Source of the DNA: Methanothrix sp.
Lineage (GTDB): Archaea; Halobacteriota; Methanosarcinia; Methanotrichales; Methanotrichaceae
Length of the DNA stretch: 40,030 nucleotides
Direction: 5' to 3'
Assembly: GCF_024518575.1 (NCBI RefSeq)
Contig: NZ_JANIHG010000012.1
Span: 1-40,030, forward strand
Shown here piece after piece: positions 1 through 40,030 of this stretch. The notes under the pieces are model-generated. The model had not been told where the DNA came from. It ran no database searches and saw only the letters and a program-made list of their open reading frames with translations. Position 1 is the stretch's first letter. Each line of letters begins with the position of its first letter. The position numbers and the translations under genes were made by a program.

Positions 1-229
1 ACGCACTCTGCCGACTTGGCGTAAAAGTCAGATACGAATCATTTGGGGATCGAAGCCTCGTGGAATCTGTATTCTCCTCGTTTAAGCAACGGGCAAAAAT
101 ATTCTTCTGCTCAATAACTGTGAACTTAAAGATAAAAAACTGGGAAGCCTGAGATGGACAAGAGCTATAGAATGCTGGAACAACTTATGTAAAATGTTTA
201 TCTTTTACTATAACTTCGCGAGGGGGTGA
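1..229 (+). pseudogene. C-terminal remnant of an IS transposase, frameshifted and cut by window edge
   Basis: Reading from base 3 gives a transposase-like tail (VKVRYESFGDRSLVESVF, then a FKQRAKIFF segment) that hits TGA at 150-152. The neighbouring frame then continues sensibly (WTRAIECWNNL ... FYYNFARG) to TGA at 227-229. One missing base near 149 would join the two halves as NWEALRWTRAIECWNN. The order VES-F-KQR then N-x-W is typical of the tail of DDE transposases of small archaeal IS elements. I cannot name the IS family. It sits just upstream of the cas3 promoter, so it marks the left edge of the accessory island. Start lies outside the window. Confidence 0.6.
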
Positions 230-261
230 TAGTGTTATTAGGACAGGTCCGATGACCAATG

Positions 262-278
262 GGAAATTCTTATATATC
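262..278 (+). promoter_or_regulatory. Putative archaeal promoter (BRE/TATA) of the cas effector operon
   Basis: A purine-rich GGGAAATTC immediately precedes TTATATAT, matching the BRE plus TATA layout of archaeal promoters. A transcript would start about 25 bases downstream, near 300, leaving a short leader before the cas3 ATG at 322. Based on sequence likeness only. Confidence 0.4.
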
Positions 279-321
279 TAACTCTTTCGTAATTTATGTG
301 AAATCGGGTAGGGTTTGAGCA

Positions 322-2775
322 ATGTCGATGATGAAGTCTGAATTTCATAATTTCTTCGAGGCAGCGACAGGGTATCCTCCATACCCTTACCAGGAGAGGC
401 TTGCTACAGATGAGCAATTTCCTCATATAATTAAGATCCCTACAGGCATGGGAAAGACCGATGCGGTGATACTGAGCTGGCTCTGGCGGAGGCGATTTGA
501 TACACGTTTAAATGTGAGATCTACTACTCCCAGAAGGCTTGTTTACTGTCTTCCTATGAGAGTTCTCGTCGAGCAGGTGAAGGAGAGAGCGGAGAAGTGG
601 TTAAAGAATCTGGGAATACTCGCCAGCAATCCGGGTGATGGTAGTCCTTTGGATGGTTGGTCACAGGATCACGATGGCAAAGATAAACGAATTGCCGTCA
701 CTGTGCTTATGGGTGGTGAGGATGCCAATGAATGGGATCTCTATCCAGAAAGGGATTGCATACTTATCGGTACTCAGGATATGCTGCTATCTCGTGCGCT
801 CAACCGGGGCTATGGTATGAGCAGATATCGGTGGCCAATGCACTTCGGGTTGCTGAATAACGATTGCCTCTGGGTGATGGATGAGGTCCAGCTGATGGGG
901 CCGGGTTTCACCACCTCGGTTCAGCTTCATGCGTTCAGAGATATTTTCGGAACGATATGGCCATCATCTACTCATACGATCTGGATGAGCGCGACTATTG
1001 AGCGCGAGTGGTTGAGCACAGTGGATCTCAGGTCTAACGGCGGAGCCCTCAGGGGTTTCTCTCTGAATTCAAACGATCTTGATATTCCGAGCGTCAAAAG
1101 ACGCATGAATGCCTTAAAGGTTCTTAAAAAAGCCAATTCAACAGCAGAGGAGACGCAAGGACTTGTCAGAGAGGTATTAGAAAAACACGTCAGAGGGACA
1201 CGAACTATTGTAATACTTAATACTGTGAAGCGGGCCGTCAACCTGTATCATGTTCTAACTAAAAAATCCAACGACTTCAGGGTGCTTCTCATACACTCTC
1301 AGTTCAGACCTTTAGATCGCAAGAAGGTCCTTCAAGAGCTGATGAAAAACCCAGACGACTCCGGCACCATAGTTATTTCAACTCAGGTGGTAGAGGCAGG
1401 TGTAGATGTATCAGCAAGGACGATGTTCACGGAACTGGCACCGTGGTCATCACTTATCCAGCGTTTCGGGAGATGCAATCGTTCTGGTGAATACGATGAG
1501 GCTGAAATATACTGGATAGATCTTCCAGAAAGCAAAAAAAGAAATGAGTTTGCTCTTCCATACTCTATTGAGGATCTGGACAAATCCCGAGAGATTCTCA
1601 AAAGTCTGGATGGCAAAAATGTTGGACCAGGATTACTTCCACAGATTCAGTTGCAGTTCATGCATAAGAAAATCCTTCGCAGAAAGGATTTGGTAGAACT
1701 CTTTGATACCACACCAGATCTGGCTGCGACTGATATCGATATATCTCGATTTATCCGGGAAACCACTGATACTGATGTTCAGGTCTTCTGGCGAGATGTA
1801 GAAGATGCAAAAGAGGAAATGTTCCCCCAGAGGGACGAGCTGTGTCCAGTGCCACTAGCGGATATCCGTGAACTGATAAAAAATGGCGGTATCGCCTGGT
1901 ACTGGGATCAGCTTGAAGGTAGCTGGACTGAAATACGAGATCCAATGCAGATAATCCCCGGAATGATAATACTGCTTCGTGCATCGGATGGCCGGTACAG
2001 CCCAACAGTTGGTTGGGAGCCGCAATCGAAAACGCCGGTTCAGGTGGTACCACTAGAGATAAAGAAGAGGCCGGAGGGATACGAAGACAACCCTACCTCT
2101 ACAGGGGAATGGCAGACCATAGCAGAGCATACAGAGAAAGTTGTACAAATAGCGAATCGTGTGCTAGAGGCGCTCGGAATTGAGGGCATGTGGAGGGATA
2201 CGCTTTTGGAGGTGTCTCGCTGGCACGATTGCGGCAAGGCACATCCCTCTTTTCAGGCCATGCTAAAGACAGATGCTTCGGAGATTAGGGCGGTAAAGTT
2301 TCCAGTGGCAAAGGCTCCTGAGGACGCGTGGCTTAAGGGGCGCCTGCCAGATCGACCCAGAAAGAACGACCTCCGGAGAAGGCATTTCCGGCATGAGCTG
2401 GCATCCGCTATTCTCGCATTGATGAACGGAAAGAGCGATCTGGTCTCATATCTTGTGGCTGCACACCATGGTAAGGTTCGCATGTCCATTCGATCAATGC
2501 CTGGAGAGTACCGACCTCCTGATGGGGGCAGGTTTGCCAGGGGTGTATGGGAGGGAGATACTGTTCCAGCGGTCGATCTGGGTGGTGGTGTAAGGGTGGC
2601 AGCAACACCAATAGATCTCAGCTACATGGATCTTGGTGATGGTCCCAGTGGGCCTAGTTGGTTATCGCGAAGCATCGCGTTGCGAGACGACCCTGATATC
2701 GGGCCTTTCCGGTTATCTTATCTGGAGGCGTTGATAAAAGCATTTGATGAGAGGGCCAGCAGGGGTGAAATATGA
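322..2775 (+). CDS. cas3: CRISPR-associated helicase/nuclease Cas3, type I-G (helicase first, HD last)
   Basis: Cas3 unwinds and degrades the DNA strand displaced by the Cascade R-loop. The 817-residue protein has Walker A IPTGMGKT (Lys45), a DEVQ box at about 187-190, and motif VI QRFGRCNRSGE, so the N-terminal two thirds is an SF2 DEAD/DEVx helicase. The HD nuclease is C-terminal: WHDCGKAH (His635, Asp636), RHELASA (His691) and AAHHGK (His715-716). This reversed order, helicase before HD, together with the csx17, csb1 and csb2 neighbours, is the arrangement of subtype I-G (old I-U). The start is ATG 322; Met4 is an alternative. The gene overlaps csx17 by four bases (ATGA), so translation is probably coupled. 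No broken motif is visible. Confidence 0.93.
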   Translation: MSMMKSEFHNFFEAATGYPPYPYQERLATDEQFPHIIKIPTGMGKTDAVILSWLWRRRFDTRLNVRSTTPRRLVYCLPMRVLVEQVKERAEKWLKNLGILASNPGDGSPLDGWSQDHDGKDKRIAVTVLMGGEDANEWDLYPERDCILIGTQDMLLSRALNRGYGMSRYRWPMHFGLLNNDCLWVMDEVQLMGPGFTTSVQLHAFRDIFGTIWPSSTHTIWMSATIEREWLSTVDLRSNGGALRGFSLNSNDLDIPSVKRRMNALKVLKKANSTAEETQGLVREVLEKHVRGTRTIVILNTVKRAVNLYHVLTKKSNDFRVLLIHSQFRPLDRKKVLQELMKNPDDSGTIVISTQVVEAGVDVSARTMFTELAPWSSLIQRFGRCNRSGEYDEAEIYWIDLPESKKRNEFALPYSIEDLDKSREILKSLDGKNVGPGLLPQIQLQFMHKKILRRKDLVELFDTTPDLAATDIDISRFIRETTDTDVQVFWRDVEDAKEEMFPQRDELCPVPLADIRELIKNGGIAWYWDQLEGSWTEIRDPMQIIPGMIILLRASDGRYSPTVGWEPQSKTPVQVVPLEIKKRPEGYEDNPTSTGEWQTIAEHTEKVVQIANRVLEALGIEGMWRDTLLEVSRWHDCGKAHPSFQAMLKTDASEIRAVKFPVAKAPEDAWLKGRLPDRPRKNDLRRRHFRHELASAILALMNGKSDLVSYLVAAHHGKVRMSIRSMPGEYRPPDGGRFARGVWEGDTVPAVDLGGGVRVAATPIDLSYMDLGDGPSGPSWLSRSIALRDDPDIGPFRLSYLEALIKAFDERASRGEI

Positions 2776-5159
2776 ACAATACGATCCTTTACGGCTGTAC
2801 CGCCCAGCCGCTATCCTCATATTTAACCTCGTTAGCAGTGCTCCGCCTCATATCCGAGCAGAAGGATCCGAACGCAAAGGGCTGGTGGGAGGGTGAGACA
2901 TTCTGCATCAGCTCGGATCTGGACAGAGATCAAATTATCCGTTTCTTCATAGAGGAGTACGTTCCCACGCCTATAGCGTCTCCGTGGAACGGAGGTAGCG
3001 GGTTCTATGAAGGAGATAACACTGAATTTATAGATGCAATAAGAAACAGCACGTCTAAAAGGTTTGCAGTGTATCGAGAAACTATTGATACGATATACAC
3101 TTTCCCAGAGCTGCCTTCCACTAATTTAACCATACGTGAGATACTATCCCAGCTTGAAACAGAATCTGAAAAGAGCAAGGGCAAGAGAAAGAGGGAGCTC
3201 TCCGGATTGGCAAACGAGATACGGAGCAATATTGAATCGGTAGCAAGGCTGCTACCCTCCGTCGATCTGTTTGGCCTGAGTCTTGACGAGCTCGAAGAAA
3301 TTAATAAAAATAGCAATGAAAAGACTGCCGAGAATATAAAAAGATTGCTGAGACCTTTGAAAAAAGCTAGAACTGATATCAAGAAGCGGAAGCGTGATGA
3401 GGGAAGGGATGATATAAAATTAGCATGCAGAGACAGACTCAAAGACTCTTTTGTGGAGTGGCTCGATGCAGCTGTTGTGATCGGTCCAGCTGATGAAATC
3501 GAACATCCACCAATACTGGGGAGCGGTGGCAACGAAGGTCGTCTTGAGTACTCAAATACATTCATGAGCTGTCTTGTAAAACTATTTCTGAAACCAGAAA
3601 ATCAGGACGTTTCTCGTCAGTGGCTTTGCAACGCTCTATTCGGAGATCCTGCAGAGGGTCTCGAGGTAATCAAGGTGGGAATGTATAATCCGGGAAGATC
3701 TGGCGGTTTTAACCAGGGGCCTGGTATTGAGAACAAAGACTTTCCTGCAAATCCATGGAGCTTTGTTTTTTCAATGGAGGGAGCGATAGTCTGGGCAAGC
3801 AGTGTGGCAAGGAGACATGTGGCAAGGAGACATGGCGTGAATAGTGGGATTCTGCGAAGCCCATTTACGGTAAGTGTAAGCCCAGTCGGTTACTGCTCAT
3901 CATCAGATAAAGATGGCAGCGATGAAAGGGCAGCAGAGATATGGACACCAATCTGGAGACGACCTGCCAGATACAAAGAGGTTAGGGCATTTTTGAGTGA
4001 GGGGAGAGCGGACGTCGGCAGGAGATCAGCAACTACAGGATTGGAGTTTGCGGAAGCTGTAGCATCACTGGGTGTGGATCGTGGGGTTTCAGAGTTCGTG
4101 CGATATAACCTCCTCAAAAGAAGGGGGGATAACTATATAGCACTCCCAACAGGACGCTTCACGGTTAAATACAGAAACGAGAGCGACCTTGTCAGGGAGC
4201 TTGACCCGATCCTCAGAAAGATAGATGGTTTTATAAAGAATTTTAAACACCCCCCATCCAGCTATGTCTCGACCAGGAGACAGATAGATGATGCGATATT
4301 CAACCTTCTGCTTCACGGAGGGGCAGAACGTGTGAAATTCCTGATCGCAGCGCTTGGCCGAATGGAGATGCTCATAGCTCAGAGGGACCGATCAAAAAGG
4401 CCCAGACTTGAAAATCCGATTTATGGTCTTAGCCCGAGATGGATCTCTGCAGCAGATGATGGTTCAATTGAAATCAGAATTGCTGCAGCAATAGCGTCGA
4501 TTAAAAGGACCGGAGATGTGGGTCCAATCAGGGCAAACATTTCATGCGTAGACCCTGTGAATCCCACGAGGTGGTCAAAGGGCAGAGGCCAGCTGGCTTG
4601 GGTGGGGCGATCGCTGCCGGAAAAGATGGTTGCAGTCCTTCAAAGGAGAATGATCGACGCCCAGCGGATGAACTGCAGCTCGAATCCGTTGTATGGAGAT
4701 TTACCCCTATCTCCCGAGGATATCTCAGCCTTCATAAATGGAGGCATCGATGAAAGTCTGGTTGAGGATCTCGCCTTCGGATTGAGCTGGGTACGCTGGG
4801 ACGATCCTGCCGTCAATGAAGTCAGAAAAGAGCTTGCGGGGCGCTGGTCGAGACCTATAGACCGGCTTCAGGTAAGGCGCTCTTGGGCGCTTTTAAAGCT
4901 GCTGTTCCTGCCCGATACGCTGAAGATCGACGGCAAGGACGTGAAGGTGAAACCTGAGCCGTCCATTGTACCTCTTCTTCTGGCAGGAAGGATTGATGAG
5001 GCTTGCAGAGTTGGACTGCGCCGCCTATATTCGGCGGGACTCGATCCTGTTATGGCACCTTATTTGAAAGATGGTGATGGAGTTCGTATTGCTGCGTCGC
5101 TTCTGATTCCTGTCCAGAACCACAAAAGAATTACAGAACTTGTTTTGCATATGAAATAG
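2772..5159 (+). CDS. csx17: Type I-G CRISPR large subunit Csx17 (Cas8u2)
   Basis: The 795-residue protein begins LYGCTAQPLSSYLTSLAVLR and carries SPWNGGSGF near residue 75, both hallmarks of the Csx17/Cas8u2 family. This is the large subunit of the type I-G effector complex, thought to take the Cas8 role in PAM recognition and complex assembly. Length fits the family. Residues 120-225 are strongly charged (many K, E, R) and probably helical. At 3804-3833 a 15-base unit is tandemly repeated, giving VARRHVARRHG around residue 345; the frame is kept. It starts inside the cas3 stop (ATGA overlap) and is followed 44 bases later by csb1. Family known; role of individual residues not assigned. Confidence 0.9.
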   Translation: MNNTILYGCTAQPLSSYLTSLAVLRLISEQKDPNAKGWWEGETFCISSDLDRDQIIRFFIEEYVPTPIASPWNGGSGFYEGDNTEFIDAIRNSTSKRFAVYRETIDTIYTFPELPSTNLTIREILSQLETESEKSKGKRKRELSGLANEIRSNIESVARLLPSVDLFGLSLDELEEINKNSNEKTAENIKRLLRPLKKARTDIKKRKRDEGRDDIKLACRDRLKDSFVEWLDAAVVIGPADEIEHPPILGSGGNEGRLEYSNTFMSCLVKLFLKPENQDVSRQWLCNALFGDPAEGLEVIKVGMYNPGRSGGFNQGPGIENKDFPANPWSFVFSMEGAIVWASSVARRHVARRHGVNSGILRSPFTVSVSPVGYCSSSDKDGSDERAAEIWTPIWRRPARYKEVRAFLSEGRADVGRRSATTGLEFAEAVASLGVDRGVSEFVRYNLLKRRGDNYIALPTGRFTVKYRNESDLVRELDPILRKIDGFIKNFKHPPSSYVSTRRQIDDAIFNLLLHGGAERVKFLIAALGRMEMLIAQRDRSKRPRLENPIYGLSPRWISAADDGSIEIRIAAAIASIKRTGDVGPIRANISCVDPVNPTRWSKGRGQLAWVGRSLPEKMVAVLQRRMIDAQRMNCSSNPLYGDLPLSPEDISAFINGGIDESLVEDLAFGLSWVRWDDPAVNEVRKELAGRWSRPIDRLQVRRSWALLKLLFLPDTLKIDGKDVKVKPEPSIVPLLLAGRIDEACRVGLRRLYSAGLDPVMAPYLKDGDGVRIAASLLIPVQNHKRITELVLHMK

Positions 5160-5203
5160 GTGGGGTAAATGGTTAATATCGAGAATAATGGGTGTTGATC
5201 GAT

Positions 5204-6250
5204 ATGGAGAATGGAATGATATTGAAAGATTTGAAATCTGCGCCTCGTCTCCTGATGGAGGTCGAGCTTAGGCCGGTTCAGGGCGATCGCTTCCAGCCCA
5301 CAGGGTTCCCAGATCTGGGGGCGGCTGTGTACATATCGCCTAAAGGAAAACGCATGCTACTGGTAGAGTCCGCTCAGTCAATTGCAAATCGATTGGAGCA
5401 GACCTGTTTGGAAGGAGGGAGAGGTCCCGGGATTATAAAGGAGCTGGAAGGTCTTCCGTACATACTGGTTGAGTTAAATGTTAAACTTGATACTAACGAA
5501 ATAAAGACAAAGACCAGCTCCTTGGTTGAGGCACACAGGATAAACTCTCCATTCATAATATACGATGAGGAGTTTAGAAAGCATTTCATAGACAAAGCAG
5601 GGTATTCCAAGGGCAAGCCCTTGAATTGGGAGATGATTGGGAAGGCATTTTTCTTCTATGATCCGAATTCCCTGCTCCATGGGGCGTTCATGTCAAATCT
5701 AGAGGATGGGCGCATTAAAGTGCCGCGTGCTATTACCGGATTTATCGAGGCGGAGGATGTTCAGGAGGTGGCTTCAGGTGGTGCAAAGATCGACTTTTTG
5801 GACCCAACTGGCAAAATCCGGATACAAGGAATCGGCAAAGATGTGTATGGCAACGTGCTGTACCACCGTATGGAATACACCGCAAAGAGGATTACAGCAT
5901 ATTTCAACATAGATCTGGCCCTTCTGGATGGTTATGGTCTGGAGCCAGAGGCAAAGGAGCTGCTGGTGGCACTTGGTCTCTATAAGATCCGCAGGTTCCT
6001 GGCAAGCGGCCTCAGGCTCAGAACTGCCTGTGATCTGATCAAAAATGGCGATATCAAAGTGACAGCTCCAAACAGTTTTCAGATACCTTCTGAGAAAGAA
6101 CTGCTGGAGGTAATCCAAGCGAATATAAAAGCATGTAAAGATAAAAATTTATTTGCGGATCCACCAGTGACAGTGCTGGATAAAGAGGCAGAAGTAGGAG
6201 ATAAAAAGGGAAGCACCACTTCAGAGGAGGGTGCCACGATAGAGGATTAG
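5204..6250 (+). CDS. csb1: Type I-G CRISPR backbone subunit Csb1 (Cas7, GSU0053 family)
   Basis: Csb1 is the Cas7-type RAMP protein that forms the filament along the crRNA. The diagnostic N-terminal block APRLLMEVELRPVQGDRFQ followed by TGFPDLGAAVY is present, then an SAQSIANRLE segment and a YGLEPEAKELL stretch, as in GSU0053 proteins. About 348 residues from ATG 5204. The open frame reaches back to GTG 5192, but a GGGTGTTGATC ribosome-binding site directly precedes ATG 5204, and family members begin only a few residues before the APRLL block, so I prefer 5204. Only 12 bases separate its stop from csb2. The last 30 residues are a charged tail (EVGDKKGSTTSEEG) that looks disordered. Confidence 0.9.
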   Translation: MENGMILKDLKSAPRLLMEVELRPVQGDRFQPTGFPDLGAAVYISPKGKRMLLVESAQSIANRLEQTCLEGGRGPGIIKELEGLPYILVELNVKLDTNEIKTKTSSLVEAHRINSPFIIYDEEFRKHFIDKAGYSKGKPLNWEMIGKAFFFYDPNSLLHGAFMSNLEDGRIKVPRAITGFIEAEDVQEVASGGAKIDFLDPTGKIRIQGIGKDVYGNVLYHRMEYTAKRITAYFNIDLALLDGYGLEPEAKELLVALGLYKIRRFLASGLRLRTACDLIKNGDIKVTAPNSFQIPSEKELLEVIQANIKACKDKNLFADPPVTVLDKEAEVGDKKGSTTSEEGATIED

Positions 6251-6262
6251 GGTGGCTCCTCA

Positions 6263-7729
6263 ATGATCCTGATCGAATGCGTTCTGATTAATGGGCGGTT
6301 TCATGCCACGCCGTGGGGCAGAAACGTGAATGAAGGAATTCCAGAGTGGCCCCCATCACCTTATCGACTTATACGTGCTCTATACGATACTTGGAAGCGC
6401 AAGAGACCTGACTGGCCTGCCTCTAAAGTTGAACCTCTGCTGGCGGCATTATCCTCTCAGCTCCCAAAGTTCTGCCTTCCTGAGGCAACATCCTCGCACA
6501 TAAGGTGTTTTCTCAGCCAGAACAAAGAAGATATTACCAAAAAGCAGCTGATATTTGATGCATTCGTTGTTACTGAGAGGGGCGCTAAAATTGTTTTCTT
6601 CTGGCCGGATGTGAATTTAAGCGAAGTTCAAAAAAGTGATCTTTCGGAACTCCTATCTCTTATCAACTACCTGGGTAGATCTGAGTCATGGGTATCAGCC
6701 AGGTTGCTGCCTGATTATACAGAGGTTGCGTGGAACTGCGTCCCGGAAGATGGTTCATCTGATCCTGGCTGGGAAACTGTACGTGTAGCCTGCCCCATAT
6801 CTGCAGATGAATACTCAAAGCAGCCATATAATAAAAGTAAATCAAGGCCACTTAGATGGCTTGATGCACTGGCCTGGTCGACAACCGAACTTATCAAGTC
6901 AGATCGCCGCAGTGAACCCCCAGCATTTCGGTATCAAAATTACATTCGCCACAGGCACTGCCTCATGCTTAAGGCATACCCGCATAGACCTGTAGAGAGA
7001 CCGATTGTCAATGGTGTCCTGTATGCTATGGAGTCCAAGGTACCTCCAAAGATCACATCTGCTGTGGAGATATCAGAACGTTTTCGCAGAAAGATCATGG
7101 GGATCCACAAGAATATAACTGGAGATCCCAAGCGGATATCGCATAAATTCAGCGGCAAGGACGAGAGAGGGCATCCTTTGAAGGGGCACAAACATCTCTA
7201 CGTGCTTCCTATGGACCGCGATAGAGATGGATTTCTGGATCACCTGCTAGCGGTATGCAGGGAGCCCCTAGATCTCGAGGAACAGCTTGCACTGGACCGG
7301 GTCGGGTCGATATGGCAGCCAGATGGTAAGCCAGACATTCGACTAATACCCGTACAGTGGGGCAGAACTGGTGAGCTGGCAGGTACCGAGCCCGGAACAC
7401 ATTTCACGAGCGCGACACCATTCATCCCACCCAGGCATTACAGAAAGGGCAGAGGTGATTTCTCAGCATGGCTCTGCCAGGAGGTGCGAAGGGAAGCATC
7501 AAATCATGGGTTACCTGAACCCGTGGAGATCAGAATCGTACCAAAACTGTCCTGCTCCGGGAGGGATATAAGATGGCTCGAATTTCGCAGGAGCAGAAAG
7601 GGTGAGAGCTCACGGATAGGTTACGGATTTGATGTTGTGTTCCCCGAACCTGTCGCAGGACCTGTTGCACTGGGTTACGGAGCTCACTTTGGGCTAGGTC
7701 TCTTTGTCCCCAGCTTGAAGTCAGAATGA
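6263..7729 (+). CDS. csb2: Type I-G CRISPR Cas5-Cas6 fusion Csb2 (GSU0054 family)
   Basis: Csb2 combines a Cas5 N-terminal half, which caps the crRNA 5-prime handle, with a Cas6 C-terminal half that cuts the repeat hairpin. The N-terminus (ECVLINGRFHATPWGRN, then EWPPSPYRLIRALYDTW) is the Csb2/Cas5 signature. The C-terminus ends in a glycine-rich loop (GPVALGYGAHFGLGLF) typical of Cas6 RAMP proteins. Length 488 residues is normal for the fusion. Because no separate cas6 gene lies in the locus, this protein is the expected processor of the array at 10209-12160. Last gene of the effector operon; a 286-base gap and a new promoter precede cas4-cas1. Confidence 0.88.
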   Translation: MILIECVLINGRFHATPWGRNVNEGIPEWPPSPYRLIRALYDTWKRKRPDWPASKVEPLLAALSSQLPKFCLPEATSSHIRCFLSQNKEDITKKQLIFDAFVVTERGAKIVFFWPDVNLSEVQKSDLSELLSLINYLGRSESWVSARLLPDYTEVAWNCVPEDGSSDPGWETVRVACPISADEYSKQPYNKSKSRPLRWLDALAWSTTELIKSDRRSEPPAFRYQNYIRHRHCLMLKAYPHRPVERPIVNGVLYAMESKVPPKITSAVEISERFRRKIMGIHKNITGDPKRISHKFSGKDERGHPLKGHKHLYVLPMDRDRDGFLDHLLAVCREPLDLEEQLALDRVGSIWQPDGKPDIRLIPVQWGRTGELAGTEPGTHFTSATPFIPPRHYRKGRGDFSAWLCQEVRREASNHGLPEPVEIRIVPKLSCSGRDIRWLEFRRSRKGESSRIGYGFDVVFPEPVAGPVALGYGAHFGLGLFVPSLKSE

Positions 7730-7771
7730 TCCCTTGAGTTACTCTGGTGTAAGCCCCCTTCACGGCGAGGG

Positions 7772-7791
7772 CCATCCGGCCAGACGGATGG
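7772..7791 (+). other. Small hairpin between csb2 and cas4-cas1
   Basis: CCATCCG and CGGATGG form a 7-base-pair stem around a 6-base loop, 43 bases after the csb2 stop. There is no T-run afterwards, so it is not a classical terminator. It could be an mRNA 3-prime end or processing structure. The rest of 7730-7965 has no gene I can support: short open frames exist in all frames but none has a recognisable product. Confidence 0.35.
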
Positions 7792-7964
7792 GTTGGACCA
7801 GGCAAGGATGAGCCAGACCGACGAACCTGGTCGTGACCGATTGCGACGTTTTCACAAGCCCATGATGTGGAGAGCATCTCACCATTTCAGAAGTGGAAGT
7901 GCGCACACAGATACGTGTACTTCGAGGTAGTCCTTCTCTACATACCAATAGACTCGATAGACGG

Positions 7965-7980
7965 TCAAAGATTAAAATAA
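7965..7980 (+). promoter_or_regulatory. Putative promoter of the cas4-cas1/cas2 adaptation operon
   Basis: CAAAG followed by ATTAAAATAA resembles a BRE plus TATA box, placed 36-51 bases ahead of the TTG start at 8016. The ribosome-binding site GGAGGG (about 8002-8007) lies between. This suggests the adaptation genes are transcribed separately from the effector genes. Inference from sequence only. Confidence 0.4.
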
Positions 7981-8015
7981 TGTAAAAAGACACCAAATAT
8001 CAGGAGGGTCTCGCT

Positions 8016-9677
8016 TTGAACGAGATGGGGGGTCCAGACCTCATACCCGCTCGGATGCTGAATGAGTTTGCTTACTGTCCCAGGCTGTGCTATATCGAGT
8101 GGATACAGGGAGAATTCATAGATAGCTCTGATACCACAGATGGTAGATTTCAGCACCGTAGGGTGGATTTAGAGAAGGGATGCATTAAAGATGATGAACA
8201 TGAGCCAATCCATGCAAGGTCTGTGTACATGACAGCTCCAGAGGTAGGTCTGGCATGTAGGATAGATCTGCTGGAAGGAGATGGGTTCAGGGTCACACCG
8301 GTGGACTACAAGCGCGGAGAGGTCCCAGAAATCCCCGAGAAGATTTACGAGCCCGATAGGGTACAGCTCTGTGCACAGTGCCTGGTGTTGAGGGAAAACG
8401 GGTTCGAATGCGTGGAAGGAATTGCTTACTTCATCCGATCGAGGAAGAGAGTCGCAGTAAAGTTCGATGACGAACTGGTAAAAAGAACGAAAGACCTCAT
8501 CGCAGAGCTGAGGCGGGTGGCCGAGAGGGGGATCATCCCACCACCCCTTAAGGACAGCCCTAAATGCGTACGCTGCTCCATAGCGAGCATATGTCTTCCG
8601 GATGAGGTTAACCTTCTACGTAAGATCAGTGATGCGGATGAGACCGAGACCGCACCACATATCAGACGACTACTTCCAGACCGGGACGATGCCAAGCCGG
8701 TTTATGTCATTGGTCAGGGTCATACGGTTAGGAAGAAAGGAGATCGCTTGGAGATATGGAATAAGGATGAAAAAGTAGGAGACGCCAAGCTGAGAGAGAT
8801 CTCTCAATTATCTCTTTATGGTGGTGTGGAGATAACTACTCCTGCAATGGTTGAACTGATGCAGAGATGCATTCCGGTCATTCACTTCAGCTATGGCGGA
8901 TGGTTTCATGGCATATGTATTGGCACAACTCACAAAAACGTAGAGCTGAGGATACGACAGTATCAAAGTGCTACAGATCCGGAGAGAGCGCTATTACTTG
9001 CTAGAAAGATAATAGCCGGCAAGATCAGGAACTGCAGAACGCTCATACGCAGAAACGATTCAGAAGTCCAAAGAGAGACACTCGTCACTCTCGCAAGGCT
9101 AGCAAAAAATGCAGAATCCGCAAATAGTGCCGATAGTCTACTTGGTATTGAGGGGGCAGCCGCCGAGGTGTACTTTTCCAGATTAGGGTGCTTACTGAAG
9201 GGCACACAGTTCTCATTTGAGAATAGAAACAAGCGTCCTCCTAGGGATCCGGTTAATGCTGTTCTTTCTTATCTGTACGCTGTGCTTGTGAAGGACGTCT
9301 TCGTGACACTTCTTGCAGTTGGGTTTGATCCATACCTAGGATTCTACCACAGGCCAAGATACGGGCGACCAGCACTGGCTCTGGATATGATGGAAGAGTT
9401 CCGACCGCTGATTGCAGACTCTGTTGCCCTCACACTTTTCAACAACAAAGAGCTATCCAAGAACGATTTCCAGAGAACCGGCATAGGCATATCGCTTACC
9501 TCTGATGGCAAGAGGACTGTGATTGAAGGGTATGAGCGGCGTATGGAGACCGAGATACGGCACCCCTTATTTGGCTATAAAGTTAGCTACCGTCGGGTTC
9601 TTGAGATCCAGGCCAGATTGCTTGCTAGGATGCTATCAGGCGAGATTCGAGAATATCCGCCGTTCTGCACAAGATGA
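8016..9677 (+). CDS. cas4-cas1: Fused CRISPR adaptation protein Cas4-Cas1
   Basis: The 553-residue fusion joins a Cas4 RecB-type nuclease (about 1-200), which trims prespacers and selects for PAM, to the Cas1 integrase (about 225-553). Cas4 features: Cys21 plus CVRCSIASIC (Cys184, 187, 193) for the Fe-S cluster, Asp84 in CRIDLLEG, and VDYKRG (Asp97, Lys99). Cas1 features: LLGIEGAAAEVYF (catalytic Glu379), DPYLGFYH (His445) and ALALDMMEEFRP (Asp457, Glu460). Such a fusion is known for subtype I-G, for example in Geobacter. The start is TTG 8016 with a GGAGGG site 9 bases upstream; the next Met is residue 4. All catalytic residues appear intact, so adaptation is probably functional. Confidence 0.93.
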   Translation: MNEMGGPDLIPARMLNEFAYCPRLCYIEWIQGEFIDSSDTTDGRFQHRRVDLEKGCIKDDEHEPIHARSVYMTAPEVGLACRIDLLEGDGFRVTPVDYKRGEVPEIPEKIYEPDRVQLCAQCLVLRENGFECVEGIAYFIRSRKRVAVKFDDELVKRTKDLIAELRRVAERGIIPPPLKDSPKCVRCSIASICLPDEVNLLRKISDADETETAPHIRRLLPDRDDAKPVYVIGQGHTVRKKGDRLEIWNKDEKVGDAKLREISQLSLYGGVEITTPAMVELMQRCIPVIHFSYGGWFHGICIGTTHKNVELRIRQYQSATDPERALLLARKIIAGKIRNCRTLIRRNDSEVQRETLVTLARLAKNAESANSADSLLGIEGAAAEVYFSRLGCLLKGTQFSFENRNKRPPRDPVNAVLSYLYAVLVKDVFVTLLAVGFDPYLGFYHRPRYGRPALALDMMEEFRPLIADSVALTLFNNKELSKNDFQRTGIGISLTSDGKRTVIEGYERRMETEIRHPLFGYKVSYRRVLEIQARLLARMLSGEIREYPPFCTR

Positions 9678-9741
9678 CGCTGATGCACAACCTGCAACAT
9701 GTAAATTCAGAAGACTATATGGTGGTGAGATAATTAGCGGT

Positions 9742-10029
9742 CTGAACTGCTATGTTGTGAGCTACGACATCATGGACCAGAAGCGGCTCCAAAGGGTACA
9801 TAAAACGATGAAGGGCTTTGGGGAATCCATACATTACTCCGTATTCAGGTGCGATCTCACGCCGAAAGGACGGGTTGAGCTTATTGCGGCTCTGACTGAG
9901 CTGATTAAACATGACGAAGATCGTGTTATGATCATCGATCTGGGTCCTGTAGACGGAAGAGCCAGAGATAGGATAGAATTTCTGGGGGTCCGTCCGGCAG
10001 AGTCAGAGCATAGAGCGCTAATAATATGA
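9742..10029 (+). CDS. cas2: CRISPR adaptation protein Cas2
   Basis: Cas2 dimers bridge two Cas1 dimers during spacer integration. The ferredoxin-like Cas2 core is clear: NCYVVSYDIMDQKRLQRVHK, then GESIHYSVFRCDL, DEDRVMIIDLGPVDGR and a C-terminal FLGVRP strand. The family begins at MNCYVVSYD or similar, but no ATG, GTG or TTG exists in this frame between 9523 and the core. The likely start is CTG 9742, or ATT 9733 which sits 4 bases after a GGTGGTGA ribosome-binding site (9721-9728). About 95 residues, normal for Cas2. It lies 64 bases after the cas1 stop and immediately before the array leader. Confidence 0.85.
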   Translation: MNCYVVSYDIMDQKRLQRVHKTMKGFGESIHYSVFRCDLTPKGRVELIAALTELIKHDEDRVMIIDLGPVDGRARDRIEFLGVRPAESEHRALII

Positions 10030-10208
10030 GCCATACATTGACGAGAGGTTTGATGCTGATACGACTCCCAGGAGGTGCTCGAACAGATGATGGCTATCGA
10101 AAAGCTAATGATAGAGGACATTATGTAAATCATGCGGATCAATAGGAGAAGTAAGCTCTCGAAATCTCAGTACTTTTCGAGGCGTGTGAAGCTCGAGAAA
10201 TGAACGCT
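10030..10208 (+). promoter_or_regulatory. CRISPR leader region
   Basis: These 179 bases lie between cas2 and the first repeat. The repeats are intact at this end and degenerate at the far end, so this is the leader. It contains a hairpin at 10158-10181 (CTCGAAA and TTTCGAG arms) about 28 bases before the first repeat, and GCTCGAG repeats the arm at 10190. A small open frame with good ribosome-binding site (ATG 10087, 13 codons) is present but I do not call it a gene. No clear TATA box was found. Confidence 0.6.
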
Positions 10209-12160
10209 GTTACCATGCCTTTTAAGGCATGGCCCCATTGAAGCCCTATACACCACCTCTTCTCGAGCCACGGCTTGATGTTACCATGCCTTTTAAGGCA
10301 TGGCCCCATTGAAGCGATCTCGCTGTATCTCCTCATCAACGTTCTTGTAGAGACGTTACCATGCCTTTTAAGGCATGGCCCCATTGAAGCGCCTCCTCTA
10401 GCTCGCGCTCGAGCTCGCGTAACTTCGTTACCATGCCTTTTAAGGCATGGCCCCATTGAAGCCGCTATGCAGCGACATTTTATTATCTCGTCTGTTTCGT
10501 TACCATGCCTTTTAAGGCATGGCCCCATTGAAGCTGGACCCAGCTTATCGATCAACCCACGCCTCTTGCACGTTACCATGCCTTTTAAGGCATGGCCCCA
10601 TTGAAGCTGGAGAGAAGGCGCGCATCCTGGAGGCCGCCCGAGCCGTTACCATGCCTTTTAAGGCATGGCCCCATTGAAGCCAGACGACTGTACACACGTC
10701 TAGGATGTCCTCTCCCCTGTTACCATGCCTTTTAAGGCATGGCCCCATTGAAGCCGCGCGAACAATTTGATTCCGTCAATGACTTCTTGGGTTACCATGC
10801 CTTTTAAGGCATGGCCCCATTGAAGCTGCGCAATCAGCTCGTTGCGCTTCCCATTCAGCACGAGTTACCATGCCTTTTAAGGCATGGCCCCATTGAAGCG
10901 GTTACGGCAAAGATCTGGCGGCGATATGTAAGATCAGTTACCATGCCTTTTAAGGCATGGCCCCATTGAAGCCAGACGACTGTACACACGTCTAGGATGT
11001 CCTCTCCCCTGTTACCATGCCTTTTAAGGCATGGCCCCATTGAAGCCGCGCGAACAATTTGATTCCGTCAATGACTTCTTGGGTTACCATGCCTTTTAAG
11101 GCATGGCCCCATTGAAGCTGCGCAATCAGCTCGTTGCGCTTCCCATTCAGCACGAGTTACCATGCCTTTTAAGGCATGGCCCCATTGAAGCGGTTACGGC
11201 AAAGATCTGGCGGCGATATGTAAGATCAGTTACCATGCCTTTTAAGGCATGGCCCCATTGAAGCGGTTACGGCAAAGATCTGGCGGCGATATGTAAGATC
11301 AGTTACCATGCCTTTTAAGGCATGGCCCCATTGAAGCGCCGATACTGGGCACCAAGCGGCTGTAGGAGATGAGGTTACCATGCCTTTTAAGGCATGGCCC
11401 CATTGAAGCTTCAAAACCGCCATGAAGGTGCAAGCACACTACAGACTAGTTACCATGCCTTTTAAGGCATGGCCCCATTGAAGCATTTCCTCATCTTTGT
11501 ATCCGGTTGCCTTTGCAGTGTTACCATGCCTTTTAAGGCATGGCCCCATTGAAGCTTGTTCAGTATTTTTTCAGATACTATCTTTATCTCCATGTTACCA
11601 TGCCTTTTAAGGCATGGCCCCATTGAAGCTCCGGATCATCTATCTCATAATACAGTATGAGATTTGTTACCATGCCTTTTAAGGCATGGCCCCATTGAAG
11701 CTGCGCAATCAGCTCGTTGCGCTTCCCATTCAGCACGAGTTACCATGCCTTTTAAGGCATGGCCCCATTGAAGCTGGACGGCTTCTCGCCGTCCTGTAAA
11801 ATACATTGTGTTACCATGCCTTTTAAGGCATGGCCCCATTGAAGCAGATTCAGGCGGCGAAGGAGGCGAGGCGAATGAGTGTTACCATGCCTTTTAAGGC
11901 ATGGCCCCATTGAAGCTTTCTTGGCGGCTTGCTGAATGGGGCTGCACAGATGTGTTACCATGCCTTTTAAGGCATGGCCCCATTGAAGTTTGGTTCTGGT
12001 CAAGCATTTTGTTCAACACGAAATGTTACCATGCCTTTTAAGGCATGGCCCCATTGAAGCTTCTCGCACAATACCCTACTTGCCTTCCAAGTATAGTTAC
12101 CATTGAAGCGATGAAGTTCTCAAACGCAATGCAGAGATGCGAAAGCGAGTTACCATGCCT
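10209..12160 (+). CRISPR. CRISPR array, type I-G, 26 full and 2 degenerate 36-base repeats
   Basis: The repeat starts GTTACCATGCC, has the inner stem CCATGCC/GGCATGG around TTTTAA, and ends CCCCATTGAAGC. Full copies begin at 10209, 10280, 10355, 10427, 10499, 10572, 10645, 10719, 10791, 10864, 10937, 11011, 11083, 11156, 11229, 11302, 11374, 11449, 11520, 11594, 11666, 11739, 11810, 11881, 11954 (last base T) and 12025. Copy 27 (12096-12109) has lost its stem; copy 28 stops after GTTACCATGCCT (12149-12160). Spacers are 35-39 bases; 27 in all, 21 distinct. The ATTGAAGC end resembles the 8-base crRNA handle of type I systems, so transcription is expected on the plus strand, away from cas2. No spacer matches the rest of the window that I can see. 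Confidence 0.98.
10681..11337 (+). repeat. Duplicated spacer-repeat block inside the CRISPR array
   Basis: Four spacer-repeat units at 10681-10972 are repeated exactly at 10973-11264 (292-base period). The last unit is then repeated once more at 11265-11337 (73 bases). The third spacer of the block, starting TGCGCAATCAGC, recurs a third time at 11702-11738 between unrelated spacers. Confidence 0.95.
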
Positions 12161-12397
12161 CTTCATCCTAGCGGTTATGGACAAGATCCCAAAACAATGA
12201 CAGCTTGTCGCCCAGCAAGCAAGAAATGCTAAGGCTTGTTCCAGTGAACGAGACCGATGTACTAATATTACTGGTAAAATAGCGCGAAAATCCCGTCCCC
12301 CGCACTCTTTTCCTGCGTGCAGCCACGAGTTTTCACCTCAGTGATCCCCAGAATTTTGATATGAAAATGGGTTCAGGGACGTTTACAATGAAAAAAT

Positions 12398-12420
12398 GAC
12401 ATGAGGGTTAACCTCATGTC
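12398..12420. other. Perfect inverted repeat / hairpin
   Basis: GACATGAGG and CCTCATGTC form a 9-base-pair perfect stem with a GTTAA loop. It follows an A-rich stretch (AATGAAAAAATG) and lies about 240 bases after the last array remnant. It could end the pre-crRNA transcript or be the end of a lost mobile element; neither is shown. Confidence 0.5.
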
Positions 12421-12498
12421 TCGGGGCGTTTCTGGACAAAACTAACATTGCATCGAAGCTTTCATCCTTTTGGCGCGCCTGTGCTGTTGAATGTGCCG

Positions 12499-12553
12499 TT
12501 TTCGTACGGGCTTACTCCTAAAGAATGGGAGTTTGCGCCCTGCTCGCTCCTAT
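12499..12553 (+). repeat. IS-like hairpin repeat, copy A
   Basis: This stretch begins TTTTCGTACGGGCTTACTCC and continues TAAAGAATGGGAGTTTGCGCCC. It folds as GGGC-ACTCC against GGGAGT-GCCC. It is nearly identical to 32051-32104 and its second half matches the reverse strand of 31194-31225. Subterminal imperfect hairpins are typical of IS200/IS605-type elements, and copy B directly abuts a tnpB remnant. Confidence 0.65.
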
Positions 12554-12674
12554 CATCCGCGACTTGCCTGTTATGCCCCATTTAAAGGAGTGCCTGGCAG
12601 GCTAACGCTCGGGTTCAGCGACGGAGCGTAGCGCATCCGATGGAATCGCATGTTAGCTCTCCGTCATCTTTGAA

Positions 12675-13169
<495 letters not shown>

Positions 13170-14741
13170 TCACATGCTTATCGTCCTGGCGCTCAGGACG
13201 CCTGAAACGCTCAGTACCCTCTTCAGAGTCTCGTCACTTACAGGAGAATCCACGTTCAGAACCATCAGCTGCGGCTGCCCTGGCGAGATCCTGCCCACGT
13301 GCATGCTCCCGATGTTGATGTTCGCCTCGCCCAGAACCACACACACCGGCCCTATTATGTTCGGCCTGTCCTCATGCAGGACCAGAACAAGATTGCCCTC
13401 TGTGGGAACATGGACCCTGTAGTCGTTGATCTGGACGATCCTCCTGTCATCCGGCCTGTAAACAGTGCCGTGAACCGCGAATGTCTCTGTGGCGGTTTTC
13501 AGGCGCATGGTTATGAGATTGCTGTACCCGTTCGCGGTCTCTGTCTTTGACTCCATCAGCTTTATGCCCCTCTCCTTCAGCAGCGTCAGAGAGTTGACCA
13601 GGTTCGCATGGGCACCTATAGCAGATAGCAGCCCCTTCACAGCCGCTATTGTTATCAACCGGGTATCCTTCTCCGCGATGGATCCGCCATAAACGATCTC
13701 AAGCTGCTCGAACCTGCTTGTGCCCAGCTGTCCGAGAAGCCTGCCCATTCTCTCCGCGATGTCCATGTACGGCTCCATCATGGCGATGGTCTCTGGCGGT
13801 ATGGAGATCAGATTGATCGCTGTCGTCGGAAGCTGGCCCCTGCTTATAGCGATTATCTGATCTGCAACAGCAAGCGCCACGTTGATCTGCGCCTCAGCTG
13901 TTGACGCTCCGAGATGTGGGGTTGTTATGATCCGCTCCTGCTCGAGAAGAGGGTTGCCCACCGGTGGCTCCTTTGTGTAAACGTCCACTGCAGCGCCTGC
14001 TATCCTGTTCTCCGCAACCGCTTTGGCGAGCGCTGCCTCGTTGATGATGCCTCCCCTGGCGCAGTTTATCAGCCTCACGGTTGGCTTCATCAGCTTTATC
14101 TGAGGCTCATCGATCATGTTTCTTGTTTCCGGGGTGAGAGGCGTGTGAACTGTTATGAAATCGCTCTCCCTGTAGATCTCCTCGAGGCTCGCCAGCTTTA
14201 TTCCAAGCTCTGCAGCCTTCATTTCTGTTATAAACGGATCGTAGGCGAGTATGCGCATACCGAATGCCTTCATCCTCTTTGCAACCTCTGTTCCGATCCT
14301 GCCGAGTCCTATTATGCCCAGAGTCTTGTTGAAGACCTCGACGCCCGTGTACTTCTTCCTGTTCCATTCGCCCCTCCTGACAGATGCATGCGCCTGGGGA
14401 ATGTTTCTCGCGAGCGCCAGCATCATGGCGATTGTATGCTCTGCAGCTGATATGGTGTTCCCGCCCGGGGCGTTCACTACTATTATGCCCTTTTTTGTTG
14501 CAGCATCAACATCGACGTTGTCGACCCCAACTCCAGCTCTCGCTATCACCTTGAGCCGGTCTGCTGCGTTTATCACATCTGCCGTCACCTTGGTCCCGCT
14601 GCGTATGACAAGAGCATCATACCCCTTGATCCTCTCCACCAGCTCCTCAGGAGAGAGGTTGGTTATAACATCGACCTCTGCGGCCGACTCAAGCCGCCTT
14701 ATGCCCTCCTCGGCCAGCGGGTCACTGACCAGAACTCTCAT
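13170..14741 (-). CDS. serA: D-3-phosphoglycerate dehydrogenase
   Basis: SerA oxidises 3-phosphoglycerate to 3-phosphohydroxypyruvate, the first step of phosphoserine synthesis. The protein has a Rossmann NAD site (GIIGLGRIGTEVAKRM, about 145-160), the ARGGIINE arginine segment, the catalytic TPHLGAST histidine near 280, an allosteric substrate-binding domain from about 310, and a C-terminal ACT domain (HEDRPNIIGPVCVVLG) that should bind L-serine. From ATG 14741 it is 523 residues, the usual archaeal length; GGAGGT lies 9 bases upstream, so I choose this over the ATG five codons earlier. Monocistronic, with a hairpin at its 3-prime end. In methanogens phosphoserine can also feed tRNA-dependent cysteine synthesis. 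Confidence 0.96.
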   Translation of the reverse strand: MRVLVSDPLAEEGIRRLESAAEVDVITNLSPEELVERIKGYDALVIRSGTKVTADVINAADRLKVIARAGVGVDNVDVDAATKKGIIVVNAPGGNTISAAEHTIAMMLALARNIPQAHASVRRGEWNRKKYTGVEVFNKTLGIIGLGRIGTEVAKRMKAFGMRILAYDPFITEMKAAELGIKLASLEEIYRESDFITVHTPLTPETRNMIDEPQIKLMKPTVRLINCARGGIINEAALAKAVAENRIAGAAVDVYTKEPPVGNPLLEQERIITTPHLGASTAEAQINVALAVADQIIAISRGQLPTTAINLISIPPETIAMMEPYMDIAERMGRLLGQLGTSRFEQLEIVYGGSIAEKDTRLITIAAVKGLLSAIGAHANLVNSLTLLKERGIKLMESKTETANGYSNLITMRLKTATETFAVHGTVYRPDDRRIVQINDYRVHVPTEGNLVLVLHEDRPNIIGPVCVVLGEANINIGSMHVGRISPGQPQLMVLNVDSPVSDETLKRVLSVSGVLSARTISM

Positions 14742-14882
14742 GGCTTCTACCTCCATTGCGGCTCAAAGATGATCTAGAATTTCATCTTTGCCCTTCATAG
14801 GCTCAACATGCCCTGTATCTGACCACCAATCAAAAGGGATAAATGATGAAACGCAGATCAGATCCAAAAAGGAGGTTGATAT

Positions 14883-15284
14883 ATGAAGTACACAATATTA
14901 CTGGCGGTCTCGCTGATGCTTGTATCTGTCCTCACGGCAGGCGCGATCGACGTGATCCATCTCAGCACGCTTGATAAGACTGAGGCCGTCTCACTTCCGA
15001 GGATAAGCCCGTACACTCCAGCCATGAGCAATGTCAGCCCGGGTGTTGTGCAGCTCAGCACGCTCGGCAGGAAGGTCCAGCGCTCGACGATCGAGCCGAA
15101 GGAGCTCTCAGCCGCAAAGCCGGTGACGATCACACCGTCCTTCGCGATAATGAATGCCAACATAACAGCTGGCACGAACACTGTAATTACAATGCCACAT
15201 GCCCTTTCTGGAGCACAGATCAACTACCTCAGGCCCAATGTGACAATTTGGACACCACCGATAGCGATATTTGGTGGGGCCTGA
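14883..15284 (+). CDS. Small secreted protein of unknown function
   Basis: 133 residues. A clear signal peptide (MKYTILLAVSLMLVSVLTAG, cleavage near AGA-ID) is followed by a polar segment with a repeated phrase: HLSTLDKTEAV and QLSTLGRKVQR. The C-terminus is hydrophobic and proline-rich (NVTIWTPPIAIFGGA). It has one of the best ribosome-binding sites in the window, AAAGGAGGTTGAT just before ATG, suggesting strong expression. I do not recognise a family. It stands alone, diverging from serA and ending 41 bases before the next small gene. Confidence 0.7.
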   Translation: MKYTILLAVSLMLVSVLTAGAIDVIHLSTLDKTEAVSLPRISPYTPAMSNVSPGVVQLSTLGRKVQRSTIEPKELSAAKPVTITPSFAIMNANITAGTNTVITMPHALSGAQINYLRPNVTIWTPPIAIFGGA

Positions 15285-15325
15285 AGAGCGCGCGCTCTGC
15301 TTTCGATAGGGATAGGGATAAACGC

Positions 15326-15478
15326 ATGAAGGTCAGCCTGGTCGTGGATGGCGTTGAGATACCGCTGAACGACTTCACACAGCAGATAATCGGGAATGTA
15401 TCAGCAGGCATGGCCAGCTCCCTACGTGGTGTGAACAAGGACTGGAAGACTCTCAAGATAACGGTTGAGAGGGACTGA
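15326..15478 (+). CDS. 50-residue conserved-looking methanogen protein
   Basis: The short frame (MKVSLVVDGVEIPLNDFTQQ, then a GNVSAGMASSLRGV helix and KTLKITVERD) reads as a compact beta-helix-beta fold with no signal peptide. Its start is ATG 15326. It converges with the zinc-ribbon gene, whose stop is only two bases away at 15481. I recall similar short proteins in other methanogens, but no function is known to me. Confidence 0.6.
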   Translation: MKVSLVVDGVEIPLNDFTQQIIGNVSAGMASSLRGVNKDWKTLKITVERD

Positions 15479-15480
15479 TC

Positions 15481-15915
15481 TTATTTCTTAGACCTTCTGA
15501 AGGCCGAGTTCAGGTCTATCAGATAGGTCCCCTCCTTTAATGCCATGACGAGCTCGTCCCTCGAGAATAGCGTCGGCAGATTCAGCTCGTATCTTCCCGG
15601 CTCTGTGATCCTGACGCTCTCTATCGGGCGATCCTCAGGTGATTTCTGGGATGGCTGGATGGCAGACGGCTTTTTGATGTTCTCAGAAGCGCCCCTCTCT
15701 CCCCCCATCTCCTCTTTAATCTCATTTATATCGCGAACTGCTGTGGCAATGGCTGCGGCTCTCCTGGGCGGCCTTCTGACACCCATCGCCTCGGTGATCA
15801 GCGTCTCTCGTTCTCTGATATACTCAAACATCCTCCCGCCGCACTTCGGGCATCCTTTGAGTATATCTGCGCCATCATCGAATACCTTCTTGCATCTGGT
15901 GCACATGTGCGGCAT
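15481..15915 (-). CDS. Zinc-ribbon protein of the GTPase/DUF2073 cluster
   Basis: 144 residues. An N-terminal zinc ribbon (CTRC and CPKC; Cys5, 8, 22, 25) is followed by a charged, probably disordered middle (about 60-100) and a C-terminal strand-helix segment (GRYELNLPTLFSRDELVMAL) that may bind a partner. It is the third gene of a set with the DUF2073 protein and the Era-like GTPase, separated by zero to a few bases; this trio is a conserved euryarchaeal neighbourhood. Function is not established; a role in RNA or ribosome handling is inference from the GTPase. Start ATG 15915 directly abuts the stop of the upstream gene. Confidence 0.75.
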   Translation of the reverse strand: MPHMCTRCKKVFDDGADILKGCPKCGGRMFEYIRERETLITEAMGVRRPPRRAAAIATAVRDINEIKEEMGGERGASENIKKPSAIQPSQKSPEDRPIESVRITEPGRYELNLPTLFSRDELVMALKEGTYLIDLNSAFRRSKK

Positions 15916-16278
15916 CTAATCCCCGACCGAGACCTTGGTGCTTATCTGGTACTGATCCTTCTCGACTGTTCTGAGCTGGTTCGCCGGGCCTATCACAGTC
16001 ATCCTGCCCTTTGATGAGTTTCTTCCGAGCAGCCTGCCCACAAAGGAGCTCTCCCTCTTAGCAGGATAGCTCTCGATCTCTATTCCTGAGAACTCATCGA
16101 CCCGGATCTCCGTCATGGTCATCTCTATAAGCCTCACCTCCTCCTCTGGAGTGAGTCCGCTCTCGAGCACGACTATCCTCCCTGTCTTGACCTTGTCAAG
16201 GATAAGCCGGATCTTCTCCATTGAGGTCATGCGGTTCAGCTTCTCCTCAGATATGAGGTCCATCTGTACTTCCCGCAT
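15916..16278 (-). CDS. DUF2073 family protein
   Basis: 120 residues, no signal peptide. It begins MREVQMDLISEEKLNRM, followed by GRIVVLESGLTPEEEVRLIE, and ends in a basic GRLLGRNSSKGRMTVIGP segment. This matches the archaeal DUF2073 family as I know it. GGGTGA, which is also the tail of the GTPase gene, lies 4 bases before ATG 16278, so translation is coupled. The basic loop after residue 75 could bind RNA, but that is a guess. Confidence 0.75.
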   Translation of the reverse strand: MREVQMDLISEEKLNRMTSMEKIRLILDKVKTGRIVVLESGLTPEEEVRLIEMTMTEIRVDEFSGIEIESYPAKRESSFVGRLLGRNSSKGRMTVIGPANQLRTVEKDQYQISTKVSVGD

Positions 16279-16282
16279 ATGC

Positions 16283-16921
16283 TCACCCGAAGTGTAATGC
16301 TATTGCATTATACAGCTCGTCCAGGTTGTTCCCCTCCAGCGCCGAGATCTGGACCACCGGATGCTGAGGAAATGCAGCCTTGATTCGAGAAGGAGCAGCG
16401 TGCGGCAGATCGATCTTGTTTGCCACAATGAGAAGCGGCAGATTCCTCGCCTCCATGTTGCCTATGACAGTGACGTTGACCTGCGTGTAGGGATCCTCTG
16501 TGGAGTCCATGACAAGAAGAACGCCATCAAGATCGTCCAGCCACTTGATAGCCTCTATGACGCCCTCGGTGGCCTCTTTCGCCCTCTTCTTGGCCTCTTC
16601 CTCGCTCATGCCATATGCCATAAACTCCCTGAAATCGATCTTTGTGGCCATTCCTGGTGTATCCACTATATCGAGATGAATGCTTGCGCCATTTGCATTT
16701 ATCACAAGACCTTCCTTCCTAACCGCTCTTCTGGTCTCGTGGGGAACTGGAGATACAGTTCCTATCGCGCCATCCCCGCTCCAGTCCTTAACTATCCTGT
16801 TGGCCAGTGTGGTCTTTCCAGCGTTAGGTGGCCCATAGATGCCAATTCGCGCACGCTTTTTGCCGAAAATACGACTTAGCCAGATTCCGAGGTTCATCCG
16901 GAGGCTCTTGAACACACCCAT
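16283..16921 (-). CDS. Era-like small GTPase
   Basis: A 212-residue P-loop GTPase: G1 GPPNAGKTT (30-38), G3 DTPGMA near 85, G4 NKID near 170 and G5 SALEG. This is the Era/Obg-like TRAFAC type. An N-terminal amphipathic stretch (MGVFKSLRMNLGIWLSRIFG) could touch membrane or RNA. The start is ATG 16921, preceded by GAGGATTGAT; an upstream in-frame ATG at 16954 lacks such a site. First gene of the three-gene operon with DUF2073 and the zinc-ribbon protein. Lacks the KH domain of bacterial Era, so substrate is unknown. Confidence 0.85.
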   Translation of the reverse strand: MGVFKSLRMNLGIWLSRIFGKKRARIGIYGPPNAGKTTLANRIVKDWSGDGAIGTVSPVPHETRRAVRKEGLVINANGASIHLDIVDTPGMATKIDFREFMAYGMSEEEAKKRAKEATEGVIEAIKWLDDLDGVLLVMDSTEDPYTQVNVTVIGNMEARNLPLLIVANKIDLPHAAPSRIKAAFPQHPVVQISALEGNNLDELYNAIALHFG

Positions 16922-17189
16922 ATCAATCCTCTGCAAGAGAATGAACGGGGCCACTCTACTAATAATTTTCCATTACTTTTTTTGAAACTATAATTCCCCG
17001 ATTCCGGTTCCATACAGCTGCGGATTTATGGCTTCGAGCTGTAAATGGTCTCTGGTCGACTATTCCGGCCTGAAGACCGGAGTTTCCGCCACACCTGCGC
17101 CCCCAGGTATTATGAATCCTGCGGGATTGCATACTGGTGATGATACAAGCCGGGGAGGAATGTTTGATATACGACTTCAAAAACTAAAT

Positions 17190-17825
17190 ATGATGCTCAT
17201 ACTCGGGGTGGACGAGGCCGGAAAGGGGCCTGTCATCGGATCGATGTTTGTCGCAGGTGTTGTTTTCAGCGAGGAGGATATCTTCGATCTCGCAGCATGC
17301 GGCGTGAAGGACTCCAAGCTGCTGAGCCCCGCAAGAAGAGAAGCCATGGAGAGGCAGATACTCTCCAGGGCCAGAGAGAGCTTCGTTCTTGAGGTGACGG
17401 CGCAGCAGATCGACGAGCTGCGCAGGGTCATGTCGATGAACGATATCATGGTAAGAGCCCACTCCAGGGTGGTGTCCGGCCTCAGGGCGGATCGCGCCAT
17501 TCTCGATGCCGCTGATGTGAACGCGGAGAGGTTCGCTCAGAGGGTCAGGGAGTTATCAGGAGCATCGATGCAGATCCTGGCAGAGCATAATGCTGACAGG
17601 AGGCACATCGTGGTCGCAGCAGCATCGATAATCGCCAAGGTTGCTAGGGATCGATCCATCAGAGAGCTCGAGGAAGAGGTTGGTTGCCAGCTCGGAAGCG
17701 GCTATCCCTCAGATCCTGCAACGGTGAGGTTTCTAAAGGACTGGATCGAGAAGAATGGGGATTTGCCGCCGTTCGCAAGGAAGAGCTGGAGCACTGCACA
17801 ACGTTTAAAAGCAAGCTCTGTATAA
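17190..17825 (+). CDS. rnhB: Ribonuclease HII
   Basis: RNase HII cuts RNA in RNA-DNA hybrids and removes single ribonucleotides from DNA. The protein starts MMLILGVDEAGKGPVIGSMF with catalytic Asp8 and Glu9; further acidic residues are in AILDAADVN and near KVARDRSIRELE. AAASIIAKVARD and GSGYPSDP are family blocks. From ATG 17190 (or 17193) it is 211 residues, the normal archaeal size. The frame is open back to 17028, but those 54 residues look non-coding in style and precede the family start. Followed 14 bases later by the aminotransferase. Confidence 0.95.
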   Translation: MMLILGVDEAGKGPVIGSMFVAGVVFSEEDIFDLAACGVKDSKLLSPARREAMERQILSRARESFVLEVTAQQIDELRRVMSMNDIMVRAHSRVVSGLRADRAILDAADVNAERFAQRVRELSGASMQILAEHNADRRHIVVAAASIIAKVARDRSIRELEEEVGCQLGSGYPSDPATVRFLKDWIEKNGDLPPFARKSWSTAQRLKASSV

Positions 17826-17839
17826 GCCACTGAGAGAGA

Positions 17840-18994
17840 GTGATCCTATTGGATATAGAGGATACGCTTCTTATGATACCAGGCCCCGTCAAGGTCGCTC
17901 CGCGGGTGCTTCGCGCGATGTCAAAGCCGATGATAAGCCACAGGAGCCCGGAGTTCGGCAGGATATATGACGACTGCAGAGAGCTCCTCCAGGAGTTCTT
18001 CGAGACAAAGAACGAGATCGTGGTCATGAGCGGGTCCGGCACGTGCGGGATGGACGCTGCTGTTGGCGGGCTGATAGGCAGGGAAGACAAAATACTCACG
18101 ATAACCAACGGAAAGTTCGGCGAGCGGTTCACGGAGATAGGCAACAGGTACGGCAGAGCGATATCAGTTGATTTCGAGTGGGGGATGCCATTCGACCTCG
18201 AGCGCGTGGAGGCTGCACTGGAGGATGGAGTGAAGGCCGTGGCCATGGTCCACAACGAGACATCCGTGGGCATAATAAATCCTGCCAGGGAGGTAGGCAG
18301 GCTTGCGAGAAAGCACGACGCCATATTCATAGTGGACGGCATATCCTCAATCGGCGGGAACGAGTTCAGGACCGATGAGTGGGGCATTGACATAGCAATA
18401 ACCGGCTCCCAGAAGTGCCTTGCTGTGCCTCCAGGGCTGGCGATAGTATCGGTGAGCGAGCGCGCGGAGGAGGCTCTCAATGAGACATCAGGGAGCTATT
18501 ATGCTGATCTGAGGGCGCATCTGAAGAGCGCGAGGAAGAAGCCAACACAGACGCCATTCACGCCCGCGGTTCCACTCTTCTACGCACTCCAGGAGGCCCT
18601 GCACATGGCGAAGGAGGAGGGCTTCGAGGCCAGAAGGGCGCGCATAGCCAGGCTCGCTGAGGCTGTCAGGGCAGCCGCATCAGCGCTGAATATAGAGCTC
18701 TTCCCTGTCCTGAACGAGTACTCCAGCTACTCGAACACAGTCACAGCGATGAGGGTCCCGCCGATGATCAATGATGAGAAGCTCAGGGGCGGCATGAAAA
18801 AGCAGGGTGTTGTCGTTTCAGGCGGCCAGGAGCGGCTCAAGGGGAAGATCTTCAGGATAGGCACAATGGGCGTCTGCTCTGAGGGGGATGTGCTGAGAAC
18901 CATACAGGCTTTAGAGCTTGTTCTCGCAAAAGAGGGCGTGATCAAAGCGCCAGGTGAGGGGGTCGCGGCTGCCTCAAAGGTGCTCGACAGATGA
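17840..18994 (+). CDS. Class V aminotransferase, alanine/serine-glyoxylate family
   Basis: 384-residue PLP enzyme. LLMIPGPVKVAPRVLRAMSKP and ISHRSPEFGRIY are the start of this fold-type I family; GSGTCGMDA binds the cofactor phosphate, the HNETSVG and IVDGISSIGG blocks surround PLP, and the Schiff-base Lys is in GSQKCLAVPPG (Lys192). The C-terminus has the substrate-arginine block KGKIFRIGTMG. Substrate is not readable: alanine, serine or aspartate with glyoxylate or pyruvate are typical. Since serA is nearby and no other serC-like gene is seen, phosphoserine synthesis is possible but unproven. Start is GTG 17840; ATG 17873 would remove part of the N-terminal strand. Confidence 0.88.
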   Translation: MILLDIEDTLLMIPGPVKVAPRVLRAMSKPMISHRSPEFGRIYDDCRELLQEFFETKNEIVVMSGSGTCGMDAAVGGLIGREDKILTITNGKFGERFTEIGNRYGRAISVDFEWGMPFDLERVEAALEDGVKAVAMVHNETSVGIINPAREVGRLARKHDAIFIVDGISSIGGNEFRTDEWGIDIAITGSQKCLAVPPGLAIVSVSERAEEALNETSGSYYADLRAHLKSARKKPTQTPFTPAVPLFYALQEALHMAKEEGFEARRARIARLAEAVRAAASALNIELFPVLNEYSSYSNTVTAMRVPPMINDEKLRGGMKKQGVVVSGGQERLKGKIFRIGTMGVCSEGDVLRTIQALELVLAKEGVIKAPGEGVAAASKVLDR

Positions 18995-19178
18995 GACCCC
19001 TGGAATTAGATCTACCAACGGCATGAGATACACCATCGAATCGCTGATTAGGGCGCGCTGCATACGTCAATTCACAAGCCAAGCAGAGGTCTGTGAGCCG
19101 GTATATCTGTCCATGCCATGTGGCATGGAGAAGTGCCCTCAGGGGCAAACATCTGGAGCCTGAGTCTGGGATCGCAAG

Positions 19179-19541
19179 GTGGTTGATGTGCGGAAGACAG
19201 GAGCGGACAGATTTCTTGATTCGATGGATGCCAGCATTAGCAGCACGTTCAGGTCGCTTGCATCCGGTATCCTGGGGAACGGAGCGCTATCTGCGAGGGA
19301 GAAGGCACTGATAGCTCTGGCATGCTCTGTGGCGATAAGATGTGAGGACTGCACCAGAAGGCACATGGAGCAGGCAAGAGCGCTCGGCGCGAGCAGGGAG
19401 GAGATGCTCGAGGCAGCAGCTGTTGCATCGCTCATACGCATGGGCTCCGGCCTGAATACTGCTGCACTCATTCTGGAGGAGCTGGATGATGCAGCTGCAG
19501 CAGAGAGGTCACCTGATATCAACCGGAGGCGAGAGATCTGA
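19179..19541 (+). CDS. AhpD-like / carboxymuconolactone decarboxylase family protein
   Basis: 120-residue all-helical protein with the AhpD motif: REKALIALACSVAIRCEDCTRRHMEQA, giving the redox pair Cys55 and Cys58 and His62. Family members reduce peroxiredoxin-like partners or act as disulfide reductases. GASREEMLEAAAVASLIRMGSG is the second family helix. It starts at GTG 19179. The last 20 residues (DDAAAAERSPDINRRREI) look disordered. No peroxidase partner lies next to it. Confidence 0.85.
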   Translation: MVDVRKTGADRFLDSMDASISSTFRSLASGILGNGALSAREKALIALACSVAIRCEDCTRRHMEQARALGASREEMLEAAAVASLIRMGSGLNTAALILEELDDAAAAERSPDINRRREI

Positions 19542-19636
19542 ACAGCACATCCCACACAGGGGTTTCATCGATTGAAGCGCGGAAGCACCTCATGCTTGTG
19601 ATCAGAGGTCCACTCAGTTCTTTCTCTGCATAGTAT

Positions 19637-19652
19637 ACCGATATATTTATCT
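19637..19652 (+). promoter_or_regulatory. Promoter of tRNA-Leu
   Basis: ACCGATATATTTATCT contains an A/T box ATATATTTAT centred about 30 bases before the tRNA 5-prime end, the normal distance for an archaeal TATA box. Confidence 0.55.
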
Positions 19653-19675
19653 TCAAAAGAAAAACGTGGGACCGT

Positions 19676-19759
19676 GCGGGGTTTGCCAAGCTGGCCAAAG
19701 GCGCGGGACTTAAGATCCCGTCTCGCAGGAGTTCACGGGTTCGAATCCCGTACCCCGCA
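19676..19759 (+). tRNA. tRNA-Leu (anticodon UAA)
   Basis: Acceptor arms GCGGGGT and ACCCCGC pair fully. The anticodon stem GGGAC/ATCCC carries loop CTTAAGA, giving anticodon TAA. A long variable arm follows (GTCTCGCAGGAGTTC), as expected for leucine, then the T arm ACGGG-TTCGAAT-CCCGT. Discriminator base A at 19759; CCA is not encoded. No intron. Confidence 0.96.
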
Positions 19760-20034
19760 TCCGGACAGATCTCACCTTTTGTGATCTCCAGACGCTCTCA
19801 AAATGTGGTTTTCTTGGCCGTGGTGTTGAATCGCTGAACGACCTCATGGATGAACCATAATCAGGCAAATCGAGCATGATCCGGCAGCGAATTTCAATTA
19901 TACGAGCACATGATCAGCTGCGAACATCTGCGTTTCCATATGTATGGCTTCATTCGCCGATGACAGGGCATCTCCTCCTTTGAGTAGCAACTCACGCATT
20001 AAGTATATGAAGAACTTGCGCTCTCCTCCAGATC

Positions 20035-21993
20035 ATGATCAGGCTTTGGGTCATCTCTGCATTGGTTATTCTCCTGGCGACATCTACAGGCACATCAAGA
20101 AACTACATAGTCGATGACGATGGGTTTGCGGATTCGGAGAGCATAGGCGGCGCTGTAAAGGCCGCCTCTGATGGCGATATAATTTACGTAAAGCCCGGTG
20201 TATACAGCGAGGAGGTTCTGGTGGACAAAACGCTGACAATAAAGCCGCTTCTCGGAGAGAGGGGAGAGTGTGTTCTGAAGGCTGACGGCGGTTCCGTTGG
20301 AATGAAGATCACTGCCGATGGATGCACAGTGGAGGGGCTCACCATCACCGGATTCGCTGAGGCTGGAATCCTGCTCACCTCGAGGGGGAACAGCGTGAAG
20401 GGCAACACCTTCCGCGAGAACCGCGCTGGTATCATAATCGAGGGCGGAGAATCCAACCGAATAGAGAACAACATGGTTGATGTCTCTACCGGAGGGATAG
20501 TCCTTTACAGAGGCGCAAGAAGCAACAGTGTGATTGGAAATGAGATCAGCAGATGCAACTACTCGATAATCGCAAAGGAGGCGTATTACAACATCATCGA
20601 GAGGAACAACATGAGCAGCGCAGGGGAGGGGCTGCATCTGATTAACGCAACTGATACTCAGGCAACCATGAACATGATCTCAAATGCACTCAGCGGCATC
20701 GTGATCGAGGGATCGAGCAGGATCACGCTATCCGGATGTCTTTTGAATAATACCGGAACAGCGATTGCTCTCGGCGCGACGGGCAGCAGCAGTCTGATCA
20801 ATAACAGTATATCATCATCAAATGATGGCATTGTTCTTGTCGGAGCGCGCTCATGTCTCCTGGAGAGGAATTCGATCGAGAAAGTGACGACCGGTCTGAT
20901 GGTGGTCGATTCATTCAACAACACCATCAGAGATAATGATATAAGAGACGCCGAGCTGGGGCTCTTCGTCGAAGGCAGCACAATGGAGGGGTATTCCAAC
21001 AGCATATCAGATACCAACCTCATAGATGGCATGCCTGTGGTATACATATTCAACCAGAGTGGAATCGGGATAACGGATCGCGAAGCGGCACACATGACAG
21101 TGGCATACTGCGACAGGTGTGACATCTCAAGAAACAGGGTAGCACATGATGCGCTCTTCCTCTACGGGATCACAAACAGCACAGTAGAGGGGAATACTCT
21201 CACAGGCTCATACGGCGGGATCCGGCTTATCGATTCGACAAATAACACCTTGAGGAACAACACAGCTGTGGGTACGAGGTACACCGGAATGTTCCTGCGC
21301 GGCACGGCGTACAATCTGGTTCAGAACAACAGTTTGAATGAGAACGGGAACAACGGCCTGGCTCTGATTCTCTCCTACAGAAACTCGATAGCAGGGAATT
21401 TCATAACGAACAATACCGAGTACGGGATAAGGTCGAACTACTCGGAGGAGAACGAGATCTCCGGCAACAGAATCTCAGGAAACAAGAAGGCAGGCGTATG
21501 GTTTGACAACAGCAACAGAAGCAGCATCTACGAGAACAACATCACCAATAACGCGATTGGCATACTGATGACGAACTCGTACAAGAACAGGATCTACCAT
21601 AACAACCTCATCGACAACGAGGAGCAGGCATCTGATGATTTCGGCAACTCCTGGGACATGGGGCCTGAGGAGGGCGGAAACCACTGGAGCGACCACAGAT
21701 GCACAGGCCGGCCGTGCACAGGGTTCGCGAAGCTCATAAGCTCGACTGCGATCGACCGGTACCCCTTTGGAGAGATCAGCGGCTGGACGCTGCCCAGAGA
21801 GGTGCCCAGCAACGTATCCGCAACAAACATATCTTCAGCCAATACTAGCATCGACAGCACACCATCTCCCAGGAGTCTCGCATATGCTGTGAGCAACCGG
21901 ACCGGCACATCTTACAGGAGCGGGCTTGCACTCCTCGAGGCCGCTCAGAGGCTGAGAGGAGAGGCATCAACAGAGAGCACCGGCACATCCTGA
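20035..21993 (+). CDS. Secreted right-handed beta-helix (NosD/CASH-type) protein
   Basis: 652 residues with a signal peptide (MIRLWVISALVILLATSTG). YIVDDDGFADSESIGGAVKA followed by YVKPGVYSEEVLVDKTLTI is the usual entry to PbH1/CASH parallel beta-helix domains. About twenty rungs of the N-N-x-I/L type follow (NRIENNMV, NTLRNNTA, NSIAGNFITNN). After residue 560 the protein becomes Ser/Thr-rich and ends without a membrane anchor. Many NxS/T sequons fit an outside location. Such proteins are common in the envelope of methanogens and may bind or cleave polysaccharide; no catalytic residues can be assigned. It stands alone and has a strong hairpin after its stop. Confidence 0.85.
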   Translation: MIRLWVISALVILLATSTGTSRNYIVDDDGFADSESIGGAVKAASDGDIIYVKPGVYSEEVLVDKTLTIKPLLGERGECVLKADGGSVGMKITADGCTVEGLTITGFAEAGILLTSRGNSVKGNTFRENRAGIIIEGGESNRIENNMVDVSTGGIVLYRGARSNSVIGNEISRCNYSIIAKEAYYNIIERNNMSSAGEGLHLINATDTQATMNMISNALSGIVIEGSSRITLSGCLLNNTGTAIALGATGSSSLINNSISSSNDGIVLVGARSCLLERNSIEKVTTGLMVVDSFNNTIRDNDIRDAELGLFVEGSTMEGYSNSISDTNLIDGMPVVYIFNQSGIGITDREAAHMTVAYCDRCDISRNRVAHDALFLYGITNSTVEGNTLTGSYGGIRLIDSTNNTLRNNTAVGTRYTGMFLRGTAYNLVQNNSLNENGNNGLALILSYRNSIAGNFITNNTEYGIRSNYSEENEISGNRISGNKKAGVWFDNSNRSSIYENNITNNAIGILMTNSYKNRIYHNNLIDNEEQASDDFGNSWDMGPEEGGNHWSDHRCTGRPCTGFAKLISSTAIDRYPFGEISGWTLPREVPSNVSATNISSANTSIDSTPSPRSLAYAVSNRTGTSYRSGLALLEAAQRLRGEASTESTGTS

Positions 21994-21998
21994 GAGGA

Positions 21999-22031
21999 GA
22001 TCCGCGGGCGCTCATCCGCCTCCCGCGGATC
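21999..22031 (+). terminator. Strong hairpin after the beta-helix gene
   Basis: GATCCGCGGG and CCCGCGGATC form a perfect 10-base-pair stem with a 13-base loop, six bases after the stop, followed by GTTTAG. A transcript end is the simplest reading. Confidence 0.55.
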
Positions 22032-22297
22032 GTTTAGATGCGATCTCTGATGGGAGCTCCAGGTGGATTGCTGCCCCGGACAAGGCGTAGCAATGCACCT
22101 CACACTGCAGACCTCACCAGAAAGACAGACCGGATGTGGCCATACGCCTCTGATCTGAATCCAGGATCTGCGGTCCCTCCGGCCCTGAGGGGATGGAAAG
22201 CTTATTCGATTTCTCATAGTGCCATCTCTGCTCTCCAATGATTCTCTGCTGCGAAAACGTATTTACTTTCGCAGCTGAATCTCACTGGGGTGATCGA
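22032..22297 (+). promoter_or_regulatory. Upstream region of the aconitase-family gene
   Basis: No gene is visible here. CGAAAAC followed by GTATTTAC (22251-22265) looks like BRE plus TATA, which would put a transcript start near 22287, and GGGGTGATC (22287-22295) is a near-perfect ribosome-binding site. Both support the CTG start at 22298 rather than the in-frame ATG at 22238, which lies upstream of this promoter. Confidence 0.4.
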
Positions 22298-23536
22298 CTG
22301 CCGACAATAAGCGAGAAGATCCTCAGCAGGGCATCGGGAACAGAGGCAGAGGCAGGAGATATAGTCGATGCCGCGATAGACTATGCGATGTCGCACGATG
22401 GCACAAGCGTTCTTGCCATAAAGGCATTCAGGGAGATGGGGTCTGAGAAGGTCTGGGATCCAGGCAGGATAGTGATACCCTTCGATCACATCGTGCCCGC
22501 GAACAATGAAACAGCCGCGACGCTTCAGGCAGAGGTGAGGAGCTGGGCGAGAGCCCAGGGGATCGAGAACTTCTACGACTGTGGCCACGGCATATGCCAC
22601 CAGGTCTTCTGCGAGATGGGCTTCGCTCTTCCCGGGGCGTTAGTCGTGGGCGCTGACTCCCATTCGTGCACCTACGGCGCCCTGGGTGCATTCGGAACAG
22701 GGGTGGGCGCAACGGACATGGCCGAGATCTACTCGCGGGGCAGGCTCTGGTTCAGGGTGCCTGAGACGATATGCATGCGCCTTGACGGCACGCCGGGCGA
22801 TATGGTATCTGCAAAAGATCTCGCGCTCTTTGTGGTCAAGGAGATGGGTGCGGACGGCGCCAACTACATGGCCGTGGAGTTCGTCGGCGAAGCTGTGGAG
22901 AGGCTGAGCGTATCAGGCAGGATGACTCTGTGTAACATGGGTGTTGAGATGGGGGCAAAGGCCGCGATCGTCCCACCGGATGCGAGCGTCGATGCATACC
23001 TGGAGAGAAGAGCCAGGCGTCCATACACACACATCCACTCTGACCCGGGGTCGTACTTCAGGGAGATCGAGTACGATGTGAGCGATCTCCCTCCAATGGT
23101 CGCAGCCCCATACCGCGTTGACAACGTCCATCCCGTCGCAGATCTAGCCGGAACCGAGGTGGACCAGGTCTTCATAGGCACATGCACAAACGGCAGGCTC
23201 GAGGATCTGGAGGTCGCAGCCCGGATCATGAAAAACAGGAGTGTGAAGGTCAGGACTCTTGTGATCCCTGCCTCGAGGGAGGTATACCTCGCTGCTCTCA
23301 GATCAGGGGTCATGGAGACGCTTGTCGAGGCGGGCGCGATGATCGGGCCTCCAGGATGCGGTCCGTGCCTTGGAGCGCACATGGGAGTTCTGGGAGATGG
23401 GGAAGTCTGTCTGTCAACATCCAACAGAAACTTCCCTGGAAGGATGGGCAGAAACGGAAGGGTCTACCTGGCGTCGCCTGCAACCGCTGCAGCCACAGCG
23501 ATCACAGGGAAGATCACAGATCCAAGGGAGCTATGA
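22298..23536 (+). CDS. leuC: 3-isopropylmalate dehydratase / homoaconitase large subunit
   Basis: An aconitase-superfamily subunit that dehydrates and rehydrates isopropylmalate (leucine) or homocitrate (coenzyme B pathway). Fe-S ligands are in [13 protein letters not shown] and [28 protein letters not shown] and [12 protein letters not shown] are family blocks. The family begins at TISEKILSR; the codon just before PTISEK is CTG 22298, with GGGGTGATC three bases upstream, giving 412 residues, close to the usual 418-420. A longer ATG start at 22238 would add 20 unrelated residues. LeuC and AksD cannot be told apart by eye; a YLRT small subunit is at 33906-34391. It overlaps the next gene by ATGA. 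Confidence 0.88.
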
Positions 23537-24174
23537 GGTTCGACCTCCACATCCACTCCAGGTACTCCGATGGCAGGGCGAGCATTGAGGAGATCCTGAG
23601 GGTCGCGAGGAGAAAGGGGCTCGATGGGATCGCCGTGACCGATCACAACACACTCGATGGCTCGAGGGCTGCGCTCAGGATCAGCAGGTCGAGATATAAG
23701 GAGATGATCGCCGTAAGGGGTGTTGAAATTGATACCTCTGAGGGCCATCTGATAGTACTAGGTGTTGATGAGATGCCCAGGCCTGGACGCACACCAGAGG
23801 AGACGATCGAGGAGGCGCACGATCTCGGGGGGATAGCAGTCCTGCCGCATCCCTACCATCTCTTCAGGCACTCCATAGGAAGGATACCGCCCGTGGATGC
23901 TGTGGAGGTCTGCAACTCAAAGTACATCCTGGGAATATCGAATCTGAGAGCAAGGCTTGAGGCCAGAAGAAGGTGCATACCGATGGTTGCGGGCAGTGAC
24001 GCCCATCTCGCAGAGACGGTCGGTCTGGGCGTCACGATCCTGAATGCATCGAACGAGGATGATGTGCTGGAGGAGATAAGAAAGAACAGAGCGAAGATAG
24101 ATTGCTGCAGAACTCCATTAGGGATTGTGGCAAAGCGGATTGCAAAGAAGATCTACAGAAAGGTCAGACAGTAA
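23533..24174 (+). CDS. PHP-domain metal-dependent phosphoesterase
   Basis: 213 residues starting [23 protein letters not shown] metal-binding motifs are all present: [42 protein letters not shown] and [11 protein letters not shown]. Stand-alone PHP proteins of this size (YciV/TrpH type) remove 3-prime phosphates from nucleoside bisphosphates or degrade short RNA; the exact substrate here is inferred only. The ATG overlaps the stop of the dehydratase gene (ATGA), so the two are translated together, although no metabolic link is obvious. The tail ([13 protein letters not shown]) is strongly basic. Confidence 0.88.
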
Positions 24175-24307
24175 GTGCGTGCAGATGAACTGCCAGCAGT
24201 GAAATGTCTGGCCATATTCCTCTGGCGAAGCGGCGCTTCAAGCAACAACTGCATTAAACTTTCTGCTGAGCACCTCAGAGCAGGCATGTGATAATTTAGT
24301 AATCCCG

Positions 24308-24772
24308 CTAGACCAGCACCCTGCCATGCGTGTCGATCTTCCCCTCAGCGATGCGGGTGGAGCTGATCCTTATGTTGTCCTCTGCCATCTTGTACTCGAT
24401 CTGCACTATCTTCAAGGGCTTCAGACCGTTCTCGCGCCTTATCTCGTTTATCCTGTATGCTGTAGGCGCGGTCTCAGGGGACACGACGATGTAATCGTAA
24501 TCCTTCTCTATGGCTGATCCGAAGACGTCGCTGATCTTCTCCACCTCGAATCTCTCCACGCCGAGCTTCTCCCTCAGAACCCTCCGGAGGTTTTTGAGCC
24601 TGGTGTCGAAGTCCCTGACAGGCCTCTTCCTCTGGCTCCTCGCCATCTCATCTGATGTGAGGGCTATCACCACAGTCCCATCCTCTCCGGCAACCTCGAA
24701 CGCTTTTTTCAGGAGAGCGAGATGGCCATCGTGAATCGGGTCAAATGTTCCACCTACGGCAACTCTGGCCAT
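24308..24772 (-). CDS. coaD: Phosphopantetheine adenylyltransferase, archaeal type
   Basis: Transfers AMP from ATP to 4-phosphopantetheine, the penultimate step of coenzyme A synthesis. The nucleotidyltransferase motif GGTFDPIHDGH is at 7-17, and the ISSTRI motif is near the C-terminus. VSPETAPTAYRINEIRRENG is typical of the archaeal/eukaryotic PPAT group. From ATG 24772 it is 154 residues, the family length; an open extension to 24883 overlaps ribL and is not expected. It directly follows ribL, so the two adenylyltransferases probably share a transcript. Confidence 0.93.
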   Translation of the reverse strand: MARVAVGGTFDPIHDGHLALLKKAFEVAGEDGTVVIALTSDEMARSQRKRPVRDFDTRLKNLRRVLREKLGVERFEVEKISDVFGSAIEKDYDYIVVSPETAPTAYRINEIRRENGLKPLKIVQIEYKMAEDNIRISSTRIAEGKIDTHGRVLV

Positions 24773-24825
24773 ACGTGCGCCAGAAGGAAGCGATCGGTAT
24801 AAGTAACTACCGCTTGCGCAATTCG

Positions 24826-25245
24826 TCAACATCTTTCCTTGAGGATCTTCTCCACGATCTGCCTGGAGCTGCAGAGCTCGCATGGTTCCATCTCAGATAT
24901 CCTCACGACCCTCGCCTGTAAGCCCCTCCTTTTGAGCTCTCCCTGAAGCCAGCTCTCGTCCATGTACTGGTCGTATCCCAGTGTGATTATATCCGGTCTC
25001 AGCTCCCTGACCGGCTCGAAGATGTCTGTCCTGCTTCCCAGAACAGCCATATCAACCACCTTCAGAGCTGAAACCATCCGGAGCCTCTGATCCTCGGGGA
25101 TGACAGGCTTTGGTTTGTGCCTCACATTGATGTCTCTTGCAACAACTACCACGAGCTCGTCTCCGAGAGCTCTTGAGCGCTCGAGGTAGAGAAGATGTCC
25201 TGGATGGAGTATATCGAAGGTGCCGGTCGCCATCACTCTTGTCAT
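24826..25245 (-). CDS. ribL: FAD synthetase RibL (FMN adenylyltransferase)
   Basis: Archaeal RibL makes FAD from FMN and, unusually, CTP or ATP. The 139-residue protein has the nucleotidyltransferase motif GTFDILHPGH (8-17), and the C-terminal cysteines known from RibL are present (CELC, Cys122 and Cys125, plus the final Cys139), which in Methanocaldococcus are linked to redox sensitivity. GYDQYMDESWL is another family block. Start ATG 25245. It lies between coaD and the JAMM protease gene, all on the minus strand. Confidence 0.92.
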   Translation of the reverse strand: MTRVMATGTFDILHPGHLLYLERSRALGDELVVVVARDINVRHKPKPVIPEDQRLRMVSALKVVDMAVLGSRTDIFEPVRELRPDIITLGYDQYMDESWLQGELKRRGLQARVVRISEMEPCELCSSRQIVEKILKERC

Positions 25246-25303
25246 AATACCTCCCTGTGCATGGCGCAGAAACTCTGATCTGCAGCACGATGCTTCTGAT
25301 GCC

Positions 25304-25678
25304 TCACTCCTCTATCACCATAAGATCTCTCCTCCTTCCAGAAGGGTCGTAGCATCTCCAGCTCCTTTCATCAAACGGTGGATATGCGATTATGTGGTAG
25401 CTTCCAGTGCGGGAGAAGAACTCCAGGTCCTCCTTGGAGGGAACGGGATTCGGCACCGGATGGCTGTGGCATGACCCGACAATCGGCATGCTCGGCAGCA
25501 TGTACATCGGGATCCAGGCCATCCATTCAGAGGACTCTGTCCCGGGAAGGATCAGTATCTCGGATATCACTCCATCGCTCGAATGCAGCAATCCCGCAAA
25601 CTCCCGCGGCATCGTTGATCTGCTTGCCTCCAGTATGAACTCCAGAGCTTCCCTTGCTATCCCCTTAACCCTGTACAT
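25304..25678 (-). CDS. JAMM/MPN metalloprotease-like protein
   Basis: 124 residues with a perfect JAMM zinc site: Glu26, then HSHPVPNPVPSKED (His71, His73, Ser81, Asp84) with the standard spacing. Stand-alone archaeal JAMM proteins of this size remove ubiquitin-like SAMP modifiers (HvJAMM1 type) or act in sulfur-carrier processing. No SAMP or E1 gene is adjacent. The start overlaps the 3-prime end of birA by 22 bases, so it is probably co-transcribed with pycA and birA. Cytoplasmic; no signal peptide. Confidence 0.88.
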   Translation of the reverse strand: MYRVKGIAREALEFILEASRSTMPREFAGLLHSSDGVISEILILPGTESSEWMAWIPMYMLPSMPIVGSCHSHPVPNPVPSKEDLEFFSRTGSYHIIAYPPFDERSWRCYDPSGRRRDLMVIEE

Positions 25679-26658
25679 ATATTTGACCTCTGATCCAGGC
25701 GCCTCTGCTCAGCAGACCTGAGATGGATGCAGTCTCCCGCCAGAATCCTCACCCGCTCCCCATCGTCTCTCCTCAAAATCAGGGCGCCATCTGGCTCCAG
25801 CGACTCCGCAAGGCCGGTCACATCACCGAACCCCTGGACCCTTACCCGCCGGTTGATCGTATCAGAGAGCTTCGCCCACTCCTGGTACAGTTCACCAGAT
25901 TCCAGCAGCGCCCGCATCTCCTCAAGCACTCTTGTGATGAGCTCTCCCCGTGAGATCTCCCTCTTAAGCTCCGCAGATATTGTGGTCGCGTTCCATTCCT
26001 CCGGGAGGGCTGAAGCGCTCATGTTCGCGTTTATTCCGATCCCCGTGATCACATAATTTATGACATCAAGCTCCGCCGATATCTCCGTCAGTATCCCGCA
26101 GATCTTTCTTCCATTCACCAGCACATCGTTGGGCCATTTTATTCTTGCATCCAGAGCATAGAGGTCCCTGAGGGATCTGCAGACAGCGACAGATGCCGCC
26201 ATCGTGCACCTGAACGCCTCCGAGGGAGGGACCCTCGGCTTCAGGATTATGCTCATCCATATGCCCCCAGGAGGAGAGAACCATTCCCTTCCGAGCCGTC
26301 CCCGGCCTGCAGTCTGGACCTCGGCGATCACGACGGTCCAGCTCTGGGATTCGCTTGCTATCTGCCTGGCGAACTCGTTTGTCGATCCGATGCTCTCCAG
26401 CATTATGAGCCTGCTGCAGATTCCCTCAGGGATCTGCAGCGGCTCAGGGCCGAGGAGCCTGTAGCCGAGCCTGGTGGAGGCCTCTATCCTGTAGCCCATC
26501 GCGCGAAGGTGCATGATGTGCTTCCATACAGCTGCACGGCTCATCCCCAGAGCATCCCCGAGCTCTCTTCCCGAGACCCAGTCTCCGGATGCAGCCCTGA
26601 GCCTGCGTATTATGCTGCCGGAGATCTCCTCAGCTCTTCGCCTCTCCTTCATCCTCAT
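25657..26658 (-). CDS. birA: Biotin-protein ligase with N-terminal DNA-binding domain
   Basis: Attaches biotin to carboxylase carrier domains and, in versions with a helix-turn-helix, can repress biotin genes. The wHTH is at about 10-55 ([35 protein letters not shown]). The ligase domain shows [29 protein letters not shown] and GIGINANMS, followed by a C-terminal SH3-like domain ([18 protein letters not shown]). I start at ATG 26658 (333 residues); ATG 26652 is close by, and the open frame runs to 26730. It overlaps the end of pycA by about 29 bases, matching its role in biotinylating that enzyme complex. Confidence 0.92.
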
Positions 26659-28129
26659 CAGATCTGTATAGAGAGAGGTACGCACCCACAGCAGCAGAGA
26701 CAGCGGCGATCTTTCTCGTGTCTGCACCAAGCGCAGAGGCCAGGCTCTCGCGCTTCTCCTTCTCCTCGGCCACTATCCTCTTCACATCATCCAGGATGTT
26801 CTCCTCCCTGATGAAGTGCGTGTTGATATCTCCTCGCCTGAACCGCTCGTTTCTCAGAACAGCCTTGTGGAACGGTATGTTCGTCGTGACTCCCACTATT
26901 ATGTACTCGTAGAGAGCCCTCTCCATCCTGGCTATAGCCTCGTTTCTGTCCCTTCCATGCGCCACAAGCTTTGAGATCAGCGAGTCGTAGTACGGCGGGA
27001 TGACATAGCCAGTGTAGACGCCGCTGTCAACCCTGATTCCGGGCCCTCCGGGGCTCCTGTACCTCTTGAGCCTCCCTGGAGATGGAGCGAAATCGTTCAT
27101 GGGGTCCTCTGCGTTTATCCTGCACTCTATCGCCCATCCCCGTATCTCTATCTCGTTCTGGCTGAAGCTCAGATCCTCGCCTGCCGCCACAGAGATCTGC
27201 TCCTTTGCGAGATCTATGCCTGTTATCATCTCTGTTATCGGGTGCTCCACCTGGAGCCTGGTGTTCATCTCCAGGAAGTAGAACTCCCCATGAGAATACA
27301 TGAACTCCACGGTCCCCGCGCTCCTGTAGCGTATGGCCTTCGCAGCCCTCACTGCTATCTCTCCCATCTTCTTCCTGAGCTCCGGGGTCATTATTGGGGA
27401 TGGAGCTTCCTCGATCAGCTTCTGGTGGCGTCTCTGGATCGAGCACTCCCTCTCCGAGACGTAGACCGTTCTCCCCCTGTTATCCGCCATTATCTGGAAC
27501 TCTATATGCCTCGGCTCTGTCAGATACTTCTCCAAATAGACTGTTCCGTCGCCGAACGCTGAGGTAGCTATCGACTGTGCCGATGCCACGGCGGGTGCAA
27601 GATCCTCAGGCCTGTCGACGATCTTCATGCCTATCCCACCGCCTCCAGCTGCTGGCTTTATTATGACAGGATATCCGATTCGCTCCGCGACATCAGCTAT
27701 CTCCTCCGGGTCGGATATGCCACGCTCTGTGCCCGGCACTATCGGCACCCCTGCATTTTTCATCAGCTGCCTGGCGGTTATCTTCGAGCCCATAGCATCG
27801 ATTGAGCTGCTGGACGGCCCTATGAACACAATCCCGTTTTCCTCGCAAAGCTTTGCAAAAGCCGGGTTCTCCGCCAGAAAACCGTACCCGGGATGTATCG
27901 CCTCAGCTCCGGTCTGGAGCGCTGCCTTTACAATATTATCCATGTTGAGATAGCTCTCCGATGATGGAGACGGCCCGATGTAGACGGCCTCGTCAGCGTA
28001 CTTTGCGAAGAGCGCGTTCTTGTCCGCATCCGAATACACTGCAACGCTCAGGATGCCGAGCTCCCTGCAGGCCCTCATTATACGGATTGCAATCTCCCCA
28101 CGGTTTGCGACCAGGATCTTCTTGAACAT
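26630..28129 (-). CDS. pycA: Pyruvate carboxylase subunit A (biotin carboxylase)
   Basis: ATP-dependent carboxylation of biotin, used to make oxaloacetate from pyruvate in methanogens. [20 protein letters not shown] opens the biotin carboxylase N domain; [11 protein letters not shown] is the ATP-grasp glycine loop; [20 protein letters not shown] holds the catalytic EMN and R-Q-EH residues. The family start is ATG 28129 (499 residues, normal); the 24-residue extension to 28201 is not used. The C-terminal 30 residues are variable, with a hydrophobic [14 protein letters not shown]. birA overlaps its 3-prime end, but the biotin-carrier subunit pycB is not in the window. It could also serve an acyl-CoA carboxylase. 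Confidence 0.93.
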
Positions 28130-28241
28130 CCCCAAACCCAACGCTCTACAAAGGTAAAACCTTTTTGGGAAAAATGTTTTATAAAATAAAATATTAAACA
28201 TGCTGGGAACAGCTTAAAACCCCATAGCTCCATCTCATATC
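28130..28241. promoter_or_regulatory. Divergent promoter region between pycA and the PUA gene
   Basis: These 112 bases are far more A/T-rich than the surroundings (TTTTATAAAATAAAATATTAAA at 28178-28199 in two overlapping boxes). At least one TATA box per direction can be placed. No operator was recognised. Confidence 0.45.
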
Positions 28242-28709
28242 ATGATACATCTTGCCAGGATGCTTGCAGACATTCAGTTCGGGCGGGGGGCAGGAGCCGC
28301 TCTTTTTCCAGATGGAACGGGATTCCAGCTTTCCAGCACGCACAGGCTGAGATATCTCCTCTCAGGAGAGGATAGGATAGCGACCGTGCGCGCCGGGGAC
28401 TCGCATCTGACGCTCAGCATGCTCGGCGCTGAGCGGCTGCACATGGCGTTTCCTCATCCAAGATTGAGGGTTGTAGCATCCTCCGAGGCTGTGCCGTTCG
28501 TCTCTGCCGGAAAGAACCTCTTCGCCAGGCATGTCCTGTACGCAGACCCTGAGATGAGAGCGGGCGATGAGGTGCTGGTCGTTGATGAGAATGACAGGCT
28601 GATCGCCACAGGGAGGGCGGTTCTCGCGCCTGAGGAGATGCTCCAGATAAAGAGGGGCGTGGCCGTTTCAGTGAGATACGGGATAGAGGGGCATGTCCAG
28701 CGTGGCTGA
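28242..28709 (+). CDS. PUA-domain RNA-binding protein
   Basis: 155 residues. The N-terminal ADIQFGRGAGAALFPDGTGF followed by RIATVRAGDSHLTLS is the pre-PUA part found in the archaeal TGT-like PUA family. The PUA domain follows from about 80 (RHVLYADPEMRAGDEVLVVD, RLIATGRAVLAPEEML, KRGVAVSVRYG). PUA domains bind tRNA or rRNA, so a modification accessory role is likely; the target is unknown. It overlaps larE by 17 bases in another frame, so the pair is coupled. Start ATG 28242; Met7 is an alternative. Confidence 0.85.
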   Translation: MIHLARMLADIQFGRGAGAALFPDGTGFQLSSTHRLRYLLSGEDRIATVRAGDSHLTLSMLGAERLHMAFPHPRLRVVASSEAVPFVSAGKNLFARHVLYADPEMRAGDEVLVVDENDRLIATGRAVLAPEEMLQIKRGVAVSVRYGIEGHVQRG

Positions 28710-29499
28710 GAAGCTCGATCTGCTGAGAGAGATAATCGCCTCAAAGGGGAGCATGCTCGTATCTTTCTCAGGCGGTGTTGACAGCAGCCTGCTCGCTGCG
28801 ATCTCCAGAGATGTTCTCGGAGAGAGAGCGGTAGCCGTGATCCTGAACTCCCCGTTGATGCCGAGGAGGGAACTCGAGCATGCGAGGTCGGTTGCTCGAG
28901 GTCTTGGTATCGAGTGCATTGTGGCCGATCATGATATCCTCGATCTCGAGAGCGTAGTTGAGAACAGCCCTGCGAGATGCTACCACTGCAAGAAATCCTC
29001 TGCGAGAGTCCTCAGGAGCATCGCGAGCTCTCTAGGCATCGGCTGCGTGGCAGACGGCGTCAACACCACAGACTACAACGATCACCGCCCGGGGATAAAA
29101 GCATCTGATGAAGAAGGCATATGCCATCCGTTTGTCGAGGCCTGCATATCGAAATCTGATATCAGAGAGATGGCAAGATCACTCGGACTGGATTTCTGGA
29201 ACAGGCCGTCATCCGCATGCCTCGCATCCAGAATTCCATACGGCACGCGCATAACTCCAAATACGCTTAAAAGAGTTGAGCTGGCTGAGGGTGTGCTGAA
29301 GGACATCGGGCTCTCACAGGTTCGCGTGAGAGCGCATGGTGATATCGCCAGAATCGAGGTCCTCCAACCTGAGATCCATCGGGTTCTGATGCACAGGGAG
29401 ACCATCGTGAATGCGCTCAGAAAGCTTGGATTTATATATATCACGCTCGACCTGGAGGGGTTCAGGAGCGGAAGCATGAATGAGGGTCTGCAGATCTGA
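28693..29499 (+). CDS. larE: Sacrificial sulfur transferase LarE
   Basis: LarE donates sulfur in making the nickel-pincer nucleotide cofactor of lactate racemase-type enzymes. The PP-loop SFSGGVDSSLLA is at 24-35, binding ATP. RCYHCKKS (Cys96, Cys99) is a family block, and the sacrificial cysteine lies in SSACLASRIPYG at Cys176. A length of 268 residues fits. larA, larB and larC are not in the window, so the end product cannot be confirmed; some archaeal LarE proteins recycle sulfur via an Fe-S cluster instead. The start ATG 28693 lies inside the PUA gene, preceded by GAGGGGC. Confidence 0.9.
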   Translation: MSSVAEKLDLLREIIASKGSMLVSFSGGVDSSLLAAISRDVLGERAVAVILNSPLMPRRELEHARSVARGLGIECIVADHDILDLESVVENSPARCYHCKKSSARVLRSIASSLGIGCVADGVNTTDYNDHRPGIKASDEEGICHPFVEACISKSDIREMARSLGLDFWNRPSSACLASRIPYGTRITPNTLKRVELAEGVLKDIGLSQVRVRAHGDIARIEVLQPEIHRVLMHRETIVNALRKLGFIYITLDLEGFRSGSMNEGLQI

Positions 29500-29569
29500 A
29501 ATGTGCTTGAAATCAAGACAGATCAACATACGTGGATGGATCCTCAATTATCAGCGAATCGTACAGGCG

Positions 29570-29590
29570 TTAAGCATAAAATTTATAGGA
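29570..29590 (+). promoter_or_regulatory. Putative promoter of the rhodanese gene
   Basis: TTAAGCATAAAATTTATAGG contains a TATA-like AAATTTATAG about 30-40 bases before ATG 29619. Confidence 0.35.
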
Positions 29591-29618
29591 AAAACAGATC
29601 CACTCTTCTCAGACCATT

Positions 29619-30941
29619 ATGCTCGAAACGAATCTCATGTGCCCTCCGGGCTGGGTATCGCGCATGAAGGCAAATCACCTTCCAAATAGACCACAAGCTG
29701 TTCCCGCTCTGTTTGGGAGAGCATTTTTGCTGCTGATCCTCCTCACATCAGCGGCATCCTCCATGGGTGTGGTTGATGTCGGTAACATCTCACACTCGGA
29801 TGTTATCATGTACGTGAGCAACGACAATCCTCGTCACTACGTCCAGGGCGCGATACATGTTCCGCGAGCAGAATTCGTCGCCGACGGCAGGCTGCGCTCT
29901 GTCAGGGAGATCTGCGAGATACTTGGATCACATGGCCTGACAAGAAACGATACTGTCGTCGTCTACGGGAGCTGCATGGAGTGCGGCGATCCGACATACA
30001 TCTGCTGGCTGCTGAGCTATCTTGGGCAGGAGGATGTCAAGGTGCTCGAGATCGGGGAGATTGAGGCCAACATGAGCGAGAGCCCGTCGATCAGACCTCC
30101 CGCAAACTACACCCCTGAGCTGAGACCGGAACTCCTCGCCACATATGATTATGTTAAGAGCGGCGTTGCACAGATCGTGGATGCGAGAAGCTCAGATGAG
30201 TTCCAGGCTGCGCACATCCCCGGAGCGGTGAACATAGAATCGTCATCTCTCCTTAGCAATGGCAGATTGAAGAACGCTAGTGAGCTCGGTTCCCTTTTCA
30301 ATCTCGACCTGGGAAAACCGGTGGTTGTTTACAGCCTGAACGGCGGACAGGCATCGTTGGTCTGGTTCGCCCTCAAGATCCTGGGATACGATGCGAGGCT
30401 CTACACGTGGCTGGACTGGCTTGATAACCAGCCAGAGCTCGGAATGGAGCTCTCAGATCTCAGAGCAGATGTGAGCCCGGAGCGGATGGTCAGGATAACC
30501 GCCAGGTTCTCTGAGAGCATGAAAAACGAAAGCATGAATGTGATGGGGTGCGTCACATGCGAGCCCATAACGGTATACACCGGCGGCCTAAGCAGGGATA
30601 AGAGCACCGGCGTTAGGCTCGGAAACTATACATCGCCCGGGAGAAAGGTCGTGAACGTGATCGGCGCTTCGGAGACCAACACGGCTGGCCCAGTCGAGGC
30701 AGGGTCTGCTGCCGATATTGTGGCTGTTGTAACAGACAGCTCTGATAAAGAGATAAAAAGGATAATGATGCATCCAGAATCAGCATATGTTTACACAGGT
30801 ACCTGGGACGCATCTGGCGTTCCCGCAGGGATATACAACCTGAGCGTTGAGCTCTCAGCGTGGGGGATCACCAAGCGTTTCGATAAACGCATCCCCGTGG
30901 AGATACAGGCTGAGAGGTATAGAAAGCTCGGAAGATTCTGA
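29619..30941 (+). CDS. Secreted tandem-rhodanese protein with C-terminal beta domain
   Basis: 440 residues. A hydrophobic signal segment (FGRAFLLLILLTSAASS, about 32-48) points to export; Met16 (29664) may be the true start. Rhodanese domain 1 (about 50-150) has RHYVQGAIHVPRAEF and a Cys-bearing active loop GSCMECGDPTY (Cys119, Cys122). Domain 2 (about 170-280) has VDARSSDEFQAAHIPGAVNI, but its loop reads YSLNGGQASLVW with no cysteine, so it should be inactive. From about 290 a VTCEP segment leads into an Ig-like beta domain (PAGIYNLSVELSAWG). The next gene, a mini-thioredoxin, starts 9 bases after its stop. Role in outside sulfur transfer is inferred. Confidence 0.85.
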   Translation: MLETNLMCPPGWVSRMKANHLPNRPQAVPALFGRAFLLLILLTSAASSMGVVDVGNISHSDVIMYVSNDNPRHYVQGAIHVPRAEFVADGRLRSVREICEILGSHGLTRNDTVVVYGSCMECGDPTYICWLLSYLGQEDVKVLEIGEIEANMSESPSIRPPANYTPELRPELLATYDYVKSGVAQIVDARSSDEFQAAHIPGAVNIESSSLLSNGRLKNASELGSLFNLDLGKPVVVYSLNGGQASLVWFALKILGYDARLYTWLDWLDNQPELGMELSDLRADVSPERMVRITARFSESMKNESMNVMGCVTCEPITVYTGGLSRDKSTGVRLGNYTSPGRKVVNVIGASETNTAGPVEAGSAADIVAVVTDSSDKEIKRIMMHPESAYVYTGTWDASGVPAGIYNLSVELSAWGITKRFDKRIPVEIQAERYRKLGRF

Positions 30942-30949
30942 TCGTAGGG

Positions 30950-31192
30950 GTGGCACGATTGAAGATAGAGGTTCTCGGCACAGGATGTGCCAAATGCAAG
31001 GGCCTGGAGAAGAATGTACGCCAGGCGGTTAAGGAGCTGGGCATAGATGCAGAGATAGTCAAGGTGGACAGCATCATGGAGATAATGGAGCGCGGGGTGA
31101 TGATGACCCCGGCGCTGTGCATCGATGGTGAGACGGTTGCTGTTGGCCGCGTTCTGAGCGTGGAGGAGATCAAGGGCCTGCTGAGGGGATGA
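30950..31192 (+). CDS. Small thioredoxin-like redox protein (redox-active disulfide type)
   Basis: 80 residues. KIEVLGTGCAKCKGLEKNV has the redox pair Cys13 and Cys16, and MMTPALCIDG contains the cis-proline before the last strands, so it is a compact thioredoxin fold of the methanogen MTH895 type. It probably works with the rhodanese protein upstream (9-base gap), though it has no signal peptide and would stay inside the cell. GTG 30950 is one start; TTG 30959 has a better-spaced GGGGTGG site and would give 77 residues. Its 3-prime end overlaps the opposite-strand methyltransferase relic. Confidence 0.88.
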   Translation: MARLKIEVLGTGCAKCKGLEKNVRQAVKELGIDAEIVKVDSIMEIMERGVMMTPALCIDGETVAVGRVLSVEEIKGLLRG

Positions 31193-31777
31193 GAGGAGCG
31201 AGCAGGGCGCAGACTCCCATTTTTAGTTTGGGATCATCCAGCAAGCTTTTTGCCGCATCTATGGTCATTCTGTGTCGAATCAGCTTCAAATGCAACATGG
31301 CCGATATGCTTGCAAGCCAGCCAAACTCCTTTCTCAGCGCTTCTCTTGCCGGCTTTGACGGGTTCTGCCAGTGATCATAAATCCATGCTTGACCTCCTGG
31401 CTTGAGCACTCGATGGATCTCATTTAAGCCTCTCGCCTGGTCAGGCCAATGTGAAGGCTGAAGGTGCTAACAACCAAGTCGAAAGACTCGTCTTTGAAGG
31501 GGAGGCTGGATATGCTCCCGACTTGAAACTTGGGCGGATTTGGAAGGCTGGATGCAGTGGCATTTTTCAAGGCAGCTTCGATTTCGTGGTCCGAAATATC
31601 CAGTCCATATATCTCCAATCCGCGACTTCTGTGAGCGATTTTTATGGGAAGCCAGCCTTTTCCAGTGCCAACGTCTAGAACTCTTCCTTCCTTGAGCATG
31701 CCCGATACCTTATCAGCTATGTCCTGGTATAGTTTGTCCCGAATTGGCGCAAGCCATCCTGTGATTGCTTTGACCAT
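31170..31777 (-). pseudogene. SAM-dependent methyltransferase (type 11), broken by a one-base deletion
   Basis: The first frame (31777-31424) holds the SAM motif VLDVGTGKGWLPIKIA, GLDISDHEIEAA and FDLVVSTFSLH, then stops. The second frame (from about 31447 to 31170) continues WPDQARGLNEIHRVLKPGGQ, the standard motif after HH in Methyltransf_11 proteins. One missing base near 31450 (CCAATGTGAAG where CCAATGGTGAAG is expected) explains the break. Its last residues (KMGVCALLAP) are encoded by the hairpin repeat at 31194-31225, so the original 3-prime end has probably been replaced. Substrate unknown. A sequencing error is possible, but the transposon relics next door favour real decay. Confidence 0.8.
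31194..31225 (-). repeat. IS-like hairpin repeat, copy C (partial)
   Basis: The minus strand reads TAAAAATGGGAGTCTGCGCC then CTGCTCGCTCCT, matching the second half of the repeats at 12499 and 32051. It is inverted relative to copy B and forms the 3-prime end of the methyltransferase relic. Confidence 0.65.
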
Positions 31778-31852
31778 GACGTGATCTCCTCCCCTTCAGG
31801 GAAAGGGCTTCCTGCGGTTCACAGATTCTGTGTTCCGACAGCTCCACAGGCT

Positions 31853-32056
31853 CTACCCCCTCAGTCCGAGGGTGAGTGTGTTCAACACTGCGTTATGATC
31901 TCGATCCAGTTTAAGCCCGCAATTCGGAGAGACATGGACTCGATCCTTCAGCGTCTTTGGCACGAGAGAACCACAACCTTAACAACGCTGTGATGTATAC
32001 GTTGCGTCAACCAGTTCAACCCGCTTACCAGCCCTCTCAGCAATTTCCAGTTTTCG
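31853..32056 (-). pseudogene. tnpB: TnpB C-terminal remnant of an IS200/IS605-group element
   Basis: The minus strand reads LEIAERAGKRVELVDATYTS, QRC, stop, GCGSLVPKTLKDRVHV, SPNCGLKLDRDHNAVLNTLT and ends at TAG 31853. This is the TnpB RuvC-III/zinc-finger end: TSQRC-x-GCG and the DRDHNA catalytic block. A serine codon became TAA (QRC*GCG) and the third zinc cysteine became serine (VSPNCG). Everything upstream of LEIAERAG is missing; the sequence runs directly into the hairpin repeat at 32057-32104. It is therefore an internally deleted, dead element. Confidence 0.85.
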
Positions 32057-32104
32057 TACGGGCTTACTCCTAAAAATGGGAGTCTGAGCCCTGCCCGATC
32101 CTAT
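32051..32104 (+). repeat. IS-like hairpin repeat, copy B
   Basis: TTTTCGTACGGGCTTACTCC, then TAAAAATGGGAGTCTGAGCCC. It folds as GGGCT-ACTCC against GGGAGT-AGCCC and differs from copy A at about five positions. It abuts the tnpB remnant on one side and ends 16 bases before the stop of the dehydrogenase gene at 32120. Confidence 0.7.
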
Positions 32105-32119
32105 AAAAGGCCAACCAGT

Positions 32120-33082
32120 TCATGCGCGTCTTATCTCACCGATAACCGCGTCTGTGAACTCAGATGTTGTGCATGAGCCGCCGAGATCCGGGGTCGTCAC
32201 CCCTCTGGAGAGCGTGCTGTCCACAGCATGGTTGATCAACTGAGCCCTCTCCCTATCGCCAAACCACTCGAGCATCATCGCAGCGCTCCGTATGGCTCCG
32301 ACAGGATTTGCTATACCCTTACCCGCGATGTCGGGAGCGCTCCCGTGTATCGGCTCAAAGAGCGCCCAGCGATCTCCCAGATTCGCGCTGGCGCAGAGCC
32401 CAAGGCTGCCGACGATGCCTGCGCCCTCGTCGCTGAGAATGTCCCCAAAGAGGTTGGTCGTCACCATAACGTCGAACCTGTCAGGCCGTATGACCATGCT
32501 GTATGCCGCAGCATCAACAAGCATATCGTCGTACCTGATACCATACCTTTCAGCGACCTCCCTGCATGTCCTTAAAAATAAGACATCGCTCTTCAGGACG
32601 TTTGCCTTGTGTATTATCGTGAGATGACTGCGCTCCGATGCGATCCTGCACGCCACCTCCGCTATCCTCTGGCTCCCCCGTTTTGTGATGACCCGCACTG
32701 TCCTGGCCTCCTCATCTCCGATCACCTCCAGGCCTGAATAGAGGCCCTCCGTGTTCTCCCTGACTATGATCGCATCGATTCTGGTGGAACGGAGGGGCCT
32801 TATGTTCGCGTACAGGTCCAGCTCCTTTCTGATTCTTATAAGAACGCTGCTGTAACCAGGATCAGGCGGAGTTGTGATGGCCCCGAAGAGTATGCAGTCG
32901 CAATCCTTCATTCTCTCTATGTCCTCATCTGTTATGGCCTTTCCATCGCGCCTCCACCTGCCGTAGCCTATATCGAACTCCACAAGCTCCCCGTCGAATC
33001 CAGCTTCATTCAGGATACGAACAGCGCTCGATATGACCTCGGGCCCGATGCCGTCCCCCGGCACAAGAGCGATTCTCTTCAT
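32120..33082 (-). CDS. aksF: Isopropylmalate/homoisocitrate-type dehydrogenase
   Basis: 320-residue member of the beta-decarboxylating dehydrogenases. [14 protein letters not shown] opens it; [57 protein letters not shown] and [18 protein letters not shown] carry the substrate, metal and NAD sites. It overlaps the upstream unknown gene by ATGA and so belongs with the YLRT-type dehydratase small subunit, which points to the homoisocitrate step (AksF) of 2-oxosuberate and coenzyme B synthesis. LeuB activity cannot be excluded by eye. Confidence 0.88.
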
Positions 33083-33909
33083 TTTCCGCTCCTGATCGAT
33101 TCGGCCAGCGTTCTCAGAGCCTGCTCAATCTGGTGCGGCCCATCGCCCCAGTGGACCACGACCCCATGATGTCCGCGCATTCTGATCAAGCCCCTCCGCT
33201 CGGATCTGCAGCATCTAGTGATGAAAGGGCCTTCTGGAACCAAAAGATCCCCGCTGACAGGGCATATGTTGATGAAGCTGTGCTCCCTCTCCCCGTAGAC
33301 CGCTCTGAAGATCTCCCTGGATATCTCGCATCCCACGATCTTAGGCACCGGAGCTGTGACCCTGTCCGCATCGAGTGATCGTCCAAGCCCGGATGCCCTG
33401 CACGGAAAATACACCTCATCCTCCCTGAAGCTCCTGAGGTCGAGAATCCTGGGTTTGAAGCTCATCGTCAGATCCCCTATGACGCCGCATTCCTCGAGCC
33501 TCTCTATGACGTAAACAAGCCACGATGGCTCAGGTGGCTGGACATCCAGGATCTCTATTTCCATTATCGCTCCAGGATCAGGATCGTGAACAAATGTCAC
33601 ATGCTCATCCGGACCCTTGAAGATGACGGTGTTGACATCGCCTCTGCAGAGATCCATCGCCAGTCTTATGAGATGCGCCCGGTTTCTCGTGTTCACCACC
33701 TCCGGGTACTCCACGATCTCGTCGCCGCTGGAGATGAGCTCAACTTCTCTGGCTCTTCTCATGAACCCCTCTCCATCGCTCTCGACCCTGTAAATGGATA
33801 TGCTGCCTCCATCGTATGATATGAGGTATCTTGTGGCAAAGTAAACAGGATCACCACGCCTGGGCTCTCTCGAGATGCCTATCTGCTTGTAGTCCTCAGG
33901 GAATATCAA
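33079..33909 (-). CDS. Uncharacterised protein between the dehydratase and dehydrogenase genes
   Basis: 276 residues with no signal peptide or membrane segment. I do not recognise a catalytic motif. It contains [18 protein letters not shown] and [20 protein letters not shown], a Cys pair in [11 protein letters not shown], and a C-terminal block [20 protein letters not shown] that could hold metal (His-His, His, His). It starts at TTG, overlapping the stop of the small-subunit gene (TTGA), and its own stop overlaps the dehydrogenase ATG (ATGA). Being wedged between two steps of one pathway suggests a role there, but this is inference. Confidence 0.75.
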
Positions 33910-34391
33910 ACCAGACCACGCTCCCTCTGCTTCCTCCTGTGGGCCACGAGCCCTCCATCATTCAGTATCTCCATCAGAAAGTCCGGGAGCTTTCTGCCGG
34001 TGTACTCCCTTCCGCCGACGACGACCTTCCCCTGGGCGAGATCAACCTCCACGATCTCCCCCGGCTCGCACCTGACATCTGCTTCGATGAGTGGGAGACC
34101 TATGTTTATGGCGTTCCTGTAAAATATCCTGGCGAATGATCTCGCAACAACGCATGATATTCCTGCGAGCTTAAGGGCAAGCGGGGCCTGCTCCCTGGAA
34201 GAGCCGCAGCCGAAGTTCTTGCCTGCGACTATGAGATCACCCGGCTGGACCCGGGAGGAGAAGGACGGATCCAGGCCCTCCATGACGTGCTCTGCCAGCT
34301 CGCGCAGATCCTTTGTCCTGAGGTACTTTCCTGGAATTATGACATCTGTATCTACATCATCCCCGAAGACCCATGCCCTGCCCCTGATCAT
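33906..34391 (-). CDS. aksE: Homoaconitase / isopropylmalate dehydratase small subunit (YLRT type)
   Basis: 161-residue swivelling subunit of an aconitase-type dehydratase. [20 protein letters not shown] is the family start, and [18 protein letters not shown] plus [16 protein letters not shown] bind substrate and close the site. The specificity loop reads YLRT (KYLRTKDL), the version reported for methanogen homoaconitase, while isopropylmalate enzymes usually have YLVY or YLVM. That favours the coenzyme B pathway. ATG 34391 gives the normal family length; the frame extends to 34544 without support. First gene of the three-gene overlapped set; its large-subunit partner may be the gene at 22298. 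Confidence 0.9.
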
Positions 34392-34560
34392 GATGCAGAG
34401 TGAGGATGCATATTTAATATTCCTTTCTCTGCCGGGGGCCTGTCCGAATAAGATAAAAGCCAGAGCTGAGTATAAGGTTACTTCAATGAAATTTGGAGAG
34501 GTGATGCCGGATGACATCCGGATCTTTGATCTCTGTTTTATCAAGCATACCCCTCTTCAG

Positions 34561-34755
34561 CTAGAACGATTCTTCTGCGAATATACCAGGCATAGATCAG
34601 CTTTTTCTTCATTTGAAGACTTTATACGCTGGTATAACGATAGACCACATGGAAGCTTGGACTTAGAAACGAATTGAGACTCTGAAATGGCTTTTATGCG
34701 AAAAATGCCTTTAGAAGCCTATTTCGCAATCGCAAATAGGTTGTTAGGGTTGTGA
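34561..34755 (+). pseudogene. C-terminal remnant of a DDE (rve-type) transposase
   Basis: The frame reads LERFFCEYTRHRSAFSSFED, FIRWYNDRPHGSLDLETN, stop, then EMAFMRKMPLEAYFAIANRL and a natural-looking end at TGA 34753. The R-x-SAFSSFEDFI-WYNxRPHGSL block is the end of integrase-like archaeal transposases. Restoring ERIETPEMAF needs one base removed and one added around 34668-34684, so two small indels have hit it. The catalytic D, D and most of the gene are absent. It differs from the transposase tail at 1-229. Confidence 0.8.
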
Positions 34756-34822
34756 ATAATATCTGAATAATTCAAACTGCATACAATTGGGACGACGGCG
34801 AAATAATTTCAGGACTCTGCAT

Positions 34823-35032
34823 ATGGCTTCAAATGTCAAGCCTGACAGGCCCAGAGATGTTTATCATCCTTCCAGAGATGACAAAGCCCAGTTGGAGAGT
34901 CTGGCCAGCAAGGCAGGTGTGCCTTTATCAAAGTATGTCATAGAGGTTTTGAGAGCGTTATTGCTGAGATATGTAAGCTCAGTCGTTACAGAAGCTACAG
35001 AATCGAGACGTTCCTGTATTCTGGTTCTTTAG
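34823..35032 (+). CDS. Short ribbon-helix-helix-like protein, probably a fragment
   Basis: 69 residues from ATG 34823 (TTG 34787 would add 12). RPRDVYHPSRDDKAQLESLA followed by GVPLSKYVIEVLRAL resembles the short RHH-type proteins that sit beside integrases in archaeal mobile elements. After about residue 48 the sequence (RYVSSVVTEATESRRSCILVL) loses the expected character, so a frameshift or truncation is likely. Next to a transposase relic, it fits a decayed element. Low certainty as a working gene. Confidence 0.45.
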   Translation: MASNVKPDRPRDVYHPSRDDKAQLESLASKAGVPLSKYVIEVLRALLLRYVSSVVTEATESRRSCILVL

Positions 35033-35056
35033 GGTATCAGTAGATGAACGCGTCTA

Positions 35057-35713
35057 TCAAACGCGAGGGGCCTGATGATGCCAGACTCTTCTCATTCCAT
35101 CTGGAGCCGTCTCGAGGATGATGCTGTAGCTGCCCTTCGCGTTGCCCACGTTGATCCTCATGCTGCCCTTGCCGAGCTGCAGATCCTCGTCGATCGTGAG
35201 ACTGATGTTGCCAACAAGAGCTTCAGCCTCTTCCCCAGCTCTGGCCTCTCTGAACCTGATCCCGGCCAGCTCCGCATCTATTCTGGTTATATTTCCCGAT
35301 CGCGTGAGAGCAATCCCTCTCAGCTGGTAAACATCCTGCGCGAGCCTGAGAACGCCTCTGTATGTGATGTTGCCTCTGCTGATCTCCGCCTGTATCTCCT
35401 CCAGGCTCATGTTCGATGAGAGCAGCTCCCTCGCTCTTGCCGGATCCACCTCCCTCATGCCCTCGATCCAGATGCTCAGCACGGAGGATATGTTTTCGCT
35501 CAGGGCGAAACCGCGGTAATGGAGCATCGGGATCATGCAGCCCTCCTGCATACACATCCCATGCCGCAGCTCGTCCAGCTCCTGCGGAGGATCCGGTGGA
35601 GGCATATGCGGAGGTGCATCCATACTCAGATGCGCGCCTGAGAAGGAGATTCCATAGGATGAGCCGATAACAATGAGTCCCACGATCAGGGCCAATGCCA
35701 GTTTGTGCGTCAA
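35057..35713 (-). CDS. Secreted sequon-rich protein of unknown function
   Basis: 218 residues with a signal peptide (LALALIVGLIVIGSSYG). A Pro-rich, metal-friendly N-terminus (HLSMDAPPHMPPPDPP, HGMCMQEGCM) is followed by a helical part containing NMSLEEIQAEISRGNITYRG, similar in style to the repeats of the neighbouring protein at 35865. Five N-x-S/T sequons (NIS, NMS, NIT, NIT, NIS) fit a glycosylated outside protein. TTG 35713 appears to be the start because the signal peptide begins right after it. Family not recognised. Confidence 0.7.
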   Translation of the reverse strand: MTHKLALALIVGLIVIGSSYGISFSGAHLSMDAPPHMPPPDPPQELDELRHGMCMQEGCMIPMLHYRGFALSENISSVLSIWIEGMREVDPARARELLSSNMSLEEIQAEISRGNITYRGVLRLAQDVYQLRGIALTRSGNITRIDAELAGIRFREARAGEEAEALVGNISLTIDEDLQLGKGSMRINVGNAKGSYSIILETAPDGMRRVWHHQAPRV

Positions 35714-35864
35714 TCATACCACGCCCAGATGCTCCGGCTGAGATGTACAGATCTACTGCAGGTACATGGATAAATATGCAATGTGAGACGCAAGAAATAA
35801 ATGTTACCAGGATTGCTGGCCTGCCGAAGGCCAGCCGATCCTGCAAGGGAACCCCATATCATAG

Positions 35865-36581
35865 TCATCTTTGCATCTTTCCGTAGCCCATGCCTCTCTG
35901 ACCCTGAGCTCCGCCCATGGGCCAGTAGGGGCACTCAGTGTATCCTGGACCCCATCCCCTTATCTCCGATAGGGTTTTGTTGTCCATCTCTGCTATCTTC
36001 TTCTCTCTCAACTCCCTGATCTCCGCCAACGTCATGTTCTCCAGCTCAGCCCTCTTCTGCTCCCTCAGCTCTCTGATCTCCGCCAATGTCATGTTGTCGA
36101 GCTCCTCCTGGGCGACATCATCCATGAGCATCCAGAGCCCTCCGAATGGAGCAATGCCGAGGCCACGATCTCCATCAAGACCGCGGCCGAACCCTCGCGC
36201 TCCGGACATCGGACCCTGAGCTCCGCCCATGGGCCAGTAGGGGCACTCAGTGTATCCTGGACCCCATCCCCTTATCTCCGATAGGGTTTTGTTGTCCATC
36301 TCTGCTATCTTCTTCTCTCTCAACTCCCTGATCTCCGCCAATGTCATGTTCTCCAGCTCAGCCCTCTTCTGCTCCCTCAGCTCTCTGATCTCCGCCAATG
36401 TCATGTTGTCGAGCTCCTCCTGCGTGAGGTCATCCATAAGGAGGCCCAAGCCACCTGGTCCTACCTCTGGACCACATCCACGATCTTCGAATCTGCAGTT
36501 CATGCAATCATGCATGGACATCGCTGGCACAGCAAGAAGTGCTGCGAGCGCCAGCACACCCATAATCTTCAGTCCTGACAC
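35865..36581 (-). CDS. Secreted protein with nested 19-residue sequon repeats
   Basis: 238 residues from GTG 36581, which has GAGGTGAT three bases upstream; an open extension to 36716 lacks a signal and is dropped. A signal peptide (IMGVLALAALLAVPAMS) leads to a Cys-bearing segment (HDCMNCRFEDRGCG). Then a 19-residue helical unit (NMTLAEIRELREQKRAELE) occurs three times, the third cut short as NKTLSEIRGWGPGY, followed by ECPYWPMGGAQG. The whole 104-residue module is duplicated. Every unit has an N-glycosylation sequon: Asn59, 78, 97, 163, 182, 201. Function unknown. It lies between the membrane regulator and another secreted protein on the same strand. Confidence 0.75.
   Translation of the reverse strand: MSGLKIMGVLALAALLAVPAMSMHDCMNCRFEDRGCGPEVGPGGLGLLMDDLTQEELDNMTLAEIRELREQKRAELENMTLAEIRELREKKIAEMDNKTLSEIRGWGPGYTECPYWPMGGAQGPMSGARGFGRGLDGDRGLGIAPFGGLWMLMDDVAQEELDNMTLAEIRELREQKRAELENMTLAEIRELREKKIAEMDNKTLSEIRGWGPGYTECPYWPMGGAQGQRGMGYGKMQR
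35902..36425 (-). repeat. 312-base tandem duplication inside the sequon-repeat gene
   Basis: The stretch from 35902 to about 36113 is nearly identical to that from 36214 to about 36425, with a fixed offset of 312 bases (104 codons); I see one silent C/T change at 36030 versus 36342. The parts between the matched stretches differ, so the copies are diverging outside the helical repeats or were partly homogenised. Confidence 0.85.
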
Positions 36582-36685
36582 ATCATCACCTCGTCCTTTC
36601 GGACAGGATCTGCTCTGGCTGAACGATATAAAAGAGGCATGCAGGACGAACGTTCTTTTGAAGTTCTTTTTTGAGATCAGAATGT

Positions 36686-37756
36686 TCAGGATTGTTCTTT
36701 TCTTGAAACAAACCACTCTGCTATCTCTATAACGTTTGTTCTACCCCATTCTCTCTTTTTTATCAGCTTTCTCCTCTCCAGAGAGTTCAGAATGCCACTC
36801 AGAGACGACTTCGGTATGCCGGTCTCGTACCTAAGATCTGCCTGGGTCATCCTCCCGCTCTTCTTCAGAAGCGTCTCTACGACAGCTCTCTCTCGGCTTG
36901 TCAGCGTCTCGATCACCGCGGCCATCTCCTTCGTGATCTCTATCGGCTCATAGCCCGGAATGAATGAGCTTCTCATGGGCTCATCTACATTCAAATCAAC
37001 ACCCAGTGTGCCATCGGGCATTTCACTGCCATCAGAAGCGCTGTCAGAGCTGAGCGATCCAGCCGGTTCTCCCCCTGGCGTGGCTGGATGGCCGGTCGCC
37101 TGCGGCTCAGATCGCGATGCCATCTCTCCATGCGACTCCATCCGTCTTCTCAGGATCCAGAAGGCAGTGCCACATGCGATGAGTATCAGAGCAGCTCCCA
37201 CTGCAAAATACGCCTGGTTCTTCCTTGCTGGCGGAAGAGATGCATTGATGGATGAGACGTTCGAGACCGTCAAGAGCGGCTGTCTGTATTCGACCACTAC
37301 AGAAGGATCGATGAGATCGTATCCCTGAAGATCGACAGCTAACGACTGGTTTGTGGATGATACAAGATAGCCAATACCCTCTGAAAGGCTTATGCTGCTG
37401 AGCATCGCGTCCCCTGGAAGATAGAGCGTCATGCTGTACCGTTCATACGATCCACGCAATTGTATCTGGAGGGTCCATGCATCTCCAGCCTTAGATGTGA
37501 GCGCGTTTGTGAGAGCATACAGCTGAGATGTGGAGTTATCGTAGCTGTACTGGGATGACTTCAGAAATGAAAGCCCCTCAAGGCTATCCGCATATCCGGT
37601 TATGAGCGCCTTTCCAGTCCAGTCGAGGTAAACGTTCAGAACGAGAGACCTGTTCTCATCAGCTGACAGAGCAGCAGTGCTCATTACGAGCAGAAATAGA
37701 AGGCAAAGCCAGAGGGCCTTCACAGCTCTGATCAACAGCCCGTACATTCGATTCAT
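36686..37756 (-). CDS. Membrane-anchored winged-helix transcription regulator
   Basis: 356 residues. A signal/first membrane segment (ALWLCLLFLLVMSTAALS, 14-31) precedes an outside beta-rich domain (32-180, with several sequons). A second membrane segment (AYFAVGAALILIACGTAFWIL, 182-202) follows, then a disordered linker. The C-terminal winged helix at about 285-350 (SRERAVVETLLKKSGRMTQA, LRYETGIPKSSLSGILNSLE, RRKLIKKREWGRTNVIE) lies inside the cell. This is the layout of archaeal one-component membrane sensors. The next genes on the same strand encode secreted sequon-rich proteins, so it may control them; that is inference. Confidence 0.85.
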   Translation of the reverse strand: MNRMYGLLIRAVKALWLCLLFLLVMSTAALSADENRSLVLNVYLDWTGKALITGYADSLEGLSFLKSSQYSYDNSTSQLYALTNALTSKAGDAWTLQIQLRGSYERYSMTLYLPGDAMLSSISLSEGIGYLVSSTNQSLAVDLQGYDLIDPSVVVEYRQPLLTVSNVSSINASLPPARKNQAYFAVGAALILIACGTAFWILRRRMESHGEMASRSEPQATGHPATPGGEPAGSLSSDSASDGSEMPDGTLGVDLNVDEPMRSSFIPGYEPIEITKEMAAVIETLTSRERAVVETLLKKSGRMTQADLRYETGIPKSSLSGILNSLERRKLIKKREWGRTNVIEIAEWFVSRKEQS

Positions 37757-37948
37757 AATGCATTCACATGCTCTACTCTTCTGTGTTTACTCGTTTCAAT
37801 ACGTAGAAATGGTTTTCGATGTCAAAACCGATGGCTGAACTCACACGAATTACATCCATTTACCAATAGTTGCTATAATGTTCCTGTTTTATGAGGACGG
37901 TCTGAAATGTCCTCACACCTGTCTTAACACTTGGATTCAGGAAGTCGA

Positions 37949-38398
37949 TCAATCCCTGCGGCTGCGCGCCTCGTGCCACTCCGCCTCAATCCCGCGCTCG
38001 TGCATGGCGCGCCTAAGCTCCTCCATGAAGATCCCCATGCCCTGGATCTCCTCGTGCTCCGACTCCCGCACCTTTCCTCCCAGGTAGCCTGTGGTTGTGG
38101 TGAAGACGCCGCAGCTCGGGCTTCCTGCAACACCCACGACCGCTATTCTGTAACGCCTGGAGAGCATCTCCACAGCGTCAACCGCGGATAACATCAGCTC
38201 CCTGCAGAACCTCCGGTACTCAGGGATATCGAGCTGGTTCCTCGTCACAGCCCATCGCTCCAGACCCATGTAGACCGCCTCTGGGCAGGGTAGCTGTATC
38301 ATTGGACCGCTGTAACAGAGCTCAGGCTGGCCGAGCCCCCTGACCCTGACAAGTGGATTCAGGAGGCAGTGCGAGATGACGTAGACGTATCCTTCCAT
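37949..38398 (-). CDS. TudS-like putative desulfidase (DUF523-related)
   Basis: 149 residues. Cysteines sit in the family positions: ISHCLLNPLVRVRG near the start, IQLPCPEAVYMGLERWAVTR in the middle and VGVAGSPSCGVFTT later. These three could hold the Fe-S cluster with which TudS relatives remove sulfur from thiouracil-like compounds. The substrate here is unknown. The start ATG 38398 lies 40 bases inside the end of the PH-like gene, so the two are coupled. The tail (ERGIEAEWHEARSRRD) is polar. Confidence 0.82.
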   Translation of the reverse strand: MEGYVYVISHCLLNPLVRVRGLGQPELCYSGPMIQLPCPEAVYMGLERWAVTRNQLDIPEYRRFCRELMLSAVDAVEMLSRRYRIAVVGVAGSPSCGVFTTTTGYLGGKVRESEHEEIQGMGIFMEELRRAMHERGIEAEWHEARSRRD

Positions 38399-38787
38399 CT
38401 CTTGAACTTCATGTACTGATAGAAGCGTATCCCCTCGAGCTCATCGTAGAATACCAGGTTCTCTGACAGCTCCCCGACCCGGATCTTGATGGTGTTGGTG
38501 TGAAACTCGTCAACATATTCGATATCAGTTATGCGTTCAAGCGGTATGCTCTGCACGCTGTCCCAGAGTATGCCGGCCCTCACAAAGTGCAGGTTCCTAT
38601 CAGTGACTACCACCCAGCTCGATATCCTCACCTCGCCGCCGAGCCTCGCCATTGCGAGCGTGTTTCTGTCGCAGTGCCGCTCCAGCAGCGCCGGGTAAAC
38701 CATCTGGACGCTCTCCCCTTCCTTTGCGAGCTTCTCCAGCGTGCGTCTTAGCTTCCGGGGATGCTCTCCATCTCCCGATCCGGACAT
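38359..38787 (-). CDS. PH-domain-like protein (bPH type)
   Basis: 142 residues from ATG 38787, which has GGGGGAAT just upstream; the frame is open to 38862 without such a site. A charged helix (HPRKLRRTLEKLAKEGESVQ) leads into a beta-barrel pattern like bacterial/archaeal PH domains: SSWVVVTDRNLHFVRAGI, QSIPLERITDIEYVDEFHTN, TIKIRVGELSENLVFYD and a closing helix GIRFYQYMKFKRW. Such domains bind proteins or act as scaffolds. It lies between purP and the TudS-like gene on the same strand, 78 bases after purP. Confidence 0.72.
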   Translation of the reverse strand: MSGSGDGEHPRKLRRTLEKLAKEGESVQMVYPALLERHCDRNTLAMARLGGEVRISSWVVVTDRNLHFVRAGILWDSVQSIPLERITDIEYVDEFHTNTIKIRVGELSENLVFYDELEGIRFYQYMKFKRWKDTSTSSRTAS

Positions 38788-38865
38788 GGTATTCCCCCGT
38801 GATCCATCTCCGCCATGAATGGCGGCGCTCCCTGGGCGTCGATGAGACATCAAGGTTTTCATGGA

Positions 38866-40005
38866 TCAGGTCACTATCTTCCTGAGGGCATCACTCTCTA
38901 TCGCAAGCTTCACCTCTCTTGCCAGCCTCCTCCCTGTGGACATGTTCGTCCGCCAGAGCGCGTTTCCGTACGGATGGCCCACTGCCATATGCACATTTGT
39001 TCCTCCACCTATCCGGGGCGCGACATCGTAGATGTAGAAGTTCAGATCCTTGTCAACACAAGTCTGCAGGCAGAACGGCCCGATTATCCCCGGAGGATAG
39101 TACTCCTTCGTCGCTGCGACATATCTCTCGGCGAGATCGAACGCCTTCTCGAGAAGGGATTCTCTTAACGTCGCTGAGTTATGGCCGCAGACCGTGTACT
39201 CGGGGTTTATCTGCTTCTCGTTCAGCCTCAGCTGCTGCGGCGCCGGGAGCCTCACATGCCCGTCAAGGCTCGTCTCGAACCTCCAGTCTATCCCGAGGAG
39301 CTCGATGCGATCCCTGAGAGGCGAGTAGAAGAAGTCCAGGTTGAATACCGGGCCTATTATGTACCTCTCCACCCTCGCGAGCTCAAGCCCATCGCTGTCT
39401 ATGACCCCCTGGCGGAGAAGAAGCTCCGACTTCTCGTAGTACTCCTCTGTTGATGCTGCTGTGAAGAAGCCCCGCTCAAGAGTTTTGACGGCGTGTGGCA
39501 GCTTTACTATGACAAGGCAGTCGATCTCATCCGGCTCTATCTGCTCCGGATAGGGCAGACCGGCCTTCTCAAGGAGCCAGTAGTAGTCCATCTTGTCGCC
39601 CCGCTCCTCAGATCTGAGCAGGTTCCTGCTTCCCACCAGCGGGACTTCAAACTCGTCCTCGACCGAGTCTATTCCGCAGTATGAGGTGAATGACCTGTTG
39701 GGAACAAAAAGGACGTTCTTTCTGAGCAGCATATCCTGCTGGTCGAGAATATCCTTGAACTTCTTTAAGACAACCACTTCATCTATCATTCCTGTGACTA
39801 TCCTTCCATCCGGTGCCCGCTCCGCCCGGAAGTACTTCACATAGGTCTTCTCCCGCCCCTCCTGGCAGACAGCCAGGGTTCTGAACCCCTCCTCCACAGC
39901 GCCATCAGCGACATCGAGGGCGGAATGAGATGCGATCATGCCTATCCTCACATCATCCATCTCATATCCGTCCAGAATCTCATAGATCCTGCTGCGATCG
40001 ATCAA
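38866..40005 (-). CDS. purP: Formate-dependent FAICAR synthetase PurP (or PurP paralogue)
   Basis: 379 residues. PurP formylates AICAR with free formate and ATP in archaeal purine synthesis. IGMIASHSALDVADGAVEEG opens it; VFVPNRSFTSYCGID, PLVGSRNLLRSEERGDKMDY, VERYIIGPVFNLDFFYSPL, LLGIDWRFETSLDG and YDVAPRIGGGTNVHM are PurP ATP-grasp blocks. TTG 40005 is the start, with GAGGTG five bases upstream. Euryarchaea often carry two PurP copies; which one this is cannot be told here. A PH-like and a TudS-like gene follow on the same strand. Confidence 0.92.
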   Translation of the reverse strand: MIDRSRIYEILDGYEMDDVRIGMIASHSALDVADGAVEEGFRTLAVCQEGREKTYVKYFRAERAPDGRIVTGMIDEVVVLKKFKDILDQQDMLLRKNVLFVPNRSFTSYCGIDSVEDEFEVPLVGSRNLLRSEERGDKMDYYWLLEKAGLPYPEQIEPDEIDCLVIVKLPHAVKTLERGFFTAASTEEYYEKSELLLRQGVIDSDGLELARVERYIIGPVFNLDFFYSPLRDRIELLGIDWRFETSLDGHVRLPAPQQLRLNEKQINPEYTVCGHNSATLRESLLEKAFDLAERYVAATKEYYPPGIIGPFCLQTCVDKDLNFYIYDVAPRIGGGTNVHMAVGHPYGNALWRTNMSTGRRLAREVKLAIESDALRKIVT

Positions 40006-40030
40006 CTCGACACCTCAAAGCTGTATATGC

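Follow-up and report, generated by a model that had tools for sequence, protein, structure and literature searches.

The window analysed here is a stretch of 40,030 nucleotides from a Methanothrix genome (contig NZ_JANIHG010000012.1). It carries three genes on the same strand, called REG, P2 and P3 below, which were found where the initial annotation had placed them (Table 1). That annotation had described a regulator with an outside domain and two exported proteins rich in sequons, and these descriptions agree with the present analysis. According to sequence, profile and hydropathy, the REG chain unites a DNA-binding domain, a membrane helix and an outside domain, in a predicted topology where a signal-peptide-like start is followed by the outside region, the membrane helix and a cytosolic winged helix. 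Both P2 and P3 start with signal-peptide-like segments.

Table 1. Position of the genes, domains and putative control elements of the REG-P2-P3 locus, in window coordinates.
Feature	Position	Strand	Basis or remark
REG, membrane-anchored winged-helix regulator, 356 aa, ATG start	36686..37756	-	sequence, profile
REG signal-peptide-like N-terminus, about residues 1-31	37664..37756	-	cleavage site by eye; hydropathy
REG outside (sensor) domain, about residues 32-178, predicted all-beta sandwich	37223..37663	-	predicted structure
REG membrane helix, about residues 182-204	37145..37213	-	by eye, hydropathy
REG winged helix DUF7343, residues 286-345	36722..36901	-	E 3.2e-14, 53 bits, curated cut-off 27.6
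P2 promoter element ACGTTCG-N18-TATCGTTC around TATA-like stretch	36621..36653	-	end 39 nt from P2 start codon
P2, exported helical-repeat protein, 238 aa, GTG start	35865..36581	-	
P2 internal tandem duplication, one copy	36209..36440	-	97% identity, spacing 312 nt
P2 internal tandem duplication, other copy	35897..36128	-	97% identity, spacing 312 nt
Inverted repeat between P2 and P3, conserved	35808..35843	.	kept in six species; one pair changed on both sides
TATA-like stretch GCATATTTATCC before P3	35768..35779	-	identical in six species; putative promoter
P3, exported protein, 218 aa, TTG start	35057..35713	-	
P3 conserved domain, about residues 63-202, predicted 8-stranded barrel with two-helix insert carrying NMSLEEI	35108..35527	-	predicted structure

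The DNA-binding domain of REG was assigned by a Pfam search to DUF7343 (PF24034), entered there as a domain of unknown function, and is connected to the membrane helix by a linker. The order of the parts, outside domain first and winged helix last, presumably differs from that of the archaeal regulator ArnR. Searches of solved structures by sequence matched nothing firm. The model of the sensor domain (152 aa, 63 alignment rows, mean pLDDT 87, pTM 0.78) adopts an all-beta fold with one short helix, and the fold search returned 8 OST entries first, led by the luminal domains of Ost1/ribophorin I (Z 12.2, rmsd 4.7, 142 aligned), followed by M1 peptidases at Z about 9. At most this points to a likeness to Ost1 in predicted fold, and it does not imply common descent or function.

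The style N-M-S/T-L-x-E-I, which the initial annotation had noticed in both exported proteins, is real: P2 contains four NMTLAEI and two NKTLSEI segments and P3 a single NMSLEEI. P2 holds six N-x-S/T sequons against a shuffle mean of 0.42, a count inflated by its own repeats, and P3 holds five against 0.69; in neither case did any of 2000 composition shuffles reach the observed number. The five sequons of REG compare with a mean of 2.1 (p 0.04). The two halves of P2 are nearly identical, and 19-residue repeats of the NMTLAEIRELR type are present in both. The corresponding DNA copies, each of which includes a 57-nt repeat, are still 97% identical over 232 nt at a distance of 312 nt, and the duplication is therefore recent. 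As judged by length, there is one half in G042 and G043 and there are two in G044-G046 (the G042 and G046 sequences were read). The P3 model (197 aa, 61 rows, pLDDT 83, pTM 0.67) places the NMSLEEI segment on the two-helix insert of the predicted barrel. At this site the pattern S/T-x-x-E/D/Q is present in 52 of the 61 alignment rows and the sequon in 47, so that a helix cap would explain it at least as well as glycosylation. The eight-stranded model resembles the Cap15, fHbp and GID4 barrels with Z up to 12.3 (reached by Cap15, rmsd 2.6, 97 aligned), and many unrelated barrels score close by; these structural matches tell about predicted fold, not about function. Matches of P3 to CsgH (E 0.07-0.09) and of P2 to Ribosomal_L12_N were taken as chance.

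The inverted repeat between P2 and P3 was also considered as RNA. In the alignment, changes on both sides concern 1 of 48 predicted pairs, with a covariation term of +0.78, and given this low proportion an RNA structure is not claimed. An Rfam scan at gathering scores returned only a tRNA, and the promoter/terminator scan relied on bacterial models, which are not informative for archaea.

The initial annotation had proposed that the trio be followed in other Methanothrix genomes, and REG, P2 and P3 are indeed found together in all six genomes of the genus. At the family level, REG is matched in 50 of the 50 genomes searched (in G047 over the sensor part only). Taking the best locus per genome, a REG locus was present in the stretches read for 49 genomes, and 45 of these provide at least 1.5 kb downstream. 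P3 lies within 4 kb after REG in 40 of these 45 usable genomes, the complete trio is assembled in 22, and in 17 REG and P3 are accompanied by a sensor domain that is secreted as a separate protein; one genome has P2 only and four have neither partner. Similarly, 75 loci of titled records were collected with a REG alignment, and 68 of them hold a full REG in the ORF calls. A P3 gene on the same strand follows within 4 kb in 57 of these 68, ANME-1 included, two loci end too soon, and nine have no P3 within 4 kb despite sufficient room. Many of the named REG loci belong to Methanophagales/ANME-1. Among 392 genomes of the phylum, the sensor model matched 44, the P3 model 47 and both models 42, in counts that are not independent of one another because the genomes are related. 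These matches fall in families f1, f9, f4 and f36 (sensor only), with one weak match in f17 (P3 only); no genome of family f2 matched either model.

On the basis of this REG-P3 order, the surface-sensing module suggested by the initial annotation stands as a conserved regulatory module, its sensing role, in which the outside domain may perceive P2 or P3, being a matter of suggestion. The same annotation had set against its proposal any relatives in which the genes are regularly apart. None are apart in the genus, and elsewhere in the family separation occurs in part. P2, P3 and the sensor copy are on a different contig from REG in G048 and G049 (genus g11). In genus g8, the series P2-P3-ATPase-Ig protein-MacB (G009) or P3-ATPase-Ig protein-MacB (G010) lies apart from the REG locus, and P2 and/or P3 genes lie away from REG in G014. 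G016 contains REG copies without partners. G003 displays REG-P3-ATPase-Ig protein-MacB-P2-P3-sensor on a single strand, and in G371, from a further family, REG, P3, a 175-aa gene, the ATPase, the Ig-type protein and MacB are collinear. In ANME-1, P3 is often located 86 nt after REG, and no P2 was labelled in the titled REG loci. The flanking genes vary there (P-type ATPase, RNA-methyltransferase-like and others), and it is consequently the REG-P3 pair itself that is kept.

Three genes encode the transporter that appears in these clusters: the first specifies an ABC ATPase, the middle one a protein that has a part outside the cell, and the last a MacB_PCD/FtsX permease. Both this transporter and the secreted sensor copy are located outside the window, and neither they nor the promoter element described below figure in the initial annotation. 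The transporter genes are directly upstream of REG in G042, G044, G045 and G046. In G043 they are on a different contig from REG, as they are in the window genome, where they occupy G000 C35 and match the HMMs built here at E 3.1e-208 and 5.9e-105. Further examples in the vicinity of REG or P3 are provided by G003 and G027 and by loci L178, L198 and L211, and the MacB permease was labelled in 6 of the 75 titled loci. Pfam confirmed the MacB_PCD and FtsX permease in L091 and L098 and the ABC ATPase in L091. As in MacB-type transporters, a permease with these two domains is linked to a separate ATPase. Unlike MacB with MacA, however, no MacA adaptor was recognised: the middle gene yields no Pfam match in two Methanothrix-side loci (L091 and L147) and Ig-like matches in two ANME-1-side loci (CARDB/NEW3 in L178, NEW3 in L198). 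A small gene and a MazE-like gene precede MacB in part of the family only, and are absent at the genus and ANME-1 MacB promoters viewed.

The initial annotation had named DNA binding upstream of 36581 and of 35713 as a check. The first region contains a conserved element (36621-36653), which is met again ahead of the MacB operon, whereas the second gave no site at two mismatches or fewer in the genus genomes scanned. In the REG-P2 gap of six species, ACGTTCG-N18-TATCGTTC is arranged around a TATA-like TTTTATAT, and the MacB operon promoter of four of those six species has the same boxes with the same spacing. The 15-base pattern is noisy in the genus at two mismatches or fewer (47 sites against 23 for the reversed pattern), and zero-mismatch sites alone were used. 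This strict form gives 12 sites in the six genus genomes, one before P2 and one before the MacB operon in each. It was this genome-wide search that brought up the MacB-operon sites in G043 and in the window genome, which are located on other contigs. The promoters of REG and P3 themselves are devoid of the element in the genus.

The layout is shared by the P2 promoters of the other genera read and by the MacB promoter of L178; in L198 a weaker version is found ahead of P3. A wider pattern, TTCGTTCNG-N8-TTTTNTATCGTTC, produced at two mismatches or fewer 124 sites in 42 of the 50 family genomes, and its reversed version none. The target of a site was defined as the longest ORF starting within 420 nt, and 118 sites were examined (the six others are G007:C226, G012:C30, G034:C85, G037:C93, G037:C379 and G039:C151). 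Genes of the module, of the MacB operon or of exported-looking proteins follow 112 of these 118. The targets comprise 54 P2-labelled genes, 13 ABC ATPases, 12 small genes, 5 P3 genes, 7 members of one exported family (GETLDLGPA-type), 21 other genes with a hydrophobic N-terminus and 4 others, two sites having none. The P2 profile also catches relatives sharing mainly the signal peptide; accordingly, N-x-S/T-L-x-E-I is present in 30 of the 54 P2-labelled targets, the 24 others sharing the signal peptide and other features. The ATPase and small-gene sites lead in 23 of 25 cases into the ATPase with the Ig-type protein and/or MacB, one of the remaining two running off the contig end after the ATPase and the other (L374, G001) showing no transporter. 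Apart from these 25, 85 of 91 targets satisfy a crude criterion for a hydrophobic N-terminus, one to which 268 of 569 background ORFs also conform. Because P2 promoters served as the source of the wider pattern, and the MacB promoters of the genus and two from ANME-1 had been inspected beforehand, its P2 sites in the family are to some extent circular. This applies less to the MacB operons of the remaining genera and to the additional exported families, which the search recovered independently.

The P2 genes of G048, G049, G009 and G014, genomes in which P2 and/or P3 are separated from REG, still carry the element. Eight of the 50 family genomes have no site at two mismatches or fewer, among them five of genus g8 (G008, G010, G011, G013 and G015), and seven of the eight possess REG. 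In the 60 genomes of family f2, the pattern at three mismatches or fewer gave 26 sites (one of them at two) against 33 for its reverse.

The element can be followed into ANME-1, which corresponds to family f9, as indicated by site coordinates that agree with those in titled records (for example G241:C124:6979 and L167, ANME-1-THS). A site at two mismatches or fewer is present in 25 of 51 genomes. All 25 are within the 31 genomes with P3 (Fisher 3.7e-9) and 23 are within the 28 with REG (Fisher 1.2e-7), both values ignoring shared ancestry; REG was not found in the two others, of completeness 85 and 81. At three mismatches or fewer there is real background, with 68 sites against 19 reversed. 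With this threshold, a site precedes P3 in 26 of the non-Methanothrix titled loci and ends exactly 30 nt from the start codon in 17 of them. A variant element, read by eye in G371, also ends 30 nt before P3. The MacB-type ATPase is preceded by a site in L178 (0 mismatches) and in L211 (3 mismatches). In ANME-1 the element mostly precedes P3 and tracks REG and P3.

The gene order with its conservation, the element with its targets and the co-occurrence of the element with REG, all directly observed, are best explained if REG acts as a membrane-anchored one-component regulator and governs an envelope regulon through the shared promoter element, a reading to which a probability of about two in three is given. 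The N-terminal beta-sandwich would lie outside the cell, a single helix would cross the membrane, and the C-terminal winged helix, inside, would bind the paired CGTTC boxes on either side of the TATA box. REG is the likely binder because it is the only DNA-binding gene seen beside the element in both Methanothrix and ANME-1, and because the two co-occur. The sites would control P2 and, in trans, the MacB-type transporter operon in Methanothrix, and mostly P3 in ANME-1, with MacB in the two loci seen. As the element covers the TATA region, bound REG could block or assist the basal factors, in repression or activation. P3, a small secreted barrel by prediction, and the secreted sensor copies of many relatives seem placed to feed back on the outside domain. 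An outside condition would in this manner be sensed and the exported proteins and transporter adjusted, as in an envelope-response regulon.

The composition of the targets provides a hint about the signal. Methionine makes up 9.6% of the mature parts of P2-labelled targets (52 proteins), 5.1% of other exported targets (26) and 5.2% of P3 (5), compared with 2.2% for a background of 68 exported-looking ORFs. The first two groups, but not P3, also have elevated cysteine, and the p-values of this comparison, made among paralogs, are overstated. Such Met-rich targets hint at a metal or oxidant signal, folding stress being also possible. A soft-metal or oxidant response, in which exported Met/Cys-rich proteins would sequester copper-like metals or scavenge oxidant while MacB took on export or repair, is compatible with the regulon and is itself a speculative proposal, less probable than its opposite. 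Two element targets are exported-looking ferredoxins, CbiM and CbiQ genes adjoin P3 in G042, and 3 of 18 P2 proteins weakly match Metal_resist (PF13801; best E 9.4e-4), although the P2 of the window is not among the three.

Folding stress leads to a second proposal, equally doubtful and equally compatible with the regulon. CpxA/CpxR/CpxP and Spy/ZraP combine outside sensing, control of exported helical stress proteins and possible feedback by an exported partner. The REG system would be analogous in its outside sensing, its exported helical proteins and its possible exported feedback partner, with the difference that CpxA/CpxR/CpxP is a bacterial two-component kinase system and REG one protein. 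In a Cpx-like circuit, P2 or P3 would be a chaperone-like feedback inhibitor of the sensor, as CpxP is, and the secreted sensor copy a decoy. The secreted copies found with REG and P3 in 17 of 45 family genomes and the Ig-like partner of the transporter in some relatives are consistent with it, as are the LTQEE/NMTLxEI helices of P2, which resemble the Spy/CpxP style. This last likeness, weakly seconded by the Metal_resist matches, is one of style and does not by itself imply family membership, and no P2 was labelled in ANME-1 loci.

It is unlikely that another transcription factor binds the element and that REG, P2 and P3 are neighbours for other reasons. The two ANME-1 genomes with the element and no detected REG, the seven family genomes with REG and no site at two mismatches or fewer, and the absence of the element from REG's own promoter in the genus point in that direction. 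Against them stand the position of REG as sole DNA-binding gene seen next to the element in both groups, the many loci where the site is located after the REG stop codon and ahead of the following gene, and the fact that the two genes seen before MacB, the small one and the MazE-like one, were encountered in part of the family only. Ordinary neighbouring genes with a chance resemblance are highly improbable: the likeness of P2 and P3 in a short motif is weak, but the order is conserved across distant families and the shared element has a control of zero.

The proposed regulation of an envelope regulon by REG has a precedent. ArnR/ArnR1 of Sulfolobus acidocaldarius is a membrane-bound one-component transcription regulator (PMC6396743). 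REG resembles it as an archaeal membrane-bound one-component regulator, with surface-structure genes as predicted targets; the comparison is made by description, and the targets of ArnR differ in being archaellum and pilus promoters (PMC6396743). Membrane-bound one-component regulators are therefore already known in archaea, and the promoter element and its predicted regulon are new here. Among open-licence PMC papers, no full text was found that names DUF7343, and no title or abstract start that treats REG, DUF7343 or the element.

A membrane-spanning switch, exported proteins and a transporter together suggest a cell-surface sensing system. Archaeal sensing of surface trouble is little known, and a candidate sensor, a predicted DNA site and likely targets are now named in two ecologically central groups, the acetate-using methanogens and ANME-1, so that the circuit is directly testable. 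A fuller picture, put forward tentatively and with less confidence than the regulon itself, is that of an archaeal envelope-stress regulon of Methanothrix and ANME-1 in which one membrane-spanning protein would sense the outside and bind DNA directly, would be tuned by a secreted barrel and secreted sensor copies, and would control a MacB-type transporter and fast-evolving Met-rich exported proteins, possibly in the service of the sheath or of the soft-metal/redox state of the space beneath.

The proposed envelope regulon common to these methanogens and the methane-eating ANME-1 provides new candidates, and a sheath link is not claimed. Sheath proteins are reported also from Methanomicrobia and some Thermofilales, as against sensor or P3 matches in f1, f9, f4, f36 and f17. 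A sheath gene cluster was looked for in G046 (622-762 kb), and the only paralog cluster found there reads, as judged from its repeats, as a CRISPR array taken for ORFs. At two mismatches or fewer this genome has three sites, one ahead of P2, one ahead of the MacB operon and one ahead of an exported protein of 192 aa, and no sheath gene was seen behind any of them.

Downstream of P3, the second of the two predicted exported proteins encoded with the membrane-anchored winged-helix regulator REG, the end of an open reading frame (Table) resembles a transposase or integrase remnant, as judged from its motif; a Pfam search of this segment gave no match. Because the MacB operon of the same genome lies on a contig other than that of REG, P2 and P3, a rearrangement is possible.

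Within the trio, P2 contains a tandem duplication, and the number of its halves, judged from protein length, varies among the six genus members. The gap between P2 and P3 holds a conserved inverted repeat.

The promoter element also precedes two genes for ferredoxin-like proteins, for which the Pfam comparison was confined to the L427 protein, and genes for exported-looking proteins with repeated K/R/P-S-M-M-D/G-type peptides (at L380, L384, L298, L371 and others), which form an unnamed Met/Cys-rich set.

Table. Coordinates of the additional features
Feature	Location	Strand	Remarks
Rhodanese-like protein, weak FlgD_ig-like end, then small thioredoxin-like gene	window 29619-31192	+	
ORF end	window 34540-34677	+	RWYNDRPHGSLD; P3 downstream side
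Inverted repeat, P2-P3 gap	window 35808-35843		conserved across six species
P2 tandem duplication	window 35897-36440	-	spacing 312 nt; 97% identity between copies
Two-cluster ferredoxin-like protein gene, exported-looking	L379:3159-3413	-	promoter element upstream, 2 mismatches
Two-cluster ferredoxin-like protein gene, exported-looking	L427:4283-4546	+	promoter element upstream, 2 mismatches

Further REG-like genes were encountered. Locus L112 (genome G016) carries three consecutive REG paralogs with other genes between them, downstream of which no P2 or P3 label was found, and at L178 the 3' end of a second REG-like winged-helix gene, just before position 1090 (+), lies directly 5' of the promoter element and a MacB-type ATPase gene. 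Elsewhere, a gene similar to the rhodanese-like one of the window is also present in G046.

Follow-up and report, generated by a model that had tools for sequence, protein, structure and literature searches.

The stretch of DNA analysed here (the window, 40,030 nucleotides) carries a locus of three genes on the minus strand, in which a candidate regulator is encoded upstream of a gene for a repeat protein and an exported partner downstream of it. The features of this locus are as follows:

35057..35713, minus strand: exported cassette partner, 218 aa, with a helix-NMS-helix part, a predicted beta-barrel and 5 sequons
35865..36581, minus strand: repeat protein gene, 238 aa, with a GTG start and GAGGTGA ahead of it; homologues found
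36516..36581, minus strand: signal-peptide-like N-terminus (residues 1-22), a hydrophobic stretch, leader-like in homologues as well; helix 3-26 in the model
36209..36440, minus strand: module 1 copy of the 312-nt-spaced repeat (Asn59, 78, 97)
35897..36128, minus strand: module 2 copy of the 312-nt-spaced repeat (Asn163, 182, 201)
36290..36416, minus strand: array of 57-nt (19-aa) units in module 1, from TRF
35978..36104, minus strand: array of 57-nt (19-aa) units in module 2, from TRF
36621..36651, minus strand: promoter element GTTCGTYC-N15-TATCGTTC, overlapping a TATA-like CTTTTATATC and conserved upstream of the repeat gene
36686..37756, minus strand: candidate regulator, with a signal/TM N-terminus, a 5-sequon ectodomain, a TM and a cytoplasmic wHTH (Pfam DUF7343)

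Elsewhere in the window, at 10208-12061, there is a CRISPR-like array of ~25 repeats of GTTACCATGCCTTTTAAGGCATGGCCCCATTGAAGC with a 73-nt spacing.

The repeat protein combines two periods. A direct repeat of 232 nt (35897-36128 and 36209-36440), 97% identical and in a register of 312 nt, corresponds to two modules in which residues 158-227 are identical to residues 54-123 (70 aa), and within each module TRF finds the 57-nt period. The sequon N-x-T occurs six times, at exactly residues 59, 78, 97, 163, 182 and 201, with a spacing of 19 residues per module. Composition alone would give 0.40, and none of 20,000 shuffles gave six; in one module taken alone there are three against 0.19 expected (p = 2e-4), and the sequons are thus in excess even when only one copy of the duplication is counted. 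Together with the hydrophobic leader, this bears out the original prediction of a secreted protein with nested repeats and one sequon per unit, although the 19-residue unit is complete only twice per module: a short 'DDLTQEEL' helix precedes two full units, and the third is, in either module, a truncated stub of ~9 residues followed by a Gly/Pro/Trp tail. The duplication of 312 bases had also been taken as recent. Its register and identity stand, but a single recent event is not a sufficient account, since in the congeners with two modules both modules of one genome are mutually closest (4/4), with DNA identities of 93-100% within a genome vs 79-93% between genomes, which points to homogenisation or repeated duplication. 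The comparison of module number between strains that had been proposed does reveal variation within the genus, four congeners having two modules and two a single one.

Homologues were sought first in 61 genomes and then, with a nine-sequence profile, in 238 genomes of the class. The profile search found them in 47 of the 50 genomes of one archaeal family, probably the Methanotrichaceae, and outside it there was 1 marginal match (E 5e-4) among 188 other genomes. The homologues have one or two modules, each of two to three units, and they share a signal-like N-terminus and flanks rich in Met and Gly. When the repeat protein was compared with Pfam, NCBIfam and PDB sequences, the matches all stayed below threshold and were mutually inconsistent, as charged helices would be expected to produce, in agreement with the earlier remark of knowing no family with this plan. 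The repeat family has no Pfam model and is lineage-restricted, being essentially absent elsewhere.

The order regulator, repeat gene, partner is found in 6/6 genomes of the genus, and in 20 regions from other genera the partner adjoins the repeat gene in 17 and the regulator lies directly upstream in seven. Furthermore, the partner protein has the same range as the repeat protein (35/37 genomes of the family and 0/24 others), and the wHTH of the regulator is near-invariant between genera; a literature search on DUF7343 found nothing. A model of the partner, compared by Foldseek, matched small beta-barrels, mostly bacterial surface barrels, at E values of about 0.008-0.1, which are not significant. 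The three genes, encoding a transmembrane wHTH regulator, the repeat protein and an exported barrel protein, form an undescribed, conserved and lineage-restricted cassette. Downstream of the partner, seven of the 20 regions from other genera carry an ectodomain-only paralogue of the regulator, possibly a decoy or a co-sensor. Ectodomain-only paralogues, lacking the wHTH, lie at L065:6269-6733, L067:2298-2774, L071:6749-7207, L072:8461-8907, L073:5962-6459, L076:8284-8727 and L078:9120-9572.

An AlphaFold2 model of the repeat protein, built with 29 homologues, has a modest confidence overall (pLDDT 64.5) and mostly 82-88 in the repeat helices, which span residues 54-59, 62-78, 81-97 and 100-105, with counterparts in module 2. 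The units are helical in the model, as had been proposed, but the helix is not continuous: every sequon falls in a helix-helix turn, in which Asn closes one helix, Thr opens the next and Glu stands at +3. T-x-x-E at a helix start is a capping box. Across the homologues, 146 units were picked out by criteria that left the Asn position aside; Thr is present in 146/146, partly by construction because the unit list was filtered for Thr/Ser, Glu or Gln stands at +3 in 145/146, and x is Met in 131. At the Asn position there are 126 Asn (86%), Gly 7, Ser 6, Asp 3, Lys 2, Thr 1 and Glu 1. With Asn and Thr both masked, 121 N/T pairs are still recovered, together with ~20 units without Asn but with Thr, and nearly all Thr-less matches are register shifts of a neighbouring unit. 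That Thr is kept where Asn gives way to Gly, Ser or Asp indicates that the tripeptide also serves helix capping, and capping accounts for the Thr and for part of the Asn signal.

These observations weigh against the glycan-coated surface rod that had been suggested, that is, a continuous helix bearing N-glycans at an even 19-residue spacing and forming part of a sheath or surface layer. The export of the protein, a sequon in each unit and the presence of STT3 genes in the genome are consistent with it, and in a sheathed Methanosaeta the sheath was reported to be an N-linked glycoprotein (PMC2952790). However, the turn at each sequon and the replacement of Asn, with Thr kept, in 14% of the units make a continuous glycan-bearing rod unlikely; beyond the signal, moreover, no TM or anchor is seen in the repeat protein, and its promoter element is common to an exporter operon. 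Archaeal sheath proteins have, in addition, been described as beta amyloid-like (PMC11576556), and those of Methanothrix, although they resemble the repeat protein in being exported surface proteins of sheathed methanogens, probably of the same family, differ in their beta amyloid-like core from the helical hairpins predicted here, for which no Pfam S-layer match was found. The rod is, in our judgement, very improbable.

Do the sequons carry sugars at all, or are they a by-product of capping, in which Asn ends one helix and Thr starts the next with no sugar attached? The turns of the model and the substitution pattern described above would suit the by-product, as would short helices in which D-x-T occurs 27 times and N-x-T 11 times. 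Nonetheless, the 86% of Asn greatly exceeds the background that cytosolic proteins show at this position (3/66), and two further comparisons argue in the same direction. The first concerns the partner and not the repeat protein, and sets 16 leadered copies against seven leaderless ones, grouped by hand and probably representing one lineage contrast derived from one ancestral duplication: the turn reads N-[K/R]-S in 16/16 leadered copies (N-M-S in the window copy), whereas in the leaderless ones the aligned Asn is lost in all seven and the Ser cap is kept in five, and the last 165 residues hold 67 sequons vs 13.2 expected in the former (a maximum of 27 in 1,000 shuffles) and two vs 1.9 in the latter. 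The second comes from a sampled congener (19-20 stretches of ~20 kb, with simple ORF and hydrophobicity calls), in whose exported proteins N-x-T reaches 1.62x the expected number (z 4.5, with the repeat locus excluded) and is not enriched in the cytosolic ones, although N-x-S shows no such excess. The repeat protein is exported, has N-x-S/T sequons and is encoded in a genome with STT3/AglB (three STT3 genes), and its N-glycosylation is plausible on indirect evidence, while capping without any sugar is a doubtful, though still considerable, alternative.

The leaderless partner paralogues, which have lost the sequons, are a natural control in asking whether glycosylation is what keeps sequons in place. 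They are predicted to be cytosolic and lie at L074:7090-7620, L077:6503-7030, L079:6869-7453, L081:7578-8096, L082:8426-8962 and 11616-12179, and L083:7234-7770. At L070:8699-9847 a leaderless and a leadered copy appear as one 383-aa ORF, either a fusion or a frame artefact.

The promoter element GTTCGTYC-N15-TATCGTTC has an invariant 15-nt spacer. Allowing <=1 mismatch, it is present in 20/25 genomes of the family, with 1-6 sites each, and in 0/16 outside genomes, and a reversed-pattern control was near zero. The genes behind these sites include a MacB-like exporter operon of an ABC ATPase, an exported protein and a MacB_PCD/FtsX permease (in seven genomes, G000, G001, G002, G011, G015, G019 and G023) as well as other exported proteins, and the sites define a small putative regulon. 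In genus g9 the repeat and partner genes are kept, a regulator homologue lies apart from them, and of the element just the inner half remains; a joint absence of element and regulator from this genus had been considered and was rejected on account of these two remnants. Cassette and promoter element are, together, the better functional lead.

Besides the site in the window, the element sites are those at L105-L134, restricted to the family among the genomes searched. Directly behind the element there are, moreover, Met-rich exported proteins with repeats of the 'SMMDG/SMMGxDG' type (L137, L142, L149, L151 and L152) and, likewise behind it, small ferredoxin-like proteins with two clusters of the CxxCxxCxxxCP type and a signal-like N-terminus (L147 and L154). 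Might the repeat protein then handle metal or redox stress outside the cell, its Met/Cys/Gly-rich flanks binding metal and the regulon answering such stress? The Met-rich flanks of the homologues, and the Met-rich and exported ferredoxin-like proteins sharing the element, would agree with this, but neither Cys nor His keeps its positions among the homologues and matches to metal-binding families all stay below threshold, and we consider this explanation unlikely.

Among known systems, CpxP/Spy (LTXXQ, PF07813) offers a likeness in several respects: a small, exported, all-helical, Met-rich protein with repeated T-x-x-E/Q helix starts, whose gene adjoins that of a membrane-spanning signalling protein and has its promoter element in common with an exporter operon. 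The repeat protein differs in its tandem 19-aa units, its modules, its sequon at each turn and its archaeal origin, and the cassette has a one-component transmembrane wHTH and not a two-component system. PF07813 had no match in the own genome even at E <= 10 and matched 0 of 29 members of the repeat family at E <= 0.01 (one of the 29 matches PF13801 Metal_resist at 0.0088), and Foldseek of the repeat model against the PDB, a weak comparison for the four-helix cradle dimer of CpxP/Spy given a monomer model of modest confidence, returned no Spy/CpxP and a best match of any kind at E 6.4. Membership in LTXXQ was rejected because PF07813 is absent; the repeat protein would work like CpxP/Spy by analogy, not by homology. 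As for the regulator, ArnR/ArnR1 of Sulfolobus (cited in PMC13286277) are likewise transmembrane one-component regulators with a membrane-tethered HTH. The protein here has its HTH at the C-terminus, after ectodomain and TM, and of the DUF7343 type, and belongs to another cassette with another promoter element.

The reading that we prefer, with a probability of roughly 45%, is that the repeat protein is an exported, probably glycosylated helical-hairpin factor made by an envelope-sensing regulon. The regulator would sense an extracytoplasmic condition through its ectodomain and bind the GTTCGTYC-N15-TATCGTTC element. The repeat protein would be produced in response and, once exported, would serve for binding, for buffering or as a chaperone-like factor, much as CpxP/Spy do. 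Its N-M-T turn would cap two helices, and its Asn, in an exported protein, is probably, not certainly, glycosylated. The binding by the regulator, the induction by stress and the molecular activity of the repeat protein are what we infer from these data. A more specific version, in which an archaeal extracytoplasmic-stress regulon is run by a transmembrane one-component regulator through this element and has an effector that is CpxP/Spy-like, unrelated in sequence and glycosylated at every helix turn, is a long shot that we put forward with low expectations. Little is known of the ways in which methanogenic archaea perceive and counter trouble beyond their membrane, and this cassette, with its sharply defined promoter element, offers a directly testable regulon in a major family of methanogens that use acetate.
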